In this document: piece after piece, positions 1-59,393 of the stretch | Layout of the letters: each line of letters opens with the position of its first letter | Position numbering within the stretch: the stretch's first letter is position 1 | Source of the DNA: Cytophagaceae bacterium | GTDB lineage: Bacteria; Bacteroidota; Bacteroidia; Cytophagales; Spirosomataceae | Direction of reading: 5' to 3' | Assembly (NCBI GenBank): GCA_027488335.1 | Contig: JAIYBU010000038.1 | Span: forward strand, 1 to 59,393 | DNA: 59,393 nucleotides | Translations under genes and position numbers: made by a program | Notes under the pieces: generated by a model | Databases searched by the model: none | Seen by the model: only the letters and a program-made list of their open reading frames with translations | What the model was told of the DNA's origin: nothing

Positions 1-2
1 AT

Positions 3-557
3 AACGGTAATTTTTTAGTACGAGCCTCGAAAGGCGATTCCATTAAAATTACTTCAGTTGGCTACAAATCAACGGGTATCGTTTGGGACGGAGTGAACCT
101 CGAACCTATCATCGAAATGCGACAAGATGCCATTGCTCTGAAAGAAGTCGTGGTTCGAGATAAGCGTTTAGAGCAAGTAAAAAAGCAAATCGACGAATTA
201 ATGGGGTCTCCTGAAGCCTCAACAAAGCTAAAATGGAAAGATATTTCAAACCTTATCAATACCAATACCTCAACGCCTGGCACAATTGGTATTTCGATTG
301 ATGGTTTGTACGAACTTTTCAGCAAAGAAGGAAAATCTCGCCGAAAACTGGCGGCTATGAAGCAAGAAGACCTCAAGAAACTCTTGGTTGAGTATCGTTA
401 TAATTCCGAATATATTTCGTTTGTAACAAAACTGAAAGGCCAAGAATTAAAGAATTTTATGCGTTTTTGTAATTTACCCGATAATTTTGTACTCACCGCC
501 AACGACTACGACCTAACTTTGGAGGTTTTCCGTTGTTTGGATGAGTTTAAACGTTAG
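3..557 (+). CDS. C-terminal part of a carboxypeptidase-regulatory-like domain protein (5' end outside window)
   Basis: The reading frame is open from the left edge to the TAA at 555-557, so the gene starts upstream of the window. The first visible residues (NGNFLVRASKGDSIKIT, then SVGYKS) match the end of the CarboxypepD_reg-like beta-sandwich common in Bacteroidota, where a GD-x-I-x-x-S-x-GY pattern closes the domain. The remaining ~150 residues are charged and helical with no motif I recognise; many Bacteroidota proteins of this build are exported and carry a regulatory-like domain plus a family-specific tail. A GTG at 93 could act as an internal start but would cut the domain, so I do not favour it. 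The exact function is unknown. Confidence 0.7.
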   Translation, partial: NGNFLVRASKGDSIKITSVGYKSTGIVWDGVNLEPIIEMRQDAIALKEVVVRDKRLEQVKKQIDELMGSPEASTKLKWKDISNLINTNTSTPGTIGISIDGLYELFSKEGKSRRKLAAMKQEDLKKLLVEYRYNSEYISFVTKLKGQELKNFMRFCNLPDNFVLTANDYDLTLEVFRCLDEFKR

Positions 558-682
558 ATAGAAGTGAGATTATAAACAAGGGATAAAATACGAAAGGAAA
601 GAGATTTATTTTAAGTAAAATCCTCTCTTGTCTTTTGTCTAATATCTTTTGTCTTGATTCTCTCGTCAAAAAATAAATAATC

Positions 683-2404
683 ATGCAAGAAATAGAAATA
701 CCACAGCGAAAACCACGCACATTTATTGGGGAAGAATTTGCCCTTAATTCGTGGCAAGATGTAAAGCCACTTTACGAAAATTTGGTGAGCCGTTCGATTG
801 CGAATGCCCAAGAATTACGCCAATGGTTCATCGACCGCAGCGAATTGGAATCGTATTTATCGGAAAATTTGGCTTGGCGATACATCAAAATGACTTGCGA
901 TACCGCCAGCGAAGAAAACCAAAAAAACTACCAGTTTTTTGTGGAACAAATTCAGCCCGAACTCTCAGTTTATAGCGACCAACTCAATAAAAAAGCTCTC
1001 GAAAGTGCGTTTTTGGGTGAATTGAATGAAGAAGGCTTCTTTATCACGATTCGTGGAATGAAAAAATCGGTTGAGATTTTCCGTGAAGAAAATATTCCGA
1101 TTGAAACCCAAATTCAAACCAAACAAACCGAATATCAGTCGACTACGGCAGCCATGACCGTAACTATCAATGGCGAAGAAATGACCTTGCCGAAAGCAGG
1201 TGATTTGTTGCAGTCGCCGAACCGTGCGATTCGTGAAGAGGCTTGGACAAAAATTGCCGAACGCCGCTACCAAGACCACGAAAAACTCGACGCACTTTTC
1301 AACGAATTGCGTGATTTACGCCACCAATTAGCTGTAAATGCGGGTTTCTTGAATTTCCGTGATTATATGTTTGCCGCCATGGGGCGTTTTGATTATACGC
1401 CGCAAGACTGCTTCAATTTCCACGAGGCAGTTGCTGAAACCGTTGTACCTTTGGTAGATGAAATGGCCAAAGAACGCAAAGCAAAGCTGAACGTCGATGA
1501 ACTTCGTCCGTGGGATTTGAAAGTTGACCCTGACGGCAAACCTGCTCTCAAACCTTTCAGCAATGGCGAAGATTTATTGGATAAAACCGTTGAATGTTTC
1601 CGAAGAATTGACCCAAAACTGGCCGATTATATTCGTATCATGCGACGCATGGGGCATTTTGATGTAGAATCTCGCAAAGGTAAAGCCCCAGGTGGATACA
1701 ACTATCCGCTCGAAGAAATCGGTGTGCCGTTTATTTTTATGAATGCCACTTCGAGCCTGCGTGATGTGGTCACGATGGTTCATGAGGGCGGACACGCCAT
1801 TCACTCGTTCGAGGTGCGTGATTTGCCTTTAAATTCGTTCCGTAGTACAACTTCTGAGGTTGCCGAATTAGCTTCGATGTCGATGGAATTGATTTCGATG
1901 GAGCATTGGGGCGTGTTTTTCGAGAATGAAGAAGACCTAAAACGTGCCAAAATTGAGCATTTAGAAGATATTTTGGAGGTTTTGCCGTGGATTGCAACCG
2001 TCGATAAATTTCAACATTGGATTTATGAAAACCCTACGCATAGCATAGAAGAACGCCAAACGCAATGGGTAAAAACCTTTGAACAATTCTCAGATTCTGT
2101 TACTGATTGGAAAGGTTTTGAGCGATTTAAAAAATATAATTGGCAGCGTCAGTTGCATATTTTTGAAGTGCCTTTTTACTATATTGAATACGGAATGGCT
2201 CAGTTAGGAGCAATCAGCGTTTGGAGAAATTACAAACAAGATACTCAAAAAGGACTTGATGGCTACCTCAATGCTTTGCGACTGGGCTACACCACAACCA
2301 TCGGTAAAATTTACGAAGCCGCCAACGTAAAATTTGATTTCTCGAAAGAATACATTTCTGAACTAATGGATTTTGTAAAGGCTGAGCTGGAGAAGTTAAA
2401 GTAA
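683..2404 (+). CDS. M3 family oligoendopeptidase (PepF-like)
   Basis: A zinc metallo-oligopeptidase of 573 residues, about the usual length for PepF/M3B enzymes, expected to degrade short peptides in the cytoplasm. The zinc motif HEGGH is at residues 367-371 (H367, H371), with a downstream EVAELAS stretch at about 392-398 supplying the third ligand glutamate, as in the family. There is no signal peptide. The ATG at 683 is the first in the frame after upstream stops. The gene stands alone: an intergenic spacer with a repeated TTTTGTCT motif precedes it and a strong intrinsic terminator follows. The family is clear; the cleavage preference cannot be read from sequence. Confidence 0.93.
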   Translation: MQEIEIPQRKPRTFIGEEFALNSWQDVKPLYENLVSRSIANAQELRQWFIDRSELESYLSENLAWRYIKMTCDTASEENQKNYQFFVEQIQPELSVYSDQLNKKALESAFLGELNEEGFFITIRGMKKSVEIFREENIPIETQIQTKQTEYQSTTAAMTVTINGEEMTLPKAGDLLQSPNRAIREEAWTKIAERRYQDHEKLDALFNELRDLRHQLAVNAGFLNFRDYMFAAMGRFDYTPQDCFNFHEAVAETVVPLVDEMAKERKAKLNVDELRPWDLKVDPDGKPALKPFSNGEDLLDKTVECFRRIDPKLADYIRIMRRMGHFDVESRKGKAPGGYNYPLEEIGVPFIFMNATSSLRDVVTMVHEGGHAIHSFEVRDLPLNSFRSTTSEVAELASMSMELISMEHWGVFFENEEDLKRAKIEHLEDILEVLPWIATVDKFQHWIYENPTHSIEERQTQWVKTFEQFSDSVTDWKGFERFKKYNWQRQLHIFEVPFYYIEYGMAQLGAISVWRNYKQDTQKGLDGYLNALRLGYTTTIGKIYEAANVKFDFSKEYISELMDFVKAELEKLK

Positions 2405-2426
2405 GGAAATAGTTTTATAAAGAATC

Positions 2427-2459
2427 ATGCCTCTGATAATTTTATCAGGGGCATTTTTT
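2427..2459 (+). terminator. Intrinsic terminator after the M3 peptidase gene
   Basis: The arms ATGCCTCTGATAA and TTATCAGGGGCAT pair with a single T-G wobble around a 2-nt loop and are followed by a T run. It lies 23 nt after the stop codon. Confidence 0.9.
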
Positions 2460-2565
2460 ATGCTTTTTGGTGTGATTTATTTCATGAAAATGATAAAAAT
2501 TCAGGATAAGATGTAGATTTTTGTATCTTGAAACCAACAACAAATTCCATCATTAACAGACTTTT

Positions 2566-5500
2566 ATGAAATTTACTTTTCCTTCACTTCTATTCCTGTT
2601 TTTACTTTCCACACTTTCGTTTGCACAAGACATCACTTGCGGGTTTGATGATAACGAAATCTCGCAGGACATCATGAAACAACTCCCACAATTTATTAAA
2701 GAACGCAAGGCTCGCAAGCAAGCTATTGATGATTTTTATATGTGTAGAGTGGTAGTTGATATTGATTATCAGACCTTTAAGAAATATAATGGTGATACAC
2801 TTTTTATCAAAAATGAAGTAGCCGCAATGATTCAGAAAACGTCTGAAATTTATGAAAACGAAATCGGTACAAAACTGGTGCTGACTTACATAAATATTTG
2901 GAAAGAAGAAGCCAAAGACCCTTATAATAATGTGAGTGATATTTTTGTGATGCTTACCAACCTTCGTAATGCTTATACAAATACCTCATTATCAAAAATT
3001 CCGAGCGATGTGGTGATGTATCTTAATTCTAAGGGCTTTTCGGGGGCAGGCGGAGTAGCAAGTGGGAAATTTAATGTTTCGCCGTGGCAAAACATCTCAA
3101 CGATTGCTCATGAAATTGGGCATAATTTTGGTTCGCCGCATACCCAAAGTTGCACTTGGCCAGGCGGAGCGATTGATTTTTGTTATGCCGTAGAGGGAGA
3201 TTGCTATTCGGAAGCCCTCGATAATATCAAAGGAACGCTGATGAGCTATTGCAATCGCCGATTAAATAATTTTCACCCACTTTGTATCGAATTAATGAGT
3301 CGAAACTCGGCCACTCGCTACCAAAAAATTAGGAACATTTCCGAAACTATAAAATTGGAAGAATCTTGGGATTTTAACAAAGATTTATATTTTTCATGGA
3401 ATCCGATTTTACAAGCCGAAACATATCTGATTGAAGTGGCCGATGGCTCTGATTTCAAGAATATTATTTTGCGAGATAGTAGCGAACAAGCATTCACAGT
3501 TTTACCATTTTTGAGGAAAAATAAAAATTATTTCCTCAGAATTAAGCCTAAAAACAGACTTGGTGAAGGTGTTTGGTCAAATACAATGAAGGTGAATACG
3601 CTTGCGATTCTTGAAACACCACAAATACTAACCGCACTTAATGGGAAAGTGGATATTGATGGCACGCTCACACTTAAGTTTGATAAAATTGATGATGCCA
3701 CCGAATACCAGCTTCAGACCATTGGTTTTAGTTCGGGAAATACCTCTTATTCGTTTGATTTAAATGCTGTTATTCGACGTGCAACTACGAATTCGTTTGT
3801 TATGACTACCTCAAGTGAAGGCTTCACTTGGCGAGTGCGAGCCGTGCGAGGAAGCGAAACAAGTGCGTGGTCGAAGCCAGAAACCTTTTGGATAAAACCC
3901 AATACCTCAATACTGGATTTGACTCAACAGGCCATCAACGGTTATCCACTTACTTTTCCGATAAACTACACGGCAGGCAGTGGCGATATTCTGGAAGTGA
4001 AAGTAATTGTTTCTGAAAATCCTAATTATTCGTTGCCCATTGTTAATAAAACCCTTAAATCAGGTATTTATGCGAGCCAAATAAATTATCCGTTTTTGTT
4101 GCAAAATTTAAAACCAAACACCACTTATTATGTGAAATTTGAGGAATATAACAACGATAAATTTAATATAATAGGTCTGCCCAAGGGTTTAGTTCGGTTT
4201 ACTGAAAGGTCGTTCAGAACTGGTTCGGAGTCAAACCCTACGAGTTTTTCATACTTCAATAATGGGAATATTGAGAATTTGAGTCGCACCTTGCGGAAGG
4301 TTGTTTTCAATGATAATTATGCTTTTGTAAGCAGCAACGAGGGCATCGTACAAATGAAAACTGATGGTACTGCTGGCAAACTCATCAACCGACAACTCAC
4401 AAATGGAACGGTAAGTAACGCTTTGCTCGATACTAAAACCGATGCTGCGGGAAATTTGTGGATTCTGACACAAGTTAGTAAACGCATTGCCTTTAATGGG
4501 GTTTTCCCGAAACCAACCTACCGACTTGCAAAATTAGACCCAAATACTTTCAAAATTCTTGAATCAAGAGATTTTGTAGGAAGTAATAATACCGCCTTCA
4601 ATAGTTTTGACCCTCAAACAAAATTAGTGCATGATAACAGAAACATTCAGAAAGTGATAGGTGATTCAACCGAATTAGTTTATCAACTTCCTGCAAATAT
4701 AAGTTTACAGCAAAGTATGGCTTGGGGAAAAAGCTCGGTTTGGATGCTGGTTTATAATACTACGAGTGCCATTTACGAAATTTATAACTATAATGTTGAG
4801 CAAAAATCTTTGGTTGTTTTTAATCGGACAAATAGCTCACTGAATGGCTCAATTAGTCAGATTTATTTAGATACCCAAGGAAATCTTTGGGTGGTGAATG
4901 GCGGAACAAATTTACTGCTCAGATACAATAAAGAATCGGGTTGGGTCAATCAGAACTTAACCCTTTCGGGTACTAACCGCATCATTGGCGAAAGTAATGG
5001 AACGTTATACATTTATAATATTGTAGGTCTGAAACGAGATATTTACTCTTTCGGTGCGAGTGGCTTAAAATTAGTCGAAAATATACCTTTAGTAAGTACC
5101 TCAGGTACAATACAGCTGGACAATAGCGGCAAAATTTGGTTGTTACAAACAGATAAATTATTGAAAATAAATCCGTGTAATTACCTAAAAACGCCACAAC
5201 TAAAAGCATCTTCTATTCAGATTTTAAAAGGTGAGCAAGTTACGCTTACGGCCGAAGGGTGTAGCAGTACCAAATGGACTTGGAATACCGAAAATAAGCC
5301 CTTTGAAAGTCAAATTACTGACAAAAATAATACTTTAAAGGTAAATCCGCTGGTAAATACCCAATATAAAGTACAGTGTCTCGACCAAGAGTGTATCAGC
5401 GATTTGAGTAATTTAATAGAAGTAAATGTACTAACACTCAGTCTGAGTAGTGCCGATAAAAGTAAATACTGCACCAACGAAAACATTGAGTTGAAGTTTG

Positions 5501-6234
5501 TAGCGGGCGGAAAATATACCACAAAAAATGAATTTAGGGCAGTTTTCTCAAATGCAGGAAAGAAATATACAGCAACGATAGCGAATGATAATTCGTTTAA
5601 AGCAAGTATTCCGAGAGAAATGGAAAACGGTAAATATTGGGTAAAAGTTGAGAGTACTGAACCTAAATTAGTATCGACTGATTCGGTTGAATTACAAATT
5701 TTTAAAGCACCGACAATTAGCATTACGGGTTTAAATGAAGCCTATGTTTTGGATACTGCTCAGGTGCTAATAAAGCTTACAGGTATACCACCTTACAAGT
5801 TTGTTTATAATGGAAAAGAGTCGATTATAAGTGCAAATAATACTGTAATGAGAAGTTTTGTGCCAGCTGAGCCAGTTAATTATAATTTCTATGTGTCTGA
5901 CTTTTCGGATGCTAACTGTGCGAACGGTATTGTCGAAAATCGGGAGATAAATGTCAGGGCAACTGTAAACCCGAAAGTTTCTAATTTTTGGGTGAAATAT
6001 TTTCCCGTGCCTTTTGATGATGTGCTCGATTTGCAGGTTTATAACAAACCTGGTCCAAAATTGACCGTGACATTATTCAACACAAAAGGGCAAATGGTTA
6101 TTCAGAAAGAATATCCGATAGGTTCATATTTAGATAAATTCAAACTTGATACTGCCGATTTGGGTGCAGGAATATACTTTTTGGTCTTGGATACTGGCAA
6201 ACGAAAAGACACCAAGAAGGTTGTTAAGTGGTAG
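2566..6234 (+). CDS. Secreted reprolysin-like zinc metalloprotease with T9SS sorting domain
   Basis: A 1222-residue exported protease. Residues 1-20 are a signal peptide ending SFAQ. The extended metzincin zinc motif HEIGHNFGSPH is at 182-192, followed by a Met-turn (LMSY, Met226), which places it with the M12B/reprolysin-like metzincins. After the catalytic domain come fibronectin-III-like segments (about 265-440), a long beta-rich stretch resembling a propeller (about 560-870), Ig/PKD-like segments (about 890-1130), and a last ~75 residues of T9SS type A sorting-domain type (FPVPFDD start, GIYFLVL and KKVVKW end). It is therefore inferred to be secreted and anchored by the type IX system. 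It is monocistronic with its own terminator. The substrate is unknown; extracellular protein degradation is the likely role. Confidence 0.88.
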   Translation: MKFTFPSLLFLFLLSTLSFAQDITCGFDDNEISQDIMKQLPQFIKERKARKQAIDDFYMCRVVVDIDYQTFKKYNGDTLFIKNEVAAMIQKTSEIYENEIGTKLVLTYINIWKEEAKDPYNNVSDIFVMLTNLRNAYTNTSLSKIPSDVVMYLNSKGFSGAGGVASGKFNVSPWQNISTIAHEIGHNFGSPHTQSCTWPGGAIDFCYAVEGDCYSEALDNIKGTLMSYCNRRLNNFHPLCIELMSRNSATRYQKIRNISETIKLEESWDFNKDLYFSWNPILQAETYLIEVADGSDFKNIILRDSSEQAFTVLPFLRKNKNYFLRIKPKNRLGEGVWSNTMKVNTLAILETPQILTALNGKVDIDGTLTLKFDKIDDATEYQLQTIGFSSGNTSYSFDLNAVIRRATTNSFVMTTSSEGFTWRVRAVRGSETSAWSKPETFWIKPNTSILDLTQQAINGYPLTFPINYTAGSGDILEVKVIVSENPNYSLPIVNKTLKSGIYASQINYPFLLQNLKPNTTYYVKFEEYNNDKFNIIGLPKGLVRFTERSFRTGSESNPTSFSYFNNGNIENLSRTLRKVVFNDNYAFVSSNEGIVQMKTDGTAGKLINRQLTNGTVSNALLDTKTDAAGNLWILTQVSKRIAFNGVFPKPTYRLAKLDPNTFKILESRDFVGSNNTAFNSFDPQTKLVHDNRNIQKVIGDSTELVYQLPANISLQQSMAWGKSSVWMLVYNTTSAIYEIYNYNVEQKSLVVFNRTNSSLNGSISQIYLDTQGNLWVVNGGTNLLLRYNKESGWVNQNLTLSGTNRIIGESNGTLYIYNIVGLKRDIYSFGASGLKLVENIPLVSTSGTIQLDNSGKIWLLQTDKLLKINPCNYLKTPQLKASSIQILKGEQVTLTAEGCSSTKWTWNTENKPFESQITDKNNTLKVNPLVNTQYKVQCLDQECISDLSNLIEVNVLTLSLSSADKSKYCTNENIELKFVAGGKYTTKNEFRAVFSNAGKKYTATIANDNSFKASIPREMENGKYWVKVESTEPKLVSTDSVELQIFKAPTISITGLNEAYVLDTAQVLIKLTGIPPYKFVYNGKESIISANNTVMRSFVPAEPVNYNFYVSDFSDANCANGIVENREINVRATVNPKVSNFWVKYFPVPFDDVLDLQVYNKPGPKLTVTLFNTKGQMVIQKEYPIGSYLDKFKLDTADLGAGIYFLVLDTGKRKDTKKVVKW

Positions 6235-6250
6235 AATATCGAAAACAAAA

Positions 6251-6283
6251 TGGGCATGACTCAAAGTCATGCCCACGTTTTTT
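6251..6283. terminator. Bidirectional terminator between convergent genes
   Basis: Perfect arms TGGGCATGACT and AGTCATGCCCA (6251-6261 and 6265-6275) enclose a CAA loop. A T run follows on the plus strand and an A-rich stretch precedes it, so it can serve both the plus-strand protease gene and the minus-strand DUF2807 gene. Confidence 0.9.
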
Positions 6284-6287
6284 ATAC

Positions 6288-6968
6288 TCAATTCATTATC
6301 TTTACCGAACCTGCCCCCGAAGTGCTTGACTTTACGGAAGCTCCGCCTTTATAACGAATGCTACTTGCTCCACTGGCATCGGCCACGATTTTGCTGGTTA
6401 CAAATAGTTTTATATCGCTTGCTCCCGAAGCATCAATATTGGCCGTAGCAACTTTATAATCTAAGGAATTAACGTTGGAAGCCCCCGAAACATCAGCATC
6501 AATACTTTGTCCACTACCGATTAATGTAAGGCTCGATGCTCCCGAACAATCTATGGATAAAGCTTTGGCATTGACCTTGAAATTGCTGACTGATGCCCCA
6601 GAAACACTGATAGATAGTTTATCAGAACTAAAACCTGAAACAGTCGATTTTGAAGCTCCCGAAAATTCAGCTTCCGTAAGTCTGGGCATCGTTATGGTTA
6701 CATAAACTTCTTTACGGTGTTTATTCCCGCTCCAGTTTGATGAAAAATGTAAATCAAGGGTGTTTTCATTGACTTTCCCGATGATTTCTTTCACATCTTG
6801 TTCTCGTCCTATAATATCAACTTTATAGGTGCTACCTTGTGTTACATTAATGATGAAGGCACTGCCCATATCAAGTTTATCAAAATCTTTCAGATTAAAT
6901 GAGCGTTTTAGTTCTTGAGAAAAACTACAAGTGTTGATTAATAAAAATAAGATAAATAATCTTTTCAT
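6288..6968 (-). CDS. DUF2807 (head GIN domain) exported protein
   Basis: A 226-residue protein starting at the ATG at 6968, chosen because it opens directly with a signal peptide (MKRLFILFLLINTCSFSQ); a longer form from 7022 would add 18 non-signal residues. The body is a DUF2807 'putative auto-transporter adhesin' domain: an early DKLDMGSAFIINVTQG segment, then repeated SGAS turns (about ten) that reflect the regular right-handed beta structure of this family. These proteins are common in Bacteroidota and sit in the envelope; their molecular role is not established. The gene is monocistronic, ends at a bidirectional terminator and has a gene remnant upstream. Confidence 0.85.
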   Translation of the reverse strand: MKRLFILFLLINTCSFSQELKRSFNLKDFDKLDMGSAFIINVTQGSTYKVDIIGREQDVKEIIGKVNENTLDLHFSSNWSGNKHRKEVYVTITMPRLTEAEFSGASKSTVSGFSSDKLSISVSGASVSNFKVNAKALSIDCSGASSLTLIGSGQSIDADVSGASNVNSLDYKVATANIDASGASDIKLFVTSKIVADASGASSIRYKGGASVKSSTSGAGSVKIMN

Positions 6969-7046
6969 GCGTTTTATGTTTAAGTTTCGTATTAGATGGA
7001 ATGACAGAACTGAATGTTGCATGAAAGTGGGAAAATAAATTGGTAT

Positions 7047-7369
7047 TTACGTCTTCTTCACCAAAACAATCTAACTTTTGTCGACTTTTACTATTTTTTT
7101 ACGGAAATCGATAAACTCATTGAAGGCTGCTGCGAGATAACGCCCTTAAAGTAGCGTAATCTGACGTATGTAGAAAATCTTGTCACCAGTCATTTGTACG
7201 GTACCACCCATGATTTCACAACGGCTTCGGTCGAAGAATCTTTCGGATAAACTTTCATTGTAACTACATCGGAGAGAATATTACCAAATTTGACGGGGGC
7301 TGGCTTTTGAGCAAACGACGAAAGTGTGACCAAAAGACACACCGCAAGAGTAGTAATAATCTTCAGCAT
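7047..7369 (-). pseudogene. Remnant of a DUF3857/transglutaminase-type exported protein
   Basis: On the minus strand an ATG at 7369 opens a 59-codon frame: a signal peptide (MLKIITTLAVCLLV... ending SSFAQ), then PVKFGNILSDVVTMKVYPKD, which resembles the N-terminus of DUF3857 proteins. It stops at 7190. The overlapping frame then reads MGGTVQMTGDKIFYIRQITLL, a stop, GRYLAAAFNEFIDFRKKIVK, a second stop and IVLVKKT, ending with a TAA at 7047-7049; this matches the end typical of the same proteins. The gene would normally be about 2 kb, so nearly all of the middle has been deleted, with a frame change and two nonsense codons. The family assignment is by recalled motif similarity. Confidence 0.7.
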
Positions 7370-7549
7370 AAAGGAATAGTTTTTAAGAAAAGTGTCGGTT
7401 TAGTATGGAAACATAATAAGTTGCTGGAAAAATTATTATAAAACCCCTACATTTGGTACGAAAAATAAGCAAATTTTGTACCCACCTAATCATTTTACAC
7501 ATTTTTTTGCATTTATTAACAAGAATTTACCCGAAACAGTTAGACCTAT

Positions 7550-7578
7550 TTTGAGATTCAATCTTTTTTGTATTTTTG
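7550..7578 (+). promoter_or_regulatory. Bacteroidota-type promoter of the NTF2-like gene
   Basis: TTTG at 7550-7553 and TATTTTTG at 7571-7578 (fits TAnnTTTG) with 17 nt between them, about 40 nt before the ATG. The spacing is slightly short of the usual 19-21. Confidence 0.6.
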
Positions 7579-7618
7579 GCTTTAAAATCCTTATTCTATC
7601 TTATTCAAACTATATCTT

Positions 7619-8074
7619 ATGAAAAAACTATTGGCTTTATTACTATTTGCGGCGGCAACTCAATCATTTGCTCAAACCGATGAAGAGCAAATTAAGGCAA
7701 GCATCAATCAAGTATTCGATGGCATGCGTAAGAGTGATTCGAGCCTTGTGCATGCGGCACTGCATCCTGCTTGTACGCTCAAATCAATCGGAAAAAATAA
7801 AACGGGCGAAGTGCGTCTGCAAGAAAGTTTGATTATTGATTGGCTCAAACAAATAGGTATGAAGCAGGAGGGTAGGCTGCTTGACGAAAGAGTGTCAAGC
7901 TACGATATAAAAGTTGACGGAGAAATGGCAATTGCATGGACTCCTTATGAATTTTATTTCAACGATAAATTTAGCCATTGCGGAGTAAATACATTTACGC
8001 TGATGAAAACCGACAAAGGCTGGAAAATTGTAGGAATTGTAGATACTCGTCGCAAAGAAAACTGTGTAAAATGA
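7619..8074 (+). CDS. Exported NTF2-like (nuclear transport factor 2 family / putative lumazine-binding) protein
   Basis: A 151-residue protein with a clear signal peptide (residues 1-19, ending QSFAQ) and one compact SnoaL/NTF2-type domain: a helix with DEEQIKASINQVFDGMRKSD, a central segment, and closing strands (MAIAWTPYEFYF, HCGVNTFTLMKTDKGWKIVGIVDTRR). This arrangement is typical of small periplasmic 'nuclear transport factor 2 family' proteins in Bacteroidota, whose ligands are mostly unknown. It is monocistronic with a recognisable promoter upstream and a long perfect inverted repeat after the stop. A catalytic role cannot be claimed. Confidence 0.82.
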   Translation: MKKLLALLLFAAATQSFAQTDEEQIKASINQVFDGMRKSDSSLVHAALHPACTLKSIGKNKTGEVRLQESLIIDWLKQIGMKQEGRLLDERVSSYDIKVDGEMAIAWTPYEFYFNDKFSHCGVNTFTLMKTDKGWKIVGIVDTRRKENCVK

Positions 8075-8106
8075 TGTCTGTATTATTTGTTATCGGTTGA
8101 GTGGTC

Positions 8107-8148
8107 ATTAGTTTACTTGTTATTCGTTCCAGTAACAAGTAAACTAAT
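8107..8148. repeat. Perfect 16-bp inverted repeat downstream of the NTF2-like gene
   Basis: ATTAGTTTACTTGTTA (8107-8122) and TAACAAGTAAACTAAT (8133-8148) form a perfect 16-bp stem with a 10-nt loop. No T run follows, so it is not a standard intrinsic terminator. It sits in the 181-bp spacer between two convergent genes and may still cap or stabilise the transcript end. Confidence 0.75.
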
Positions 8149-8255
8149 CAATAATAACCCTTAAACCCTTCCTTAAATGTTGATTTTTGCTTTTACTGAC
8201 AATTTTTGGTGTTTTTATTTTAAGCTTGTAATATTTACAATGGTGTGGCTATATG

Positions 8256-8909
8256 TTATGCAAAGTAGTTGCTGATAATTTCGGGGTGCGGAAACTCCAT
8301 CTCAAAGCCACTAACTGCCAAAACCGACAGAGGTTTTAGCTGAGAAATAGGAGGAAAATGTGAAGAATCTACTTCAATATTGAGTAATTTGGCAAACGAT
8401 GCCTTGCCTTTGGCGGGCGAATTGGTTATCAACAAATCATGCCCGAGTTTTTGGGCGAGTTTCAGCGGAAAAAATTTAGTAGTAATCGGAAATTTGAACG
8501 AACGCTTGTGAAGATGAGCTTTGAAGAAGGTTTTTCCTTCAATATGCACTTCGATAATTTCTTCTTGTTCGCCTAATGTTGTTATTTTAAAATTGGCCAG
8601 TTCTTTCGGAATTCCCCAATTAGCAATGCCATTTTCTACACTATCTTGGCTCGAAACATAAATTTTTGAAATCGAAAAAATCTTCTTTTTATCAAAGTTT
8701 AATCTTCCAGGCACAAACAAAAGTTCGTGATATGGCCCAACGGCTGAAGTGGCATAATCAACCAGCATGACCGTACCCACAAAATCACCATTGAATGTAT
8801 CGGCTTGATAATCAGCCAGAAAGCCAAACTTTGCAACAAACGATTTGGGGAAACGATAAAGAAAAATATATCCATTACCCTTTAGTTTCCACGGTGGTGG
8901 TGCTTGCAT
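8256..8909 (-). CDS. Acetoacetate decarboxylase family protein
   Basis: A 217-residue soluble protein with no signal peptide. The start MQAPPPWKLKGNGYIFLYRFP, the segment FVGTVMLVDYATSAVGPYHELLFVPG and the Trp-Gly-Ile-Pro-Lys-Glu motif (NWGIPKELANF) are the hallmarks of the acetoacetate decarboxylase-like superfamily. Many members outside clostridia do not decarboxylate acetoacetate but act as aldolase-dehydratases or are uncharacterised, so only the family is assigned. It is transcribed on the minus strand with the NADPH-dependent FMN reductase gene 70 bp upstream, possibly as one unit. Confidence 0.85.
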   Translation of the reverse strand: MQAPPPWKLKGNGYIFLYRFPKSFVAKFGFLADYQADTFNGDFVGTVMLVDYATSAVGPYHELLFVPGRLNFDKKKIFSISKIYVSSQDSVENGIANWGIPKELANFKITTLGEQEEIIEVHIEGKTFFKAHLHKRSFKFPITTKFFPLKLAQKLGHDLLITNSPAKGKASFAKLLNIEVDSSHFPPISQLKPLSVLAVSGFEMEFPHPEIISNYFA

Positions 8910-8979
8910 AGTTTGTTATCAGTTATTGATTAAGTACTGGTTCCAACTTCCTATTAAGAATCGCTAATTATACACCATT

Positions 8980-9504
8980 TCAAAATGCTATCAACGCCTT
9001 AGCTTGTTTTTCGAGGAAATTTCTATACACCTCAAACGTAAATTCTTCGCCGTTGAAATGGGCTTTCATATTACCTAATTTCATGCGTAAACCCAACACG
9101 TCAGTTCCCATATAGCTCAAAATGTCATTCAAATGGCCGAGTCCAACAGCATTCCCCAACATGCCTGCCGAGATTCCTACTAAAGCTGCTTTTTTGTTAT
9201 TGAAACTATCGGGATATCGCAGGCCATCGAAGAAAGTTTTCAAAACTCCAGGAAATGAACCGTTGTATTCGGGTACAATAAATACAAATTTTTTAGTTTC
9301 ATCAACTATTTTCTGAAACTCATTGAAAGCCTCGTTCTTACCCGAATTATGATACAAAGCCGAAAAAGCAAAATCGGCTGGGAGTTCGGCCAAATCAATA
9401 ATCTGACTTTCTTGACCGAGCGATTTTAAAAGATTTTGGTAATTGATTCCTACTTTTCTTGAAACAGAGTTTTGGCGGTTAGTCCCTATTATGATGGCAA
9501 TCAT
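8980..9504 (-). CDS. NADPH-dependent FMN reductase family protein
   Basis: A 174-residue flavodoxin-fold reductase. The N-terminal GTNRQNSVSRKV loop binds the FMN phosphate, PEYNGSFPGVLKTFFD (about residue 100) is the conserved family signature, and a GISAGMLGNAVG segment follows. The family reduces FMN or quinones and azo compounds using NAD(P)H in the cytoplasm. The ATG at 9504 is followed by a strand beginning IAIIIGTNR, as expected. It lies upstream of the acetoacetate decarboxylase-like gene on the same strand. The substrate is not predictable. Confidence 0.9.
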   Translation of the reverse strand: MIAIIIGTNRQNSVSRKVGINYQNLLKSLGQESQIIDLAELPADFAFSALYHNSGKNEAFNEFQKIVDETKKFVFIVPEYNGSFPGVLKTFFDGLRYPDSFNNKKAALVGISAGMLGNAVGLGHLNDILSYMGTDVLGLRMKLGNMKAHFNGEEFTFEVYRNFLEKQAKALIAF

Positions 9505-9536
9505 GCTACTATTTTCGATGGTTTAAGTGGTTATTT

Positions 9537-9558
9537 GGGCGAAGTTTAACTTCACCCC
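9537..9558. repeat. Short intergenic palindrome (family B)
   Basis: GGGCGAAGTT and AACTTCACCC flank one T (one C-A mismatch) and are followed by CCACA-type sequence. It resembles the palindrome at 45872-45890, which is also followed by CCACA. It lies between divergent genes. Confidence 0.5.
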
Positions 9559-9633
9559 ACAGTTTAGCTAACAAAAAAAACAACAAAATGTTCATCTTTC
9601 AAGGAAATCCAAACGCTCAATTCGCAAATATTG

Positions 9634-9641
9634 TATCTTTG
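9634..9641 (+). promoter_or_regulatory. -7 element (TATCTTTG) upstream of the DUF3817 gene
   Basis: Exact TAnnTTTG match 17 nt before the ATG at 9659. I see no convincing -33 TTTG at the normal distance. Confidence 0.5.
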
Positions 9642-9658
9642 TACAAAACCAAAGATTT

Positions 9659-9943
9659 ATGTTTAAAACCACGTTAGATAAATTTAGAGTTGTAGCTTTT
9701 TTGGAGGGTTGCTCGTTTATACTTTTCGGAATCACGATGCCGCTCAAATACATTCTTGGCATGCCTAAACCTAATTATTTTGTGGGTATGGCTCATGGCG
9801 TACTTTTCATTGCCTATGTGGTGCTTTTGGCCTTGGTGGTCATTCAATACAAATGGTCGTTTAAGAAAGCCATTTTGGCATTCTTGGTCTCATTTGTGCC
9901 TTTCGGAACTTTTTATGCCGATAAAAAACTATTTAGGTCCTAA
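9659..9943 (+). CDS. DUF3817 domain integral membrane protein
   Basis: A 94-residue inner membrane protein with three hydrophobic segments (about residues 12-32, 40-62 and 70-88). The pattern FRVVAFLEGCSFILFGITMPLKY, then a MAHGVLFIAYV segment and a closing FVPFGTFYADKKL, is that of DUF3817 (YdzA-like) proteins, where RxxxxxEGxSFxxL and the HG pair are conserved. The function of the family is unknown. The gene is preceded by a good -7 element and followed by about 370 bp without an intact gene. Confidence 0.88.
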   Translation: MFKTTLDKFRVVAFLEGCSFILFGITMPLKYILGMPKPNYFVGMAHGVLFIAYVVLLALVVIQYKWSFKKAILAFLVSFVPFGTFYADKKLFRS

Positions 9944-10019
9944 CTATTCTCCGATATAAAAGTAGTCTTCTCCTCAATATTTGCCGAATTATCGTCCGAA
10001 ATCTTTTAATCTACCCTTA

Positions 10020-10300
10020 AATTATAGAAAGATGAAAGACCAAACTCGCCAAATATTGATTCCTACAGTGAGTATTCTGTTGAAGGTTTTCAATTTAAAG
10101 GCGATTAATTTCTACTAAAGTCTTTTACATTTGAGCGTTTCTTGCAAGGGGTTAAGTTCACAAGTATTTCAAGATACAGCAACCAAACGATGCCGAAACT
10201 TCGTCTTATTTATAAGTCAATGGATTATGGTTTGTATAAAATTCCGTTGGTCGATATAGCGTTGGATTTGCAAACCCGACGCTATGGATTGGTAAACTAA
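10020..10300 (+). pseudogene. Possible unrecognised gene remnant between the DUF3817 and pirin genes
   Basis: The 373-bp gap after the DUF3817 gene holds no intact gene. A 28-codon frame starts at 10032 (MKDQTRQILIPTVSILLKVF). Another frame runs from after a TAA at 10106 to a TAA at 10298-10300 and ends in a protein-like tail (MDYGLYKIPLVDIALDLQT, then RRYGLVN). The two are in different frames. The composition of the second looks coding, as if it were the end of a decayed protein, but I cannot name a family. It could also be chance. Confidence 0.25.
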
Positions 10301-10316
10301 TTTGAGTTGAATAATT

Positions 10317-11006
10317 ATGACACAAAACGAAGCAAAAATATTTCTTTCGGCCCAACGTGGCAAAACCGAGTTATCGTGGTTTCGTAGTTTTCACTCATTC
10401 AATTTTGGTAATTTTCAAGACCCCAGTAAAGAACACATCGGAAAACTTAGAGTTTTCAATGATAATACTTTGGCTGCAGGCAAAGGCATGAAAATGCAAG
10501 TAGAGAAACCAACCGAAGTCCTGATTTTGCCTTTGGTTGGTGGTATTGAATTTAAGAATAGTGGGGGCTACCACGATTTTTTGGAAGCTGGAAAATTGCA
10601 GGTTTTCTCAGCCGAAGTCGGTATGGAATATGAAGTACTGAATCCTTACGAAAATGAACTCATAAATTACCTTGAAATTTGGGTTGAGAAAGAAAATACT
10701 ATCGTTTCCTCAACTACTTCGATTACTATTGACATCGAGAAACAGAACGAACTTTTACCTATTTTTTCATCAGTTCAACAAAATGCTTTTGGCTATTTTG
10801 GTAAATACGATGGGCGAGCAGAAGGAGTGTATCAAGTTAAAAATACTGGTAATTGCCTATATATTTTTGTGATTGAAGGAGCATTTGAGATAGATAATAA
10901 ACTCATGGAAGCTCGTGATGGATTAGCTATTTGGAATGCGAACGAAATTGAATTTGAAGCACTTTCAGACAATGCTATGCTTTTAATTTTTGAAATTCCT
11001 GCTTAG
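10317..11006 (+). CDS. Pirin-like bicupin protein
   Basis: A 229-residue cytosolic protein of the pirin/YhhW type: an N-terminal cupin beginning with the family motif FHSFNFGNFQDPSKEHIGKLRVFNDNTLAAGKG and a second, degenerate cupin (about residues 145-228). Bacterial pirins of this size include quercetin dioxygenase-like enzymes and redox-responsive proteins. The usual first-cupin metal site of YhhW (HPHxx... and a later Glu) is only partly visible here: the segment after GKGMKMQVEKPTEV lacks the usual HPH, so metal binding is doubtful. The Bacteroidota 'pirin family' label fits; the activity is unknown. It is monocistronic. Confidence 0.75.
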   Translation: MTQNEAKIFLSAQRGKTELSWFRSFHSFNFGNFQDPSKEHIGKLRVFNDNTLAAGKGMKMQVEKPTEVLILPLVGGIEFKNSGGYHDFLEAGKLQVFSAEVGMEYEVLNPYENELINYLEIWVEKENTIVSSTTSITIDIEKQNELLPIFSSVQQNAFGYFGKYDGRAEGVYQVKNTGNCLYIFVIEGAFEIDNKLMEARDGLAIWNANEIEFEALSDNAMLLIFEIPA

Positions 11007-11156
11007 TTTACCGCAGAAAATATCTTCTTTACCCAAATTACGGCATTCAAACAACTTTAGTAGGTAAACCTACGTCTTTAAGATACAAAGGCAGTTTTCT
11101 AATACTAAAGATTTCGTGTGTTCGCTCAACATATTACCTAATAAAATTCTAACAAA

Positions 11157-11894
11157 ATGAAAAGAGAAGATTTTATCAAAAGAGGCTTAGGCTCATTGGG
11201 CTTATTTGCGGTTATTCCTGCGTTAAGTTCTTGTGTAAGAGATGAAGTAGTAGCGGATACAACAACAAGTAGTAGTACGGCTATTACCTCTGACCCGACT
11301 ACCACTCCGTCGAGTTGCTCGGTTACAAATTCTGAAACCGAAGGCCCTTTCCCAACGAAATCGCCCGCTACACTCGTAACTAATAATATAGTGTCAGATA
11401 GAAAAGGTACCCCTTTGACCCTCAAAATATACATCAGAAACATAAATGCCAGCTGTGCAATTATGAAAGATGCCATTGTTGATATTTGGCACTGCGATGC
11501 GGCGGGCCTTTACTCAGAATATGGTGGAACTGGCATGCAAAGTACAGATATGACGGCAGTACATTTCTTGCGTGGTCGCCAAACAACCGATACCAATGGT
11601 ATGGCTGCTTGGACAAGCATTTACCCAGGTTGGTATTCGGGTAGAGCTCCGCATATTCATGTACACGTGTATAATAGTTCGGGTAAATCTTTACTTGTTA
11701 CCCAAATTGCGTTCCCAGAAGAAGTCAGTAAGGTAGTCTATGCACAAGGTGTATATGCCAGTCATGGTCAGGCAGATACTACCAATGCTCGTGATAATGT
11801 ATTTAGTGATGGCACAACCAACGAAATGTCGGTTGTTACAGGCAGCGTTTCGGCGGGTTATGTGCTTACACACACCATCTATGTAAAAGGTTGA
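11157..11894 (+). CDS. Intradiol ring-cleavage dioxygenase-like lipoprotein
   Basis: A 245-residue exported protein. The N-terminus has a hydrophobic stretch and a lipobox ending ALSSC (Cys26), then a Ser/Thr-rich linker (about 30-55). The rest is an intradiol dioxygenase core: TEGPFP (61-66), IWHCDAAGLYSEY (110-122), then IYPGWY (155-160) and PHIHVHV (165-171). By analogy with protocatechuate 3,4-dioxygenase the ferric iron ligands would be Tyr119, Tyr156 or Tyr160, His166 and His168, all present. Secreted single-domain members of this family are frequent in Bacteroidota and their aromatic substrates are generally untested. It is monocistronic and followed by a terminator. Confidence 0.88.
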   Translation: MKREDFIKRGLGSLGLFAVIPALSSCVRDEVVADTTTSSSTAITSDPTTTPSSCSVTNSETEGPFPTKSPATLVTNNIVSDRKGTPLTLKIYIRNINASCAIMKDAIVDIWHCDAAGLYSEYGGTGMQSTDMTAVHFLRGRQTTDTNGMAAWTSIYPGWYSGRAPHIHVHVYNSSGKSLLVTQIAFPEEVSKVVYAQGVYASHGQADTTNARDNVFSDGTTNEMSVVTGSVSAGYVLTHTIYVKG

Positions 11895-11925
11895 TTTGAT
11901 TTTTGATTAATAATATAAAGTTGAG

Positions 11926-11964
11926 AATGATGGAGGAAAGTATATCTCCATCATTTCTTTTTTA
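11926..11964 (+). terminator. Intrinsic terminator after the dioxygenase-like gene
   Basis: AATGATGGAG (11926-11935) and CTCCATCATT (11946-11955) pair perfectly around a 10-nt loop and are followed by TCTTTTTT. It ends 14 nt before the next ATG on the same strand. Confidence 0.88.
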
Positions 11965-11977
11965 ACTGATAACCAAA

Positions 11978-12484
11978 ATGGCAAAGGCACAAATAAGGCT
12001 CGCTTTTAGAATAATAATTACTAAAGACTCGCAATCTCGATGGGAAAAATATGTTTGGGATAGCACCTACCAAGAATTTCTGATGCAATCGCAGTTATAC
12101 AACGATGCTGAAAATCCTTGGACTACTTTCAAACAATTAGTAAGCAGAAACGAAAAAGCCGAACAGTTGCATTTTTTGGTAAGCATGGCGGCACACCCGT
12201 ATCTTTTGCAATGGAAAGGTTTAACTTACCTAATGCCTGATGTGTTGGGAAATAATTATTTACCTTTCCAAAATTATCGACTTGATATCATTGATTCGAG
12301 TATCAAAGATAAGCATGCTCATGAAATAGGCATTATATTCTATTCACCTTTGCTGACGTTGGTTGATATTATCGAAGGACACTACTTGGTTTCGACTAAT
12401 GAAAATATCTATGAAGGAGTAGAAACCACAATGTATAAGATACAACCACGCCTTTCGATAGTTTATTACAAGCCGCTCGAGTAG
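11978..12484 (+). CDS. Hypothetical protein, 168 residues
   Basis: I do not recognise this family. The protein has no signal peptide or membrane span and is a mixed alpha/beta cytosolic candidate rich in aromatic residues, with segments such as FLVSMAAHPYLLQWKGLTYLMPD and IIFYSPLLTLVDIIEGHYLVST. The ATG at 11978 follows an upstream terminator by 14 nt, so the gene needs its own promoter overlapping that hairpin or depends on readthrough. The stop at 12482-12484 abuts the end of the convergent tamB gene (12486). Its length and base composition match the neighbours, so it is likely a real gene. Confidence 0.65.
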   Translation: MAKAQIRLAFRIIITKDSQSRWEKYVWDSTYQEFLMQSQLYNDAENPWTTFKQLVSRNEKAEQLHFLVSMAAHPYLLQWKGLTYLMPDVLGNNYLPFQNYRLDIIDSSIKDKHAHEIGIIFYSPLLTLVDIIEGHYLVSTNENIYEGVETTMYKIQPRLSIVYYKPLE

Positions 12485-12485
12485 G

Positions 12486-15400
12486 TTATGGTTTGCTCTG
12501 ACTAACCAATTTGTTATCAGGTTTTTTGCTCGAAATACCCATCGGTAAATCTTTGATTTCTTTCTTCTTGAAGATAGTATTGAAACTACGAGTATGCTGT
12601 AAACTCACACCATTGACCGACACGTTACTATTGAAATTGTAGTAATAATTCGGTACACTTCGGCTATAAGCTTTCAATCTCCACGAACCATCTTGGCTCA
12701 AAAGCCACTCTACTTCGCCACCGTAGAAATAGTTATTGGTGGTTTGTCCTTCGTTTTGTAGAATCGTATTATTCAGACTTACTTTTATATTATTTCCGAA
12801 TTTATACGAGAAATTAAGCTGTGTATTATTAATTAAACTTTGGCGAAGATTATTTAAATTTCCCTTCCCAAACTGCACTGCAACCTCCAGATTAGGGTCA
12901 ATTTTTGAAGCAATATTTCCGAGCTGATTCGTCAAAATCCCACTTACATTATCCAATAAAAGTTGCGAGTCGAGGGCATCTTTAAAGCTATTATCATTAA
13001 AAAGTCGATTCAGAGCCGTAATACCGACAAAGTTATTATTGCGTAATTGTTCATCATCGTGCAAACGTTGCTCAAACGCAATCACTTGTGGTTGAAGATT
13101 AAGTGGAATTCGACGTTGATTAAACTGAATGTCAAATTTAGTCGTTGGTTTCATAAGCTTATCAGTGAGCATGATAGAAGCCACAACTGGATAAAGTGTA
13201 TTCAATTCTGAAGAATTGGCTGTTGTGCTGGTGGCAATACCATTTAATGAAACATTGGCCGTATAACTCGCACCGATGTTTATATCAGCATCGTAAGGGT
13301 CGCCCGACCACAAAATTCGGCTACCTTCCGTAATATCAAATTTTCTTAATTTCGAGATATTCTGTAAGCTAAAATCATATTTTCCGCTCTTAATCGTATA
13401 TGGCCCCGACATCGTGAAACCGCCACGAGTATCATATTCGATACTAATATTTCCGTTTCCAATGGCATTGAGTTGGTCTTGATTGGTGCGGTCAAAGATT
13501 ACAATACATTCGGCATCGGGTGTTATCGTGAAATTGAAAGCCATTTTTAGTCCGCCTTCGGTTCTCACAACGGTATCTTTCTTTACAATATTATCTTTAT
13601 TTTTCTGTGTATTTTTACTTATAAACGTAATGCCTTGTTCTTCGGTATTTACGGTTGTTTCGCCATCGAGCGGAATCGTAATTTTCGTGCCTTTTTTGCT
13701 CGTTAGGTTGGCTGCAATGTTCACATTATTCAAATCCCCCGTAATGTGTAAATCGCCAGTTGTAATGCCAGTTCCGTAGAAATCCTCATTGTCTCGGATG
13801 CCCGTGTTCATAATTTTAAAGCCATCACGCCCACGCATGTAGGCATGGATACCCAACATGAAATTTCCGCCACCACCATTAAAAATACCACCTTCCAGCT
13901 CGGCAACATTTCCATTTTGAGCAGCATCACGCACCTTAAATCCTTTCGCAGCTACAAACCCTTCTTCGTTGAAATTCAATTGGTCGTCAAAGTACAAGTA
14001 TGAGTTTAGAGCATTGATGCGTAAAACTCCTTTCTCGAAATCAACACCACCTCTGATGATTGGGTCGTTGGCAGTACCTTTTACGGTAAGCGTGCCGCTG
14101 GCATAACCACCAATATTTGAGAAAATATCATCGACAAACGACTCGAAAATTTCTAAATTGGTTTTCTTTAAAGTCGCTTTCAGATTGAGTGGATTACGGT
14201 CATCTTTCGGGTCATAAGTGCCCGAAACTCTAAATATTTCATTATTGATTCTGATAATATTTCCGTTAATATTGAGGCGTTGTTTCAGGTTATCCCAAAG
14301 AGCTTCGCTTGCAATTGTACCGATTAAAACATTTTTATAGACTAATTCATCAATGCCTAAACTACTCGTCACGATGGCATCATCGTAAATATCACGCATC
14401 GTGAGTTTGCCATTTACTATTCCCTTTAGGTCGAGGTCAGAAAGTGGCTTGAGGGTCTGTAAATCAAAGTCACGAATATCAATAAACGATTCGACGGTAG
14501 AGTCGGGCGAAAACGAACCATTCAACGAAATGCTTTGGTTTTGGTTCGATAAAGCCACATCTTGGAAGCAAATATCATCATTTTGAATATTGATTAAGTT
14601 ATTTTTACCCAACATCCATTGGCTACCCAGAAGGTCGAGTTTCGTGTTTTTAGGGTTGAAAGTAATATCAAAACCTTCTGAAAGGAACGCCAATTTTCCA
14701 AAGATTTGAGCTTTGTTTGAACTGTTCTGTTGTTTGATTCGTCCATCAAATTCAATCACATTTCCTTGTCCCCACATTCCAGCAACTTCAATTTTTTCGG
14801 TCGGGGTCATATCACCCAACTTTTGAGTCGCCGAATTGAAAATCAAGGAGGTCAAAATCTTTGGAGAAGTGGCTTCTTTAGAAGTATTAAAATCAAGGTC
14901 GTTACCATAAAAAGCCAAAGTTCCGTAACGAAGTGTGTCAATTTTTCCTGCCAAAGATAGCTCCGCCGTATTTCTGATATTCAGATTGCCGCTTAATTCG
15001 GTGCCGTGCGAAACGTAAACATCAGGGTAGAAATACGCAAAAAACGGTTCAGGTTTCTTGAAAGTTACTTTATAGTATAATTGATATTTAGTTGCCACAT
15101 CGGCATACGGTAACTGGGCATAATAATTAAGGCGGGTTTGCTCTTTGTCGTAAAAATATTGGGTATATTCTTTCGATAAACGAGTAACGTCGGCAATCAC
15201 TTTGCTCGGTGTAAATTTCCCTGAAATATCAACATTGAAAAACTCAGAAAGTAAACTTATTTTTCGAGAATTATCTGATAACTCTGACGTAACAAAAAGC
15301 GAGTCGATACCCAATTGGCGTTTGTCATACTGCAAAACCGTATTTAATAATTTTGCTTCACCAAGCCAATTATCCAATTCGTTTCCTTGAAAATTTAGAT

Positions 15401-17201
15401 TGATTTCGGAGCGAAGTTTTACGTCGTTTTTCGAGTAACCGAGTGGTCGAAGATTGGCATTTTGCACAACTCCGTGAATATCAAATTTATTCAAAGCTTT
15501 AGCAAAATCCACTTTTCCACTCACATTAAAGGCCAAATTTGTGTCTTTTACACTTACTTGTCCATCAAAAAGCGATTGGCTCATTTTGCCATCGACATAA
15601 ATATTTTTATAGTCGTAGCCATTAAACCAAATGCGGTCAACTTTCCCATCGAAATCTAACGCTGCATCCTTTATGGTAAAGCCTTTCCCTTTGATTTTTC
15701 CTGCAAAAGATAATTTTTGTAAAAACTCTGACTCTTCGACCAGTTTACCTAATTCAAAATTTTCGACCGTCAGCGAGCCATCATACGTAGGTAAAGCACC
15801 ATTGTCAGGAAGTTTCATTTTGATATTTCCTGATACATTTCCCATGGCCGATTTGAAAGTAGCGTTGGTCACAAAATCGTTATAAACGCCCTTGAAAGTT
15901 CCTGCTAAATTGACGATTCCAAATTTATTTACTTGTGAATTGTAAAGCGAGTCGCCCACGTATTGGCGAGCATCAACGGCATCGATTTGACTCATTCGCC
16001 AATTCAAATCCATGTCAGCCTTGTATAAATCGGGCAGATGTTTGAAGGCAATATCGCCATCGAGAAAGCTATTTTTGCCAAATTTTAACTTGAAGTCTTT
16101 TACCCGAAAGTCGTGAACTGTACCCTTAAAATCGCCATTAAGCAGATAATTTTCTCGATACGCATACATATCGGTTGCAAATCTGCCAAGGTCTTGGGCA
16201 TCAATTTCGCAATCTTTCAAATTGCCAATCATCACCACTTTTTCGTTGAAATCGCCAAAGTCTCGTGGACTATCATAGTTAAAAACAACCGAATTTCGGA
16301 GGGTCGAATTATTGATTTTGGCATACAAATCATTCAACCGCATTGATTTTCGAGAATAGAAGAAATTGGTGTTTAACTGCTTGATTGTGAGGTCACTACG
16401 GCGTTCGACTCCTTGCATGTTCTTTAGGCCAAACGTTATCGTGTCGCCCATGATGAAGAAATTTTTTAAATTTCCCTGTAAATCATTGATAGTAAAATTG
16501 TTATAATCAAATTCGTTTTTTGGGAAACGTGTCTCTTCGGGGTCGGCCAGTGTAAAAGTGCCGTCTTGAATATAGGCTTCATCAATCGTAAACGGTGTGT
16601 TGTGTTCGCCTTTTAGGCGGTGCGTAGTATCGCTCGGAGCGGTTAATTCTTCGATTCGGGCAATCCATTTATCAATGTTCAAATCGCCGTCGGGTTCGTA
16701 AATAAGTTTTACTCTTGGATTACGAATCATCACGTAATCGAGGTTATTATCGAAGGTCAGAATCTTTTCCCAACTGAAGTCAAAATTGGTTTTGCAGTTT
16801 ACATAAAGCTCTTTCACGAAAATCATTTCACGGTTTTTGTGGTCGTAAATCGTGATATTTTCGAGCGTAATTTCATCGAACCAAGTCATACGGGCTTTTT
16901 CGATGGTTACTTTCGAACCTAATTTTTTAGATAATAATTCAGTAGCTTTTTGTAAAGTAGTGGTCTGAAATTGGGGTAATTGCATGGCGTAAAATACCAG
17001 CCCAAAACCCAATAATAATTGCAGGAGAATCGTAGTAATTGCTCGTTTTGAGTAATAGCCCCAAACCAAGCTGCCCAATAAAAGGGTAATAAGTACGAGC
17101 AAAGTTTTGGGTACTGGCGTAAACACTAACAAGCCACTCATCATTGCAACAACGATGAGAGAAATAAGCGTGAGAGTGATTATTTTTATGACTTTACCCA
17201 T
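12486..17201 (-). CDS. tamB: Translocation/assembly module TamB-like protein (DUF490)
   Basis: A 1571-residue envelope protein with one N-terminal membrane segment (two hydrophobic stretches within residues 6-65), a very long beta-taco region of AsmA/TamB-type repeats, and the C-terminal DUF490 domain (about residues 1050-1480, with NITPDAECIVIFDR and the segment GPYTIKSGKYDFSLQN). TamB spans the periplasm and takes part in outer membrane protein insertion and phospholipid traffic. I chose the ATG at 17201; a TTG at 17213 would extend it by four residues. It is divergent from tsaD, and a small palindrome overlaps the start region. No TamA/BamA-like gene lies in the window. Confidence 0.9.
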   Translation of the reverse strand: MGKVIKIITLTLISLIVVAMMSGLLVFTPVPKTLLVLITLLLGSLVWGYYSKRAITTILLQLLLGFGLVFYAMQLPQFQTTTLQKATELLSKKLGSKVTIEKARMTWFDEITLENITIYDHKNREMIFVKELYVNCKTNFDFSWEKILTFDNNLDYVMIRNPRVKLIYEPDGDLNIDKWIARIEELTAPSDTTHRLKGEHNTPFTIDEAYIQDGTFTLADPEETRFPKNEFDYNNFTINDLQGNLKNFFIMGDTITFGLKNMQGVERRSDLTIKQLNTNFFYSRKSMRLNDLYAKINNSTLRNSVVFNYDSPRDFGDFNEKVVMIGNLKDCEIDAQDLGRFATDMYAYRENYLLNGDFKGTVHDFRVKDFKLKFGKNSFLDGDIAFKHLPDLYKADMDLNWRMSQIDAVDARQYVGDSLYNSQVNKFGIVNLAGTFKGVYNDFVTNATFKSAMGNVSGNIKMKLPDNGALPTYDGSLTVENFELGKLVEESEFLQKLSFAGKIKGKGFTIKDAALDFDGKVDRIWFNGYDYKNIYVDGKMSQSLFDGQVSVKDTNLAFNVSGKVDFAKALNKFDIHGVVQNANLRPLGYSKNDVKLRSEINLNFQGNELDNWLGEAKLLNTVLQYDKRQLGIDSLFVTSELSDNSRKISLLSEFFNVDISGKFTPSKVIADVTRLSKEYTQYFYDKEQTRLNYYAQLPYADVATKYQLYYKVTFKKPEPFFAYFYPDVYVSHGTELSGNLNIRNTAELSLAGKIDTLRYGTLAFYGNDLDFNTSKEATSPKILTSLIFNSATQKLGDMTPTEKIEVAGMWGQGNVIEFDGRIKQQNSSNKAQIFGKLAFLSEGFDITFNPKNTKLDLLGSQWMLGKNNLINIQNDDICFQDVALSNQNQSISLNGSFSPDSTVESFIDIRDFDLQTLKPLSDLDLKGIVNGKLTMRDIYDDAIVTSSLGIDELVYKNVLIGTIASEALWDNLKQRLNINGNIIRINNEIFRVSGTYDPKDDRNPLNLKATLKKTNLEIFESFVDDIFSNIGGYASGTLTVKGTANDPIIRGGVDFEKGVLRINALNSYLYFDDQLNFNEEGFVAAKGFKVRDAAQNGNVAELEGGIFNGGGGNFMLGIHAYMRGRDGFKIMNTGIRDNEDFYGTGITTGDLHITGDLNNVNIAANLTSKKGTKITIPLDGETTVNTEEQGITFISKNTQKNKDNIVKKDTVVRTEGGLKMAFNFTITPDAECIVIFDRTNQDQLNAIGNGNISIEYDTRGGFTMSGPYTIKSGKYDFSLQNISKLRKFDITEGSRILWSGDPYDADINIGASYTANVSLNGIATSTTANSSELNTLYPVVASIMLTDKLMKPTTKFDIQFNQRRIPLNLQPQVIAFEQRLHDDEQLRNNNFVGITALNRLFNDNSFKDALDSQLLLDNVSGILTNQLGNIASKIDPNLEVAVQFGKGNLNNLRQSLINNTQLNFSYKFGNNIKVSLNNTILQNEGQTTNNYFYGGEVEWLLSQDGSWRLKAYSRSVPNYYYNFNSNVSVNGVSLQHTRSFNTIFKKKEIKDLPMGISSKKPDNKLVSQSKP

Positions 17202-17208
17202 TTGGTAG

Positions 17209-17227
17209 AGCAAGTTTCTAACTTGCT
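17209..17227. repeat. Short palindrome of family A in the tamB/tsaD intergenic region
   Basis: AGCAAGTT, loop TCT, AACTTGCT. Preceded by GGTAG. Same architecture as the palindromes at 40314-40334, 41818-41846 and 50920-50940. Confidence 0.65.
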
Positions 17228-17278
17228 TCTTTTCAATTTATTTAGGTACAATTCGGAGAATTGTGTTACAAATAGTAT

Positions 17279-17286
17279 TAATTTTG
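17279..17286 (+). promoter_or_regulatory. -7 element (TAATTTTG) upstream of tsaD
   Basis: Exact TAnnTTTG match 30 nt before the TTG start. A TTG lies only about 15 nt upstream, shorter than the normal -33 spacing. Confidence 0.45.
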
Positions 17287-17316
17287 TTCTTTGAAAACGA
17301 ATTTAAAGCGTAAATC

Positions 17317-18318
17317 TTGAATATTTTAGCAATTGAATCTTCGTGCGACGATACGTCGGCCGCTGTTATTTCTAACGGTAAAATCTGCTCCAACATTGTA
17401 GCTGGGCAGCTAATTCATGAACTATATGGGGGCGTTGTGCCTGAGCTTGCCTCCCGAGCTCATCAACAACATATCGTTAAAGTGGTTGATAAGGCTATAC
17501 AAGTTGCGAATATAACAAAAAAAGACCTAAATGCCATAGCTTTTACTCGTGGGCCGGGACTTTTAGGCTCTTTATTGGTCGGTACATCGTTTGCAAAAGC
17601 AATGGCTTTGGCGTTGGATATTCCATTGATTGAGGTCAATCATATGCAAGCCCATGTGCTGGCACACTTCATTGATGAACCCCGCCCTGCGTTTCCGTTT
17701 TTGTGTTTGACAGTTAGTGGCGGACACACTCAGATTGTACTTATCAAAGACCATGCTACAATGGAAGTTTTGGGCGAAACGCAAGACGATGCCGTTGGTG
17801 AAGCCTTCGATAAAACCGCAAAATTACTCGGACTACCTTACCCTGGTGGGCCGCTGGTAGATAAACACGCTAAATTGGGAAACCCGTTAGCCTATGAATT
17901 TCCATTGTCTGAAATGCCACAGTATAATTTTTCGTTTAGTGGAATTAAGACTTCGATTTTGTACTTTTTAAAGAAGAAAGTTGCCGAAAATCCAAACTTT
18001 ATATCCGAAAATTTAAATGATATATGTGCCAGTGTGCAGCATACCTTGGTGCGAATGGTGCTGCAAAAACTACGCCGTGCGGCACGAGAGCTGAATATCA
18101 AAGAAGTAGCGATTGCGGGTGGGGTTTCGGCTAATTCGGGACTAAGAAAAACATTGCACGAAATGGGCGAGAAGGAAGGTTGGAATGTATATATACCTGA
18201 TTTTCAGTATTGTACCGATAACGCAGGTATGATTGCCATGGCAGCATATTTCAAATATCTGAGAAGAGATTTTTCGAGTCAAGAGGTTAGCCCATTGCCG
18301 AGAATGGAGTGGGAGTGA
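17317..18318 (+). CDS. tsaD: tRNA N6-adenosine threonylcarbamoyltransferase TsaD
   Basis: A 333-residue protein (normal length for TsaD/YgjD) that transfers the threonylcarbamoyl group to A37 of tRNAs reading ANN codons, working with TsaB and TsaE in the cytoplasm. The start is a TTG at 17317: MNILAIESSCDDTSAAVI is the exact expected N-terminus, with no ATG before it. The metal-binding pair is His109 and His113 (NHMQAH), followed by the ATP-binding core (TVSGGHTQ, GEAFDKTAKLLG, PGGP) and AIAGGVSANSGLR near the C-terminus. It is divergent from tamB, an arrangement I recall from related Cytophagales. It is ended by a hairpin shared with mtgA. Confidence 0.97.
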   Translation: MNILAIESSCDDTSAAVISNGKICSNIVAGQLIHELYGGVVPELASRAHQQHIVKVVDKAIQVANITKKDLNAIAFTRGPGLLGSLLVGTSFAKAMALALDIPLIEVNHMQAHVLAHFIDEPRPAFPFLCLTVSGGHTQIVLIKDHATMEVLGETQDDAVGEAFDKTAKLLGLPYPGGPLVDKHAKLGNPLAYEFPLSEMPQYNFSFSGIKTSILYFLKKKVAENPNFISENLNDICASVQHTLVRMVLQKLRRAARELNIKEVAIAGGVSANSGLRKTLHEMGEKEGWNVYIPDFQYCTDNAGMIAMAAYFKYLRRDFSSQEVSPLPRMEWE

Positions 18319-18326
18319 TACTACTT

Positions 18327-18360
18327 AACCCTATAAGGTTTGAAAAAAACTTATAGGGTT
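18327..18360. terminator. Hairpin between convergent tsaD and mtgA
   Basis: AACCCTATAAG and CTTATAGGGTT pair perfectly around a 12-nt A-rich loop. There is no long T run, but its place between convergent stops suggests a transcript-end hairpin for both. Confidence 0.6.
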
Positions 18361-18368
18361 TGAAGAAC

Positions 18369-19160
18369 TTAAAAACTTCTCAAATCATTGATATAAGCCA
18401 CGCCACCCAATGCACGCATTTGGCGAGCAATAGCGGCCGTACGGCGATTGACATAAGGTCCAGGGTTAGCCGCTGACCACTTAATTGGGCTTGGTAAAAC
18501 AGCCGCAATTCGTGCCGCTTGTTGGCGAGTAAGGTTTTTGGCCGATGTATTAAAATATCTTTTTGAAGCTTCTTCAACACCAAAAGTCATACTTCCCATT
18601 TCGGCTACATTGAGGTAAACTTCCAAGATTCGTTCTTTTCCCCAAATCAATTCTATTAAAACTGTAAAGTAAACTTCAAATATTTTTCTGATATAACTTC
18701 TTGATTGCCAAAGAAATACGTTTTTGGCTACTTGTTGTGAGAGTGTACTTGCACCACGAAGTTTTTTACCTTTAAGGTTTTTGCTGAAAGCATTGCTCAT
18801 GGCCTCAAAATCGAAACCGTTATGGTCAGGGAAAAGTTGGTCTTCGGCAGCGACTACGGCCAAAGGTGCTTCTTTCGACATATTGGCGTATGATACCCAA
18901 TCGTAGTATATTTCGCTATCTTGGCCATCGGCTATGGCTTCCATTTTGCGGGCAATCATGGTTGAGGTTACGGGTACTGGCACAAATTTGTATAGCACAA
19001 CCAGGCCAATCGAGATAGCTAAAAAATAGAGTGTTACTTTTATTGCCCAGTATTTTAGCCTGCTTTTCCAATTGCTTTTTTGCTTTTTTGGGGTTACTTC
19101 TGGGGCTTTCATGTTTTTGGTGCGAAATGTATTTTTTCCTCCTCGTGGGTCGTTTGCCAT
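18369..19160 (-). CDS. mtgA: Monofunctional biosynthetic peptidoglycan transglycosylase MtgA
   Basis: A 263-residue GT51 enzyme that polymerises lipid II into glycan strands at the outer face of the inner membrane. After a basic N-terminus, one transmembrane helix (about residues 35-58) anchors the protein, and the rest is the GT51 domain: AAEDQLFPDHNGFDFEAM carries the catalytic Glu, LRGASTLSQQVAKNVFLW and the segment IELIWGKERILEVYLN are the second and third conserved boxes. No transpeptidase domain follows, so it is the monofunctional form (usual length 230-270). It lies on the minus strand, convergent with tsaD. Confidence 0.95.
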   Translation of the reverse strand: MANDPRGGKNTFRTKNMKAPEVTPKKQKSNWKSRLKYWAIKVTLYFLAISIGLVVLYKFVPVPVTSTMIARKMEAIADGQDSEIYYDWVSYANMSKEAPLAVVAAEDQLFPDHNGFDFEAMSNAFSKNLKGKKLRGASTLSQQVAKNVFLWQSRSYIRKIFEVYFTVLIELIWGKERILEVYLNVAEMGSMTFGVEEASKRYFNTSAKNLTRQQAARIAAVLPSPIKWSAANPGPYVNRRTAAIARQMRALGGVAYINDLRSF

Positions 19161-19290
19161 AGCTTGGGTTAGTAAAATTTACTGCAAAAGTCGGAAAGAA
19201 TTTTGTTTCAAACAAACCATTTCCCTTGTGTGGTTCACTAATCTTTATCTTGACAAAAATCCCACGGATTAAATAAAAGCGTTTTGCAAA

Positions 19291-19335
19291 AAATAATCGG
19301 TTGATAGTTTTAATGCTATCACCCGATTATTTTTT
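19291..19335. terminator. Strong terminator hairpin after the sugar dehydrogenase gene
   Basis: AATAATCGG-TTGATAG pairs with CTATCAC-CCGATTATT around an 8-nt loop, with one mismatch or wobble. On the minus strand a T run follows, so it ends the 20621-19350 gene; a T run is also present on the plus strand. Confidence 0.88.
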
Positions 19336-19349
19336 GAAGTTATAAAAAG

Positions 19350-20621
19350 CTACTTTTTATAGGCAATTCGATAAATTGTTCCACCTAAATCATCGCTTAC
19401 GTATAAAGCTCCATCGGGGCCTTGAGCAAGTCCGCATGGGCGATGTTGTACTGGGCCTGTTGGTTTTACGAGGTCGATTCCTGCGAAATTATCGGCAAAA
19501 ATCTCCCATTTACCCGATGGTTTATTATTCACGAAAGGCACAAATGCTACCAAATAGCCTTTTTTCAATTCAGGAGATTGACCATGAAAAGCAATAAAAG
19601 CACCGTTGCGATATTTAGCAGGAAACATTTTTCCAGTATAAAAAAGTAGGTCGTTTGGCCCTAAGTGTGCAGGGAATGCCACAATCGGATTAATGGCTTT
19701 TTCGCCACCCGTTTTTTTGCCATCGCCACCGTATTCGGGAGCAACGATTTTCTTTTTCTGAAATTGGTCATAATAAATATATGGCCAACCTGCATCATCG
19801 CCTTGATGAAGTTCATAGAGTGTTTCGGCTGGTAACTCGGCACTTTGTTGAGGCGTGTAGTATTGTGGATAAAAATCATGGAATTGTCCACGACCGTGTA
19901 CGGTTGCAAAAAGCGAGTTTGTTTTTGTATTCCAAGCAGTTCCGACGGCATTTTTTAAGCCCGTAGCGTAGCGGACTCCGTCCGAAAATGTTTGATTCAT
20001 TTTTTCGGCATTGAATTTCCAAATTCCACCAGCAGAGTCCAGAATTGAGCAAGGCATAATTCCTTTTCCTGAGCCTTTTTCACGGCAAGGGTCGTTGTAA
20101 GAACCTACGGTTACGTAAATATTATTGGCATTATCAAGTACAAATGGTTTGGCGTTGTCACGGCCCTTATCGACCAATCCATCAACAATTTTTTCTGGAT
20201 TTTCGAGGTCAACGATTTCTTCGTTGGCATTTAGTTTATAACGCAAAACACCTGTGTTTGATGAAGCATACAAATACCCATTTTTGATGGTTATGCCCGT
20301 GCCTGGGTAATTTCCGAAATACTTGGTTTCGTCAATTACGCCATCTTTGTTGGTATCTCGCATGAGCAAAATGCCTTTGCCATCTTTTAATTTTGAAAGT
20401 TTGGCATAAATATCGCCATTTTTTGAAACCGTAATGTGGCGAGTTGCTCCTAAATCAGAGCCAAGAACGGTGGCCGAAAATCCAGCAGGAAGTTTGATTG
20501 CATCAGCAATGACTGGACTTTTCTTAACAGGGGGTTCGGTAAGGTTTCTAAAAGCAAACAAACCAGCTATTCCAGCAAGACTTGCCAGAATGTAGCTCGA
20601 ACGAACAAATAATTGTTTCAT
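19350..20621 (-). CDS. Exported PQQ-type sugar dehydrogenase (glucose/sorbosone dehydrogenase-like beta-propeller)
   Basis: A 423-residue periplasmic protein with an N-terminal hydrophobic export segment (about residues 8-24) and a six-bladed GSDH/sorbosone dehydrogenase propeller: LPAGFSATVLGSDLGATRHI, NGDIYAKL, DTNKDGVIDE, a GWPYIYYDQF segment and the closing QGPDGALYVSDDLGGTIYRI motif. Relatives oxidise aldoses or sorbosone with PQQ, though many Bacteroidota members bind no proven cofactor. No PQQ synthesis genes are in the window. It is monocistronic and ends at a strong hairpin. The substrate is unknown. Confidence 0.85.
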   Translation of the reverse strand: MKQLFVRSSYILASLAGIAGLFAFRNLTEPPVKKSPVIADAIKLPAGFSATVLGSDLGATRHITVSKNGDIYAKLSKLKDGKGILLMRDTNKDGVIDETKYFGNYPGTGITIKNGYLYASSNTGVLRYKLNANEEIVDLENPEKIVDGLVDKGRDNAKPFVLDNANNIYVTVGSYNDPCREKGSGKGIMPCSILDSAGGIWKFNAEKMNQTFSDGVRYATGLKNAVGTAWNTKTNSLFATVHGRGQFHDFYPQYYTPQQSAELPAETLYELHQGDDAGWPYIYYDQFQKKKIVAPEYGGDGKKTGGEKAINPIVAFPAHLGPNDLLFYTGKMFPAKYRNGAFIAFHGQSPELKKGYLVAFVPFVNNKPSGKWEIFADNFAGIDLVKPTGPVQHRPCGLAQGPDGALYVSDDLGGTIYRIAYKK

Positions 20622-20684
20622 GTAAAATGAAGGGTTAGAGAGGTTGAATTTTGCTCTAAAATTACGATAAATTTCTGTGTTTGC

Positions 20685-21584
20685 TTATTTTTTGCCAAAT
20701 ATTCGTTGAAAAGGTCTAACGTTCTGTCCCACAAAATCTTTCGGAAAATGCTCGTCGTCAGGCAGTCCGACTGGTAAGTTTTCGTCGTCAGATGGCCAAT
20801 AGTTTGTTTTAAAAATATAGTCCCAAATACTTAGTGTAATGCCATAATTGAACCCATTTGGATGCGTTTCGGGCATATATTTGGCGTGATGCCAAAGGTG
20901 CATTTGCGGGCCATTAAGCAAATATTTGAGCGGACCAAGCTTGATTTTCAAGTTAGCATGACCGAGCTGCCCCGTGATGAGGGTAAAAATATGAACGATG
21001 AAAAAGTCAGTCAAACCAACACCAACCATTGCCAACGGAATGTATTCGAGGCTGCGATAAATTACGTTTTCCATCCAATGATAGCGAAGTAGGGCGGCAA
21101 AACCCATTTCTTCGGTGCTGTGATGTACTTTATGAAATTCCCACATCCAACCAACATTATGTAAAAGGCGGTGAATGGTCCACTGCATAAAATCTCGCAT
21201 GACGAAAATAATAAGAATTTTCGACCAAAAAGGTAGGTGTTCAATATTGATTGCTACAATATTAGTTATACCAAATAGTCCAAGGAAATCATTAAAGGCC
21301 TGCACGGCTACCATCGAAAGTGCGTTGTAGGCGATGAGTGAAAAAAGGAAATAGTTCCACAACAAATAAAAAGCATCGAGCCAAAAATGTTCACGAATCA
21401 ATGGCTGATTTTTTCGCCACGGAAACATTATTTCGAGAACATAAATAGCCACCGATGCCCCAACTAACCAGTAAAAATAGTTGTGCCAGCTTGGGTTGAG
21501 CATTTCGTTGATGAAATAATTGAAATATCCCGAATATGCCCCCTGTATGATTTTTATATACTTTTCCATAAACATTTCAACCAT
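20685..21584 (-). CDS. Sterol desaturase / fatty acid hydroxylase family membrane protein
   Basis: A protein of about 299 residues with several membrane segments and the histidine clusters that hold the di-iron site: HRLLHNVGWMWEFHKVHH (about residues 140-157) and HLWHHAKYMPETHPNGFNYG (about 235-255), giving HxxxH, HxxHH and a third HxxHH. Family members hydroxylate or desaturate lipids, carotenoids or sphingoid bases. ATGs at 21584, 21575 and 21569 are all possible; a TTG at 21587 is less likely. Upstream lies a stretch of about 780 bp without an intact gene. The lipid substrate is not predictable. Confidence 0.9.
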   Translation of the reverse strand: MVEMFMEKYIKIIQGAYSGYFNYFINEMLNPSWHNYFYWLVGASVAIYVLEIMFPWRKNQPLIREHFWLDAFYLLWNYFLFSLIAYNALSMVAVQAFNDFLGLFGITNIVAINIEHLPFWSKILIIFVMRDFMQWTIHRLLHNVGWMWEFHKVHHSTEEMGFAALLRYHWMENVIYRSLEYIPLAMVGVGLTDFFIVHIFTLITGQLGHANLKIKLGPLKYLLNGPQMHLWHHAKYMPETHPNGFNYGITLSIWDYIFKTNYWPSDDENLPVGLPDDEHFPKDFVGQNVRPFQRIFGKK

Positions 21585-21684
21585 CAAAATGAGCTTTTAG
21601 TTTTAAAACTACTTATGAGATTAATCAGTTTTTTTAATATTATGGCCTATTTGATGCCCTTCTGTAAGATTCTAATGTTTGTAT

Positions 21685-21963
21685 ATGAGATGGCAAAGTT
21701 ACTGGAAAAGTAACCTCTATGGAAGCGAAAACTTAGCAAACTTTGCCGCCTATATTTCAGTAGCCGACAAAGCTTATGCTCGTTTTGGAGATGCGATTAG
21801 TGTTTCACTCGATGCTGGACTAACGTTTAGTACGCAATATACATTGTCTGAATCGTATAGTGTTTATGCGTCTGATAATAATAGTGTAATTATCGGTGGA
21901 AATTTTGATACTTCCCGTTTAAATAATTCCGGTTTTACATTTAGTCTTATAAACCACTGGTAA
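21685..21963 (+). CDS. Doubtful small ORF or fragment of an exported beta-rich protein
   Basis: From a TAA at 21673 the frame is open to a TAA at 21961-21963, with an ATG at 21685. The encoded ~92 residues (MRWQSYWKSNLYGSENL, then GDAISVSLDAGLTFSTQY and SGFTFSLINHW) are rich in Ser, Tyr and alternating hydrophobic residues, as in an outer-membrane or secreted beta protein, but without a signal peptide. It sits in a decaying region beside a broken WYL-type regulator, so it may be the tail of a lost gene. I do not recognise a family. Confidence 0.3.
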   Translation: MRWQSYWKSNLYGSENLANFAAYISVADKAYARFGDAISVSLDAGLTFSTQYTLSESYSVYASDNNSVIIGGNFDTSRLNNSGFTFSLINHW

Positions 21964-22079
21964 TGGTGGGTTACCTCTAAATTTACGTTGACCAACGCAA
22001 TATTTTTATAAATTCACTCAATGTCGATGTCATTTACTACTGTAACGATGGCGGAGTTTTTAAATACAATATCAACGCC

Positions 22080-22303
22080 GCCATGGGTAGTACTCGGTAA
22101 TCTTCTACTAATCAATAGTTATGTCCTTCTTCAGTGAAAATCCTAATCCCAGTATCTTCCAAAGCTCGAATATCTCGATAAATTGTACAAATACTCACCC
22201 CAAATTTTTTTGAAATTTAGGTGATGGTCAATATCCGTTTTGTCTGCAAAAGTGTAATGATTGCAGTCAATCGAGAAAGTCGTGAAGTTTCGTTATTGAG
22301 CAT
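22080..22303 (-). pseudogene. Truncated WYL/YafY-type HTH regulator gene
   Basis: From the ATG at 22303 the minus strand reads MLNNETSRLSRLTAIITLL, QTKRILTIT, a TAA stop, then ISKKFGVSICTIYRDIRAL, EDTGIRIFTEEGHNY, a TGA stop and LVEDYRVLP. This is the winged HTH start of the DeoR/YafY-like regulators that normally carry a WYL ligand domain and run to about 230-310 residues. Two nonsense codons interrupt the HTH and the WYL domain is missing altogether. The surrounding 21.6-22.36 kb contains no other recognisable gene. Confidence 0.8.
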
Positions 22304-22366
22304 GGTAGAAAAATGAAATTTTATTATCGTTTAGTTTTAACCAACGAGAAATTGAAAAAAGATTAT

Positions 22367-23440
22367 TTATTCCCACGCTTTCCTCAAAAATCGCAACCAA
22401 TTTCCATGAAAAATCTTTTCTATATCTTGCTGTGAATAGCCTCTTTTTGCGAGTAAGCCTTGTAGTTTTTGCAAATCGGCAATTGTTTTGAGGTCGGTTG
22501 GAGTTTGTTCGGTGCCAAAACAACCATCTAAATCGCTACCGATGGCAATGTGGTTGGTATTGCCCGCAATTTGGCAAATATGGTCGTAGTTATCAATCAA
22601 TTTTTCGAGCGTAACCCCACGTTCTTGAGGAGTATCTTTGCCACGAGTCCAGTTGGGTACGAGCATCCAAGCATCAAGTACACCGCCGATTACTGCTCCA
22701 CGTTCAATCAAAATCTTTATTTGCTCATCGGTTAGTTGGCGTTGATAGTCAACCAAAGAGCGACAGTTGTGGTGGCTTGCCCACACATTGCCCTTGAATA
22801 AGTCGAGTGCTTCCGTAAAACCTTCGTCAGTAAGGTGCGTTACGTCGAGAATCATATTCAAGTTATCCATTTCTTTCACCAGTTCTCGACCCATTTTGGT
22901 CAGTCCACCCGACAACGTCGTGCCTGGGGCGTAGCGTCCTGGGCCGTAATGTGCAGGGCCACACGCACGCAAGCCATAGGCATAGGCTTTTTCTAAATAA
23001 GACAAATTGATGAGTGAATCTGCTCCTTCGAGGCTCAAAATATAGCCAACGGGTTTAGTTTCGTTCGAGATACTTTCGTCTTGCCAAAGCTTTAGGTGCG
23101 TTTCCAATGTAGCAAGATTTGTAATTTGTATCATTTCGCCTAAATCTTCCACAGCTTTATACCAAGCGAGTTGTGCTTGCGTAATTCCCCACGCAATTTC
23201 GGGCGAATTATAGCCAGCAATTACGCTATCGGGAGCAACATAGCGAGCCAGTTGTGTTGCCACAATCAGCCCAATATTTCCTTTGCGGAGTTCAGGCAGC
23301 GAAGCAACACCGTTGCCTCGGTCGGGTTTATCAGTCAGACCTTTTTCTCGGTCACGAATTTCAAAAACAGATTTTCGGTAGTCACGGTTCCACTCGATGG
23401 CGTTCATTGCCATATCGAGGTGTGCATCAATAATAAACAT
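22367..23440 (-). CDS. Membrane dipeptidase family protein (peptidase M19)
   Basis: A 357-residue TIM-barrel zinc dipeptidase. The metal ligands of the renal dipeptidase family are visible: DAHLD near the N-terminus (His and Asp), the bridging Glu in LSLEGAD, His in LDVTHLTD, His in ASHHNCRS and the Asp in IGSDLDG. There is no signal peptide, so the enzyme should be cytoplasmic and act on dipeptides or related amides, including D-amino acid dipeptides in some members. Its length is standard. It is monocistronic, flanked on both sides by gene remnants. Confidence 0.92.
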   Translation of the reverse strand: MFIIDAHLDMAMNAIEWNRDYRKSVFEIRDREKGLTDKPDRGNGVASLPELRKGNIGLIVATQLARYVAPDSVIAGYNSPEIAWGITQAQLAWYKAVEDLGEMIQITNLATLETHLKLWQDESISNETKPVGYILSLEGADSLINLSYLEKAYAYGLRACGPAHYGPGRYAPGTTLSGGLTKMGRELVKEMDNLNMILDVTHLTDEGFTEALDLFKGNVWASHHNCRSLVDYQRQLTDEQIKILIERGAVIGGVLDAWMLVPNWTRGKDTPQERGVTLEKLIDNYDHICQIAGNTNHIAIGSDLDGCFGTEQTPTDLKTIADLQKLQGLLAKRGYSQQDIEKIFHGNWLRFLRKAWE

Positions 23441-23715
23441 AGTTTTGTAGTTGAATAGAAAGTCCGAAATTAGAGAAAAATAGTAGCCATCGCAAAAAAG
23501 ATTTTGATAACGAAAACTATTTAATCAATCATTAACGAGATGAATTTGCTCAAAAGTGTCTATTTTTACATACATTCTATAAAGGATGTGTTTATACTTA
23601 AACAAAACTGGTTTACGAAAATTTAGTTATTTAATTGTCTTATTATCAGGGATTTGTGCCTTTGAGTCTTTGCAACTCTGTGCCTATTGAGCATAGCTAA
23701 ATTACTTGCTCACTG

Positions 23716-23844
23716 ATGAGGTATTTTGCTGTCATACTACTTATTGTTTGTATTACTTGCTATACATAAAGCCACAATCCCAAACGAGAATTTCGTGGAG
23801 CTTGGATGGCTACCACCAATAACGATTATACCATCAAGTAGTGA
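23716..23844 (+). pseudogene. Remnant of a GHL10-type (family 10-like) glycoside hydrolase N-terminus
   Basis: The frame from the ATG at 23716 reads MRYFAVILLIVCITCYT (signal peptide-like), a TAA stop at 23767, then SHNPKREFRGAWMATTNND and YTIK followed by TAG and TGA. The PKREFRGAW-x-AT segment is the typical start of GHL10/DUF187 glycosyl hydrolase-like proteins (PKREFRxxWxATVxNIDW), which are normally 400-500 residues. Only about 40 residues are left, with an in-frame stop. The identification is by recalled motif. Confidence 0.6.
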
Positions 23845-24004
23845 GTCTGTTGTAACAATAATAGTGACCAAAGAAAAAGAGATTTATACGCAAGCTGAAT
23901 TAGGCCAAAATGCTTCTAATCGGTTTGCTGATTTTACGATAAATTATTATAAACTCGAAAGAGCAAGCCCTGTTTTGCTCAACATTTTTGATATAATAGT
24001 ATAG
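23845..24004 (+). pseudogene. Protein-like fragment of unknown origin next to the GHL10 remnant
   Basis: In a frame different from the GHL10 remnant, 23845-24001 encodes residues ending TKEKEIYTQAELGQNASNRF, ADFTINYYKLERASPVLL and NIFDIIV, then TAG (24002-24004). The composition looks like the end of a real protein, yet there is no credible start: only a TTG at 23726 precedes it and the frame overlaps the remnant upstream. I do not recognise it. Together the two pieces suggest a deletion that joined two broken genes. The rest of the 23441-24234 gap shows nothing clear. Confidence 0.35.
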
Positions 24005-24234
24005 TGACGATTTTCTTAACCTAACGTTTTGAAACAGGCGTATACTTCTATACGTCAGAAACCTAAGGTGAAATTTCGGTAAAACGAATGATTGTGATTT
24101 GTTGATACTTTCTTTAGAATATTATTTTGAAAAAAAAATATGTATTTTTCAAATATTTATTCCAAAAATACGTTTTTGGGTAAATACCATTCTTCCCCTC
24201 ATTAAAGAACAACTTTTAAACAAAACATTCAATC

Positions 24235-24693
24235 ATGAAAAAATCAATTAAATTAATTATTGCTGTATGTGCTATCGGAGCATTTACATTATCAAGTTGC
24301 TCACGTAGCGAAAAGAAAGAAGCTGCCAACGACCTCCAGAATGCACAAGAAAAAGTAGAGGAGGCCGCCGATAATACAGCGACCGCAGTGAAAGATGCTG
24401 CCAACGAAACCGCTGATGATATTGAGGCCTCTCGTAAAGAATTGAAGGCTAAAATCGAAGAACGTCGTAATCAAATAAATAAGGAGTTAGACGAGTTGGA
24501 TAGCAAAATCAAGAAAGCATCCAGTAAAGAAAAAGCTAAGCTGGAAGTTCGTCGTGATAAATTGAAATCTAACCTCAATCAACTGGATAATGACATGGCC
24601 GAAATCGGTAAAGATATCAAGCGTGATTGGAAACAGTTTAAGCGTGACCTCAACGATAAGATTGATAACATGCAAGAAAAAATTGAAAAGTAA
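24235..24693 (+). CDS. Small coiled-coil lipoprotein
   Basis: A 152-residue lipoprotein: a basic start, a hydrophobic stretch and the lipobox TLSSC (Cys22) predict signal peptidase II processing. The mature part is almost entirely charged and helical (Lys, Glu, Asp, Ala), with an Ala-rich YtxH/apolipoprotein-like segment (AANDLQNAQEKVEEAADNTA) and a predicted coiled coil over about residues 60-150. Such proteins are probably envelope spacers or stress proteins, but no function is established. A terminator follows the stop after about 40 nt. Confidence 0.8.
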   Translation: MKKSIKLIIAVCAIGAFTLSSCSRSEKKEAANDLQNAQEKVEEAADNTATAVKDAANETADDIEASRKELKAKIEERRNQINKELDELDSKIKKASSKEKAKLEVRRDKLKSNLNQLDNDMAEIGKDIKRDWKQFKRDLNDKIDNMQEKIEK

Positions 24694-24732
24694 GTGGTTT
24701 TTTTATAAGTATATATAATAGGTAAAATTCAG

Positions 24733-24763
24733 AAAGAACTATGCGTTTGTGTAGTTCTTTTTT
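24733..24763 (+). terminator. Intrinsic terminator after the coiled-coil lipoprotein gene
   Basis: AAAGAACTA and TAGTTCTTT form a 9-bp stem with a 10-nt loop followed by a T run. It lies between convergent genes. Confidence 0.85.
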
Positions 24764-24784
24764 GTTATACTCATAATATATTGA

Positions 24785-25681
24785 TTATTTAAGTAAATCT
24801 TGCAAAGCTAATTCAATAGTTGGAAATGTAAACTTAAAACCACTTTCTAAAAGCTTTTTAGGGTAAACATTTCTGCTTTTAAGTAATAATTCAGTTTCTG
24901 TTCTGATAAAAATAGCCACCAGTTCTAAAAGAAAAACTGGTGATGGAATACCAAATGGAATATGCGTTTGAGTTCTTAATTGCTGCATAAAATTACTGTT
25001 TTTGATAAGATTGGGGGCGGTAATATTTATTACTCCAGTTATATCCTCATTATTGATAATATATTCTATAGCTCTACAAAAGTCTTCGATATGAATCCAA
25101 CTCATCATTTGATTACCTCGACCTTGTTTTCCGCCCAAACCTAATTTTGTAATTGTTTTTAACTTCCGAAAAGCTCCGTCGTCATTACCCAAAACAATCG
25201 AAGTTCGTAAGGCCAATTTTCTGATATTTGGGTTTGTTTTTTCAAAGAAAGTCGCTTCCCAAGATTTGCAGATATTCATCGAAAAATCATCACCTATAAT
25301 ACCGTTTTCTTCATCCATTAATTGCGTTTCGGCATGAACATATATCGTAGCACTGCTGGCATTTAGCCACGTTTTTGGTGGATTTTGACAATTATCAACC
25401 GCTTCTTGCAAAATTTTTGTGCTATTGATTCTTGAATTCAGAATCTCTTTTTTGTTGTTTTCGTTGTACCTACAATCAACCGATTTTCCTGTCATATTTA
25501 TCAAAACATCGGCATTATTTAGCTCATTTGCCCACTCTCCGATATTTCTTGCATCCCAGCGTACATCATTGTTTTTCTTAGGATTTCGGGTCAAAACAAT
25601 TACATCATTTTGTTTTTCGGTAAAGAAATTTTCGAGAGCATTGCCTAAAAAACCGCTTCCGCCTGCAATGATAATTTTCAT
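24785..25681 (-). CDS. TIGR01777 family NAD(P)-dependent epimerase (SDR)
   Basis: A 298-residue extended SDR protein. It opens with the nucleotide loop GGSGFLGNAL, contains INMTGKSVDCRYNENNKKE followed by ILNSRINSTKIL (the TIGR01777 signature) and the SSATIY and WIHIEDFCRAIEYI segments. The substrate of this family is unknown. It is the last gene of a minus-strand operon: the DCC-family gene ends 12 nt upstream, and a GbsR/MarR regulator comes before that. I recall the same trio in other Bacteroidota, suggesting one redox-linked function under its own repressor. Confidence 0.9.
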   Translation of the reverse strand: MKIIIAGGSGFLGNALENFFTEKQNDVIVLTRNPKKNNDVRWDARNIGEWANELNNADVLINMTGKSVDCRYNENNKKEILNSRINSTKILQEAVDNCQNPPKTWLNASSATIYVHAETQLMDEENGIIGDDFSMNICKSWEATFFEKTNPNIRKLALRTSIVLGNDDGAFRKLKTITKLGLGGKQGRGNQMMSWIHIEDFCRAIEYIINNEDITGVINITAPNLIKNSNFMQQLRTQTHIPFGIPSPVFLLELVAIFIRTETELLLKSRNVYPKKLLESGFKFTFPTIELALQDLLK

Positions 25682-25693
25682 TTCTTGGGGAGT

Positions 25694-26515
25694 TTAGTGA
25701 AAACGAAATTCAATAATAGCCAAAACCGCTAAGCGATATATAAGCCATGAAATAGAAGGAAGCCAGCCAAGCTTTAATATTTTGCACCTTCTGATATGTT
25801 CAAAAAACATCACACCTACAACTAAACCAAAGTAAGCTAAAGTTGAGAATGGTGATGAGCTGTTAATCCAAAGCATTGGTAGTAAAAGTAGCGTACCAAT
25901 CAGCGATACCGTCATCATGTTTCCGAGATAATCCAGTAGTTTTTCTTTCGACAGTTTGTATAAAACTACACTTTGCCAATAAATCTGACCCAGACAGACC
26001 ATCAATTCTCTTCCCAAATGATTATTCCAGCCCATAAGTTCGTTGATTGGTTTTGTAAAATGAAACAAAACCGTGGAAGAGAGCAAACCCACAAGCAGTA
26101 GGTATAAAAAACGATATGTAAGATTGAGGTCTGGCGTGCAGATTCTCTCATTGGGTTTCTGAAAACTCGGAGCCATTATTTTTCTATTAAACGAGATGAA
26201 GTTGTATAATTTTCTCAGGAGAAAATAAACTGGAAGGCTCTTTAGAAAAGGTTTTAAGAACGGAAAATTATGAGTGATGATATACACAAGCGAATCAAGT
26301 CCATAGTGTACTTCTTGGGTCTGCGTATTGTAAAAAGCAATTTCGTTGCGTGCTTTTGTCATATCAATCTGATGACTAATCGAACTATCAATCGTCTGAT
26401 ACGGACTGCATGACCCTTTCTCAAGCATACCAGTCTTTTCAAATGCACTGCCATAAAATTGGCACATCGGACAATCTCGGTCTATTATTAATTTATGATT
26501 ATTTAAAGTTCTCAT
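25694..26515 (-). CDS. DCC1-like thiol-disulfide oxidoreductase family membrane protein
   Basis: A 273-residue protein with an N-terminal DCC domain: a buried strand LIIDRDCPMCQFYG puts the CxxC pair at Cys15 and Cys18, the thioredoxin-like active site of the DCC family. The C-terminal half (about residues 130-270) has four hydrophobic membrane helices. This fusion of a DCC domain with a membrane part fits a membrane-linked thiol redox protein; its partner is unknown. It is the middle gene of the GbsR-DCC-epimerase operon, 36 nt after the regulator. Confidence 0.78.
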   Translation of the reverse strand: MRTLNNHKLIIDRDCPMCQFYGSAFEKTGMLEKGSCSPYQTIDSSISHQIDMTKARNEIAFYNTQTQEVHYGLDSLVYIITHNFPFLKPFLKSLPVYFLLRKLYNFISFNRKIMAPSFQKPNERICTPDLNLTYRFLYLLLVGLLSSTVLFHFTKPINELMGWNNHLGRELMVCLGQIYWQSVVLYKLSKEKLLDYLGNMMTVSLIGTLLLLPMLWINSSSPFSTLAYFGLVVGVMFFEHIRRCKILKLGWLPSISWLIYRLAVLAIIEFRFH

Positions 26516-26551
26516 AATTTCAATAATTTATGGAAGTTTGTAATAAAAAAA

Positions 26552-27058
26552 TTAACTAATCATTTTCAAAACGTTTTTAAGAAGAGCATTTTTTTCAACC
26601 TTTAGTAATAGTTCAGTCATCGTATCCATTTGTTCGATGAAGCTATGGAGCTCAGTAAGCGTATTTTTTATATGTAATTGTTCGCTGTCTTTGGCATCAT
26701 TGGTTGAGTTCAATAGCACTTTCACGGTCTGCTTGGCGGGCATAATCTCTCGTTTCTTTCTTTCGGTAATAATTCGAGTGGCAATTTGCCAAATATCATG
26801 CTCTGCTATGAAGTATTCCTTTCTATCGCCAGGCTTTGTTTGTTTATAAATAAGATTCCAGTTGACGAGCTCACGCAAAACCATGTTTACATTACCCCTC
26901 GAAAGCTGTAATTGCTGCATAATATCTTCCGTACTTAGCTCTGTCTTACTTAGTAACATAAGGGCATGTACCTGTGCCGTTGAGCGACTAATTCCCCACG
27001 AAGTTCCGAGAACTCCCCATGCTTGCACAAACTGTGTTTTTACTTCATCTGTTTTCAT
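26552..27058 (-). CDS. GbsR/MarR family transcriptional regulator
   Basis: A 168-residue winged HTH repressor of the GbsR branch. The N-terminal signature FVQAWGVLGTSWGISRSTAQ (about residues 9-28) is characteristic, followed by the HTH (MLLSKTELSTEDIMQQLQLS, then RGNVNMVLRELVNWNLI) and a C-terminal coiled coil for dimerisation. I chose the ATG at 27058; a TTG at 27064 would add two residues. It is the first gene of the operon with the DCC and TIGR01777 genes, and a perfect inverted repeat 18 nt upstream of its start is the likely binding site for autoregulation. Confidence 0.9.
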   Translation of the reverse strand: MKTDEVKTQFVQAWGVLGTSWGISRSTAQVHALMLLSKTELSTEDIMQQLQLSRGNVNMVLRELVNWNLIYKQTKPGDRKEYFIAEHDIWQIATRIITERKKREIMPAKQTVKVLLNSTNDAKDSEQLHIKNTLTELHSFIEQMDTMTELLLKVEKNALLKNVLKMIS

Positions 27059-27075
27059 GTACAAATATAAATCAA

Positions 27076-27117
27076 TTCAAAATAAACTTCCAATAATCTT
27101 TGAAAGTTTATTTTGAA
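27076..27117. promoter_or_regulatory. Putative GbsR operator: perfect 14+14 bp inverted repeat
   Basis: TTCAAAATAAACTT (27076-27089) and AAGTTTATTTTGAA (27104-27117) are perfect reverse complements separated by 14 nt. The repeat sits between gbsR (minus) and ribBA (plus), 18 nt from the gbsR start codon and 48 nt before the ribBA -7 element. A further partial copy (TTTGAAAGATTCTCAAAG) overlaps its right side. Position and symmetry fit an operator for a dimeric MarR-type repressor. Confidence 0.7.
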
Positions 27118-27164
27118 AGATTCTCAAAGACTGCTTTAAATACGTTATAATTATCGAAATCTAT

Positions 27165-27172
27165 TACCTTTG
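27165..27172 (+). promoter_or_regulatory. -7 element (TACCTTTG) of ribBA
   Basis: Exact TAnnTTTG match 55 nt upstream of the ribBA ATG. No RFN (FMN riboswitch) signature is present in the 55-nt leader. Confidence 0.6.
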
Positions 27173-27227
27173 TAAACGTTTCCGATAGGAAAACAGTTTG
27201 TTAGTTATATAGAACTTAAAGATATAA

Positions 27228-28433
27228 ATGGAATTAGACCGCATAGAAGACGCAATCGAAGCGATTCGTAATGGAGAGATTATCATCGTAGTTGATGACG
27301 AAGACCGTGAAAACGAAGGTGATTTTATATCTGCCGCCGAAAAAACTACACCCGAAATGGTCAATTTCATGGTGAAGGAAGGTAGGGGCTTGATGTGTAC
27401 ACCACTTACTCGTAAACGTTGTGAAGAATTGGAATTGGATATGATGGTGGGTAAAAACACCGCCCAACACGAAACGGCCTTCACTGTGTCGGTCGATTTG
27501 TTGGGTAATGGCTGCACTACAGGGATTTCAGCCAGCGACCGTGCAAAAACCATTCAGGCACTCGTAAATCCTAATACTAAGCCCGAAGATTTGGGTCGCC
27601 CAGGGCATATTTTTCCGTTGCGTGCTGCCGAAGGAGGTGTAATTCGTCGTTCAGGTCATACCGAAGCTGCTATTGATTTAGCTGTTTTAGCTGGCCTTCA
27701 ACCTGCGGGTGTTTTGATTGAGATTCTGAACGAAGATGGTACAATGGCACGTTTGCCACAATTATTTGAGATTGCTAAGAAATTTAATCTTAAATTGGTG
27801 AGTATCAAAGATTTAATTGAGTATCGTCTCGAAAAAGAATCCTTGATAAAGCGTGAAATTGGCGTAAATATGCCAACCGAATGGGGCAATTTCGATATGG
27901 TAGCTTTTCGTCAACTCGATAACGACCAACTGCATTTAGCTCTTATTAAAGGAACTTGGGAAGAAGACGAACCCGTGATGGTACGTGTACATTCATCGTG
28001 CGTAACGGGAGATATCTTTGGTTCGTGTCGATGTGATTGTGGGCCGCAGCTTCATGCTGCCATGAAAATGGTAGAAAAAGAAGGTAAAGGTGTTATATTA
28101 TATATGAATCAGGAAGGGCGTGGTATTGGGTTATTAAACAAACTGAAAGCTTACAAATTGCAAGAAATGGGGCGTGATACCGTAGAAGCGAATCTCGAAT
28201 TAGGTTTCAAGATGGATGAGCGTGATTATGGCGTTGGAGCTCAAATTTTGAGGAATTTAGGAATCAAAAAAATGAGATTGATTTCAAACAATCCTAAAAA
28301 ACGAGCAGGTTTGATTGGCTACGGTTTAGAAATCATAGATTCGATTCCAGTAGAGATACCCGCAAATCCTCATAACATTGCATATTTGCAAACCAAACGA
28401 GATAAAATGGGACATAATATTATGGGTTCTTAA
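27228..28433 (+). CDS. ribBA: Bifunctional 3,4-dihydroxy-2-butanone-4-phosphate synthase / GTP cyclohydrolase II
   Basis: A 401-residue fusion that makes both precursors of riboflavin. Residues 1-200 are Rib[11 protein letters not shown] at 23-32 and GHTEAAIDL (about 145-153) form the active site for ribulose 5-phosphate. Residues 205-401 are RibA: zinc ligands Cys258, Cys269 and Cys271 with the spacing known from E. coli RibA, followed by NQEGRGIGL and the catalytic Arg. The length is typical of RibBA. It has its own promoter and terminator; no other rib gene is adjacent. Confidence 0.97.
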
Positions 28434-28526
28434 AAATATTAGGCACGCATAACAATTTCTTAACGAAACGAAATTGAATTTTACCAATATTTTTCATTAA
28501 GAATCTTATAAAAACTTGTATTTCAG

Positions 28527-28566
28527 GCACTTACCGAAATAAAAAGGGTAGGTGCTTATTTTTTTT
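28527..28566 (+). terminator. Intrinsic terminator after ribBA
   Basis: GCACTTACC and GGTAGGTGC pair (one T-G wobble) around an 11-nt loop, followed by an eight-T run. It lies about 95 nt after the stop. Confidence 0.85.
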
Positions 28567-28651
28567 AGAGAAAAATTTTAAGACCTTTGCACTGGAAATT
28601 TAAAAACCACTAATGATTTTTACTTCAAACATTTCTAACTCCAAAAAAAAC

Positions 28652-31600
28652 ATGATGCGAAAATTTACTTTTACGCAAAAAGCTTTTAGCTTTCTTGTAG
28701 TAATGCTTTTTGCTTTTCAAGGCTTTGCACAGGTTACAACCTCTTCTATTAGCGGTTTGGTAGCAGATGCTAAAGGCGAAGGTTTACCAGGTGCAACGGT
28801 TGTTGCAGTTCACGTACCATCGGGTACTAAATATGGTACAGTTTCAAACACTGCAGGTCGTTACATACTTCCTTCGGTTCGTGTTGGTGGCCCATACAAA
28901 GTTACATTTACATTTGTTGGTTACAAAGAAGCAGTAAAAGAAGGTATTATTACCAGCTTAGGTTCAGCTGCTAACGTTGACGTTAAATTAGATGAGGCGG
29001 GCACTTTCTTAGAAGAAATCAAAGTTACTTCAGGTCGTTCGGATATTATTTCTTCAAGCCGTACGGGTGCTTCTACTACTTTGGGCTTGAATGCTGTTAA
29101 TAGCTTACCAACGATTGGTCGTACTATTGATGACATCACTAAATATAATGCTTACAGTAATGGCCGCTCTTTTGCAGGTCAAGATAGCCGTTTGAATAAC
29201 TTCACTATTGATGGTTCGGTTTTCAATAATGGTTTCGGTTTAGGTAGTTCGTCACAAGCGGGTGGACGTACTGGTACAACTGCAGTATCTCTTGATGCGA
29301 TTGAGCAAGTACAAATCAACATCGCCCCTTTTGACGTTCGTCAATCAGGTTTTGCTGGTGCGGGTATCAACGCCGTAACTCGTTCAGGTACAAATGATGT
29401 AACAGGTTCGATATATTACCTTACAAGAGGAAGCGACATGGTTGGTAAAAAAGCAGATGGTAAAGATTTACCACCAGTAAATATCAACGAAAAAACATTT
29501 GGTTTCAGAGTTGGAGCTCCAATCATCAAAGATAAATTGTTTATTTTTGCAAACTTTGAAATGTTTAATAGTTCTACCCCAGCACTTACATGGTCTGCTA
29601 ACCGCAATGGTGCAACTGGTAACGTATCTCGTACTACTTACGCTGACTTACAAGATTTAGCAAGTTTTATGAGTTCTAATTTCGGTTGGGAAGCGGGTGA
29701 ACTTGATGGTTTCAACAACGAAATTAACAGTAAGAAAGCTTTGGTTCGTTTAGATTATAATATCAACAACAACCATAAATTATCAGTGCGTTATTCACAC
29801 CACGATTCTGGTTCAGATGCTATTATTAGTAATAGTAACAGTAGTAATACAGCAGGTAATGGTAACCGTACAAACTCGGCATTAGCATTATCACCACAAA
29901 ACACTGGTTATAAAATTGCTGATAATACTCGTTCGTTTGTTGCTGAATTAAACTCTACTTTCAAGGGTAAATTTGCTAATAACTTAATTGCTACATACAA
30001 TAAGCAAATCGAAGACCGTACTTACCGCACAGCTATTTTCCCAACGGTTGATATCTTGAATGCAGGAAGTACTTATACTTCAGTAGGTTTCGACCCATTC
30101 ACGCCTAATAATAAATTGAATTATTCTACGTTCAACGTAACAAATAACTTGAGTTATTTTGCTGGAAAACACAATATCACTTTTGGTTTATCTTACGAAG
30201 CATTCCAATCCAACAACGTGTTTTTCCCTGCGTCGAATGGTGTTTGGGTGTTTAACTCTATCGCCGATTTCAAAACAGCTGCTTTGGCTTATAAAGCTAA
30301 TCCAAGTCTTGCCGTTTCTCCAGTTCCAGTAGCACGTTTTAACTACCGTTACTCATTGTTACCAGACGGTGGCGAGCCTTTACAGACATTGAAACAAAAT
30401 ACGTATTCAACGTATTTGCAAGACGAATATTCTGTTAACCCTCGTTTGAAAGTTACAGCAGGTGTGCGTTTAGACTTATTTGATTATAATGATAAATACG
30501 CTATAGACTTCAATAACCCAGTTGTAGCAGGCTTAACTTACAAAGACGAGAACAACGCTGATTTGAAAATCTCAACTGGAGCTTTCCCAAGTAATAAAGT
30601 AATTGTAACTCCTCGTTTAGGTTTTAACTATGACGTAAAAGGAGATAAGAGTACGCAAATTCGTGGTGGTACTGGACTATTCGTTTCACGTATTCCACAA
30701 GTATTGGTTTCGAACCAATTGGGTAATAACGGCGTAAACACAGCTGTATTGAACTTTACTAATACAACTGCTTATCCGTTTACTACTGACCCAAGCCGTT
30801 TCAAACCAACTACTACTGATATTACTAAGCTTCCTGCGTATGTAATCAACGCATCGACGGATAATCTTAAAAATCCAATCATCTGGAAAAGTAGCTTAGC
30901 AATTGACCAAAAATTACCTTGGGGCTTAATCGGTACAGTTGAAGGTATCTATAATGATAATATTCAGGCTCTTCGTTATATTGATGGTAACTTGAAATCA
31001 CCAACAAGTAAATTTAATGGTCCAGATACTCGCGACCGTTTCCCAGCTTCTGGTTTATCAGGAGCAGCAGTGAACCCAGCTCGTTTTATCAATACTGCTA
31101 ATACAAACGCATTTATCTTGACTAACACAAAAGAAGGTTTCTCTTACTCTTTGACAGCTAAATTAGAGAAGACAGCTACTAAAGGTTTCAGTGGAATGAT
31201 TGGCTATACTTATGCTAAAGCAAAAGATTTGCAATCAGTAGCAAGTACTGTATTAGCTAATATCGCTACTGTACGAGGACAAAACTATTTGACTCCTTCT
31301 TGGTCTGATAACGATTTACGTCACCGTTTAGTAAGTTATGTAAACTATCGTATTAACTATGGTGGTAAATTAGGTGGTTCTACAATGTTTACGTTGGGTA
31401 TGGTTTCAAATAGCGGTTTCAAACTGTCTTACCTTTACGGAAATGATTTGAATGGCGATGGTCAGAACAACGACCTTATTTTTGTTCCAAATAAAGCTTC
31501 AGACCTTACCTTTGCTCCGTTAACAGTAGGTTCGGGTGCAACAGCGGTTACTTTCTCGCCTGAGCAACAAGCAACAGCTTTTGAGACATACATTAGCAAT

Positions 31601-31984
31601 CACCCTTATTTAAGCACAAAACGTGGTCAATACTCTGAAAGAAATGGTGCTGCTGTACCATCTTTGACTCGTTTTGACTTCACGGTTGAACAAGATTTCT
31701 ATGTAGCTACTGGCAAAAAAGGCAAGAAAAATACTATTCGTTTACGTTTTGACGTATTAAACGTAGGTAACCTTCTTAACAACAAGTGGGGTGTAGCGAT
31801 GTCGTCAACTGGTACAAACCCGTTGAGCTTAGCTTCTATCAGTGCTGATGGTGTTCCTTCTTACCGCATGGCTACTCAAGTAGTAGATGGAACAACTATC
31901 TTATTACGTGATGCTTTTGTGAAAAGTATTAATATCAATAACGTTTGGCAAGGACAATTCGGAATTCGTTATATTTTCGAATAA
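28652..31984 (+). CDS. Oar-like TonB-dependent outer membrane receptor
   Basis: A protein of about 1110 residues. I chose the ATG at 28652 (or 28655) because it opens a proper signal peptide ending FQGFAQ; the ATG at 28613 would add 13 residues. After the signal come a carboxypeptidase-regulatory-like domain ([20 protein letters not shown] to [12 protein letters not shown], about 22-110), a plug with the Oar-type motif [20 protein letters not shown] (about 220-240), and a beta-barrel ending in GIRYIFE, whose final aromatic residue fits BAM recognition. No SusD-like gene follows, so it is not a SusCD pair. The substrate is unknown; Oar proteins are linked to adhesion, secretion and nutrient uptake. 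Confidence 0.9.
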
Positions 31985-32006
31985 TTCTCCCAAAAATAGT
32001 TTTACT

Positions 32007-32036
32007 AAAAACCCCCGCTTTGAAGTGGGGGTTTTT
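32007..32036 (+). terminator. Intrinsic terminator after the Oar-like receptor gene
   Basis: AACCCCCGCTT and AAGTGGGGGTT form a GC-rich stem with one G-T wobble, followed by a T run. It ends 16 nt before the next start codon. Confidence 0.9.
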
Positions 32037-32051
32037 GCATTATCAAGCATT

Positions 32052-32738
32052 ATGAATAGACGACAAATCTTTGAACGCAAAATCTTTTCATTGTTTTGCG
32101 ATAGTAAGTCTGAAGCACAAAAACTGGTGCGTTTGTTGTATGAGCGTTTTGATGTAGAAAGCCATGATTATGAAGATAATGAGGTTTGGAATCTCGCTGA
32201 AAATTATTTTATCAATAAGGTAATTCCTCATAAAATAGAAGTTCGCAAAGCTGGAATGGACTTTTTAAAAGAAAAATGGTTTATAGAATTACTTTCCTTA
32301 TCGGATAGTTCGCATACAAAAGACCCAGTAGAGCAGTTCAAGTATAATCTTTGGATACACGACCTCTCAAAGTTTTCAATACAAGAGGCGTATGGTTATG
32401 CTGTACACGATTTCAAAAATCCTAAGCCAACGCAATCATTGTTCCAACGAGCGTGGCATCATCATAAGCTACAAAATGCTCATCACCCTGAGTATTGGTT
32501 GAGTGTTGAGCGTGGTGGTACAACAACGCCTCTACCTATGCCAAGCATATATGTAGGTGAGATGATAGCCGATTGGATAGGAGCATCGAAAAGCTATGGC
32601 ACAGATTTTAAAGAATGGTTACCCAAGAATTTACCTCAGTTTCTATGGCATCCTTATACAGCTAACCTTACGGCAGACTATCTTTCAAAGATGGGGTTTA
32701 AGGTCAGGAAGGAAGAACAGAAGTTGTATTTGGAATAA
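32052..32738 (+). CDS. DUF5662 family protein (HD-like histidine-rich)
   Basis: A 228-residue cytosolic protein starting at the ATG at 32052; a GTG-type extension to 32025 would run into the upstream terminator. The core LWIHDLSKFSIQEAYGYAV, then FQRAWHHHKLQNAHHPEYW and YVGEMIADWIG, is the DUF5662 pattern: HD, HHH and HH histidine clusters plus a conserved EMxADW, suggesting an HD-domain-like metal site for phosphohydrolase chemistry. No activity has been established for the family as far as I know. It is monocistronic and ended by a long hairpin shared with the cysteine desulfurase gene. Confidence 0.8.
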   Translation: MNRRQIFERKIFSLFCDSKSEAQKLVRLLYERFDVESHDYEDNEVWNLAENYFINKVIPHKIEVRKAGMDFLKEKWFIELLSLSDSSHTKDPVEQFKYNLWIHDLSKFSIQEAYGYAVHDFKNPKPTQSLFQRAWHHHKLQNAHHPEYWLSVERGGTTTPLPMPSIYVGEMIADWIGASKSYGTDFKEWLPKNLPQFLWHPYTANLTADYLSKMGFKVRKEEQKLYLE

Positions 32739-32747
32739 ATCAAAAGC

Positions 32748-32789
32748 ATTTCTTTTGGTCATAAACCCGAAGGTCTGACCAAAAGAAAT
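32748..32789. repeat. Perfect 13-bp inverted repeat between convergent genes
   Basis: ATTTCTTTTGGTC (32748-32760) and GACCAAAAGAAAT (32777-32789) with a 16-nt spacer. No clear T run follows, but the place between two convergent stops suggests a transcript-end structure. Confidence 0.7.
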
Positions 32790-32802
32790 AGTTAGAAAGG
32801 GG

Positions 32803-33945
32803 TCAGGCTTCAGCTCTGTAAAGTCCAGCCACAACTTCTACTACTTTATCAATTTCTTCAATAGTATTATATTTTCCGAAAGAGAAACGTACATTTCCTC
32901 GCTCTGGTTGCACATTTAAAGCACCTAATACGTGCGAGCCAACATCTGAGCCACTTGTACAGGCACTACCACCCGAACACGAAATTTGGGCAATATCGAG
33001 GTTAAACAGCAACATATCGTTATCCTCGCTTGGCGGAAGGCTTACATTTAAAACGGTATAAAGACTACGCTCCAAATTATCTGAATCTCCGTTGAATCTT
33101 ACATCGGGAATGGCAGTTTTTAAACCTTTAATCATTCTACTCTTTAAGCTTTCGATGTGTGTTTTATGTTGTTCCATTTCTTTGTAGGCTATTTCGAGGG
33201 CTTTAGCCAAACCTACAATTCCATAAACATTTTCGGTGCCACCACGCATATTACGCTCCTGCGAACCACCGTGAATAAATGGATGAATTTTACTGTCGGC
33301 ATTGATATACAAGAAGCCAACACCTTTTGGGCCGTGAAATTTATGAGCCGACCCAACCAGAAAATCTATTTTAGTATTTTGTACATCATGTTTGTAATGC
33401 CCCATTGTTTGTACGGTATCCGAATGGAAAATGGCATCGTATTTTTTGCACATTTCTCCTACTTTTTCTAAATCAATCAAATTACCAATTTCATTATTTC
33501 CGTGCATCAATGAAACTAAAGTACGGGGTTTTGTGCTTAAAAGCTCTTCTAAATGCTCTAAATCAACGTGGCCTTTTTCATCAAGATTCACAAAACTTAA
33601 TTCAATTGTGCCTCGTTTCATCAAATGTTCGAGTGTATGCAAGACTGCATGATGTTCGGTTGGCGAAGTGATGGCGTGTTTTATACCAAAAGTATCAATA
33701 CTGCACGTAATGGCTGTGTTATCAGCTTCTGTGCCACCCGAAGTAAAGAAAATCTCCGATGGTGAAGCATTGATTAGGCTTGCTACGGTCTTACGAGCCT
33801 TTTCAATAGCTGAACGTACTTGTCGCCCATGCGAGTGAATGGATGAAGGATTTCCGAAGTTTTCGGTCATTAGGGGTAACATTGCCTGCAAAACTTCATC
33901 ATCAAGGCGAGTAGTGGCGGCATTATCTAAATAAATTTTAGGCAT
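32803..33945 (-). CDS. Cysteine desulfurase family protein (NifS/IscS-like)
   Basis: A 380-residue PLP enzyme that takes sulfur from cysteine for Fe-S clusters or thiolated tRNA. It opens with IYLDNAATTRLDDEVL. The PLP-binding Lys202 lies in GSAHKFHGPKG and the persulfide-forming Cys329 in SGGSACTSGS, a short class II-like/IscS-type loop. The length is typical of the IscS/NifS branch (about 380-400). No iscU, sufE or thiI gene is adjacent, so the sulfur acceptor is not known. It has a well-spaced promoter upstream. Confidence 0.93.
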   Translation of the reverse strand: MPKIYLDNAATTRLDDEVLQAMLPLMTENFGNPSSIHSHGRQVRSAIEKARKTVASLINASPSEIFFTSGGTEADNTAITCSIDTFGIKHAITSPTEHHAVLHTLEHLMKRGTIELSFVNLDEKGHVDLEHLEELLSTKPRTLVSLMHGNNEIGNLIDLEKVGEMCKKYDAIFHSDTVQTMGHYKHDVQNTKIDFLVGSAHKFHGPKGVGFLYINADSKIHPFIHGGSQERNMRGGTENVYGIVGLAKALEIAYKEMEQHKTHIESLKSRMIKGLKTAIPDVRFNGDSDNLERSLYTVLNVSLPPSEDNDMLLFNLDIAQISCSGGSACTSGSDVGSHVLGALNVQPERGNVRFSFGKYNTIEEIDKVVEVVAGLYRAEA

Positions 33946-34007
33946 TGGTAAGGCTTGTAATGAATAATGTTTAATGCGTAAGGCTTACTGATTGATACAT
34001 TAATATA

Positions 34008-34038
34008 CAAAAATAATATTTGGTTTTTAATATTACAA
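34008..34038 (-). promoter_or_regulatory. Promoter of the cysteine desulfurase gene
   Basis: On the minus strand TTG (34036-34038), 20 nt, then TATTTTTG (34008-34015). This is one of the best matches in the window to the Bacteroidota -33/-7 consensus. The ATG is 62 nt downstream. Confidence 0.65.
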
Positions 34039-34125
34039 CCCACTATTTTGATAGACTAAAGCGAATATTCTTTGGTTTTTAGAAAATAGACTTTAGTTAG
34101 AAAAGGTTTAGATTTAGATAAAATA

Positions 34126-34157
34126 TTAGGAGAAAGTTAGTTTAAACCTAACTCCTA
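34126..34157 (-). terminator. Weak hairpin after the lrp-type gene
   Basis: TTAGGAG plus GTTAG on the left pair with CTAAC plus CTCCTAA-type sequence on the right with a small bulge; an AT-rich stretch follows on the minus strand. It lies 16 nt after the stop of the regulator. Confidence 0.4.
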
Positions 34158-34172
34158 AACTCTAATTTACAC

Positions 34173-34640
34173 CTAAAGCTCCACACTCACATTTCTCTTA
34201 AAAGCCGCTCCAAAATCAATCATTGATTCGGTTTTCAAAATTCCTGAAATATGGTCTATTTTGTCATACAAGACACTTCTCATGTGTTCGTTCGATTTTG
34301 CCACAATTCTGATGTATAGCGTGTATTGACCCGTAATATAATAGCATTCGGTTACTTCGGGTATTTTACGTAATTCTTCGATAATGGTTTTTGAGTCAGA
34401 ATCTTCTTTTAGAACAAGTCCAGTAAAAGCACTCCATTCGTAGCCAAGTTTTCGTTCGTCGAGAATAATTCCTGCACCTTTCAGAATACCGATTTTCTTC
34501 ATCCGAGTTACTCGCTGATGCACCATCGTATTCGATATATTGAGATTTTTAGCTATCTCAGAATAAGGCTTTCTACCATCTTTTTCGAGTTGAATCAAGA
34601 TTTTTTTATCATAATCATCTAATAAATTCTCATTTATCAT
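34173..34640 (-). CDS. Lrp/AsnC family transcriptional regulator
   Basis: A 155-residue regulator: an N-terminal winged HTH (LDDYDKKILIQLEKDGRKPY, then SEIAKNLNISNTMVHQRVTR) and a C-terminal RAM/AsnC ligand domain (about residues 65-145). It is divergent from rocD across 143 bp, so it most likely senses an amino acid and controls the ornithine aminotransferase gene. A -7 element (TAATTTTG) ends only 4 nt before the ATG, and no other start is possible without losing the HTH, so the mRNA is probably leaderless. Confidence 0.93.
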   Translation of the reverse strand: MINENLLDDYDKKILIQLEKDGRKPYSEIAKNLNISNTMVHQRVTRMKKIGILKGAGIILDERKLGYEWSAFTGLVLKEDSDSKTIIEELRKIPEVTECYYITGQYTLYIRIVAKSNEHMRSVLYDKIDHISGILKTESMIDFGAAFKRNVSVEL

Positions 34641-34644
34641 AAGT

Positions 34645-34652
34645 CAAAATTA
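34645..34652 (-). promoter_or_regulatory. -7 element (TAATTTTG) 4 nt before the lrp-type start codon
   Basis: Exact TAnnTTTG match on the minus strand, followed by ACTT and then ATG. Transcription would begin at or near the start codon. Confidence 0.5.
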
Positions 34653-34664
34653 ATTATATTAATT

Positions 34665-34672
34665 TATTTTTG
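34665..34672 (+). promoter_or_regulatory. -7 element (TATTTTTG) upstream of rocD
   Basis: Exact TAnnTTTG match on the plus strand, 111 nt before the rocD ATG, giving a leader of about 105 nt of AT-rich sequence with inverted-repeat character around AATTAATTATATTAATTT. The region probably holds Lrp sites. Confidence 0.45.
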
Positions 34673-34783
34673 GTTTATATTTATTTTAAAATGTAAAAAT
34701 AAAGTAAATATGTTTCATAATAAAATTATATCAAGTCAATATAACATATTTGAATATTAATTCAGAATAAACTAAAGAAAATT

Positions 34784-36019
34784 ATGCTTACTGATATTTC
34801 ACTCAGCGAACAACTAATCGAACTCGAAGAACGCTACGGAGCTCATAACTACCATCCAATTTCGGCTGTCCTCGACCGTGGCGAAGGCGTTTATGTGTGG
34901 GATGTTGAAGGGAAACGTTATTATGATTTTCTTTCGGCTTATTCGGCTGTTAATCAAGGGCATTGTCACCCTCGAATTATTAACGCACTCATTGAGCAAT
35001 CACAAAAACTAACGCTTACCTCAAGAGCATTTTATAGCTCAATGTTGGGGCGTTATGAAGAGTATATCACCAATTATTTTGGGTATGACCGGGTTTTACC
35101 GATGAATACAGGCGTTGAAGCCGTAGAAACTGCACTGAAATTATGCCGTAAATGGGGCTACCAAGTAAAAGGAATTCCAGAAAATAAAGCTAAAATAATC
35201 TTTGCAGGAGGTAATTTTCACGGACGCACACTTTCAGTGGTTTCAGCATCAACCGACCCAACGGCACGCAAAGAATTTGGGCCTTATATGACAGGCTTCG
35301 AGACCGTTCCGTATAATAATATCGAGGCTCTCGAAGAAGCACTGATTAATGACCCTTATGTAGCGGGTTTTATTTTTGAGCCTATTCAGGGCGAAGCAGG
35401 TGTAGTTGTGCCTGATGATAATTATTTAAAGGAAGCCCATCGTCTGTGCAAGGCCAGTAATGTGCTTTTTATTGCCGATGAAATTCAGACAGGCATTGCT
35501 CGTACGGGTAAACTATTAGCTATCAATCATGTAGATGTTCGTCCCGACATTGTTATTCTCGGAAAAGCCCTTTCGGGAGGAGTGTTGCCAGTATCAGCAG
35601 TTTTGGCTGATGATGAAATTATGCTCACCATTAGACCTGGTGAACACGGCTCAACTTATGGTGGAAATCCGCTCGCCTGTGCCGTAGCGATGGAAGCTTT
35701 GCAGGTGGTAAAAGACGAACGATTGGCCGAGAATGCCGATTATTTGGGTAAGATTTTTCGCTCAGAAATGCAGAAATTAGTTGGAGAAACAAATATCGTA
35801 ACACAAGTCCGTGGACGTGGATTACTAAATGCAATCGTGGTAGATTCGCATGAAGATTCTGACTTGGCTTGGGATATTTGCATGAAATTTAAAGATAATG
35901 GTCTTTTGGCAAAACCAACGCATGGTAATAAGATTCGCTTAGCTCCGCCATTGGTCATGACCAAATCGCAGATGTGGGATTGTGTCGAGATTATATCTGA
36001 TGTTGTAAAAAGTTTTTAA
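34784..36019 (+). CDS. rocD: Ornithine--oxo-acid aminotransferase
   Basis: A 411-residue class III PLP aminotransferase that converts ornithine and 2-oxoglutarate to glutamate-5-semialdehyde and glutamate. The N-terminus ([20 protein letters not shown]) is diagnostic for ornithine aminotransferase, as are [19 protein letters not shown] and the PLP Lys261 in LGKALSGG. The conserved RTGKLLA and [11 protein letters not shown] segments follow. The length equals the family norm (about 400-415). It is divergent from an Lrp-type regulator and followed by a strong terminator. Confidence 0.95.
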
Positions 36020-36037
36020 TGAATATGCTCCTGTTCT

Positions 36038-36074
36038 AAATGCAAAAACCCCAATTATTAGGGTTTTTGCATTT
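36038..36074. terminator. Bidirectional terminator between rocD and the repeat-protein gene
   Basis: AAATGCAAAAACCC and GGGTTTTTGCATTT are perfect complements around a 9-nt loop. A/T tracts within the stem make it usable from both sides. Confidence 0.85.
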
Positions 36075-36081
36075 GAAATTA

Positions 36082-36441
36082 CTATTTTTTCTTCGTATTT
36101 ATGGAATTCTCTTCAACCAATTGGGTATGCTTCATGAGTATTGTTGGGGCATCTCTCGAATAAGGTACAGAAGGTAGGATTACTACATTTTTATTGTTTT
36201 TTGTAGAGACACTCTCTTCGTTCGATTTTGTATGAATAATCAAAGGAGTTTTTTCTGCCAAAGCCTTTTGCTCTGCTGGTGTTTTTGGCTGCTCAGGGGT
36301 GGTGCGTATGGTTTTATTAATTGAATTGACCACTGATTCGTCATTCGACCTTGTATGAATAATTAATGGACTCTCGGGCTTGCGGTCTTGAGCAAAAACT
36401 GAACTTGCCCAGAGACTTAATAAAATGAATAGATATTTCAT
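36082..36441 (-). CDS. Small exported protein with an internal repeat
   Basis: A 119-residue protein with a signal peptide (1-17, ending SSVFA). The mature part contains a 13-residue repeat: PLIIHTRSNDESV at 25-37 and PLIIHTKSNEESV at 66-78, joined by a Pro/Lys/Glu-rich linker. I do not recognise a family and no catalytic residues are evident. It lies 23 nt downstream of the S74-chaperone protein gene on the same strand, so the two are probably co-transcribed and may act together at the cell surface. Confidence 0.65.
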   Translation of the reverse strand: MKYLFILLSLWASSVFAQDRKPESPLIIHTRSNDESVVNSINKTIRTTPEQPKTPAEQKALAEKTPLIIHTKSNEESVSTKNNKNVVILPSVPYSRDAPTILMKHTQLVEENSINTKKK

Positions 36442-36464
36442 GATATGTTTAGTCTTTAAATGAT

Positions 36465-37634
36465 TTATTTTTTCAATTTCTCAATTTCTTTTACTAAAAT
36501 ATCAATTTGTGCTTGCTGGGCTTTGATTGTTTCATCGAGTTTAAGCGTACGAGCATCAACTGCCTTGATACCCATCATGGTTAAGCCCGCCATATCTGAC
36601 AAGTTATAACCTACATGCTTGTCGTTATTTGAGCCATCGGGAGCTACGCTCATTTCGGTTATAACGGCACTCGGTAAACTTTGGGCAATAAACCCAATGT
36701 GTGGAGTAGTGCGAGTACGGGCGTTTTCCCAATTATATCGGTAAGTTGCAGATTTGATATTTCTAATTTGGGTAATATATTCTTCGTAATCCTCATTACC
36801 GAGGTAGTCAATTTCTTTCTTTGCGGCAATATCGCTCGATACATTGAAAGCGGAAGCGTTGATTGCGGCAAAACTACCACCTACACTCGCTACATTGATA
36901 GAGTTAGAAGTTGAATTGCCGTAAAGAGCAGCCCCATTTCCTCCTTTTTCTAAAACTATACCTGCAAATCCACCAATGGCATCTTGCTGTTCAACTCTTA
37001 AATTAGCATTCGATGTTCCTCTATTATTATATGTATGCAATTTTGAAGAAGGCGTTGAAATTCCTAAACCCACATTTCGAGTTGTCGAGTCAATGACTAC
37101 ATCATTAGTAAAACCACCAAAGCCCCAACGCATAGTCTTGTCAACACCAGAATGATAAAATATACCAATGTTATTATCATTAGAACTTTTGAATAAAATA
37201 CCTTCATTTGCTGCTCCTAACTTACTTTTTAGAATAAGAAAAGGGTAATCATCGCCTTCAACTAAAATGTCATCAGATGAGCCACCTACTGAGTAATAAT
37301 GCCATCTATTTGTAGGGTTGTTCGTACCAAAGCCAATCCTACGATTGGTAGAGTCAATGACGATGTCGTTGTAATAATCAACACCACTATTAGAACTGGC
37401 GATACCAATCTTTAATTGTTTCGGGCTATTCGTATTAACGACTCCAGCCGAGTAACTCGAACCACGCTTAAAATCAAAATAACCTGTAGACCCACTCCTC
37501 ATACCAATGGAAAGTGGTTGACCACTGGTTGTATTTTGGACTTGTGAGTAGCCAGGGCCTATCAATACGTTTTGAGCATAAGAGGTAGCTACTATTAATA
37601 ATAAAAATGAAAGAGAGTAAAATATTTTTTTCAT
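36465..37634 (-). CDS. Exported protein with C-terminal S74 intramolecular chaperone (tail fiber-type) domain
   Basis: A 389-residue protein with a signal peptide (1-20, ending TSYAQ). Residues about 20-260 form repeats with DIVIDSTNRRIGFGTNNP and VVIDSTTRNVGLGISTP elements, the layered beta pattern of trimeric fibre stalks. From about 268 (SDIAAKKEIDYLG) it carries a Peptidase_S74 / endosialidase chaperone domain with TPHIGFIAQSLP and GYNLSDMAGLTMMGIKAV, ending in a coiled coil. In phages this domain trimerises fibres and cuts itself off; in Bacteroidota chromosomes it appears on secreted surface proteins. No other phage genes are nearby. It heads a two-gene unit with the repeat protein. Confidence 0.82.
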   Translation of the reverse strand: MKKIFYSLSFLLLIVATSYAQNVLIGPGYSQVQNTTSGQPLSIGMRSGSTGYFDFKRGSSYSAGVVNTNSPKQLKIGIASSNSGVDYYNDIVIDSTNRRIGFGTNNPTNRWHYYSVGGSSDDILVEGDDYPFLILKSKLGAANEGILFKSSNDNNIGIFYHSGVDKTMRWGFGGFTNDVVIDSTTRNVGLGISTPSSKLHTYNNRGTSNANLRVEQQDAIGGFAGIVLEKGGNGAALYGNSTSNSINVASVGGSFAAINASAFNVSSDIAAKKEIDYLGNEDYEEYITQIRNIKSATYRYNWENARTRTTPHIGFIAQSLPSAVITEMSVAPDGSNNDKHVGYNLSDMAGLTMMGIKAVDARTLKLDETIKAQQAQIDILVKEIEKLKK

Positions 37635-37875
37635 AAATTCTAAGTATTTAGTATTGAAAATAAAAACTTTAGAATAAAAGTAGTATGGTACCTAAGTAAT
37701 TATGCGTGTTTTTTACTTAACGGTAAGAAAATTTAGTAAACGGTCAGAGAAAAATTATATACCGCATTTTTTGGAAAATATCTTATGCTACTATGGTTTT
37801 AAATTTTTTCTGTTACTTTTTTTCATAAAGCCGTCTGAATGATATGACCATAAAATTTTAAACAAAATACATAAA

Positions 37876-39090
37876 ATGGACTTATTGGGTTTAGTTAAAG
37901 AGCAGCTAACTTCTACTATCGTTTCAAAGATTAGTAGCTTTCTTGGTGAATCAACTGAAAATACGAGTTCGGCTCTTGCAAGTGCATTGCCAGCTATCTT
38001 GGGCGGAGTGATGCAAAAGGCGTCAACAACCCAAGGTGCATCTGATTTATTGAATACGATTCGCACAGGTGGATACGATGGAGGAGTACTCGAAAATATC
38101 GACGGACTATTAGATGATGTAAAAAGCACTTCAACGCTCGCATCGCTTGGTAGTGGACTTTTGGGAAATATATTTGGAGATAAACTCGGTGCATTGAGTG
38201 GAATTATTGCTAATTCATCGGGCATCAAATCAGGTTCTGCTTTATCCCTTTTAGGTTTAGCTGCTCCGATTTTGATGAATGTTTTGGGAAAACAAGTATC
38301 TTCTCAAGGTATGAGTACATCAGGCTTAGCAAATTTGTTGATGAACCAAAAAGATACTGTAAAAGCTACTTTACCTTCTGGAATTGGTAATATTTTAAAT
38401 GTTGGTGCTTTGGGCGATTCCTTAGGAAATCCGAAAACAGCCGTAACTAATGCTTTTGAAGAAGAAACAAATAATAATAAGCCAAATTCGTGGTTGCCTT
38501 GGGTACTTTTAGGAGGATTATTGTTAGGTGCTTTGTATTATTGGAATAGTTGTTCTAATACTAAAGAATCAACAATAACACAAACAACGAACAAAGCAGT
38601 TGCAACGATTGATAGTTCCTCAACACAGGTGGTAAGTTCGTTAAAGAAAACACTTTCAACAGGAGTTGAGCTAAATTTTGATGAGCAAAGTATTGAAAAT
38701 GAATTAATTAGATTTATTGAAGATAAATCTAAACCAGTTGATAAAACCACATGGTTTAATTTCCGTAACCTCAGATTCGAGACAGGCAGTGCTGTGATTG
38801 ACTCGACATCTATGCAGGAAGTACGCAACATTGCCGAAATTTTGAAAGCCTATCCAATGATTAATTTAAAAATCGGTGGATATACCGATAATGTAGGCAA
38901 AGAAGCGGCTAACCAAAAACTTTCGGCTAATCGTGCCACGAGCGTTGTAAATGCTCTTGTTGCAATGAGTATTGATGCCACACGTTTAGCCCCTGAAGGT
39001 TATGGTTCACAGTTTCCAGTAGCATCGAATGATACTGATGAAGGTAAAGCCCAAAACCGACGTATTGCTGTAAGAGTTACTAAAAAGTAA
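37876..39090 (+). CDS. DUF937-OmpA fusion protein
   Basis: A 404-residue protein with an N-terminal DUF937 (YidB-like) region (about 1-180: MDLLGLVKEQLTSTIVSKIS, ALPAILGGVMQKAST), one transmembrane helix (about 211-230, LPWVLLGGLLLGALYY) and a C-terminal OmpA domain (about 290-404) with the peptidoglycan-binding signature GYTDNVGKEAANQKLSANRA and AQNRRIAVRV. With no signal peptide, the topology would put DUF937 in the cytoplasm and OmpA in the periplasm binding the wall. The function is unknown, but it could tie a cytoplasmic assembly to peptidoglycan. A terminator follows. Confidence 0.85.
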   Translation: MDLLGLVKEQLTSTIVSKISSFLGESTENTSSALASALPAILGGVMQKASTTQGASDLLNTIRTGGYDGGVLENIDGLLDDVKSTSTLASLGSGLLGNIFGDKLGALSGIIANSSGIKSGSALSLLGLAAPILMNVLGKQVSSQGMSTSGLANLLMNQKDTVKATLPSGIGNILNVGALGDSLGNPKTAVTNAFEEETNNNKPNSWLPWVLLGGLLLGALYYWNSCSNTKESTITQTTNKAVATIDSSSTQVVSSLKKTLSTGVELNFDEQSIENELIRFIEDKSKPVDKTTWFNFRNLRFETGSAVIDSTSMQEVRNIAEILKAYPMINLKIGGYTDNVGKEAANQKLSANRATSVVNALVAMSIDATRLAPEGYGSQFPVASNDTDEGKAQNRRIAVRVTKK

Positions 39091-39127
39091 TTCCCGATTA
39101 CCCCAAAACAACAAAATGTATATTTTC

Positions 39128-39159
39128 GAGGCTACTTCACGTAAGTAGCCTCTTTTTTT
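39128..39159 (+). terminator. Intrinsic terminator after the DUF937-OmpA gene
   Basis: GAGGCTACTT and AAGTAGCCTC with a 5-nt loop, followed by seven Ts. Confidence 0.93.
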
Positions 39160-39271
39160 GTGATACTTTGCTTGGTTAATCGTAGTTATCGTATAAATCT
39201 TTTTAATCGTGCCAAAAACCATTTTCTGTAAAATTCCGCAACTAATTATAGTAATAAAATAGGCTGAAGCG

Positions 39272-39279
39272 TATCTTTG
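39272..39279 (+). promoter_or_regulatory. -7 element (TATCTTTG) 4 nt before the hemE start codon
   Basis: Exact TAnnTTTG followed by TAGA and ATG at 39284. As for the lrp-type gene, this leaves no room for a leader or Shine-Dalgarno sequence. Confidence 0.55.
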
Positions 39280-39283
39280 TAGA

Positions 39284-40309
39284 ATGAAATTACAAAATGA
39301 TTTACTATTACGTGCCGCCAAGGGCGAGCGTGTTGAGCGAGTACCTGTCTGGATGATGCGTCAAGCTGGACGTATCTTGCCTGAGTACCGTGCTGTAAGA
39401 GAAAAAGCAGGAAGTTTTATAAAATTGGCCACAACTCCCGAATTGGCTGCCGAAGTAACGATTCAACCAGTTGACATTTTGGGAACGGATGCTGCAATTA
39501 TATTTTCGGATATTTTGGTTGTGCCAGAAGCCATGGGTTTACCTTACGAAATGGTAGAAACCAAAGGCCCGATTTTTCCAAAGGTTATTCAGAATAAAAA
39601 AGACATTGATACTTTGCGAATAAGCAATCCCGAAAAAGAATTATCATATGTACTGAAGGCGATTGATATTGTAAAAAAAGAACTAAATGGGCGTGTACCT
39701 TTGTTAGGTTTTGCAGGAGCTCCGTTTACTATTTTCTGCTATATGGTTGAAGGAAAAGGCTCAAAAACCTTTTCGATTGCTAAGAAAATGCTTTATTCTG
39801 AACCAGACTTAGCTCACTCATTGCTACAAAAAATTACGGACACTACAATTGCATACTTGAAAGCTCAGGCTCTTCATGGTGCCGATTTAGTACAGATTTT
39901 TGATTCTTGGGCAGGAATTCTCTCACCCGACCAATACCGTAAGTTTTCGTTGCCGTACATTGCTCAAATCTGCGATGCCATCAATGAAGTACCAGTGACC
40001 GTATTTGCTAAAGGGGCATTTTTTGCGAGAAAAGAAATGGCGAAATTGAATTGTGATGTAGTAGGTTTAGATTGGAATATGGATATTACTGAGTCTCGTA
40101 GAATGATTCCTCACAAAACCCTACAAGGAAATCTCGACCCGTGTGTTTTGTATAGCTCTTTCAAAGACATTGAAAAACATACCAAAAAGATGATTAAAAA
40201 CTTCGGCGGACAAAAATATATTGCTAATCTGGGTCACGGAGTATATCCTGATACCGACCCCGATAAAGTAAAATGTTTTATTGATACCGTGAAGAATTAT
40301 ACGATATAA
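39284..40309 (+). CDS. hemE: Uroporphyrinogen decarboxylase
   Basis: A 341-residue enzyme (family norm about 340-355) that decarboxylates uroporphyrinogen III to coproporphyrinogen III in heme synthesis. The N-terminal signature [17 protein letters not shown] (21-37), [28 protein letters not shown] and LQGNLDP segments are all present, including the substrate-binding Arg26 and Arg30 equivalents. The start at 39284 is fixed by the family N-terminus ([13 protein letters not shown]). It is monocistronic, between strong terminators. hemB lies about 10 kb away on the other strand. Confidence 0.97.
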
Positions 40310-40313
40310 AGTA

Positions 40314-40334
40314 GGATAAGTTTCCAACTTGTCC
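40314..40334. repeat. Short palindrome of family A after hemE
   Basis: GGATAAGTT, loop TCC, AACTTGTCC (one T-G wobble), preceded by GTA. It lies 4 nt after the hemE stop and has no T run, so it is separate from the terminator that follows. Confidence 0.65.
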
Positions 40335-40356
40335 GTTATCGCAAAAGAAAAATTAC

Positions 40357-40395
40357 AAAAAAGGCTAACAAAATTAAATTTTGTTAGCCTTTTTT
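40357..40395. terminator. Bidirectional terminator between hemE and the Gfo/Idh/MocA gene
   Basis: AAAAAAGGCTAACAAAATT and AATTTTGTTAGCCTTTTTT are perfect complements around a single A. U-tracts form on both strands. Confidence 0.95.
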
Positions 40396-40414
40396 GTATA
40401 AATTATGTAGCACA

Positions 40415-41713
40415 TTAGACTTTATCAGGCACAACATAAGGTGCTCTATACTTACGAGTAAGCATAGCGTTGGCTTCTTTATCACCAATGAAAGTTTCTT
40501 TACTTGGGTCGAAGTGCAGCGTCCTACCCAAACGATAAGAAATATTTCCCAAATGAGCGATACTTGCTGCCAAATGCCCTGTCTCTATTGGCCCATTGAG
40601 TAGCGATTTATCTTTTGCTCGCACGGCCTCAACAAAGTTTTTGTAGTGGTCGCCACCCGCATTTCGAGCAGGACCTGGGGTGCGTTCTTTTCCCAGAAAG
40701 GTTTTATAATCGTTGTAGCCATTAATGACCATGTAGCCTTTATCGCCGTAGAAAATATTGCCTACTTCTACGCCATCTTCTTTATTGGTCATCCACGGAC
40801 GCACTTCCATCTGAATCACCTTTCCTTGTTTTGGGTAGTTGTAGGTGGTGCTTAAAACTTCAGGAGTTTCTTTACAATCATTCCATAAATATTTCCCACC
40901 TGCGGCTGTAATGGTTTCGGGTAAACCCACATCTAAGCCCCACATACAAAGGTCGGTTTCGTGAATACCTTGATTACCTACATCGCCATTGCCGTATTCC
41001 CAAAACCAATGCCAGTTATAATGCACGTAGTTTTTGCTAAATTCACGGGCTTGGGCTGGACCTTGCCATAAATCCCAGTTGAGGCCTTCGGGGATGGGAG
41101 ATTTTCCTAAATCGCCAATATCTGGACGCCATTTATAAACCGTTCCACGAGCCATATATACTTTCCCGATGAGGCCATCTCGTAAATGCTTGATGGCTTC
41201 TTGAATAGCTACCGAACTACGTAATTGCACCCCGTGCTGCACAATTCGGTTGTATTTAGTGGCTGCTTCAACTAATTTCCTACCTTCAAATATATTATGG
41301 CAAGCAGGTTTTTCTACATATACATCCTTACCCGCCTGACACGCCCAAATAGCCGCTAACGCATGCCAGTGGTTGGGAGTGGCAATACTGACGGCATCAA
41401 TGCTTTTATCTTCGTAAACCTTACGTAAATCTGCTTCGGTATTTACCTTTTTGCTATATTTTTCTTCAAAAGCTTTTGCTCCTGCTTTTAGTACAACATT
41501 ATCTACATCGCAGAGTGTGGCCACTTCTACATTATCTTGTGCCATAAATCCTTTTATATGGTCTTTTCCACGACCATTGATGCCAATAACTGCTACTCGT
41601 AGACGGTCGTTTGCACCGAAAGCAGTGGAGGGAATGATGGTCGGAATGGCCATCATGGCGATTGAACTCGGAACGGTTGCCTTGAGCATATCTCGGCGAG
41701 TAAATTTTTTCAT
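40415..41713 (-). CDS. Tat-exported Gfo/Idh/MocA family oxidoreductase
   Basis: A 432-residue NAD(P)-dependent oxidoreductase. It starts with a twin-arginine signal (MKKFTRRDMLKATVPSS, RR at 6-7, hydrophobic part to about 33), so it would be exported folded with its nucleotide. Then come a Rossmann domain (RVAVIGINGRGKDH), the substrate-linked EKPACHN motif (about residue 125-131) and the C-terminal GFO_IDH_MocA domain with WHWFWEYGNGDVGNQGIHE and DLCMWGL. Exported members act on sugars, including glycosidases and keto-sugar enzymes. It is the last gene of the minus-strand catabolic cluster and shares a terminator with hemE. Confidence 0.9.
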   Translation of the reverse strand: MKKFTRRDMLKATVPSSIAMMAIPTIIPSTAFGANDRLRVAVIGINGRGKDHIKGFMAQDNVEVATLCDVDNVVLKAGAKAFEEKYSKKVNTEADLRKVYEDKSIDAVSIATPNHWHALAAIWACQAGKDVYVEKPACHNIFEGRKLVEAATKYNRIVQHGVQLRSSVAIQEAIKHLRDGLIGKVYMARGTVYKWRPDIGDLGKSPIPEGLNWDLWQGPAQAREFSKNYVHYNWHWFWEYGNGDVGNQGIHETDLCMWGLDVGLPETITAAGGKYLWNDCKETPEVLSTTYNYPKQGKVIQMEVRPWMTNKEDGVEVGNIFYGDKGYMVINGYNDYKTFLGKERTPGPARNAGGDHYKNFVEAVRAKDKSLLNGPIETGHLAASIAHLGNISYRLGRTLHFDPSKETFIGDKEANAMLTRKYRAPYVVPDKV

Positions 41714-41817
41714 TATTTGTAAGATTGTTTGAGGTTGAATAGAACTATTTTAGAATAAGGTTTGACTTATTTGTGAAATTTGCAAAATATAACACTAAAG
41801 AATACCTAAATTTAATC

Positions 41818-41846
41818 GTAGTATGAATTAGAATAATTCATGCTAC
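41818..41846. repeat. 13-bp palindrome of family A overlapping the cytochrome c/PQQ gene stop
   Basis: GTAGTATGAATTA (41818-41830), loop GAA, TAATTCATGCTAC (41834-41846); one T-G wobble. It covers the stop codon of the dehydrogenase gene and might slow or end transcription before the Gfo/Idh/MocA gene. Confidence 0.65.
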
Positions 41847-43570
41847 TCTTTCGCCCCAGTAATCTGATAAATTCGGCCATCGGCCTTAGTCATGATGTAT
41901 ATTTCGCCTTTGGAATCAATGCCAAAATGCAAGTCAATTCTATCATCGCCACACAAATTTCTGAGGGTTTCGGGCTTGCCATTTAGTGTGAGTTTCCACT
42001 CTTTTATTTTGGCTGTTTGTCCTTGTTTGAGGTCGGTAGCATTGAGATAGAATAATCTTCCCGAAGGAATATCACCAAATAAATATTTACCTTTTAATGC
42101 GGGTACCAAATTACCCGTATATTCATAACCGCCCGTAATAGCTTTGGCTTCATCGTGGTCGAAAGTAGCTACTGGATAGGTTACATTATAAATTTTGTCA
42201 TCGACAGGCAGAGGATAAACTTTATTCATATCGCCGTCGGTATGAATCACAAATCTTCCTTCACGAATTGGCCACCCGTAGTTTTTTCCTGCTTCGATTT
42301 TGTATAAAGATTCGATATTCGCATGACCAATGTTTGCGGCAAGCATATCGCCTTTGCTCGTCCACATGATTCGGTGTGGATTTCGGAAACCACTGGCAAA
42401 AATTTCTTTCAAAGCTTTTTTATTGGTCGATTTTGCATAAGGGTTTGTAGCAGGAATGCCATATTTACCATTTTTACTATTTCTACCCGCTGGGTCGATG
42501 CGTAAGATTTTGCCCCAGATTTGTTCTTCTTTGTTGGTCAAGAAAGCGTAGCCATTTTCGGCTGCTCCGCCATCACCGATACCGATGTATAAAAGACCGT
42601 AATCTGCATCGCCTTTTTTAGCCATCGGGTTAAAAACAATTTCTTGCACCCCATGAATTACCGAAACAACATTTACTCGCATCATTTCACGAGGTTTCCC
42701 CGAGAAAACTCCCGAAGCAGGATTGTCAACTTTCCATTCGGTAAGCACCCATTGCAACGAAACTTTTATCGAATCAGCGTAAGCAAAATCTGCTTTTGCC
42801 GAACCTGTTTTCTCGCTGTGTGTAGTGTAAAGTAACCCATTATTCAGAAAATCGGGGTGAAAAGCAAAACTGCCTAAACCCGAAGCTAATCCTGGTTGAT
42901 GAATGAAGTTGGGCATTAATTTGGCAAAATCCATGTAAACTACTGGCATATTACCCTCCATTTTGTAGAGTTTTCCTCGTAAATCATTCACGAAAAGTTG
43001 TCCTGTAATTGGCTGAGGAGCTAATTTTGTGATACGAGTAAGAGGATATTTTCCATTCTCGCTTGAGACAGGGAATTTTGCAAACTGTTTTACGTCAATG
43101 ACAAGATTTGAAACTTCGATTGGCTCGGAAATTGGATTTTTGAGACCTTCGCCATAATCTTTCTTTAAACTACTTTTGATAGGTTTTGTTGTAGCCAAAT
43201 AATCTACGATGGCATTAATTTCGGCTTCCTGCAAATGGCTGTACGAGGGCATAATTACTTTTTTGTATTTCAAAAAAACTTGTGTGGCTCGTTCATCGCC
43301 TGCTGCAATTACATCTTGCGAGTTTTTGATGAATTTCTTTACCCAAGCTGCAGAAGTAATACTCGTAATGCCCGATAGTCTTGGCCCAATGCCATCGGTT
43401 TTAATTTGGTGACAACTGGTGCAGTTTTGAGAAAATAATACCTGACCTTTTGCAATAGAGAGTGAATCTATCGGTTGATGTAATATTTCTATATTTTCCG
43501 CATTTTTAGCAAAAATATGTATATTTGAGTAGAGAAATAGTAGTAAAATGTTGATGATAGTTCGTTTCAT
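41843..43570 (-). CDS. Cytochrome c-PQQ-type sugar dehydrogenase fusion
   Basis: A 575-residue periplasmic protein. The ATG at 43570 gives a signal peptide (MKRTIINILLLFLYSNIHIFA); a longer frame to 43636 would lack one. The N-terminal third is a monohaem cytochrome c domain with CTSCH (about residues 50-54 of this form) and a later Met ligand in VIMPSYSHL; the rest is a GSDH/PQQ-type six-bladed propeller (QPGLASGLGSFAFHPDF, IGDGGAAENGY, ASGFRNPHRIMW, NYGWPIREG). A sugar would be oxidised and electrons passed straight to the haem. It lies 62 nt after the SDR gene in the minus-strand cluster. Confidence 0.88.
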   Translation of the reverse strand: MKRTIINILLLFLYSNIHIFAKNAENIEILHQPIDSLSIAKGQVLFSQNCTSCHQIKTDGIGPRLSGITSITSAAWVKKFIKNSQDVIAAGDERATQVFLKYKKVIMPSYSHLQEAEINAIVDYLATTKPIKSSLKKDYGEGLKNPISEPIEVSNLVIDVKQFAKFPVSSENGKYPLTRITKLAPQPITGQLFVNDLRGKLYKMEGNMPVVYMDFAKLMPNFIHQPGLASGLGSFAFHPDFLNNGLLYTTHSEKTGSAKADFAYADSIKVSLQWVLTEWKVDNPASGVFSGKPREMMRVNVVSVIHGVQEIVFNPMAKKGDADYGLLYIGIGDGGAAENGYAFLTNKEEQIWGKILRIDPAGRNSKNGKYGIPATNPYAKSTNKKALKEIFASGFRNPHRIMWTSKGDMLAANIGHANIESLYKIEAGKNYGWPIREGRFVIHTDGDMNKVYPLPVDDKIYNVTYPVATFDHDEAKAITGGYEYTGNLVPALKGKYLFGDIPSGRLFYLNATDLKQGQTAKIKEWKLTLNGKPETLRNLCGDDRIDLHFGIDSKGEIYIMTKADGRIYQITGAKE

Positions 43571-43632
43571 TGGGTAAATATTTAATCGAAAAACGGTATT
43601 TCTATAAATCTCTATCGACTGTGGACTATTCT

Positions 43633-44403
43633 TCAAAGTCTCGCAATCGTCAAGCCACCATCAATCATAAAAACTTGACCAGTGGAGTAGGGGAAATCTC
43701 CTTTAGCTATTGCTGCAACTGCTTTGCCAATATCATCGGGAAACCCCCAACGGTTTTGAACGGTGAGGCCGTCGGCAATCAATTTATCATATTTTGCCGT
43801 TACCCCTTCGGTCATATCGGTTTTTATTACGCCTGGCCTTACTTCGTAAACAGGAATATTAAATTCACCTAAACGAGCTGCAAAAAGCTGTGTCATCATA
43901 CCTAAACCTGCCTTCGATACACAATATTCCCCTCGATTCACCGAGGCAACGGTTGCCGAAATTGACGAAACAGTTATGATTGAAGCAGTAAAATCTTCAA
44001 TGGTATGTTTCTGCTCAATCATCCAATTAGCAGCTGCTTGGGTCAAGAAATATGTGCCCTTCAGATTTGTCGAAATCACATAGTCGAAACTTTCTTCGGT
44101 GGCTGCCAAAATATCGTTGCGTTCTTTTGGTGCAACGCCCGCATTATTGACTAAGACATCTAATCTGCCAAAATTAGCTTTGATTTTATCAAGCATTTGC
44201 GTGCGTGCTTCTTTCGAGGCAATATCACCTTGACAGTAAATTACTTCTGCCCCGAGAATCCGTAAAAACTCCAGTACTTCTTCTACCGATTGTTCCTCTC
44301 TTACGCCATTAATGGCCAAATTAAAACCATTTTGTGCCAAATGTTGGGCAATTCCTAAGCCTATTCCACGGCTTCCGCCTGTTACGAATGCTACTCTTTT
44401 CAT
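43633..44403 (-). CDS. Short-chain dehydrogenase/reductase (3-ketoacyl-ACP reductase-like)
   Basis: A 256-residue classical SDR: TGGSRGIGLGIAQHLA binds the cofactor, NNAGVAP follows, and the catalytic Ser, Tyr and Lys are in ITVSSISA and YCVSK (about residues 145-166). FabG-like by sequence, but the context argues for a polyol or sugar dehydrogenase rather than fatty acid synthesis. Its ATG overlaps the stop region of the upstream old-yellow-enzyme gene by 4 nt (44400-44403), indicating translational coupling in the same operon. Confidence 0.88.
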   Translation of the reverse strand: MKRVAFVTGGSRGIGLGIAQHLAQNGFNLAINGVREEQSVEEVLEFLRILGAEVIYCQGDIASKEARTQMLDKIKANFGRLDVLVNNAGVAPKERNDILAATEESFDYVISTNLKGTYFLTQAAANWMIEQKHTIEDFTASIITVSSISATVASVNRGEYCVSKAGLGMMTQLFAARLGEFNIPVYEVRPGVIKTDMTEGVTAKYDKLIADGLTVQNRWGFPDDIGKAVAAIAKGDFPYSTGQVFMIDGGLTIARL

Positions 44404-45851
44404 ATTCCGTCTTTGATGGCTTTGAGCAACTCGGCGTGTGGATGATTTTTATAAACAGGGTCGAGCGGAAAACACCCTGAATACAAACCATTGCGTGGGG
44501 CGGTTGTACAATCCGAAAACGTACGACATATTAGTTTACGTTGTGTTGGGCGGTCGTTGAGCATATCATCGGGCATGGTTGGGTACGAAAGCACCATTCG
44601 GCCGAAACCTACGAAGTCGGCTTTGCCATTTTGCAACACATTGTGGGCGACATTTGGTAGCCATTCTTGCAAATAAGAATAGCCCGAACCCACAATGACC
44701 ATTTCTGGAAATGCTTTTTTCAGTCCTTCGGCTACATCAATCATGCGAGCTACACCTTCCAGTGGTTCTTCTGGTGGTTGGTAGCCATCTGATGGAGGAA
44801 AGAGGGCAGGACGAGTAACATGGGGATTGTAATACGGACTCGAGACCGTTACGCAAATCAACTGGATACCGAGACTTTGGGCTAATTCCAAAAATGCTTT
44901 GGGTTCTTCTAAATCAATGTTTATTCCAGAGTCATCGCAGCCAAAAGCGTATTTGTAGGCTTGATTAGGTGTTAAATCGGGTTCGCCTTCGCCAGTTGCA
45001 CTTTTCTTAAATGGCACAAAATCAATGGCACTGAGGCGGATTCCCATTTCTAAACCTGGGGCAGCTTTTTTGATACCCTCAACGATGTTTCTCAAAAAAC
45101 GAGTGCGATTCTCAAAACTTCCCCCATATTTTCCTTTACGGTCATAAGCACTCAAAAACTCGTGCCCTAAATAACCGTGACAATGCTTGATATCAACAAA
45201 GTGAAAACCTGCTTTCTGAGCCAAAACCGCTGCTTTTACGAAGTCTTCGACCAATGTATCAATTTCGTCATCGGTCATCAAAGGATGATTTTCACTGAGG
45301 TGAAATTTTTTATCGAGTTTTGGATGATTGTATAGAATCTTAGACTCAAACTTGGTATTATCGTTTGGCTTGCAGAAACGCCCCGAATGCGTAAGTTGAA
45401 GTCCAACCAATAAATCATCAGCCGAACCAAATTTTTCGGTGTGTTTATCAATGACAAGTTTGTAAAGGTTTTCGTATTCCGAAAAATTAGCTTCATTCAT
45501 GACCAACTGACGAGGATTGGCTCGCCCTTCGTGCGAAACGGCCACTGCTTCGCAGCCCCAAAGGAGTTTTGCACCGCTGATGGCAAAGTTTTCCCAACGG
45601 CGTTTAGTAAATTCACTTGGGCGACCGTCGGCCGTTCCGTCCCAGCCTTCCATAGGTAAAATTGAGAGTGCGTTACCAATTTTTTTACCTGATTTTAACG
45701 TAATACTTTTTTTGAAAGGCGAGGCCTCGCCCGTGATTAATTCATCATCAAAATCAAGTGTTACGTTACTTGTCGAAAGATAATTTCTTAAATCTTGAGC
45801 GGTTTTGAGTTGAGCTACTCGGGTATATTTTGGTTTAAATTTTTCTGCCAT
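44400..45851 (-). CDS. NADH:flavin oxidoreductase (old yellow enzyme family)
   Basis: A 483-residue TIM-barrel flavoprotein. The OYE signature KHCHGYLGHEFLSAYDRKGK and YGGSFENRTRF (about residues 222-250) is clear, with a WGCEAVAVSHEGRANPRQL segment near the N-terminus. It is longer than simple OYEs but lacks the FAD/NAD domain of 2,4-dienoyl-CoA reductase; a Cys-containing tail (LICRTFSDCTTAPRNGLYSG followed by C) resembles the Fe-S loop of that group. Similar proteins occur in sugar-degradation clusters of Bacteroidota and Planctomycetes, with unknown substrates. It overlaps the SDR gene by 4 nt. Confidence 0.85.
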   Translation of the reverse strand: MAEKFKPKYTRVAQLKTAQDLRNYLSTSNVTLDFDDELITGEASPFKKSITLKSGKKIGNALSILPMEGWDGTADGRPSEFTKRRWENFAISGAKLLWGCEAVAVSHEGRANPRQLVMNEANFSEYENLYKLVIDKHTEKFGSADDLLVGLQLTHSGRFCKPNDNTKFESKILYNHPKLDKKFHLSENHPLMTDDEIDTLVEDFVKAAVLAQKAGFHFVDIKHCHGYLGHEFLSAYDRKGKYGGSFENRTRFLRNIVEGIKKAAPGLEMGIRLSAIDFVPFKKSATGEGEPDLTPNQAYKYAFGCDDSGINIDLEEPKAFLELAQSLGIQLICVTVSSPYYNPHVTRPALFPPSDGYQPPEEPLEGVARMIDVAEGLKKAFPEMVIVGSGYSYLQEWLPNVAHNVLQNGKADFVGFGRMVLSYPTMPDDMLNDRPTQRKLICRTFSDCTTAPRNGLYSGCFPLDPVYKNHPHAELLKAIKDGI

Positions 45852-45871
45852 ATTTATTGATTAATTTTAAC

Positions 45872-45890
45872 GGCGAACAGGATGTTCGCC
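45872..45890. repeat. Short palindrome (family B) between the GH88-like and OYE genes
   Basis: GGCGAACA, loop GGA, TGTTCGCC, followed by CCACA. It sits in the 48-nt spacer inside the operon and resembles the palindrome at 9537-9558. Confidence 0.6.
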
Positions 45891-45899
45891 CCACAATTC

Positions 45900-47279
45900 C
45901 TACAAACAATTATAAAATGCATAATAAGGCTCTTGATTGATGAGTTTCTGCACATAAAGAGCTACTTCTCTGAAATGATAATCGCCCCACATACTTGATT
46001 CGCCATTGGCAATTTTGCTGCCTTCGGGTACATAATCCCAGCCGTTTGGTTGGTGATAAATAGAGTGCAGTAGCAAACCTTGATGGTTTTCGTTGGTACT
46101 CAAATAAGGCTCTTCTAAAAGCGAATTAAGTACCGTTAGCCCTGCTTGCCAGTATTTTCGACCAGTTTCGGTATCCCCTTTTCTCATGAAATACCTACCC
46201 AAACGCAATAAACCTTGCGACCCAATGGCTGCCGCAGAAGCATCAACAGGCTCAAAATCATTGTATGGATTTGCTTTTTCGCTGAGATAATCGCCCAGCT
46301 TATGTAAGTTCGGAGCTCCAGTATCCCAATACGGAATGCCGTCGATGGGTGTATGTTCGATGTAGAAATCGCACGTTGCTTGAGCAGCTCTCAGCATATA
46401 TTTTTCGATGCTTGCTCGGCCACCGAAGGCTTCGAGTTCCGCATCTTCGAGCGTTTCGAGAAACTCCAATTCTTCAGGAAAACCACACATTGCCCAAGCA
46501 AGTCCACGAGTCCAAGTGGAGAAGCCCGTGTAGCCTTGCTGAGAGTTGGGGCAACGGAAATTTCCATCTTTTACATTAAATACACTTTCGTGGGCCGTGC
46601 GTCCCCAAATATCATACGAGTCTCGCCCTTCGCCATAAAAAACCGAATAATCGGCAGTGGCTTTGATATGCTGCAAAGCACGGTCGAGCATATTGATTTT
46701 TACATCATTTTCGCCTTGAAAAACATGCCCTAAACGATGGCTCACCACCAAAGCACGGCATGAACGAATAGTATCAACAAAGAGCGAATGAGCTCCATTG
46801 AATGAGTGAATGAAACCGCCATTTTTTATGGGAGTCCAGCGGCTGGCTTGCACCGCCCCCGAAATTTTAAGAGCTAATTCATAGAAGTTTTTCTCCCATT
46901 CGTTGAAGACTATTTTTCCTTCACGCATTAAGCGTAGTAAGTTGCCGTAGGTACTTACGTTATTAAAGCCGTGGTCGTGTACGCCAATGTGACTCACGTG
47001 CGGGGCCATTACGTTGAGCGTATTTTTTCGTCCAATTTCAAGGAAATCTTGTTCACCAGTGGCATCGAATTGTAAAATTGCTGAGCCATATTGAAAGCCT
47101 TGTGTCCATTCTGTCCAGCCACGAGTGGTGTATTCGCCTTTTCGTGTAAAAACGGGTGAGCCTTTTGAAACATCATAATTTTGCTCAATTGATTGGATTT
47201 TTTGTCCAGAAAGCTCCCAAAATCTTTTAAGTTTGGTGGTTAAATCGGAGGGTTGAAGGTTGTAATCAATCTTAATCAT
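45900..47279 (-). CDS. GH88-like glycoside hydrolase family protein
   Basis: A 459-residue (alpha/alpha)6-barrel protein beginning at the ATG at 47279; a frame open to 47354 has no ribosome-friendly start. WTEWTQGFQYGSAILQF, the HDHGFNNVSTYGNLLRL segment, GYTGFSTWTRGLAWAMCGF and IPYWDTGAPN are typical of GH88/GH105-like unsaturated glucuronyl or rhamnogalacturonyl hydrolases, which act on unsaturated uronic acids by hydration. There is no signal peptide, so it is cytoplasmic. It is the first gene of a minus-strand run with OYE, SDR, cytochrome-PQQ and Gfo genes. The substrate is inferred only from the family. Confidence 0.82.
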   Translation of the reverse strand: MIKIDYNLQPSDLTTKLKRFWELSGQKIQSIEQNYDVSKGSPVFTRKGEYTTRGWTEWTQGFQYGSAILQFDATGEQDFLEIGRKNTLNVMAPHVSHIGVHDHGFNNVSTYGNLLRLMREGKIVFNEWEKNFYELALKISGAVQASRWTPIKNGGFIHSFNGAHSLFVDTIRSCRALVVSHRLGHVFQGENDVKINMLDRALQHIKATADYSVFYGEGRDSYDIWGRTAHESVFNVKDGNFRCPNSQQGYTGFSTWTRGLAWAMCGFPEELEFLETLEDAELEAFGGRASIEKYMLRAAQATCDFYIEHTPIDGIPYWDTGAPNLHKLGDYLSEKANPYNDFEPVDASAAAIGSQGLLRLGRYFMRKGDTETGRKYWQAGLTVLNSLLEEPYLSTNENHQGLLLHSIYHQPNGWDYVPEGSKIANGESSMWGDYHFREVALYVQKLINQEPYYAFYNCL

Positions 47280-47314
47280 TTGTGGTTGAATATTTTTTAT
47301 AATTATAGTATATA

Positions 47315-47482
47315 TCTCGTAGGGATTTAATATCGGTAGAAAAGATAAATTCAAGTAAATAAGCTCATGCCGTAGGTATGAGACTCATATAAAATTGATG
47401 TTGCATACCTACGGCATGCTTATGAGTTTGGTAGGGATTTGCCTACCGCAGCGGCGGCCGTCGATATTAAATCCCTACGGGA
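47315..47482. repeat. Nested-palindrome intergenic element (168 bp)
   Basis: Outer arms of 21 bp at 47315-47335 and 47462-47482 match with one mismatch (shared core GTAGGGATTTAATATCG). Inside are CATGCCGTAGGTATG (47366-47380) against CATACCTACGGCATG (47404-47418), perfect over 15 bp, and GGTAGG / CCTACC (47430-47447). There is no coding capacity. It lies between the epimerase gene (whose stop is 8 nt away) and the GH88-like gene. It looks like a MITE or REP-type composite rather than a terminator. Confidence 0.8.
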
Positions 47483-47489
47483 TAAATTT

Positions 47490-48407
47490 TTACGCCAGCC
47501 ATGTTTTTAGCAATGTCAAATCCTTTTTCATGGCTGAAAGAATATCTTTTTTATCCATTTTGATAGTTCTCAGGCCGTTTTCGGCTCCGCCTAAGTCGTA
47601 TTCAAAGTGCATCGTTATCGGTACGTTAATATTGTATTGTTTTACCAATGCCAAGAACTTTTTCCAATCAACAATACCCTCTCCCAACGGACAACCGACC
47701 TTCTTTAGCTTACCATCTTGCAAAATATATTTGAAGTCTTTAATGGCCAAAGATTTGATGTACGGAGCAATGAGTCTAAAACCAATTTCCCAATTAGCCC
47801 CACTTTCGGCAGTAGCATGATTAACGTCGTACTGACAGCCCGTAAGTGGAGAATTGATACTTTTGAAAATAGGGAATAAATCCCAAACGGCTGCTCCAAT
47901 GTTTTGTCCGCCGTGATTTTGGTATTCGCCCGAAATTTTATATTTCTTGTTCAAAACATCTAAACCTTTCATTTGCCTACTAAAAGTATCGACTTGCTGC
48001 ATGATGTCTTTTTGCATATCAAGATGAAACCAACCCATTCGGTAATGCTCAACGCCCAAGCCACTGGCAGTTTTTAGCACTCGCTCCGATAAGGCATCGG
48101 CTTGCAAGATGCTGGTGGTCATCATCGGGATTTTGATGTTGGCTTTTTTTGCTGCTTGCACTACTTTTGGCAAATCAGTTTCGACTTTCTCAGGCAGCAC
48201 ATGACCGTCTGGACGCACCGTTAGGTCGATGCCATCGAAGCCTATTTCTGCAATGGTATTGACCAAAGTTTGGTAGTCTTCAATCCAATGGAGTGTCTTT
48301 GAAAAAACACTGATGGAAGGGCTGGTAAGAGGTTTTGCAAAAAGAAAATCAGTTTTTGCTAAAATAGTACCAGTTAGGGTTGTTGCAATGAAATTTCGTC
48401 TGTTCAT
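47490..48407 (-). CDS. Tat-exported sugar phosphate isomerase/epimerase-like TIM-barrel protein
   Basis: A 305-residue AP-endonuclease 2-fold protein. The N-terminus MNRRNFIATTLTGTILAKTD is a twin-arginine signal. The barrel has IAEIGFDGIDLTVRPDGHV, metal-site segments EYQNHGG and YDVNHATAESG (about residues 165 and 205) and a closing HFEYDLGG. Exported relatives act on keto-sugars or inositols rather than sugar phosphates. It lies upstream of the GH88-like gene across the nested-palindrome element, and a strong terminator beyond its start separates it from pyrC. Its Tat signal links it to the Gfo/Idh/MocA protein of the cluster. Confidence 0.88.
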   Translation of the reverse strand: MNRRNFIATTLTGTILAKTDFLFAKPLTSPSISVFSKTLHWIEDYQTLVNTIAEIGFDGIDLTVRPDGHVLPEKVETDLPKVVQAAKKANIKIPMMTTSILQADALSERVLKTASGLGVEHYRMGWFHLDMQKDIMQQVDTFSRQMKGLDVLNKKYKISGEYQNHGGQNIGAAVWDLFPIFKSINSPLTGCQYDVNHATAESGANWEIGFRLIAPYIKSLAIKDFKYILQDGKLKKVGCPLGEGIVDWKKFLALVKQYNINVPITMHFEYDLGGAENGLRTIKMDKKDILSAMKKDLTLLKTWLA

Positions 48408-48486
48408 GCTTAAAATTAGTAAAATATTTGAAAAATAATGGTACTAATTTTATTAAAATTTTAATTATTTCATGAGAAACTAAAAA

Positions 48487-48527
48487 CAAAAAGTTCCTCT
48501 ACAAAAGCATTGTAGAGGAACTTTTTT
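48487..48527. terminator. Strong terminator after pyrC
   Basis: AAAAAGTTCCTCTACAA and TTGTAGAGGAACTTTTT are perfect complements with a 5-nt loop; U-tracts form on both strands. It separates pyrC (minus) from the catabolic cluster. Confidence 0.95.
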
Positions 48528-48546
48528 AGCGAAAAATAAAAATGAA

Positions 48547-49890
48547 TTAACGGTTAAATGCTAATCTTTGACCTTTATTTATTTCATCAAATTGACCATT
48601 GGCAAAGGCTACATTACCCGAAACAATCGTGTGGGTAATTTTTGAGCTAAACTCCGTTCCTTCAAATGGCGACCAACCACATTTGGCATAAAGACTATCT
48701 TTCGTGACGAGTGTTTTTTCGCTTAAATCAACCAAAACTAAATCAGCCCAATATCCTTCACGAATGTACCCTCGACGGTCGATTTCAAAACAATCAGCTA
48801 CCGAATGAGCCATTTTCTGGACAATTTTTTCGAGCGAAATTTTACCTTGTTTATGAAACTCCAACATCACATTAAGCGAGTGCTGCACCAATGGAAGTCC
48901 AGCGGGAGCTTGCCAATAAGATTGCTGTTTTTCTTCCCACGTATGCGGTGCGTGGTCGGTGGCAACTACATCAAAATGGTCGTCGAGCAATGCTTGAAGT
49001 AACTTTTCACGGTGTCCGTGCTTGATGGCTGGGTTACACTTTATCTGATTCCCCAACGTTTTATAGTCATCGGCATCGAACCAAAGATGATGCACACAAA
49101 CTTCGGAAGTAATATTTTTAGGCTTCTCTTTCGTGTATAGAGCATTGCTGAAAAGAGAAATCTCGTCAGCCGTTGAAATATGTAGAATGTGTAATCTTGT
49201 GCCGTGTTTTTTGGCTAATTCTACCGCCATTGAAGAAGATTTGTAACATGCTTCTTCATTACGGATAATTGAATGAATGTCATGCGGCAGGTTTTCACCG
49301 TACTGCTCTTTGTATTTGGCCAAATTTGCTTTCACAGTAGCTTCATCTTCGCAGTGCGTAGCAATCAATGAGGGGAAATTGGCAAAAATTTTCGATAATG
49401 TACATTCATCATCAACCAACATATTGCCCGTCGAACTTCCCATGAAAATTTTCAACCCACAAATATTTTTAATGTCAGTTTTCATAACCTCATCGTAATT
49501 ATCATTTGAGGTTCCCATGAAAAATGAGTAATTAGCTATGGAAGTTTGTGCGGCTATCGCATATTTATCAGCCAATAGGTTTTGTGTGAGTGCATTTGGC
49601 ACAGTATTAGGCATTTCCATGAAGCTGGTTGTGCCACCCGCCACTGCCGCACGAGCTTCGGTAGCAATGGTTGCTTTGTGCGTAAGGCCAGGCTCACGAA
49701 AATGCACTTGGTCGTCTATCACACCAGGTAAAAGATATTTACCAGTGGCATCAATTACCTTTTTGGTTTTGAGATGCGAAAGGTTATTGCCTATTTGCTC
49801 AATAAAGCCATCTTTGATGAAAACATCAGCGGGCGTAATTTTTCCTTCGTTTACTACGAGGGCGTTTAATATTAGTATGGTTTGTGACAT
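48547..49890 (-). CDS. pyrC: Dihydroorotase
   Basis: A 447-residue class I dihydroorotase of pyrimidine synthesis, interconverting carbamoyl-aspartate and dihydroorotate. The core shows GVIDDQVHFREPGLTHKATI (56-75), EMPNTVPNA, GLKIFMGSSTGNM (activating Lys), ATHCEDEA, HILHIST and the catalytic ATDHAPH. The usual DxHxH motif reads D59-D60-Q61-V62-H63: Gln replaces the first metal-binding His. I recall this DDQVHFREPG form as common in Bacteroidota, so it is probably active with an altered metal site. It lies 27 nt downstream of hemB on the same strand, likely one transcript. Confidence 0.93.
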   Translation of the reverse strand: MSQTILILNALVVNEGKITPADVFIKDGFIEQIGNNLSHLKTKKVIDATGKYLLPGVIDDQVHFREPGLTHKATIATEARAAVAGGTTSFMEMPNTVPNALTQNLLADKYAIAAQTSIANYSFFMGTSNDNYDEVMKTDIKNICGLKIFMGSSTGNMLVDDECTLSKIFANFPSLIATHCEDEATVKANLAKYKEQYGENLPHDIHSIIRNEEACYKSSSMAVELAKKHGTRLHILHISTADEISLFSNALYTKEKPKNITSEVCVHHLWFDADDYKTLGNQIKCNPAIKHGHREKLLQALLDDHFDVVATDHAPHTWEEKQQSYWQAPAGLPLVQHSLNVMLEFHKQGKISLEKIVQKMAHSVADCFEIDRRGYIREGYWADLVLVDLSEKTLVTKDSLYAKCGWSPFEGTEFSSKITHTIVSGNVAFANGQFDEINKGQRLAFNR

Positions 49891-49917
49891 GGAATATCCT
49901 ATAGTGAACGGTTATTT

Positions 49918-50889
49918 TTATTTTTTTAGTAAAGCAAACTCTTTTGCAAAATAGCTCAAGATAATTTTTGCTCCCGCACGTTTGATGCTTAGTAGCATTT
50001 CGAGCATTGCTTTGTCACCGTCGAGCCAGCCATTTTGGGCAGCTGCTTTTATCATGGCATATTCACCCGAAACATTATAAGCCGCAATTGGTAAATCGAA
50101 ATTATCAGCCATTGTTTTGATAACATCTAAATACGAAAAAGCAGGTTTTACCATCAAGAAATCGGCACCTTCGGCCACGTCCAGTTGGCCTTCAATAAGG
50201 GCTTCTCGCACATTGGCAGGATTCATCTGATACGTTTTCTTATCGCCAAATTTTGGGGCAGAATCAAGGGCATCACGGAATGGGCCATAAAATGCACTCG
50301 CATATTTGACCGAATACGACATGATACTTACATTCGTAAAGCCTTCATCGTCAAGCATTTCTCTAATATACCCAATACGGCCATCCATCATATCCGACGG
50401 ACCGATAATATCTGCTCCTGCACGGGCTTGTGCGAGAGCCATTTTGCCCAAAATATCAAGCGTTTCATCGTTCAGAATTTCGCCATTTTCAACCAATCCA
50501 TCGTGGCCATCGCTGCTGTACGGGTCCATCGCTACGTCGGTCATGAGAGCAATGTGTGGAAATTTGTCTTTGATTTCGCTCAATGCTTTCAAATAAAGCG
50601 TATCGGGATTATGACTTTCGGTAGCGTATTTATCTTTTTTTGATTCGGGATAGTTCGGAAAAAGACAGATAGATTTGATTCCTAAATCAGAAACCTCTTT
50701 GATTTCTTCGAGCAAGGTATCTATCGAAAAGCGATAAATATTTGGCATTGACTTTATTTCGCTCTTGATACCCGAACCTTCCATCACAAACATCGGAAAG
50801 ATGAAATCATTGACTGAAAGGGTGGTTTCTTGTACCAAATCTCTGATGGCGGCACTTTTTCTATTTCTACGTGGGCGACTGATTAGCAT
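49918..50889 (-). CDS. hemB: Porphobilinogen synthase (delta-aminolevulinic acid dehydratase)
   Basis: A 323-residue enzyme joining two aminolevulinate molecules in heme synthesis. Schiff-base lysines are Lys195 (SYSVKYAS) and Lys248 (MVKPA). The segment that holds three zinc cysteines in zinc-type enzymes reads DVAMDPYSSDGHDG (118-131), with Ala, Asp and Asp instead, so this is the non-zinc, magnesium-type form. RPRRNRKSAAIRDLVQET is the normal N-terminus. A family A palindrome lies upstream, and pyrC follows 27 nt downstream. Confidence 0.97.
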   Translation of the reverse strand: MLISRPRRNRKSAAIRDLVQETTLSVNDFIFPMFVMEGSGIKSEIKSMPNIYRFSIDTLLEEIKEVSDLGIKSICLFPNYPESKKDKYATESHNPDTLYLKALSEIKDKFPHIALMTDVAMDPYSSDGHDGLVENGEILNDETLDILGKMALAQARAGADIIGPSDMMDGRIGYIREMLDDEGFTNVSIMSYSVKYASAFYGPFRDALDSAPKFGDKKTYQMNPANVREALIEGQLDVAEGADFLMVKPAFSYLDVIKTMADNFDLPIAAYNVSGEYAMIKAAAQNGWLDGDKAMLEMLLSIKRAGAKIILSYFAKEFALLKK

Positions 50890-50919
50890 GTTTGTCCTAA
50901 TTTTATAACTATTGTTATT

Positions 50920-50940
50920 GGACAGGTTTGAAACTTGTCC
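50920..50940. repeat. Short palindrome of family A upstream of hemB
   Basis: GGACAGGTTT, one G, AAACTTGTCC (one G-T wobble), followed by TAC. Compare the copies at 17209, 40314 and 41818. Confidence 0.65.
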
Positions 50941-51071
50941 TACATGATTTACGTAATTTCTGAGTGCAAAGTTCGGTAAGAAAATATTGGAATTTAAGAA
51001 TTAACTATAAAAATTATGAAGCTTATCTATAAAATAAACTTATAACTAATTTCCAAATAACGAATCTATAT

Positions 51072-51983
51072 TTACGCTCTAAAACCTCTCAGAAATTCCT
51101 CAATTCCCATGCGTTTTTTGCCTTCGAGTTGGAGTTCTTTGATTTTTACCCATTTATCAGCACTTCTAAAGTCGAGATAAGTTTTTCCATCGGTTTTAAA
51201 ATTTCCTATTTCGGTCGAATCATCAGCGAATTCTCCGATTTCGGTTTTATAGACTTTACAAGTTTTATCATTTAGCAAAGTCCAAGCGGCAGGGTAGGGT
51301 GAAAGTCCACGTACAAAATTATGGATTCTTTCGGCCGATTGATTCCAGTCGATTTGACAAGTTTCTTTAAAAATTTTCGGGGCAGATTTTAGTTCAGCAC
51401 TCATATCTTGCGGAATCTGCGGATAATTTCCTGCTTCAATTGCTTCTACGGTTTTCACAACTAAGCCCGCTCCGATTTCCATCAATGTATCGTGAATCGT
51501 TCCTGCATTATCTTCGGGAAGAATTGAAGTTTTTTCCGCAAAAATCACATTTCCTGTGTCAATTTCATGTTGTAAGAAGAAGGTTGTCACGCCCGTTTCA
51601 GTTTCGCCGTTGATTACCGCCCAATTGATAGGGGCAGCCCCACGATATTGTGGCAAAAGCGACCCATGCAAATTAAACGTACCGAGACGAGGCATATTCC
51701 AGACTACTTCGGGTAGCATTCTGAAAGCCACAACTATCTGTAAGTCAGCTTGATAACTACGTAATTGTTCGAGAAATTCTGAGTTTTTCAGTTTCTCAGG
51801 TTGTAAAACGGGAATACCCTGCGAAACGGCGTATTTCTTTACAGGAGTTTCGTTCATGACCAAACCTCGACCCGACGGTTTATCGGGGGCTGTAATCACG
51901 GCCACCACTTCTTTTCCACTTTCAACCAATGCTTTCAAACTCGCCACCGCAAAATCGGGCGTACCCATAAAAACTATTTTCAT
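51072..51983 (-). CDS. fmt: Methionyl-tRNA formyltransferase
   Basis: A 303-residue enzyme formylating initiator Met-tRNA with 10-formyl-THF. VFMGTPDFAVASL opens the Rossmann-like hydrolase domain; the catalytic Asn-His-Asp set lies in FNLHGSLLPQYRGAAPINWA (about 105-124) and HEIDTGN (about 140). The C-terminal OB-like domain (about 205-303, WNQSAERIHNFVRGLSPYPA) binds tRNA. The length is slightly below the norm of about 310-315. No def gene is adjacent. It is divergent from greA. Confidence 0.96.
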   Translation of the reverse strand: MKIVFMGTPDFAVASLKALVESGKEVVAVITAPDKPSGRGLVMNETPVKKYAVSQGIPVLQPEKLKNSEFLEQLRSYQADLQIVVAFRMLPEVVWNMPRLGTFNLHGSLLPQYRGAAPINWAVINGETETGVTTFFLQHEIDTGNVIFAEKTSILPEDNAGTIHDTLMEIGAGLVVKTVEAIEAGNYPQIPQDMSAELKSAPKIFKETCQIDWNQSAERIHNFVRGLSPYPAAWTLLNDKTCKVYKTEIGEFADDSTEIGNFKTDGKTYLDFRSADKWVKIKELQLEGKKRMGIEEFLRGFRA

Positions 51984-52021
51984 CAGATTTTCGTTATAAA
52001 TAATGTGGTTTTAAAAATCAC

Positions 52022-52050
52022 TTGATTTTTAAAAAAACTTTGTACCTTTG
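52022..52050 (+). promoter_or_regulatory. Promoter of the greA leader
   Basis: TTG at 52022-52024, 18 nt, then TACCTTTG at 52043-52050. Transcription should begin a few nt downstream, giving a leader of about 165 nt before greA. No other good promoter is visible between here and the greA start. Confidence 0.65.
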
Positions 52051-52067
52051 TTATTCAAAATAAGCAA

Positions 52068-52118
52068 ATGAAAAGAAAACGAACAAATAAAGTGCTATTT
52101 CGCCCGAAAATAAGATAG
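52068..52118 (+). CDS. Putative 16-residue leader peptide in the greA leader
   Basis: ATG at 52068, TAG at 52116-52118, encoding MKRKRTNKVLFRPKIR. Eight of the 16 residues are Lys or Arg, and the ORF begins about 18 nt after the -7 element. It is followed after 32 nt by an intrinsic terminator. The position, size and composition resemble leader peptides of attenuators, but translation is unproven; it might instead be chance in an AT-rich leader. Confidence 0.45.
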   Translation: MKRKRTNKVLFRPKIR

Positions 52119-52150
52119 TTTCTGGACTAAAAATTTGGTTTTATACAGAG

Positions 52151-52179
52151 ACGGTCGAAAATTTTCGCCGTTTTTTTTT
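52151..52179 (+). terminator. First terminator in the greA leader
   Basis: ACGG plus CGAAA pair with TTTCG plus CCGT (one bulged T) and are followed by nine Ts. It faces only the plus strand: there is no A tract upstream for use by fmt. Confidence 0.8.
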
Positions 52180-52184
52180 GTCTT

Positions 52185-52207
52185 ACCCCTAAAGTTTAGG
52201 GGTTTTT
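52185..52207 (+). terminator. Second terminator in the greA leader
   Basis: ACCCCTAAA and TTTAGGGGT are perfect complements around one G, followed by a short T run (52203-52207). It ends 14 nt before the greA ATG, so it could also block ribosome access. Confidence 0.8.
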
Positions 52208-52221
52208 AAATTTTATAAATT

Positions 52222-52695
52222 ATGTCAAAGATTCAATATTACACAGAAGAAGGTTTTAATAACCTAAAAAATAAACTTCACGAATTAAAAACTAAAGGTC
52301 GTGCCGACATCGCTCGTCAGATTGCGGAAGCTCGTGATAAAGGCGATTTATCGGAAAACGCCGAGTATGATGCCGCCAAAGATGCACAAGGTTTAATGGA
52401 AATGGAAATCTCAAAATTAGAAGAGATTGTGGCGAGTGCTCGTATTTTAGATGAATCAACGATTGATACATCGAAGGTTTCGTTGTTATCGAAAGTAAAA
52501 ATCAAGAATAAGAAAAATGGCGGTACAATGACTTATACATTAGTAGCTGAAGAGGAAGCGGATTTGAAATTAGGTAAAATTTCAATTAATTCTCCATTTG
52601 GAAAAGGTTTATTTGGTAAAAAATTGGGTGAAACTGCCGAAATTCAAGCACCTGCAGGTGTGGTTGAAGTAGAAATTTTGGAGATTACGAGATAA
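52222..52695 (+). CDS. greA: Transcription elongation factor GreA
   Basis: A 157-residue protein of normal length. The N-terminal coiled coil (YYTEEGFNNLKNKLHELKTK to about residue 75) carries the acidic tip with the GDLSENAEYDAAKDAQG signature that enters the RNA polymerase channel and triggers cleavage of backtracked RNA; the C-terminal FKBP-like domain (82-157) ends in VEILEITR. The ATG at 52222 is confirmed by the family N-terminus. Transcription from the visible promoter must pass a 16-codon ORF and two terminators before reaching it, so expression is probably set by readthrough. Confidence 0.97.
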   Translation: MSKIQYYTEEGFNNLKNKLHELKTKGRADIARQIAEARDKGDLSENAEYDAAKDAQGLMEMEISKLEEIVASARILDESTIDTSKVSLLSKVKIKNKKNGGTMTYTLVAEEEADLKLGKISINSPFGKGLFGKKLGETAEIQAPAGVVEVEILEITR

Positions 52696-52720
52696 TTTCT
52701 CAGTTAAAGTATATATTGGA

Positions 52721-52752
52721 GGGCATTTGTTTCAAAACAAATGCCCTTTTTT
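52721..52752 (+). terminator. Intrinsic terminator after greA
   Basis: GGGCATTTGTTT and AAACAAATGCCC pair perfectly around a 2-nt loop, followed by six Ts. Confidence 0.93.
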
Positions 52753-52771
52753 GTGGCTTATTTTTAGAGTT

Positions 52772-52942
52772 TTAAACAGAAATAACCTGCTTTTTAGGTA
52801 CTTTTTCCTTTACCTTAGTTGTAGTTTCTATATCAGCTTTATAATTTCTGATATACTCGCTAATTGCTTTTCTTTCTTTATCTGTTAATGGGTCGCTTTG
52901 TATAATAAAATCAACGCCATCAGGTTCTTTTATATATCCCAT
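52772..52942 (-). CDS. Small charged protein, 56 residues, downstream of the GNAT-like gene
   Basis: ATG at 52942 to TAA at 52772-52774. The protein is MGYIKEPDGVDFIIQSDPLT, then DKERKAISEYIRNYKADIET and a Lys-rich tail. The EPxGVDFxIxSxPLTxxERKxIS pattern looks like a conserved Bacteroidota small protein that I recall but cannot name. It begins 5 nt after the stop of the 175-residue GNAT-like gene, so the two are surely co-transcribed. A toxin-antitoxin or enzyme-partner pair is a reasonable guess only; there is no ribbon-helix-helix motif visible. Confidence 0.6.
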   Translation of the reverse strand: MGYIKEPDGVDFIIQSDPLTDKERKAISEYIRNYKADIETTTKVKEKVPKKQVISV

Positions 52943-52947
52943 CTTAT

Positions 52948-53475
52948 CTAAGTTTTAAAATAGCGTTCAACCAAAAATTTAGCAGACTTTGTTGGTATAA
53001 TCATTCGGTGTCCTCCAAAATGGTATGCACCTAAGGTTTTTTCGTAGTGGTCAATGAGTTTTGTTTTAGCTGTAAAAGCCACAAAACCATCAAAATCATG
53101 TTGAAAAGAGACTTTACAAGCATAAGCAACAAGATTTGCGGCTACTCCCTCATACACTTTGTTTTTTCCAATATTAAAAGGAGAACTTTCAAGCAGATTC
53201 ATAAAAATATGGTCTTCTTCGTAAATGATGCTTAATAGCCCTTGAATAATGTCTGAATTGTTAATAATTGTTAGTTTAAAAACTTCTTTTTTATTATCGT
53301 TAAGTTCTGCTTTCCAATTAAAATTCCATCCATTTTTCTTTGTTACTCGTTTTGTATCTTTAATTGTAAAACGAGAAACTTCCGTTTGAAAACTATCGCC
53401 AGAAATAGTATTTTGAATAGAGTTTGTTAGTTTATCTACAATAAAGTCAAGATGTATTTTATGTTCTTTTTTCAC
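52948..53475 (-). CDS. Possible GNAT-type acetyltransferase-like protein
   Basis: A 175-residue cytosolic protein starting at a GTG (53475); the nearby ATG at 53480 is out of frame and stops at once. The C-terminal half resembles a GNAT fold: a central strand MNLLESSPFNIGKNKVYEGV, a helix NLVAYACKVSFQHDFDGFVA and the ending LIDHYEKTLGAYHFGGHRMI, where the Y...LGA pattern is typical of acetyltransferase strand beta-6/alpha-4. A clear acetyl-CoA loop (RxxGxG/A) is replaced by NKVYEGVAA, so activity is uncertain. It is followed after 5 nt by a 56-residue protein gene. Confidence 0.6.
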   Translation of the reverse strand: MKKEHKIHLDFIVDKLTNSIQNTISGDSFQTEVSRFTIKDTKRVTKKNGWNFNWKAELNDNKKEVFKLTIINNSDIIQGLLSIIYEEDHIFMNLLESSPFNIGKNKVYEGVAANLVAYACKVSFQHDFDGFVAFTAKTKLIDHYEKTLGAYHFGGHRMIIPTKSAKFLVERYFKT

Positions 53476-53538
53476 AGCATGAATTTACAGAAAAACTGAT
53501 TAAGTTGAAAGTACAATTTAGAAAATTGTGTTACGGCA

Positions 53539-54327
53539 TCAACCAAATTTATCCAATTGTTTCACCACTACACCAAAATCTTTTGGATAAGGGGCTTCGA
53601 TTGTAACCACTTCACCATTCATTAGACGAAATGTAAGCGAGTGTGCGTGCAAAGCTACTCGTCTGATAAGTGGCAATTCTTCTGTACCGTTTTTTAAATT
53701 AAATTTCTTGCTTTTGAGTTGCGAAAGATAAATATCATTTCCTCCATACATTGGGTCAGAAACAATCGAGGCTTTCAAACATTGAAGGTGAACCCTAATT
53801 TGGTGCATACGCCCCGTGATTGGCATACATTCTACCAGTGTATAGCTTCGATACGCTTTGAGAGTATTAAAAATCGTTTCGGCAATTTTGCCTTTTTCTC
53901 GGTCGATTCTTACGCCCGTACCGTCACGAAGTTGGGCAATCGGTAAATAAACCGAAACGCCTTCGAAGTCATGCACACCATTCGTAATAGCATGATAACG
54001 CTTGGCTACTTCACGGGCTTCAAACTGCATGGCGAGGCTACGGTAAGCGGCTGGATTTTTGGCGATTGCCAATACGCCTGAGGTTTCTTTATCGAGACGG
54101 TGGCAGAGTTGGGCATCATCAGAATACTCTTTTGCCAAACGTAAAATGCTTTGGTGTTTGTCCTGCGTTCGCTCGTCGAGGCTCGATATGTAGGGGGGTT
54201 TATTGATTAAGATATAGTCATCGTTTTCAAAGAGAATAATATCTTTGAAGTCGATTTTCTTAACTGTCTCTTTTATTTTTGGTGTTTCTTTTTCGTCGAA
54301 AATACTAAAATCGAAGTCGTATTCCAT
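53539..54327 (-). CDS. RluA family pseudouridine synthase
   Basis: A 262-residue enzyme that isomerises uridine in rRNA or tRNA. The catalytic Asp lies in CHRLDKETSGVLAIAK (about residues 70-85), and the later TGRMHQIRVHLQ motif is intact. No S4 domain is present at the N-terminus, which instead has a ~25-residue charged lead-in (FDFSIFDEKETPKIKETVKK). It therefore resembles RluA/RluC/TruC-type enzymes without S4; the target site is not predictable. It has its own promoter with a good -7 element. Confidence 0.93.
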   Translation of the reverse strand: MEYDFDFSIFDEKETPKIKETVKKIDFKDIILFENDDYILINKPPYISSLDERTQDKHQSILRLAKEYSDDAQLCHRLDKETSGVLAIAKNPAAYRSLAMQFEAREVAKRYHAITNGVHDFEGVSVYLPIAQLRDGTGVRIDREKGKIAETIFNTLKAYRSYTLVECMPITGRMHQIRVHLQCLKASIVSDPMYGGNDIYLSQLKSKKFNLKNGTEELPLIRRVALHAHSLTFRLMNGEVVTIEAPYPKDFGVVVKQLDKFG

Positions 54328-54346
54328 TTATTTACTGCTTTTTGTG

Positions 54347-54354
54347 CAAAGTTA
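54347..54354 (-). promoter_or_regulatory. -7 element (TAACTTTG) of the pseudouridine synthase gene
   Basis: Exact TAnnTTTG on the minus strand, 19 nt before the ATG at 54327. A TTG lies about 22 nt further upstream. Confidence 0.5.
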
Positions 54355-54407
54355 CGTTTAAAACCTCCAAGGTAGGCAAGACACGACAGGTTTTATTTTA
54401 CGGCAAC

Positions 54408-55475
54408 TTATTCGTTATCAGTAGTGTTTTCGGCAGAAGAATCGATAATTTTGGCGAGTTTAAATTTAAAAATAGTCCCCTTTTCGATTTTACTCGTAAC
54501 GGTAATCTTAGAATTATGAGCATTTAAAATATGCTTCACAATGGCCAAACCAAGGCCAGTTCCGCCCGTATCTCGTGAGCGACTTTTATCGACTCTATAA
54601 AAACGCTCGAAAATACGAGAAATATGCTCAGGTTGAATACCTGGCCCATCGTCTTCGACCGAAACATGAAAGTGTTTTTTGTCTTCTTCTATTTCGACAA
54701 TGATTTTGCCGTTTTCTTTACCGTATTTAATAGCATTATCAATAAGATTGGTTAAAACCTGAGTAATTCGCTGTTTATCAGCCTTAACTAAGGCTTTTTC
54801 GAGCGTTTTAGGCTTTATTTTTAGATTTACGCCTCTACTTTCTGCTTTGTGTTCGAGTTGTTCAAAGATTTCCTGCGTGATAATTTTTAGGTCGATTTGC
54901 TCGAAGTGCATTTTCAAATCGCCTTTTTCTACTTGTGAGAGTGTCACTAAATCTCGCACCAGTGCGTCGAGTCCATCAATGCTTTTGGCGGCACGATTCA
55001 AGAAACGGTCGAGCGTTTTGGGGTCTTCTTTTGCTCCATCAATGAGTGTATGAATAAAACCTTGTGCCGCAAAAATGGGAGTTTTTAGTTCGTGCGAGAC
55101 ATCGGCTAAAAACTCTCTTCTAAACTGCTCCATTTTTTTCAATTCTTCAATTTCGGTTTGTTTTTTTGCCACATACGTCGAAATTTCAGTATTGAGTTTT
55201 TTGATGGGATTTACACTTTTCAAGAGACTTTTTCTCGAAATATCGAAATCACGAATTTTTAGCTGCTGAATGGTTTTTGAAATTTGTTCAACCTCTCTGA
55301 AAACCAAAATATCAATCGTATAAAAAACCAAGAAGAAGGTGGCAAAAAAACAGGCTACCCCTACTACGAAAAGCATAGCTACCGTAACGTCAGGCACAAA
55401 ACTGAGAAACGCTACCGAGATGAGGGTGATAAAAACAGCCAGAAAAAATGCAATGATTCGAGGGCTAAAAGACAT
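54408..55475 (-). CDS. Sensor histidine kinase (PhoR-like)
   Basis: A 355-residue membrane kinase: two transmembrane helices within residues 6-58 with almost no periplasmic loop, a HAMP-like linker, a HisKA domain with the phosphorylated His in FLADVSHELKTPIFAAQGF (about 120-138), and an HATPase domain with N box (TNLIDNAIKYG), G boxes (VEDDGPGIQP, GTGLGLAIVKH). The very short extracytoplasmic part argues for sensing in the membrane or through a partner, as in PhoR. It follows the response regulator gene by 57 nt in one operon. Confidence 0.93.
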   Translation of the reverse strand: MSFSPRIIAFFLAVFITLISVAFLSFVPDVTVAMLFVVGVACFFATFFLVFYTIDILVFREVEQISKTIQQLKIRDFDISRKSLLKSVNPIKKLNTEISTYVAKKQTEIEELKKMEQFRREFLADVSHELKTPIFAAQGFIHTLIDGAKEDPKTLDRFLNRAAKSIDGLDALVRDLVTLSQVEKGDLKMHFEQIDLKIITQEIFEQLEHKAESRGVNLKIKPKTLEKALVKADKQRITQVLTNLIDNAIKYGKENGKIIVEIEEDKKHFHVSVEDDGPGIQPEHISRIFERFYRVDKSRSRDTGGTGLGLAIVKHILNAHNSKITVTSKIEKGTIFKFKLAKIIDSSAENTTDNE

Positions 55476-55532
55476 GCTTTTGTTTGAAATTTACTACAAA
55501 TGTAAATGATAATAAACGATTTATCATCTAAA

Positions 55533-56222
55533 TTATGCTTCGTCAGTAAACATATAGCCCACTCCTTTAAGGGTTTTTATGAAGTTTTCGCCTACTTTTT
55601 CACGTACTTTACGGATATGTACATCAATCGTACGCTCAACTACATATACATCAGCTCCCCAAATTTTTTGCAAAATTTCGTCACGACTAAATACTTTATT
55701 AGGATATTGAGCAAGAAAAGATAATAATTCAAACTCTTTTTTGGGTAAGACAATTACGTTTCCGTCGGGTTTTGTAACGGTATAATTTAAACGATTAATA
55801 CTCAATCCTGCGATTTCGAGGGTATCTCCTGCATCAGTTTTTTGAGCTTCACGTCTGAAAAACGCATTGATTCGGCTCATCAAAGCTCGTGGTTTAATGG
55901 GTTTATTGATATAGTCATCAGCTCCGAGTTCAAATGCTGCCACTTCCGAATATTCTTCTGAGCGAGCCGTGAGGTACAGAATAAACGTATTTTTAAGTTC
56001 GGGCATGGTGCGAATCATACGGCCAACTTCAATGCCATCAAAGTAAGGCATCATAATATCAAGAATCACTAAATCGGGGAGAAATTCTTTCGCAATTTCG
56101 ATTGCTTTTTTTCCATCGGGAGCAGACGCCACCTTATAGCCTTCTTTTTCGAGATTATAGACCAATAATTCTACAATATCGGCTTCGTCGTCAACTACTA
56201 AAACACGGTGAGCAAGACTCAT
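55533..56222 (-). CDS. OmpR/PhoB family response regulator
   Basis: A 229-residue regulator: a receiver domain (about 5-120) with acidic pocket Asp11-Asp12, phosphoacceptor Asp55 (LDIMMP), Thr/Lys switch residues (LTAR, NKPI), and a winged-helix DNA-binding domain (about 130-228) with VLPKKEFELLSFLAQYPNKV and RTIDVHIRKVREKVG. PhoB-like by sequence and by its histidine kinase partner downstream. The regulator comes first in the operon, from a promoter 38 nt upstream. Phosphate response is plausible, but no pst genes are present in the window. Confidence 0.94.
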   Translation of the reverse strand: MSLAHRVLVVDDEADIVELLVYNLEKEGYKVASAPDGKKAIEIAKEFLPDLVILDIMMPYFDGIEVGRMIRTMPELKNTFILYLTARSEEYSEVAAFELGADDYINKPIKPRALMSRINAFFRREAQKTDAGDTLEIAGLSINRLNYTVTKPDGNVIVLPKKEFELLSFLAQYPNKVFSRDEILQKIWGADVYVVERTIDVHIRKVREKVGENFIKTLKGVGYMFTDEA

Positions 56223-56259
56223 AAGTAGTAATTTTATTTGTTGGTGTAAGTTACTGCTG

Positions 56260-56267
56260 CAAAGGTA
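56260..56267 (-). promoter_or_regulatory. -7 element (TACCTTTG) of the two-component operon
   Basis: Exact TAnnTTTG on the minus strand, about 38 nt upstream of the response regulator ATG. No clear -33 TTTG is seen. Confidence 0.5.
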
Positions 56268-56392
56268 AGGTTAAAAAAACGTTAGGTATATTAAGCCAAT
56301 GTTAAATCTTAGCAAAATCGGCAATTTTGAAGAAAAATTAAGCAGTTTTAGGCAATAAAACAAGTGTTTCGGTAGAAATAAAATCGAATGTA

Positions 56393-56400
56393 TATCTTTG
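56393..56400 (+). promoter_or_regulatory. -7 element (TATCTTTG) of the CYTH gene
   Basis: Exact TAnnTTTG match 23 nt before the ATG at 56424. Divergent from the two-component operon promoter across about 130 bp. Confidence 0.5.
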
Positions 56401-56423
56401 TACTAAAATAATTGAATGAAAAA

Positions 56424-56891
56424 ATGGGATTAGAAATCGAACGAAAATTTTTGGTAAATCATGCTAAATGGGTGGCTGTAGAAAAGCCTAAAGCAGAGTT
56501 TTACAGACAAGGATATTTATTGACAGACCCCAGTAAAACGATTAGAGTGCGTGCAACTGATACCAAGGGTTTTATGACAATAAAAGGAAAGTCAGAAGGA
56601 GCAAGTCGTGCCGAATTTGAATACGAAATACCAAAAGCTGAAGCCATTCAACTACTTGATATGTTTGCAGTATCGGATTTGACAAAATATCGATATAAAG
56701 TAGTTTTTGCCGAAAAATTGTGGGAGGTTGATGTGTTTTTAGGTGAAAATGAAGGTTTGATTGTGGCTGAAATTGAGCTTTCGAGTGAAGACGAAACCTT
56801 TGATTTGCCCGATTGGGCCGCCGAAGAAGTAACAGGCGAAAAAAAATATTATAATTCTAATTTATCGACTTTGCCGTTTAGGAAATGGTAA
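56424..56891 (+). CDS. CYTH domain protein (triphosphate tunnel metalloenzyme)
   Basis: A 155-residue single-domain CYTH protein from the ATG at 56424; a TTG at 56412 would add four residues. The EIERKFLV signature (residues 4-11) holds the ExExK metal-binding motif, with basic (RVRATDTKGFMTIKGKSEGASRAEFEYEIP) and acidic (EVDVFLGENEGLIVAEIELSSEDE) tunnel strands as in the family. Bacterial single-domain CYTH proteins hydrolyse tripolyphosphate or nucleoside triphosphates. It has its own promoter and ends at a bidirectional terminator. Confidence 0.93.
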   Translation: MGLEIERKFLVNHAKWVAVEKPKAEFYRQGYLLTDPSKTIRVRATDTKGFMTIKGKSEGASRAEFEYEIPKAEAIQLLDMFAVSDLTKYRYKVVFAEKLWEVDVFLGENEGLIVAEIELSSEDETFDLPDWAAEEVTGEKKYYNSNLSTLPFRKW

Positions 56892-56904
56892 TTTGTGAGT
56901 ATTA

Positions 56905-56938
56905 AAAATTGGCACAAATTTATGTCTGTGCCAATTTT
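56905..56938. terminator. Bidirectional terminator between the CYTH and CBM9 genes
   Basis: AAAATTGGCACA and TGTGCCAATTTT are perfect complements around a 10-nt loop, with A/T ends on both sides. Confidence 0.88.
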
Positions 56939-56941
56939 AGT

Positions 56942-57610
56942 TTACTTTTCAATTTTCAAAATGCCAAAAGCTTCGGGGCGATGAAAACGTGGTGTTGCTC
57001 CACTCATCGTCGGACTCCAACACAGATACGCACACGTAGTAGGCGTTCCTTTCCAATCAGCTTTTGTATGCGACTTCAGCGAGATAATTCGATAAAAGTT
57101 AATACGATAAGTATCTTTCGCCTCCCCACCCAATAACGTCCATGGAATTTGCATTTTCCCTGACCAACTCTCAGCCACTTTGCTTACCGAATGAATGATT
57201 TTGGCATCTTCATGGCTCACAAAATCACAGCTTTTAGGGGCTTCTTTGGTAGGGTTTTCAATCCAGCCTGCAAAAAGGGCATTATTTGGATTAATTTCTA
57301 ATTCTAAATAGCGAGTTGGTGTGGCCGAACCTTCGGCAATGAAAATCTCAAAAACCTCTTGATTATACATTTCGCTATTGTGTTTTGTGTAGGAATTTTG
57401 AGCCACAAAAGGATTTTGTAAGCACTTAAATTCGATACTCAAATATTGGTTGTCGGCTTTTAGTTTTACTTCGGTTGTTTGGCTCGAAGTTTTGCCGTCA
57501 GTAGCATTTTTAAAGTGCATTTCTGGAAGTTTCGTCCAGACGTTTTTCGGTAAGTTGATAGTTGGGCTAATTGACATAGCAAATAAAATAATGTATAGAA
57601 TATGGAGCAT
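56942..57610 (-). CDS. Carbohydrate-binding module family 9-like protein
   Basis: A 222-residue exported protein starting at the ATG at 57610, where MLHILYIILFAMSI gives a signal-type N-terminus; an open frame to 57658 overlaps the upstream gene end and lacks a signal. The single domain is a CBM9-like beta sandwich (VFEIFIAEGSATPTRYLELEINP, a WSGKMQIPWTLLGG segment and CAYLCWSPTM). CBM9-like proteins bind sugar ends. It lies 14 nt after the GH30 gene on the same strand, so it probably helps the glycosidase hold its substrate in the periplasm or outside the cell. Confidence 0.82.
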   Translation of the reverse strand: MLHILYIILFAMSISPTINLPKNVWTKLPEMHFKNATDGKTSSQTTEVKLKADNQYLSIEFKCLQNPFVAQNSYTKHNSEMYNQEVFEIFIAEGSATPTRYLELEINPNNALFAGWIENPTKEAPKSCDFVSHEDAKIIHSVSKVAESWSGKMQIPWTLLGGEAKDTYRINFYRIISLKSHTKADWKGTPTTCAYLCWSPTMSGATPRFHRPEAFGILKIEK

Positions 57611-57623
57611 AAAATAGAAAGAT

Positions 57624-59000
57624 TTACCAAACATACGTAGCCACCGAGCCAGCATCAAGCGTGGTAGTTACTTGTTTATTATGATAACGGATATTAAATT
57701 CTTGAGCTTTGCCTTCTTCATTTTGTACAATCAAAACTGTTTTGCCAGAAGGTGTTTTAAAGGCTACATTCGGCAACGACATGGTGATATTTGAAGCAAT
57801 ACGTACCGAATTCGGGCGAACAAACTTAGAAGCATGGGCAATAATATAATAAGCGGGGTTGCGAATAATGTTTTGCCCAATCGTAATAGCTCCCAAGCAA
57901 GCCGTACAACCTCCATCCGTAAAAGGTTTTTGTTGTGGGTCAGCGGCCAAATTCCACTCTAAAACCGTTTTACACCAATTGCGTGAAGCACCGATAACTA
58001 AGTTTTTGATGTGCCACGAAAAGTCTCCTGCAAAATTTCCTGGAGCTCCAATCCATTGTTCGGTAAAATACAGATTTTTATCGGGGTGGGCTTCGTGTAC
58101 GCTTCTGATATTTTCTACGCTTCCACCGTATAAATGAAATGCCGAACCATCAATGTATTGGCGTGCTTCTGTATCGTTTAAGACACTGATTGGATAATCG
58201 GGGCGGTCGGCGTTGTGGTCGTAAATGATAATTTTTGTTTTGATTTTCGCCTGTTGGAAAATTGGTCCAAGACTTTTCTTTATAAAAGTAGCTTGTGCAT
58301 CTTGTGGCATCAATAAACTTGGATTATTGCCAGGGTGTAGCGGTTCGTTCTGAATTGTGAGGGCATCAATCGTGATACCTTCTTTTTTCATTTCCTGAAT
58401 ATATTTAACTAAATATTGGGCATAAATAGCATAAAATTCGGGTTTTAGACTTCCTCCCTTAGAATTATTGTTAGTTTTCATCCAAGTAGGTGGCGACCAC
58501 GGAGAACCTAAAATTTTGATTTTTGGGTTAATAGCCAAAATCTCTTTTAAAACAGGAATCAAATGTTTTTTATCTTTGGCCACACTAAATTTACTGAGTT
58601 TTGGGTCGGTTTCGCCCCCCGAAAGGTCATCGTAAGAAAAAACGTGGTCGTCGAGGTCTGATGCTCCTATGCTAATACGCAAAAAACTTACGCCAATGTT
58701 ATTGTCATTGGTGGCAAACAACTCTTGTAGTATTTTCGCTCTCTCGGCGGCATTCATTTGGCTTAAAAGTAGCGTGCTTCCGCCCGTGAGCGTATAACCA
58801 AAACCATCCATTTGTTGGAATTTCTTGGTATCATCTACATAAATGCTGGGTGAAGTATTACTAATTTTATCAAAACGAAGGATATTCGATTGTTTCTGAA
58901 ATAGAACAGATTTGTCGGTTTTTGTGAGCCATGTTTCTACGTTTTGGCCGTTTGTTTGCAAAACCCATGCAGACAGCAAAAATGCGTAAAGTTTTTTCAT
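57624..59000 (-). CDS. GH30 family glycoside hydrolase (glucosylceramidase-like)
   Basis: A 458-residue secreted enzyme with a signal peptide (1-18, ending TNGQ). FQQMDGFGYTLTGGSTLLL and GSPWSPPTWMKTNN belong to the GH30 barrel; the acid/base Glu is in TIQNEPLHPGNN (about residue 205) and the nucleophile Glu in YFTEQWIGAPGNF (about 295). The C-terminal beta domain ends SVATYVW. GH30 members include beta-glucosylceramidases, beta-1,6-glucanases and xylanases; the subfamily cannot be fixed here. It is co-transcribed with the CBM9-like gene. Confidence 0.92.
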   Translation of the reverse strand: MKKLYAFLLSAWVLQTNGQNVETWLTKTDKSVLFQKQSNILRFDKISNTSPSIYVDDTKKFQQMDGFGYTLTGGSTLLLSQMNAAERAKILQELFATNDNNIGVSFLRISIGASDLDDHVFSYDDLSGGETDPKLSKFSVAKDKKHLIPVLKEILAINPKIKILGSPWSPPTWMKTNNNSKGGSLKPEFYAIYAQYLVKYIQEMKKEGITIDALTIQNEPLHPGNNPSLLMPQDAQATFIKKSLGPIFQQAKIKTKIIIYDHNADRPDYPISVLNDTEARQYIDGSAFHLYGGSVENIRSVHEAHPDKNLYFTEQWIGAPGNFAGDFSWHIKNLVIGASRNWCKTVLEWNLAADPQQKPFTDGGCTACLGAITIGQNIIRNPAYYIIAHASKFVRPNSVRIASNITMSLPNVAFKTPSGKTVLIVQNEEGKAQEFNIRYHNKQVTTTLDAGSVATYVW

Positions 59001-59097
59001 TGTAGTTTTGTTTGAGTATCGGTTTGCAAGATACGTAAAATGATTGTTTATTGAAATTTGATGTTGGACGGTTATCTAAATTTTGAGACTTTCTCCA

Positions 59098-59133
59098 ACA
59101 AAAAAGTGAGATGCTTTTTAGGGCGTCCCACTT
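59098..59133 (-). terminator. Terminator after the right-edge reading frame
   Basis: On the minus strand AAGTGGGACGC and GCATCTCACTT pair with one mismatch and one wobble, followed by six Ts. It ends the partial gene that enters from the right edge. Confidence 0.7.
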
Positions 59134-59161
59134 AATTTCACCAAACCATTTTAAACCAAAA

Positions 59162-59393
59162 CTATTGTCGGCTTGCTACCTCTCTTTTAGGTAGCATTTT
59201 TTTGCTTCGAGTTTTTACTATTTTTATTTGAGGAACAAGTTTTTTCTCTGGAGAATCTACCCGTACAATTGGTGTTGGTACAGGCTGAGTTTCGGGTTTC
59301 ACTTCGGCGGTGATTGGAACTGAAGTTGGTTGTTTTACTGTTGCTGTCTAATTGGTCATTTTTTGTTTTTCGCTTACACAGATGTTGTAGTTC
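59162..59393 (-). pseudogene. Pro-rich reading frame with an in-frame TAG, partial at right edge
   Basis: The minus-strand frame runs from the right edge (YNICVSEKQKMTN), meets TAG at 59348-59350, and continues for 61 sense codons (TATVKQPTSVPITAEVKPET, QPVPTPIVRVDSPEKKLVPQ, a Lys/Arg-rich tail ending KREVASRQ) to TAG at 59162-59164. The downstream part has strong protein-like composition and a terminator 30 nt beyond, so the original gene probably ended at 59162 and a nonsense mutation shortened it. Alternatively the gene simply ends at 59348. The family is unknown. Confidence 0.5.

Follow-up and report, generated by a model that had tools for sequence, protein, structure and literature searches.

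A candidate ribosome-mediated transcription attenuator with a conserved leader ORF upstream of greA in a family of Cytophagales

The greA gene of the window (the whole stretch of 59,393 nucleotides analyzed here, from a Cytophagaceae bacterium) is preceded by a leader that we read as a ribosome-mediated transcription attenuator, in which completion of a short leader ORF would terminate transcription and missing or slow translation would let the polymerase through into greA. We give this reading a probability of about 0.65. There is a strong case that the leader contains a conserved attenuator together with a conserved ORF, and a moderate one for the direction of control; from the comparisons below we infer that the ORF is translated and, likewise, what the direction, the signal, and the purpose of the control would be. 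A preliminary description of this DNA had pointed out a promoter, a 16-codon ORF of which half the residues are Lys or Arg, a hairpin followed by nine Ts, and a second hairpin ending 14 nt before greA, and all of them were found where it had placed them (Table 1). It had overlooked an antiterminator-like hairpin (AT) between the ORF and the first terminator (T1), and an excess of in-frame CGA codons in the ORF. Transcription is expected to start near position 52057.

Table 1. Features of the greA leader and its neighbors in the window.
Feature	Position	Strand	Description
Promoter	52022..52050	+	Bacteroidota-type TTG-N18-TACCTTTG, read directly from the sequence (TTG 52022-52024, 18-nt spacer, TACCTTTG 52043-52050)
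Leader ORF	52068..52118	+	ATG at 52068, TAG ending at 52118, 16 codons, MKRKRTNKVLFRPKIR; 8 of 16 residues Lys or Arg; Arg codons AGA, CGA, CGC, AGA
Antiterminator-like hairpin (AT)	52119..52151	+	5' arm starts immediately behind the stop codon; 52148-52151, at the base of T1, belong to the 3' arm
Terminator T1 (hairpin 1)	52148..52179	+	Around ACGGTCGAAAATTTTCGCCGT, ACGG..CCGT stem core, then nine T at 52171-52179
Second terminator T2 (hairpin 2)	52185..52207	+	ACCCCTAAAGTTTAGGGGT at 52185-52203, T to 52207, 14 nt upstream of greA
greA, regulated gene	52222..52695	+	NCBIfam GreA NF001263.0, E 5.7e-53
fmt	51983-51072	divergent from greA	Back to back with greA; the leader parts lie between the two, on the greA strand

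Taken by itself, the window sequence gives weak evidence. A consensus terminator scan detected hairpin 2 only, and its yield of one terminator per 1.1 kb against 0.8 expected is at the level of chance; the folding of the leader was better than that of 199 of 200 shuffled sequences (z −2.2). An Rfam scan of the window at the gathering cut-off gave no matches, and the best match below threshold, L20_leader, with 21.3 bits against a cut-off of 58.7, was taken as chance. A plasmid similarity search returned one match, which was related to fmt. The case for the leader rests on comparison. Of 200 genomes sampled from the window's family, 198 have greA, and we assembled a set of 139 greA leaders, the best-scoring among the matches listed, from 31 genera, with 10 leaders from the window's genus; 11 listed rows of genera g31 and g32 are omitted from this set, and leaders of one genus are related rather than independent samples. 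T1 was called where at least 8 T within 14 nt followed a CGG..CCG hairpin core, and the ORF as a frame starting 4 to 70 nt after a TAnnTTTG element and ending 20 to 50 nt before the T1 core; where several in-frame starts were possible, the one nearest to 15 codons (20 in g5) was chosen. The preliminary description had named conservation of the ORF and of hairpin 1 as a check. Both are present in 139 of 139 family leaders, T1 always proximal to the promoter, and this conservation confirms the observation made in the window.

The leader ORFs have 8 to 23 codons and begin with ATG in 136 leaders and with GTG in 3, so that the short ORF of conserved position that ribosome-mediated attenuators require is found throughout the family set. 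In 139 of 139 leaders a TAnnTTTG element precedes the ORF start by 4 to 70 nt, a spacing that was part of the ORF criterion, and the start codon stands exactly 17 nt past TTTG in 41 of the 139. Over the length of the ORF, the other two frames are interrupted by a stop codon in 78 and 71 of 119 unique sequences. From the stop codon to the T1 stem there are 22 to 38 nt (median 31), with at least 27 nt in 133 of 139 leaders. According to a passage of PMC4824070, a ribosome at a stop codon more than 27 nt away no longer represses the terminator in E. coli, so the stop-to-T1 spacing fits an attenuator. The basic character of the ORF, which the preliminary description had treated as a signal, holds for the window and is modest across the family: Lys and Arg together make up 24.8% of residues in the leader frame versus 19.8% and 19.0% in the other two frames, and the CGA codon is the stronger signal. 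In most genera examined, codon position 3 was not clearly more variable than positions 1 and 2, which is not the classical signature of coding. All three positions vary alike in g5 and g32, the best sampled genera, and some excess variability at position 3 was seen in g1, g17, and part of g23. This pattern speaks against a conserved functional peptide, and we rejected that candidate. The leader ORF keeps its frame, its stop position, and usually the slow codon, and not the sequence of its peptide.

An intrinsic terminator between leader ORF and gene, as ribosome-mediated attenuators require, is present in 139 of 139 leaders, and across 39 distinct sequences 99.3% of the T1 pairs are preserved. 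In 131 of 139 leaders, AT adjoins T1 and has 5 pairs or more; its 5' arm begins at most 9 nt from the stop codon in 129 of these 131, and its 3' arm extends into the three basal nucleotides of T1, mostly GAA in the family leaders. The two hairpins have at least 2 nt in common in 132 of 139 leaders, with exceptions in g4, g12, g14, and g18, and this is the sharing of terminator bases that the antiterminator of a ribosome-mediated attenuator requires. To follow the pairs we used an alignment (A1) of 39 distinct sequences from 25 genera chosen for having AT; it omits 6 of 46 representatives (g4, g12, g13, g14, g18, g30) without a clear AT, and the pairing figures therefore apply to AT-like leaders. 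In A1, both sides changed in 6 of the 8 AT pairs, and 78% of AT cells are paired; taking in the T1 core as well raises the figure to 85%, versus 31 to 57% when the sequences are slid. As many doubly changed AT cells were seen in 1 of 500 column shuffles, and as many doubly changed AT pairs in 10 of 500, these shuffles ignoring relatedness; the number of AT pair types was unremarkable (121 of 500 shuffles as high). Because AT covaries and has bases in common with T1, the same bases stay complementary to two partners, and such dual complementarity is the mark of a terminator/antiterminator pair. The AT stretch alone was more stable than mononucleotide shuffles (mean z −2.0), weakly or not at all so in g13, g22, g25, g30, and g31. 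In g4, g12, g14, and g18 (L122, L139, L164, and L204, one leader each), a terminator-like ATCACTC..GAGTGAT hairpin followed by T replaces AT, resulting in tandem terminators right behind the ORF.

Competition between the pairings was assessed by thermodynamic folding from the expected transcription start to the end of T1, with the ribosome at the stop represented by an assumed mask that spans the first base of the stop codon together with 18 nt on its 5' side and 11 nt on its 3' side. All 139 leaders were kept for the folds with different ribosome positions, as they were for the counts of AT/T1 overlap. In whole-leader folds, the T1 base formed with a probability of 0.30 when the leader was free, 0.91 with a ribosome at the stop codon, and 0.35 with a ribosome at codon 3; a ribosome at the stop raised this probability in 115 of 139 leaders and lowered it in 4. 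As a control, the sequence upstream of T1 was shuffled with dinucleotides kept, using up to 3 leaders per genus (58 leaders, 31 genera) and 12 shuffles each. Shuffling increased the probability of the T1 base in the free leader from 0.30 to 0.85, the real value lying below the shuffles in 54 of 58 leaders and 30 of 31 genera, and with a ribosome at the stop the real and shuffled values were 0.93 versus 0.90. Because shuffling has this effect on the free leader, the upstream part looks selected to oppose T1 unless a ribosome stands at the stop, as far as the predicted folds can tell. When the stretch from the stop codon to T1 was folded alone, the T1-base probability was at least 0.8 without a ribosome in 23 of 31 genera. 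AT alone is therefore predicted to lose at equilibrium, and opposition to T1 would need pairings with the ORF, or AT would act kinetically by forming first. In the window's genus the whole-leader value went from 0.41 for the free leader to 0.75 when a ribosome was placed at codon 3 and 0.99 when it was placed at the stop, so that in this genus a lack of translation is predicted to have a larger effect than early stalling, which would bring little relief; g23 resembles it (0.27, 0.93, and 0.92, respectively). In g12, g13, g15, g24, and g30 the probability was at least 0.85 even in the free leader.

These results bear on the proposal, made from the window alone, that this organism has a terminator-gated greA leader. 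Conservation, covariation, and folds support the gating; the version with an ORF is found family-wide in the 139 leaders and is not peculiar to the organism. Translation of the leader, suggested there as a possible control, gains likelihood from the conservation of the ORF, the covariation of AT, and the predicted dependence of the folds on the ribosome. A promoter bypassing the hairpins had been named as grounds for abandoning the idea, and TAnnTTTG, the one promoter type scanned, is absent from the gap between T1 and greA in 139 of 139 leaders.

The codon content of the ORF points to the step at which translation might be slowed. CGA accounts for 186 of 1740 leader codons (119 unique ORFs) versus 133 of 25985 codons in long open frames from 30 of the leader loci (11 genera), a 21-fold excess to which the avoidance of CGA in genes contributes. 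The stricter comparison is that with the other frames of the leader: weighted by genus, CGA makes up 8.0% of in-frame codons versus 2.6% in each other frame, the in-frame share exceeding the out-of-frame share in 22 genera, falling below it in 5, and equalling it in 4 (Wilcoxon p 0.0005). Enrichment of a regulatory codon, as ribosome-mediated attenuators require, is thus found in the form of in-frame CGA. The codon is absent in frame from 22 of 119 unique ORFs, among them 8 of 9 in g23. Among the 31 tRNA matches in the draft genome, which is 94.7% complete, all but one were scanned for their anticodon; those for Arg had TCT, CCT, CCG, and ACG, and none had TCG, and CGA is therefore presumably read by inosine at position 34. 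In the his leader of Salmonella, CGA raises de-attenuation and is called poorly translated in a section of PMC4046918.

In the mechanism that we propose, RNA polymerase would start near 52057 and transcribe the 16-codon ORF. A ribosome that follows promptly would come to stand on the stop codon, where it would cover the 3' portion of the ORF as well as the 5' arm of AT; T1, about 30 nt past the stop, would probably be out of its reach and would fold and end transcription. If translation were absent or slow, typically at CGA Arg codons, AT and the pairings that involve the ORF would hold the bases that T1 needs, and with these bases withheld the polymerase would read on to greA. GreA would rise when translation lags behind transcription, a state in which polymerases without a trailing ribosome would backtrack more. 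In line with this, parts of PMC10135430 describe that a closely coupled ribosome hinders pausing and backtracking of the polymerase and that GreA helps to rescue backtracked polymerase, so raising GreA when translation lags would make sense. We tentatively suggest that the leader may serve as a sensor of transcription-translation coupling, in which the slow, inosine-decoded CGA acts as a stopwatch for the polymerase and a lagging ribosome turns on GreA. A further part of this suggestion, equally tentative, is that the circuit might have been built on a simpler early terminator, present before greA across the phylum, by gain of the ORF and the antiterminator. The case for this purpose is low to moderate. 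If it were true, the cell would fit its anti-backtracking capacity to the speed of translation, and a GreA supply set by translation would allow a link between coupling and backtracking rescue to be tested directly, with single-base changes in family members that can be cultured.

Beyond the family, a TAnnTT[TC]G element and then a terminator precede greA in 73 of 80 named Bacteroidota loci, some of them of the window's family. Among mechanically defined open frames used as controls, the same arrangement precedes 8 of 227 in these loci and 7 of 52 in the window, greA being among the 7; the background of this criterion is higher in the window than in the named loci. The other six window frames, at 683, 32052, 46353, and 47398 (+) and at 50889 and 59000 (−), show this crude promoter-then-terminator pattern within the upstream 230 nt, and some of their signals may be the ends of upstream genes. 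Any terminator was found before 78 of 80 greA genes versus 89 of 227 control frames in the named loci, in 139 of 139 family leaders, and in 52 of 61 leaders of other families of the order; promoter-then-terminator was found in 109 of 139 family leaders, where long 5' regions exceed the 150-nt limit, and in 33 of 61 leaders of the other families. In several other Cytophagales families the hairpin core lies approximately 5 to 32 nt past the nearest promoter-like element, with no room for an ORF, and L264, L298, and L304 are leaders outside the family that may contain one. The plain early terminator seems to be widespread, and the ORF with AT seems to be an addition in some lineages. A phylum-wide early terminator before greA suggests that early termination persisted or arose repeatedly in distant bacteria. 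Many leaders in the ranges L031-L110 and L250-L316 are without room for an ORF and would give very short GraL-like RNAs. With a covariance model (R1) searched in 28 genomes, all 17 matches with E at most 0.005 lie before greA, the model-building sequences matching by construction, and the best match away from greA has E 0.0109, in genome G204 of another family. A general element serving other genes is thus unsupported.

Several other explanations were weighed against ribosome-mediated attenuation. An attenuator specific for arginine or tRNA-Arg, in the manner of trp and his, would have scarce charged tRNA-Arg or scarce inosine modification stall the ribosome at CGA and induce greA. Its strength is that Arg makes up 16.1% of leader residues versus 3.7% in six genes of the window and that CGA makes up 66% of leader Arg codons versus 11% in long frames; however, greA is no arginine gene, Arg is altogether missing from 8 of 119 unique ORFs, and a generally slow codon used as a timing device would explain the data, and we find this explanation rather unlikely. 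The leader could also be GraL-like and free of ribosome control, T1 being constitutive or tuned by GreA and setting a low greA level, perhaps with release of a small RNA, and the ORF being incidental or protecting the RNA. The early terminators without evident ORF room in several other Cytophagales families, the frequency of promoter and terminator before greA in the named Bacteroidota loci, the amplification of termination at GraL by GreA in E. coli (reported in part of PMC6829880), the CGG/CCG core that never varies (39 of 39), as if its sequence mattered, and the weakness of AT alone at equilibrium all suit such a leader. It leaves aside the ORF in 139 of 139 leaders, the narrow range of stop positions, and the CGA excess, and it does not account for an upstream part that strongly counteracts T1 compared with shuffles; we regard it as unlikely.

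In the E. coli pyrBI leader, the translated region reaches the terminator and a ribosome that catches up causes readthrough. A sensor of polymerase speed of this type, in which a paused polymerase lets the ribosome catch up, would suit a target that is itself a polymerase elongation factor, and the same parts would respond to pausing in the leader. The position of the stop codon 22 to 38 nt before T1 argues against it, since catching up should here terminate transcription rather than allow readthrough, and in the 139 leaders the ORF does not extend to the terminator as a leader of the pyrBI type would require. We consider this explanation improbable. The likeness to pyrBI lies in coupling the progress of ribosome and polymerase, which is also discussed in a portion of PMC4824070, and the difference in the opposite sign expected where translation ends short of the terminator. 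Chance hairpins with a chance ORF would agree with the chance-level terminator scan of the window alone; this explanation is already refuted by conservation in 139 of 139 leaders and by covariation, and its probability is negligible.

Ribosome-mediated attenuation of greA, as we propose it, has likenesses to several known systems. As in the trp, his, and ilv attenuators, there are a short leader ORF and an antiterminator and terminator with common bases, and the stop lies at a distance from which a ribosome should leave the terminator free to fold without reaching it. It would differ from those systems in acting on a transcription factor instead of a biosynthetic operon, in having an unconserved peptide, and in marking a codon that is slow in general. 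The study of greA and rnk attenuators is reportedly that of Naville and Gautheret 2010; those of its passages that concern greA describe no leader peptide, and the words 'Bacteroidetes' and 'Bacteroides' are absent from the text of it available to us. Leader-peptide attenuation has been proposed in the same phylum for Flavobacterium psychrophilum, in amino-acid biosynthesis operons, and greA is absent from the main text of that source (PMC9723704). The main texts of two Bacteroidota transcriptome studies, that one among them, do not name greA, and among the matches listed in the open-licence PMC literature there was no Bacteroidota greA leader and no greA attenuator controlled by a leader ORF. 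A terminator that could give short RNAs of the GraL kind is present in the greA leader here, as read from the DNA, and the likeness to the E. coli greA leader lies in an early intrinsic terminator just past the promoter (passages of PMC6829880). In E. coli the terminator comes after approximately 19 nt and GreA seems to amplify termination, whereas here the ORF and AT intervene; the term 'leader peptide' does not occur in the text of that source (PMC6829880). According to the same source, greA regulation is not well understood even in E. coli, and a further unidentified factor is invoked (PMC6829880).

The T1 core, CGG..CCG (52151-52171 in the window), is invariant in sequence beyond what pairing demands in 39 of 39 sequences, as if a protein or a target RNA might read it, and ACGG..CCGT recurs in other Cytophagales families. 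T2 is restricted to some genera. The preliminary description had also called for comparison of this second hairpin, and by a strict scan it is conserved in the window's genus (10 of 10 leaders) and is found in 33 of 139 leaders across the family, for which reason we rejected it as a general family feature; a hairpin-like sequence in the T2 region of g20 and g22, visible by eye, was missed by the scan. No antiterminator for T2, and no means by which the polymerase could bypass it, is visible. In family f22, leaders L267, L274, and L275 have two terminators between promoter and greA and no leader ORF. T2 has at least 2 unrelated sequences, one of the ACCC..GGG type in g1, g15, and g23 and one of the TGCTGGCAA..TTGTCAGTA type in g2, g28, and g36, with a near form of the latter in g11.
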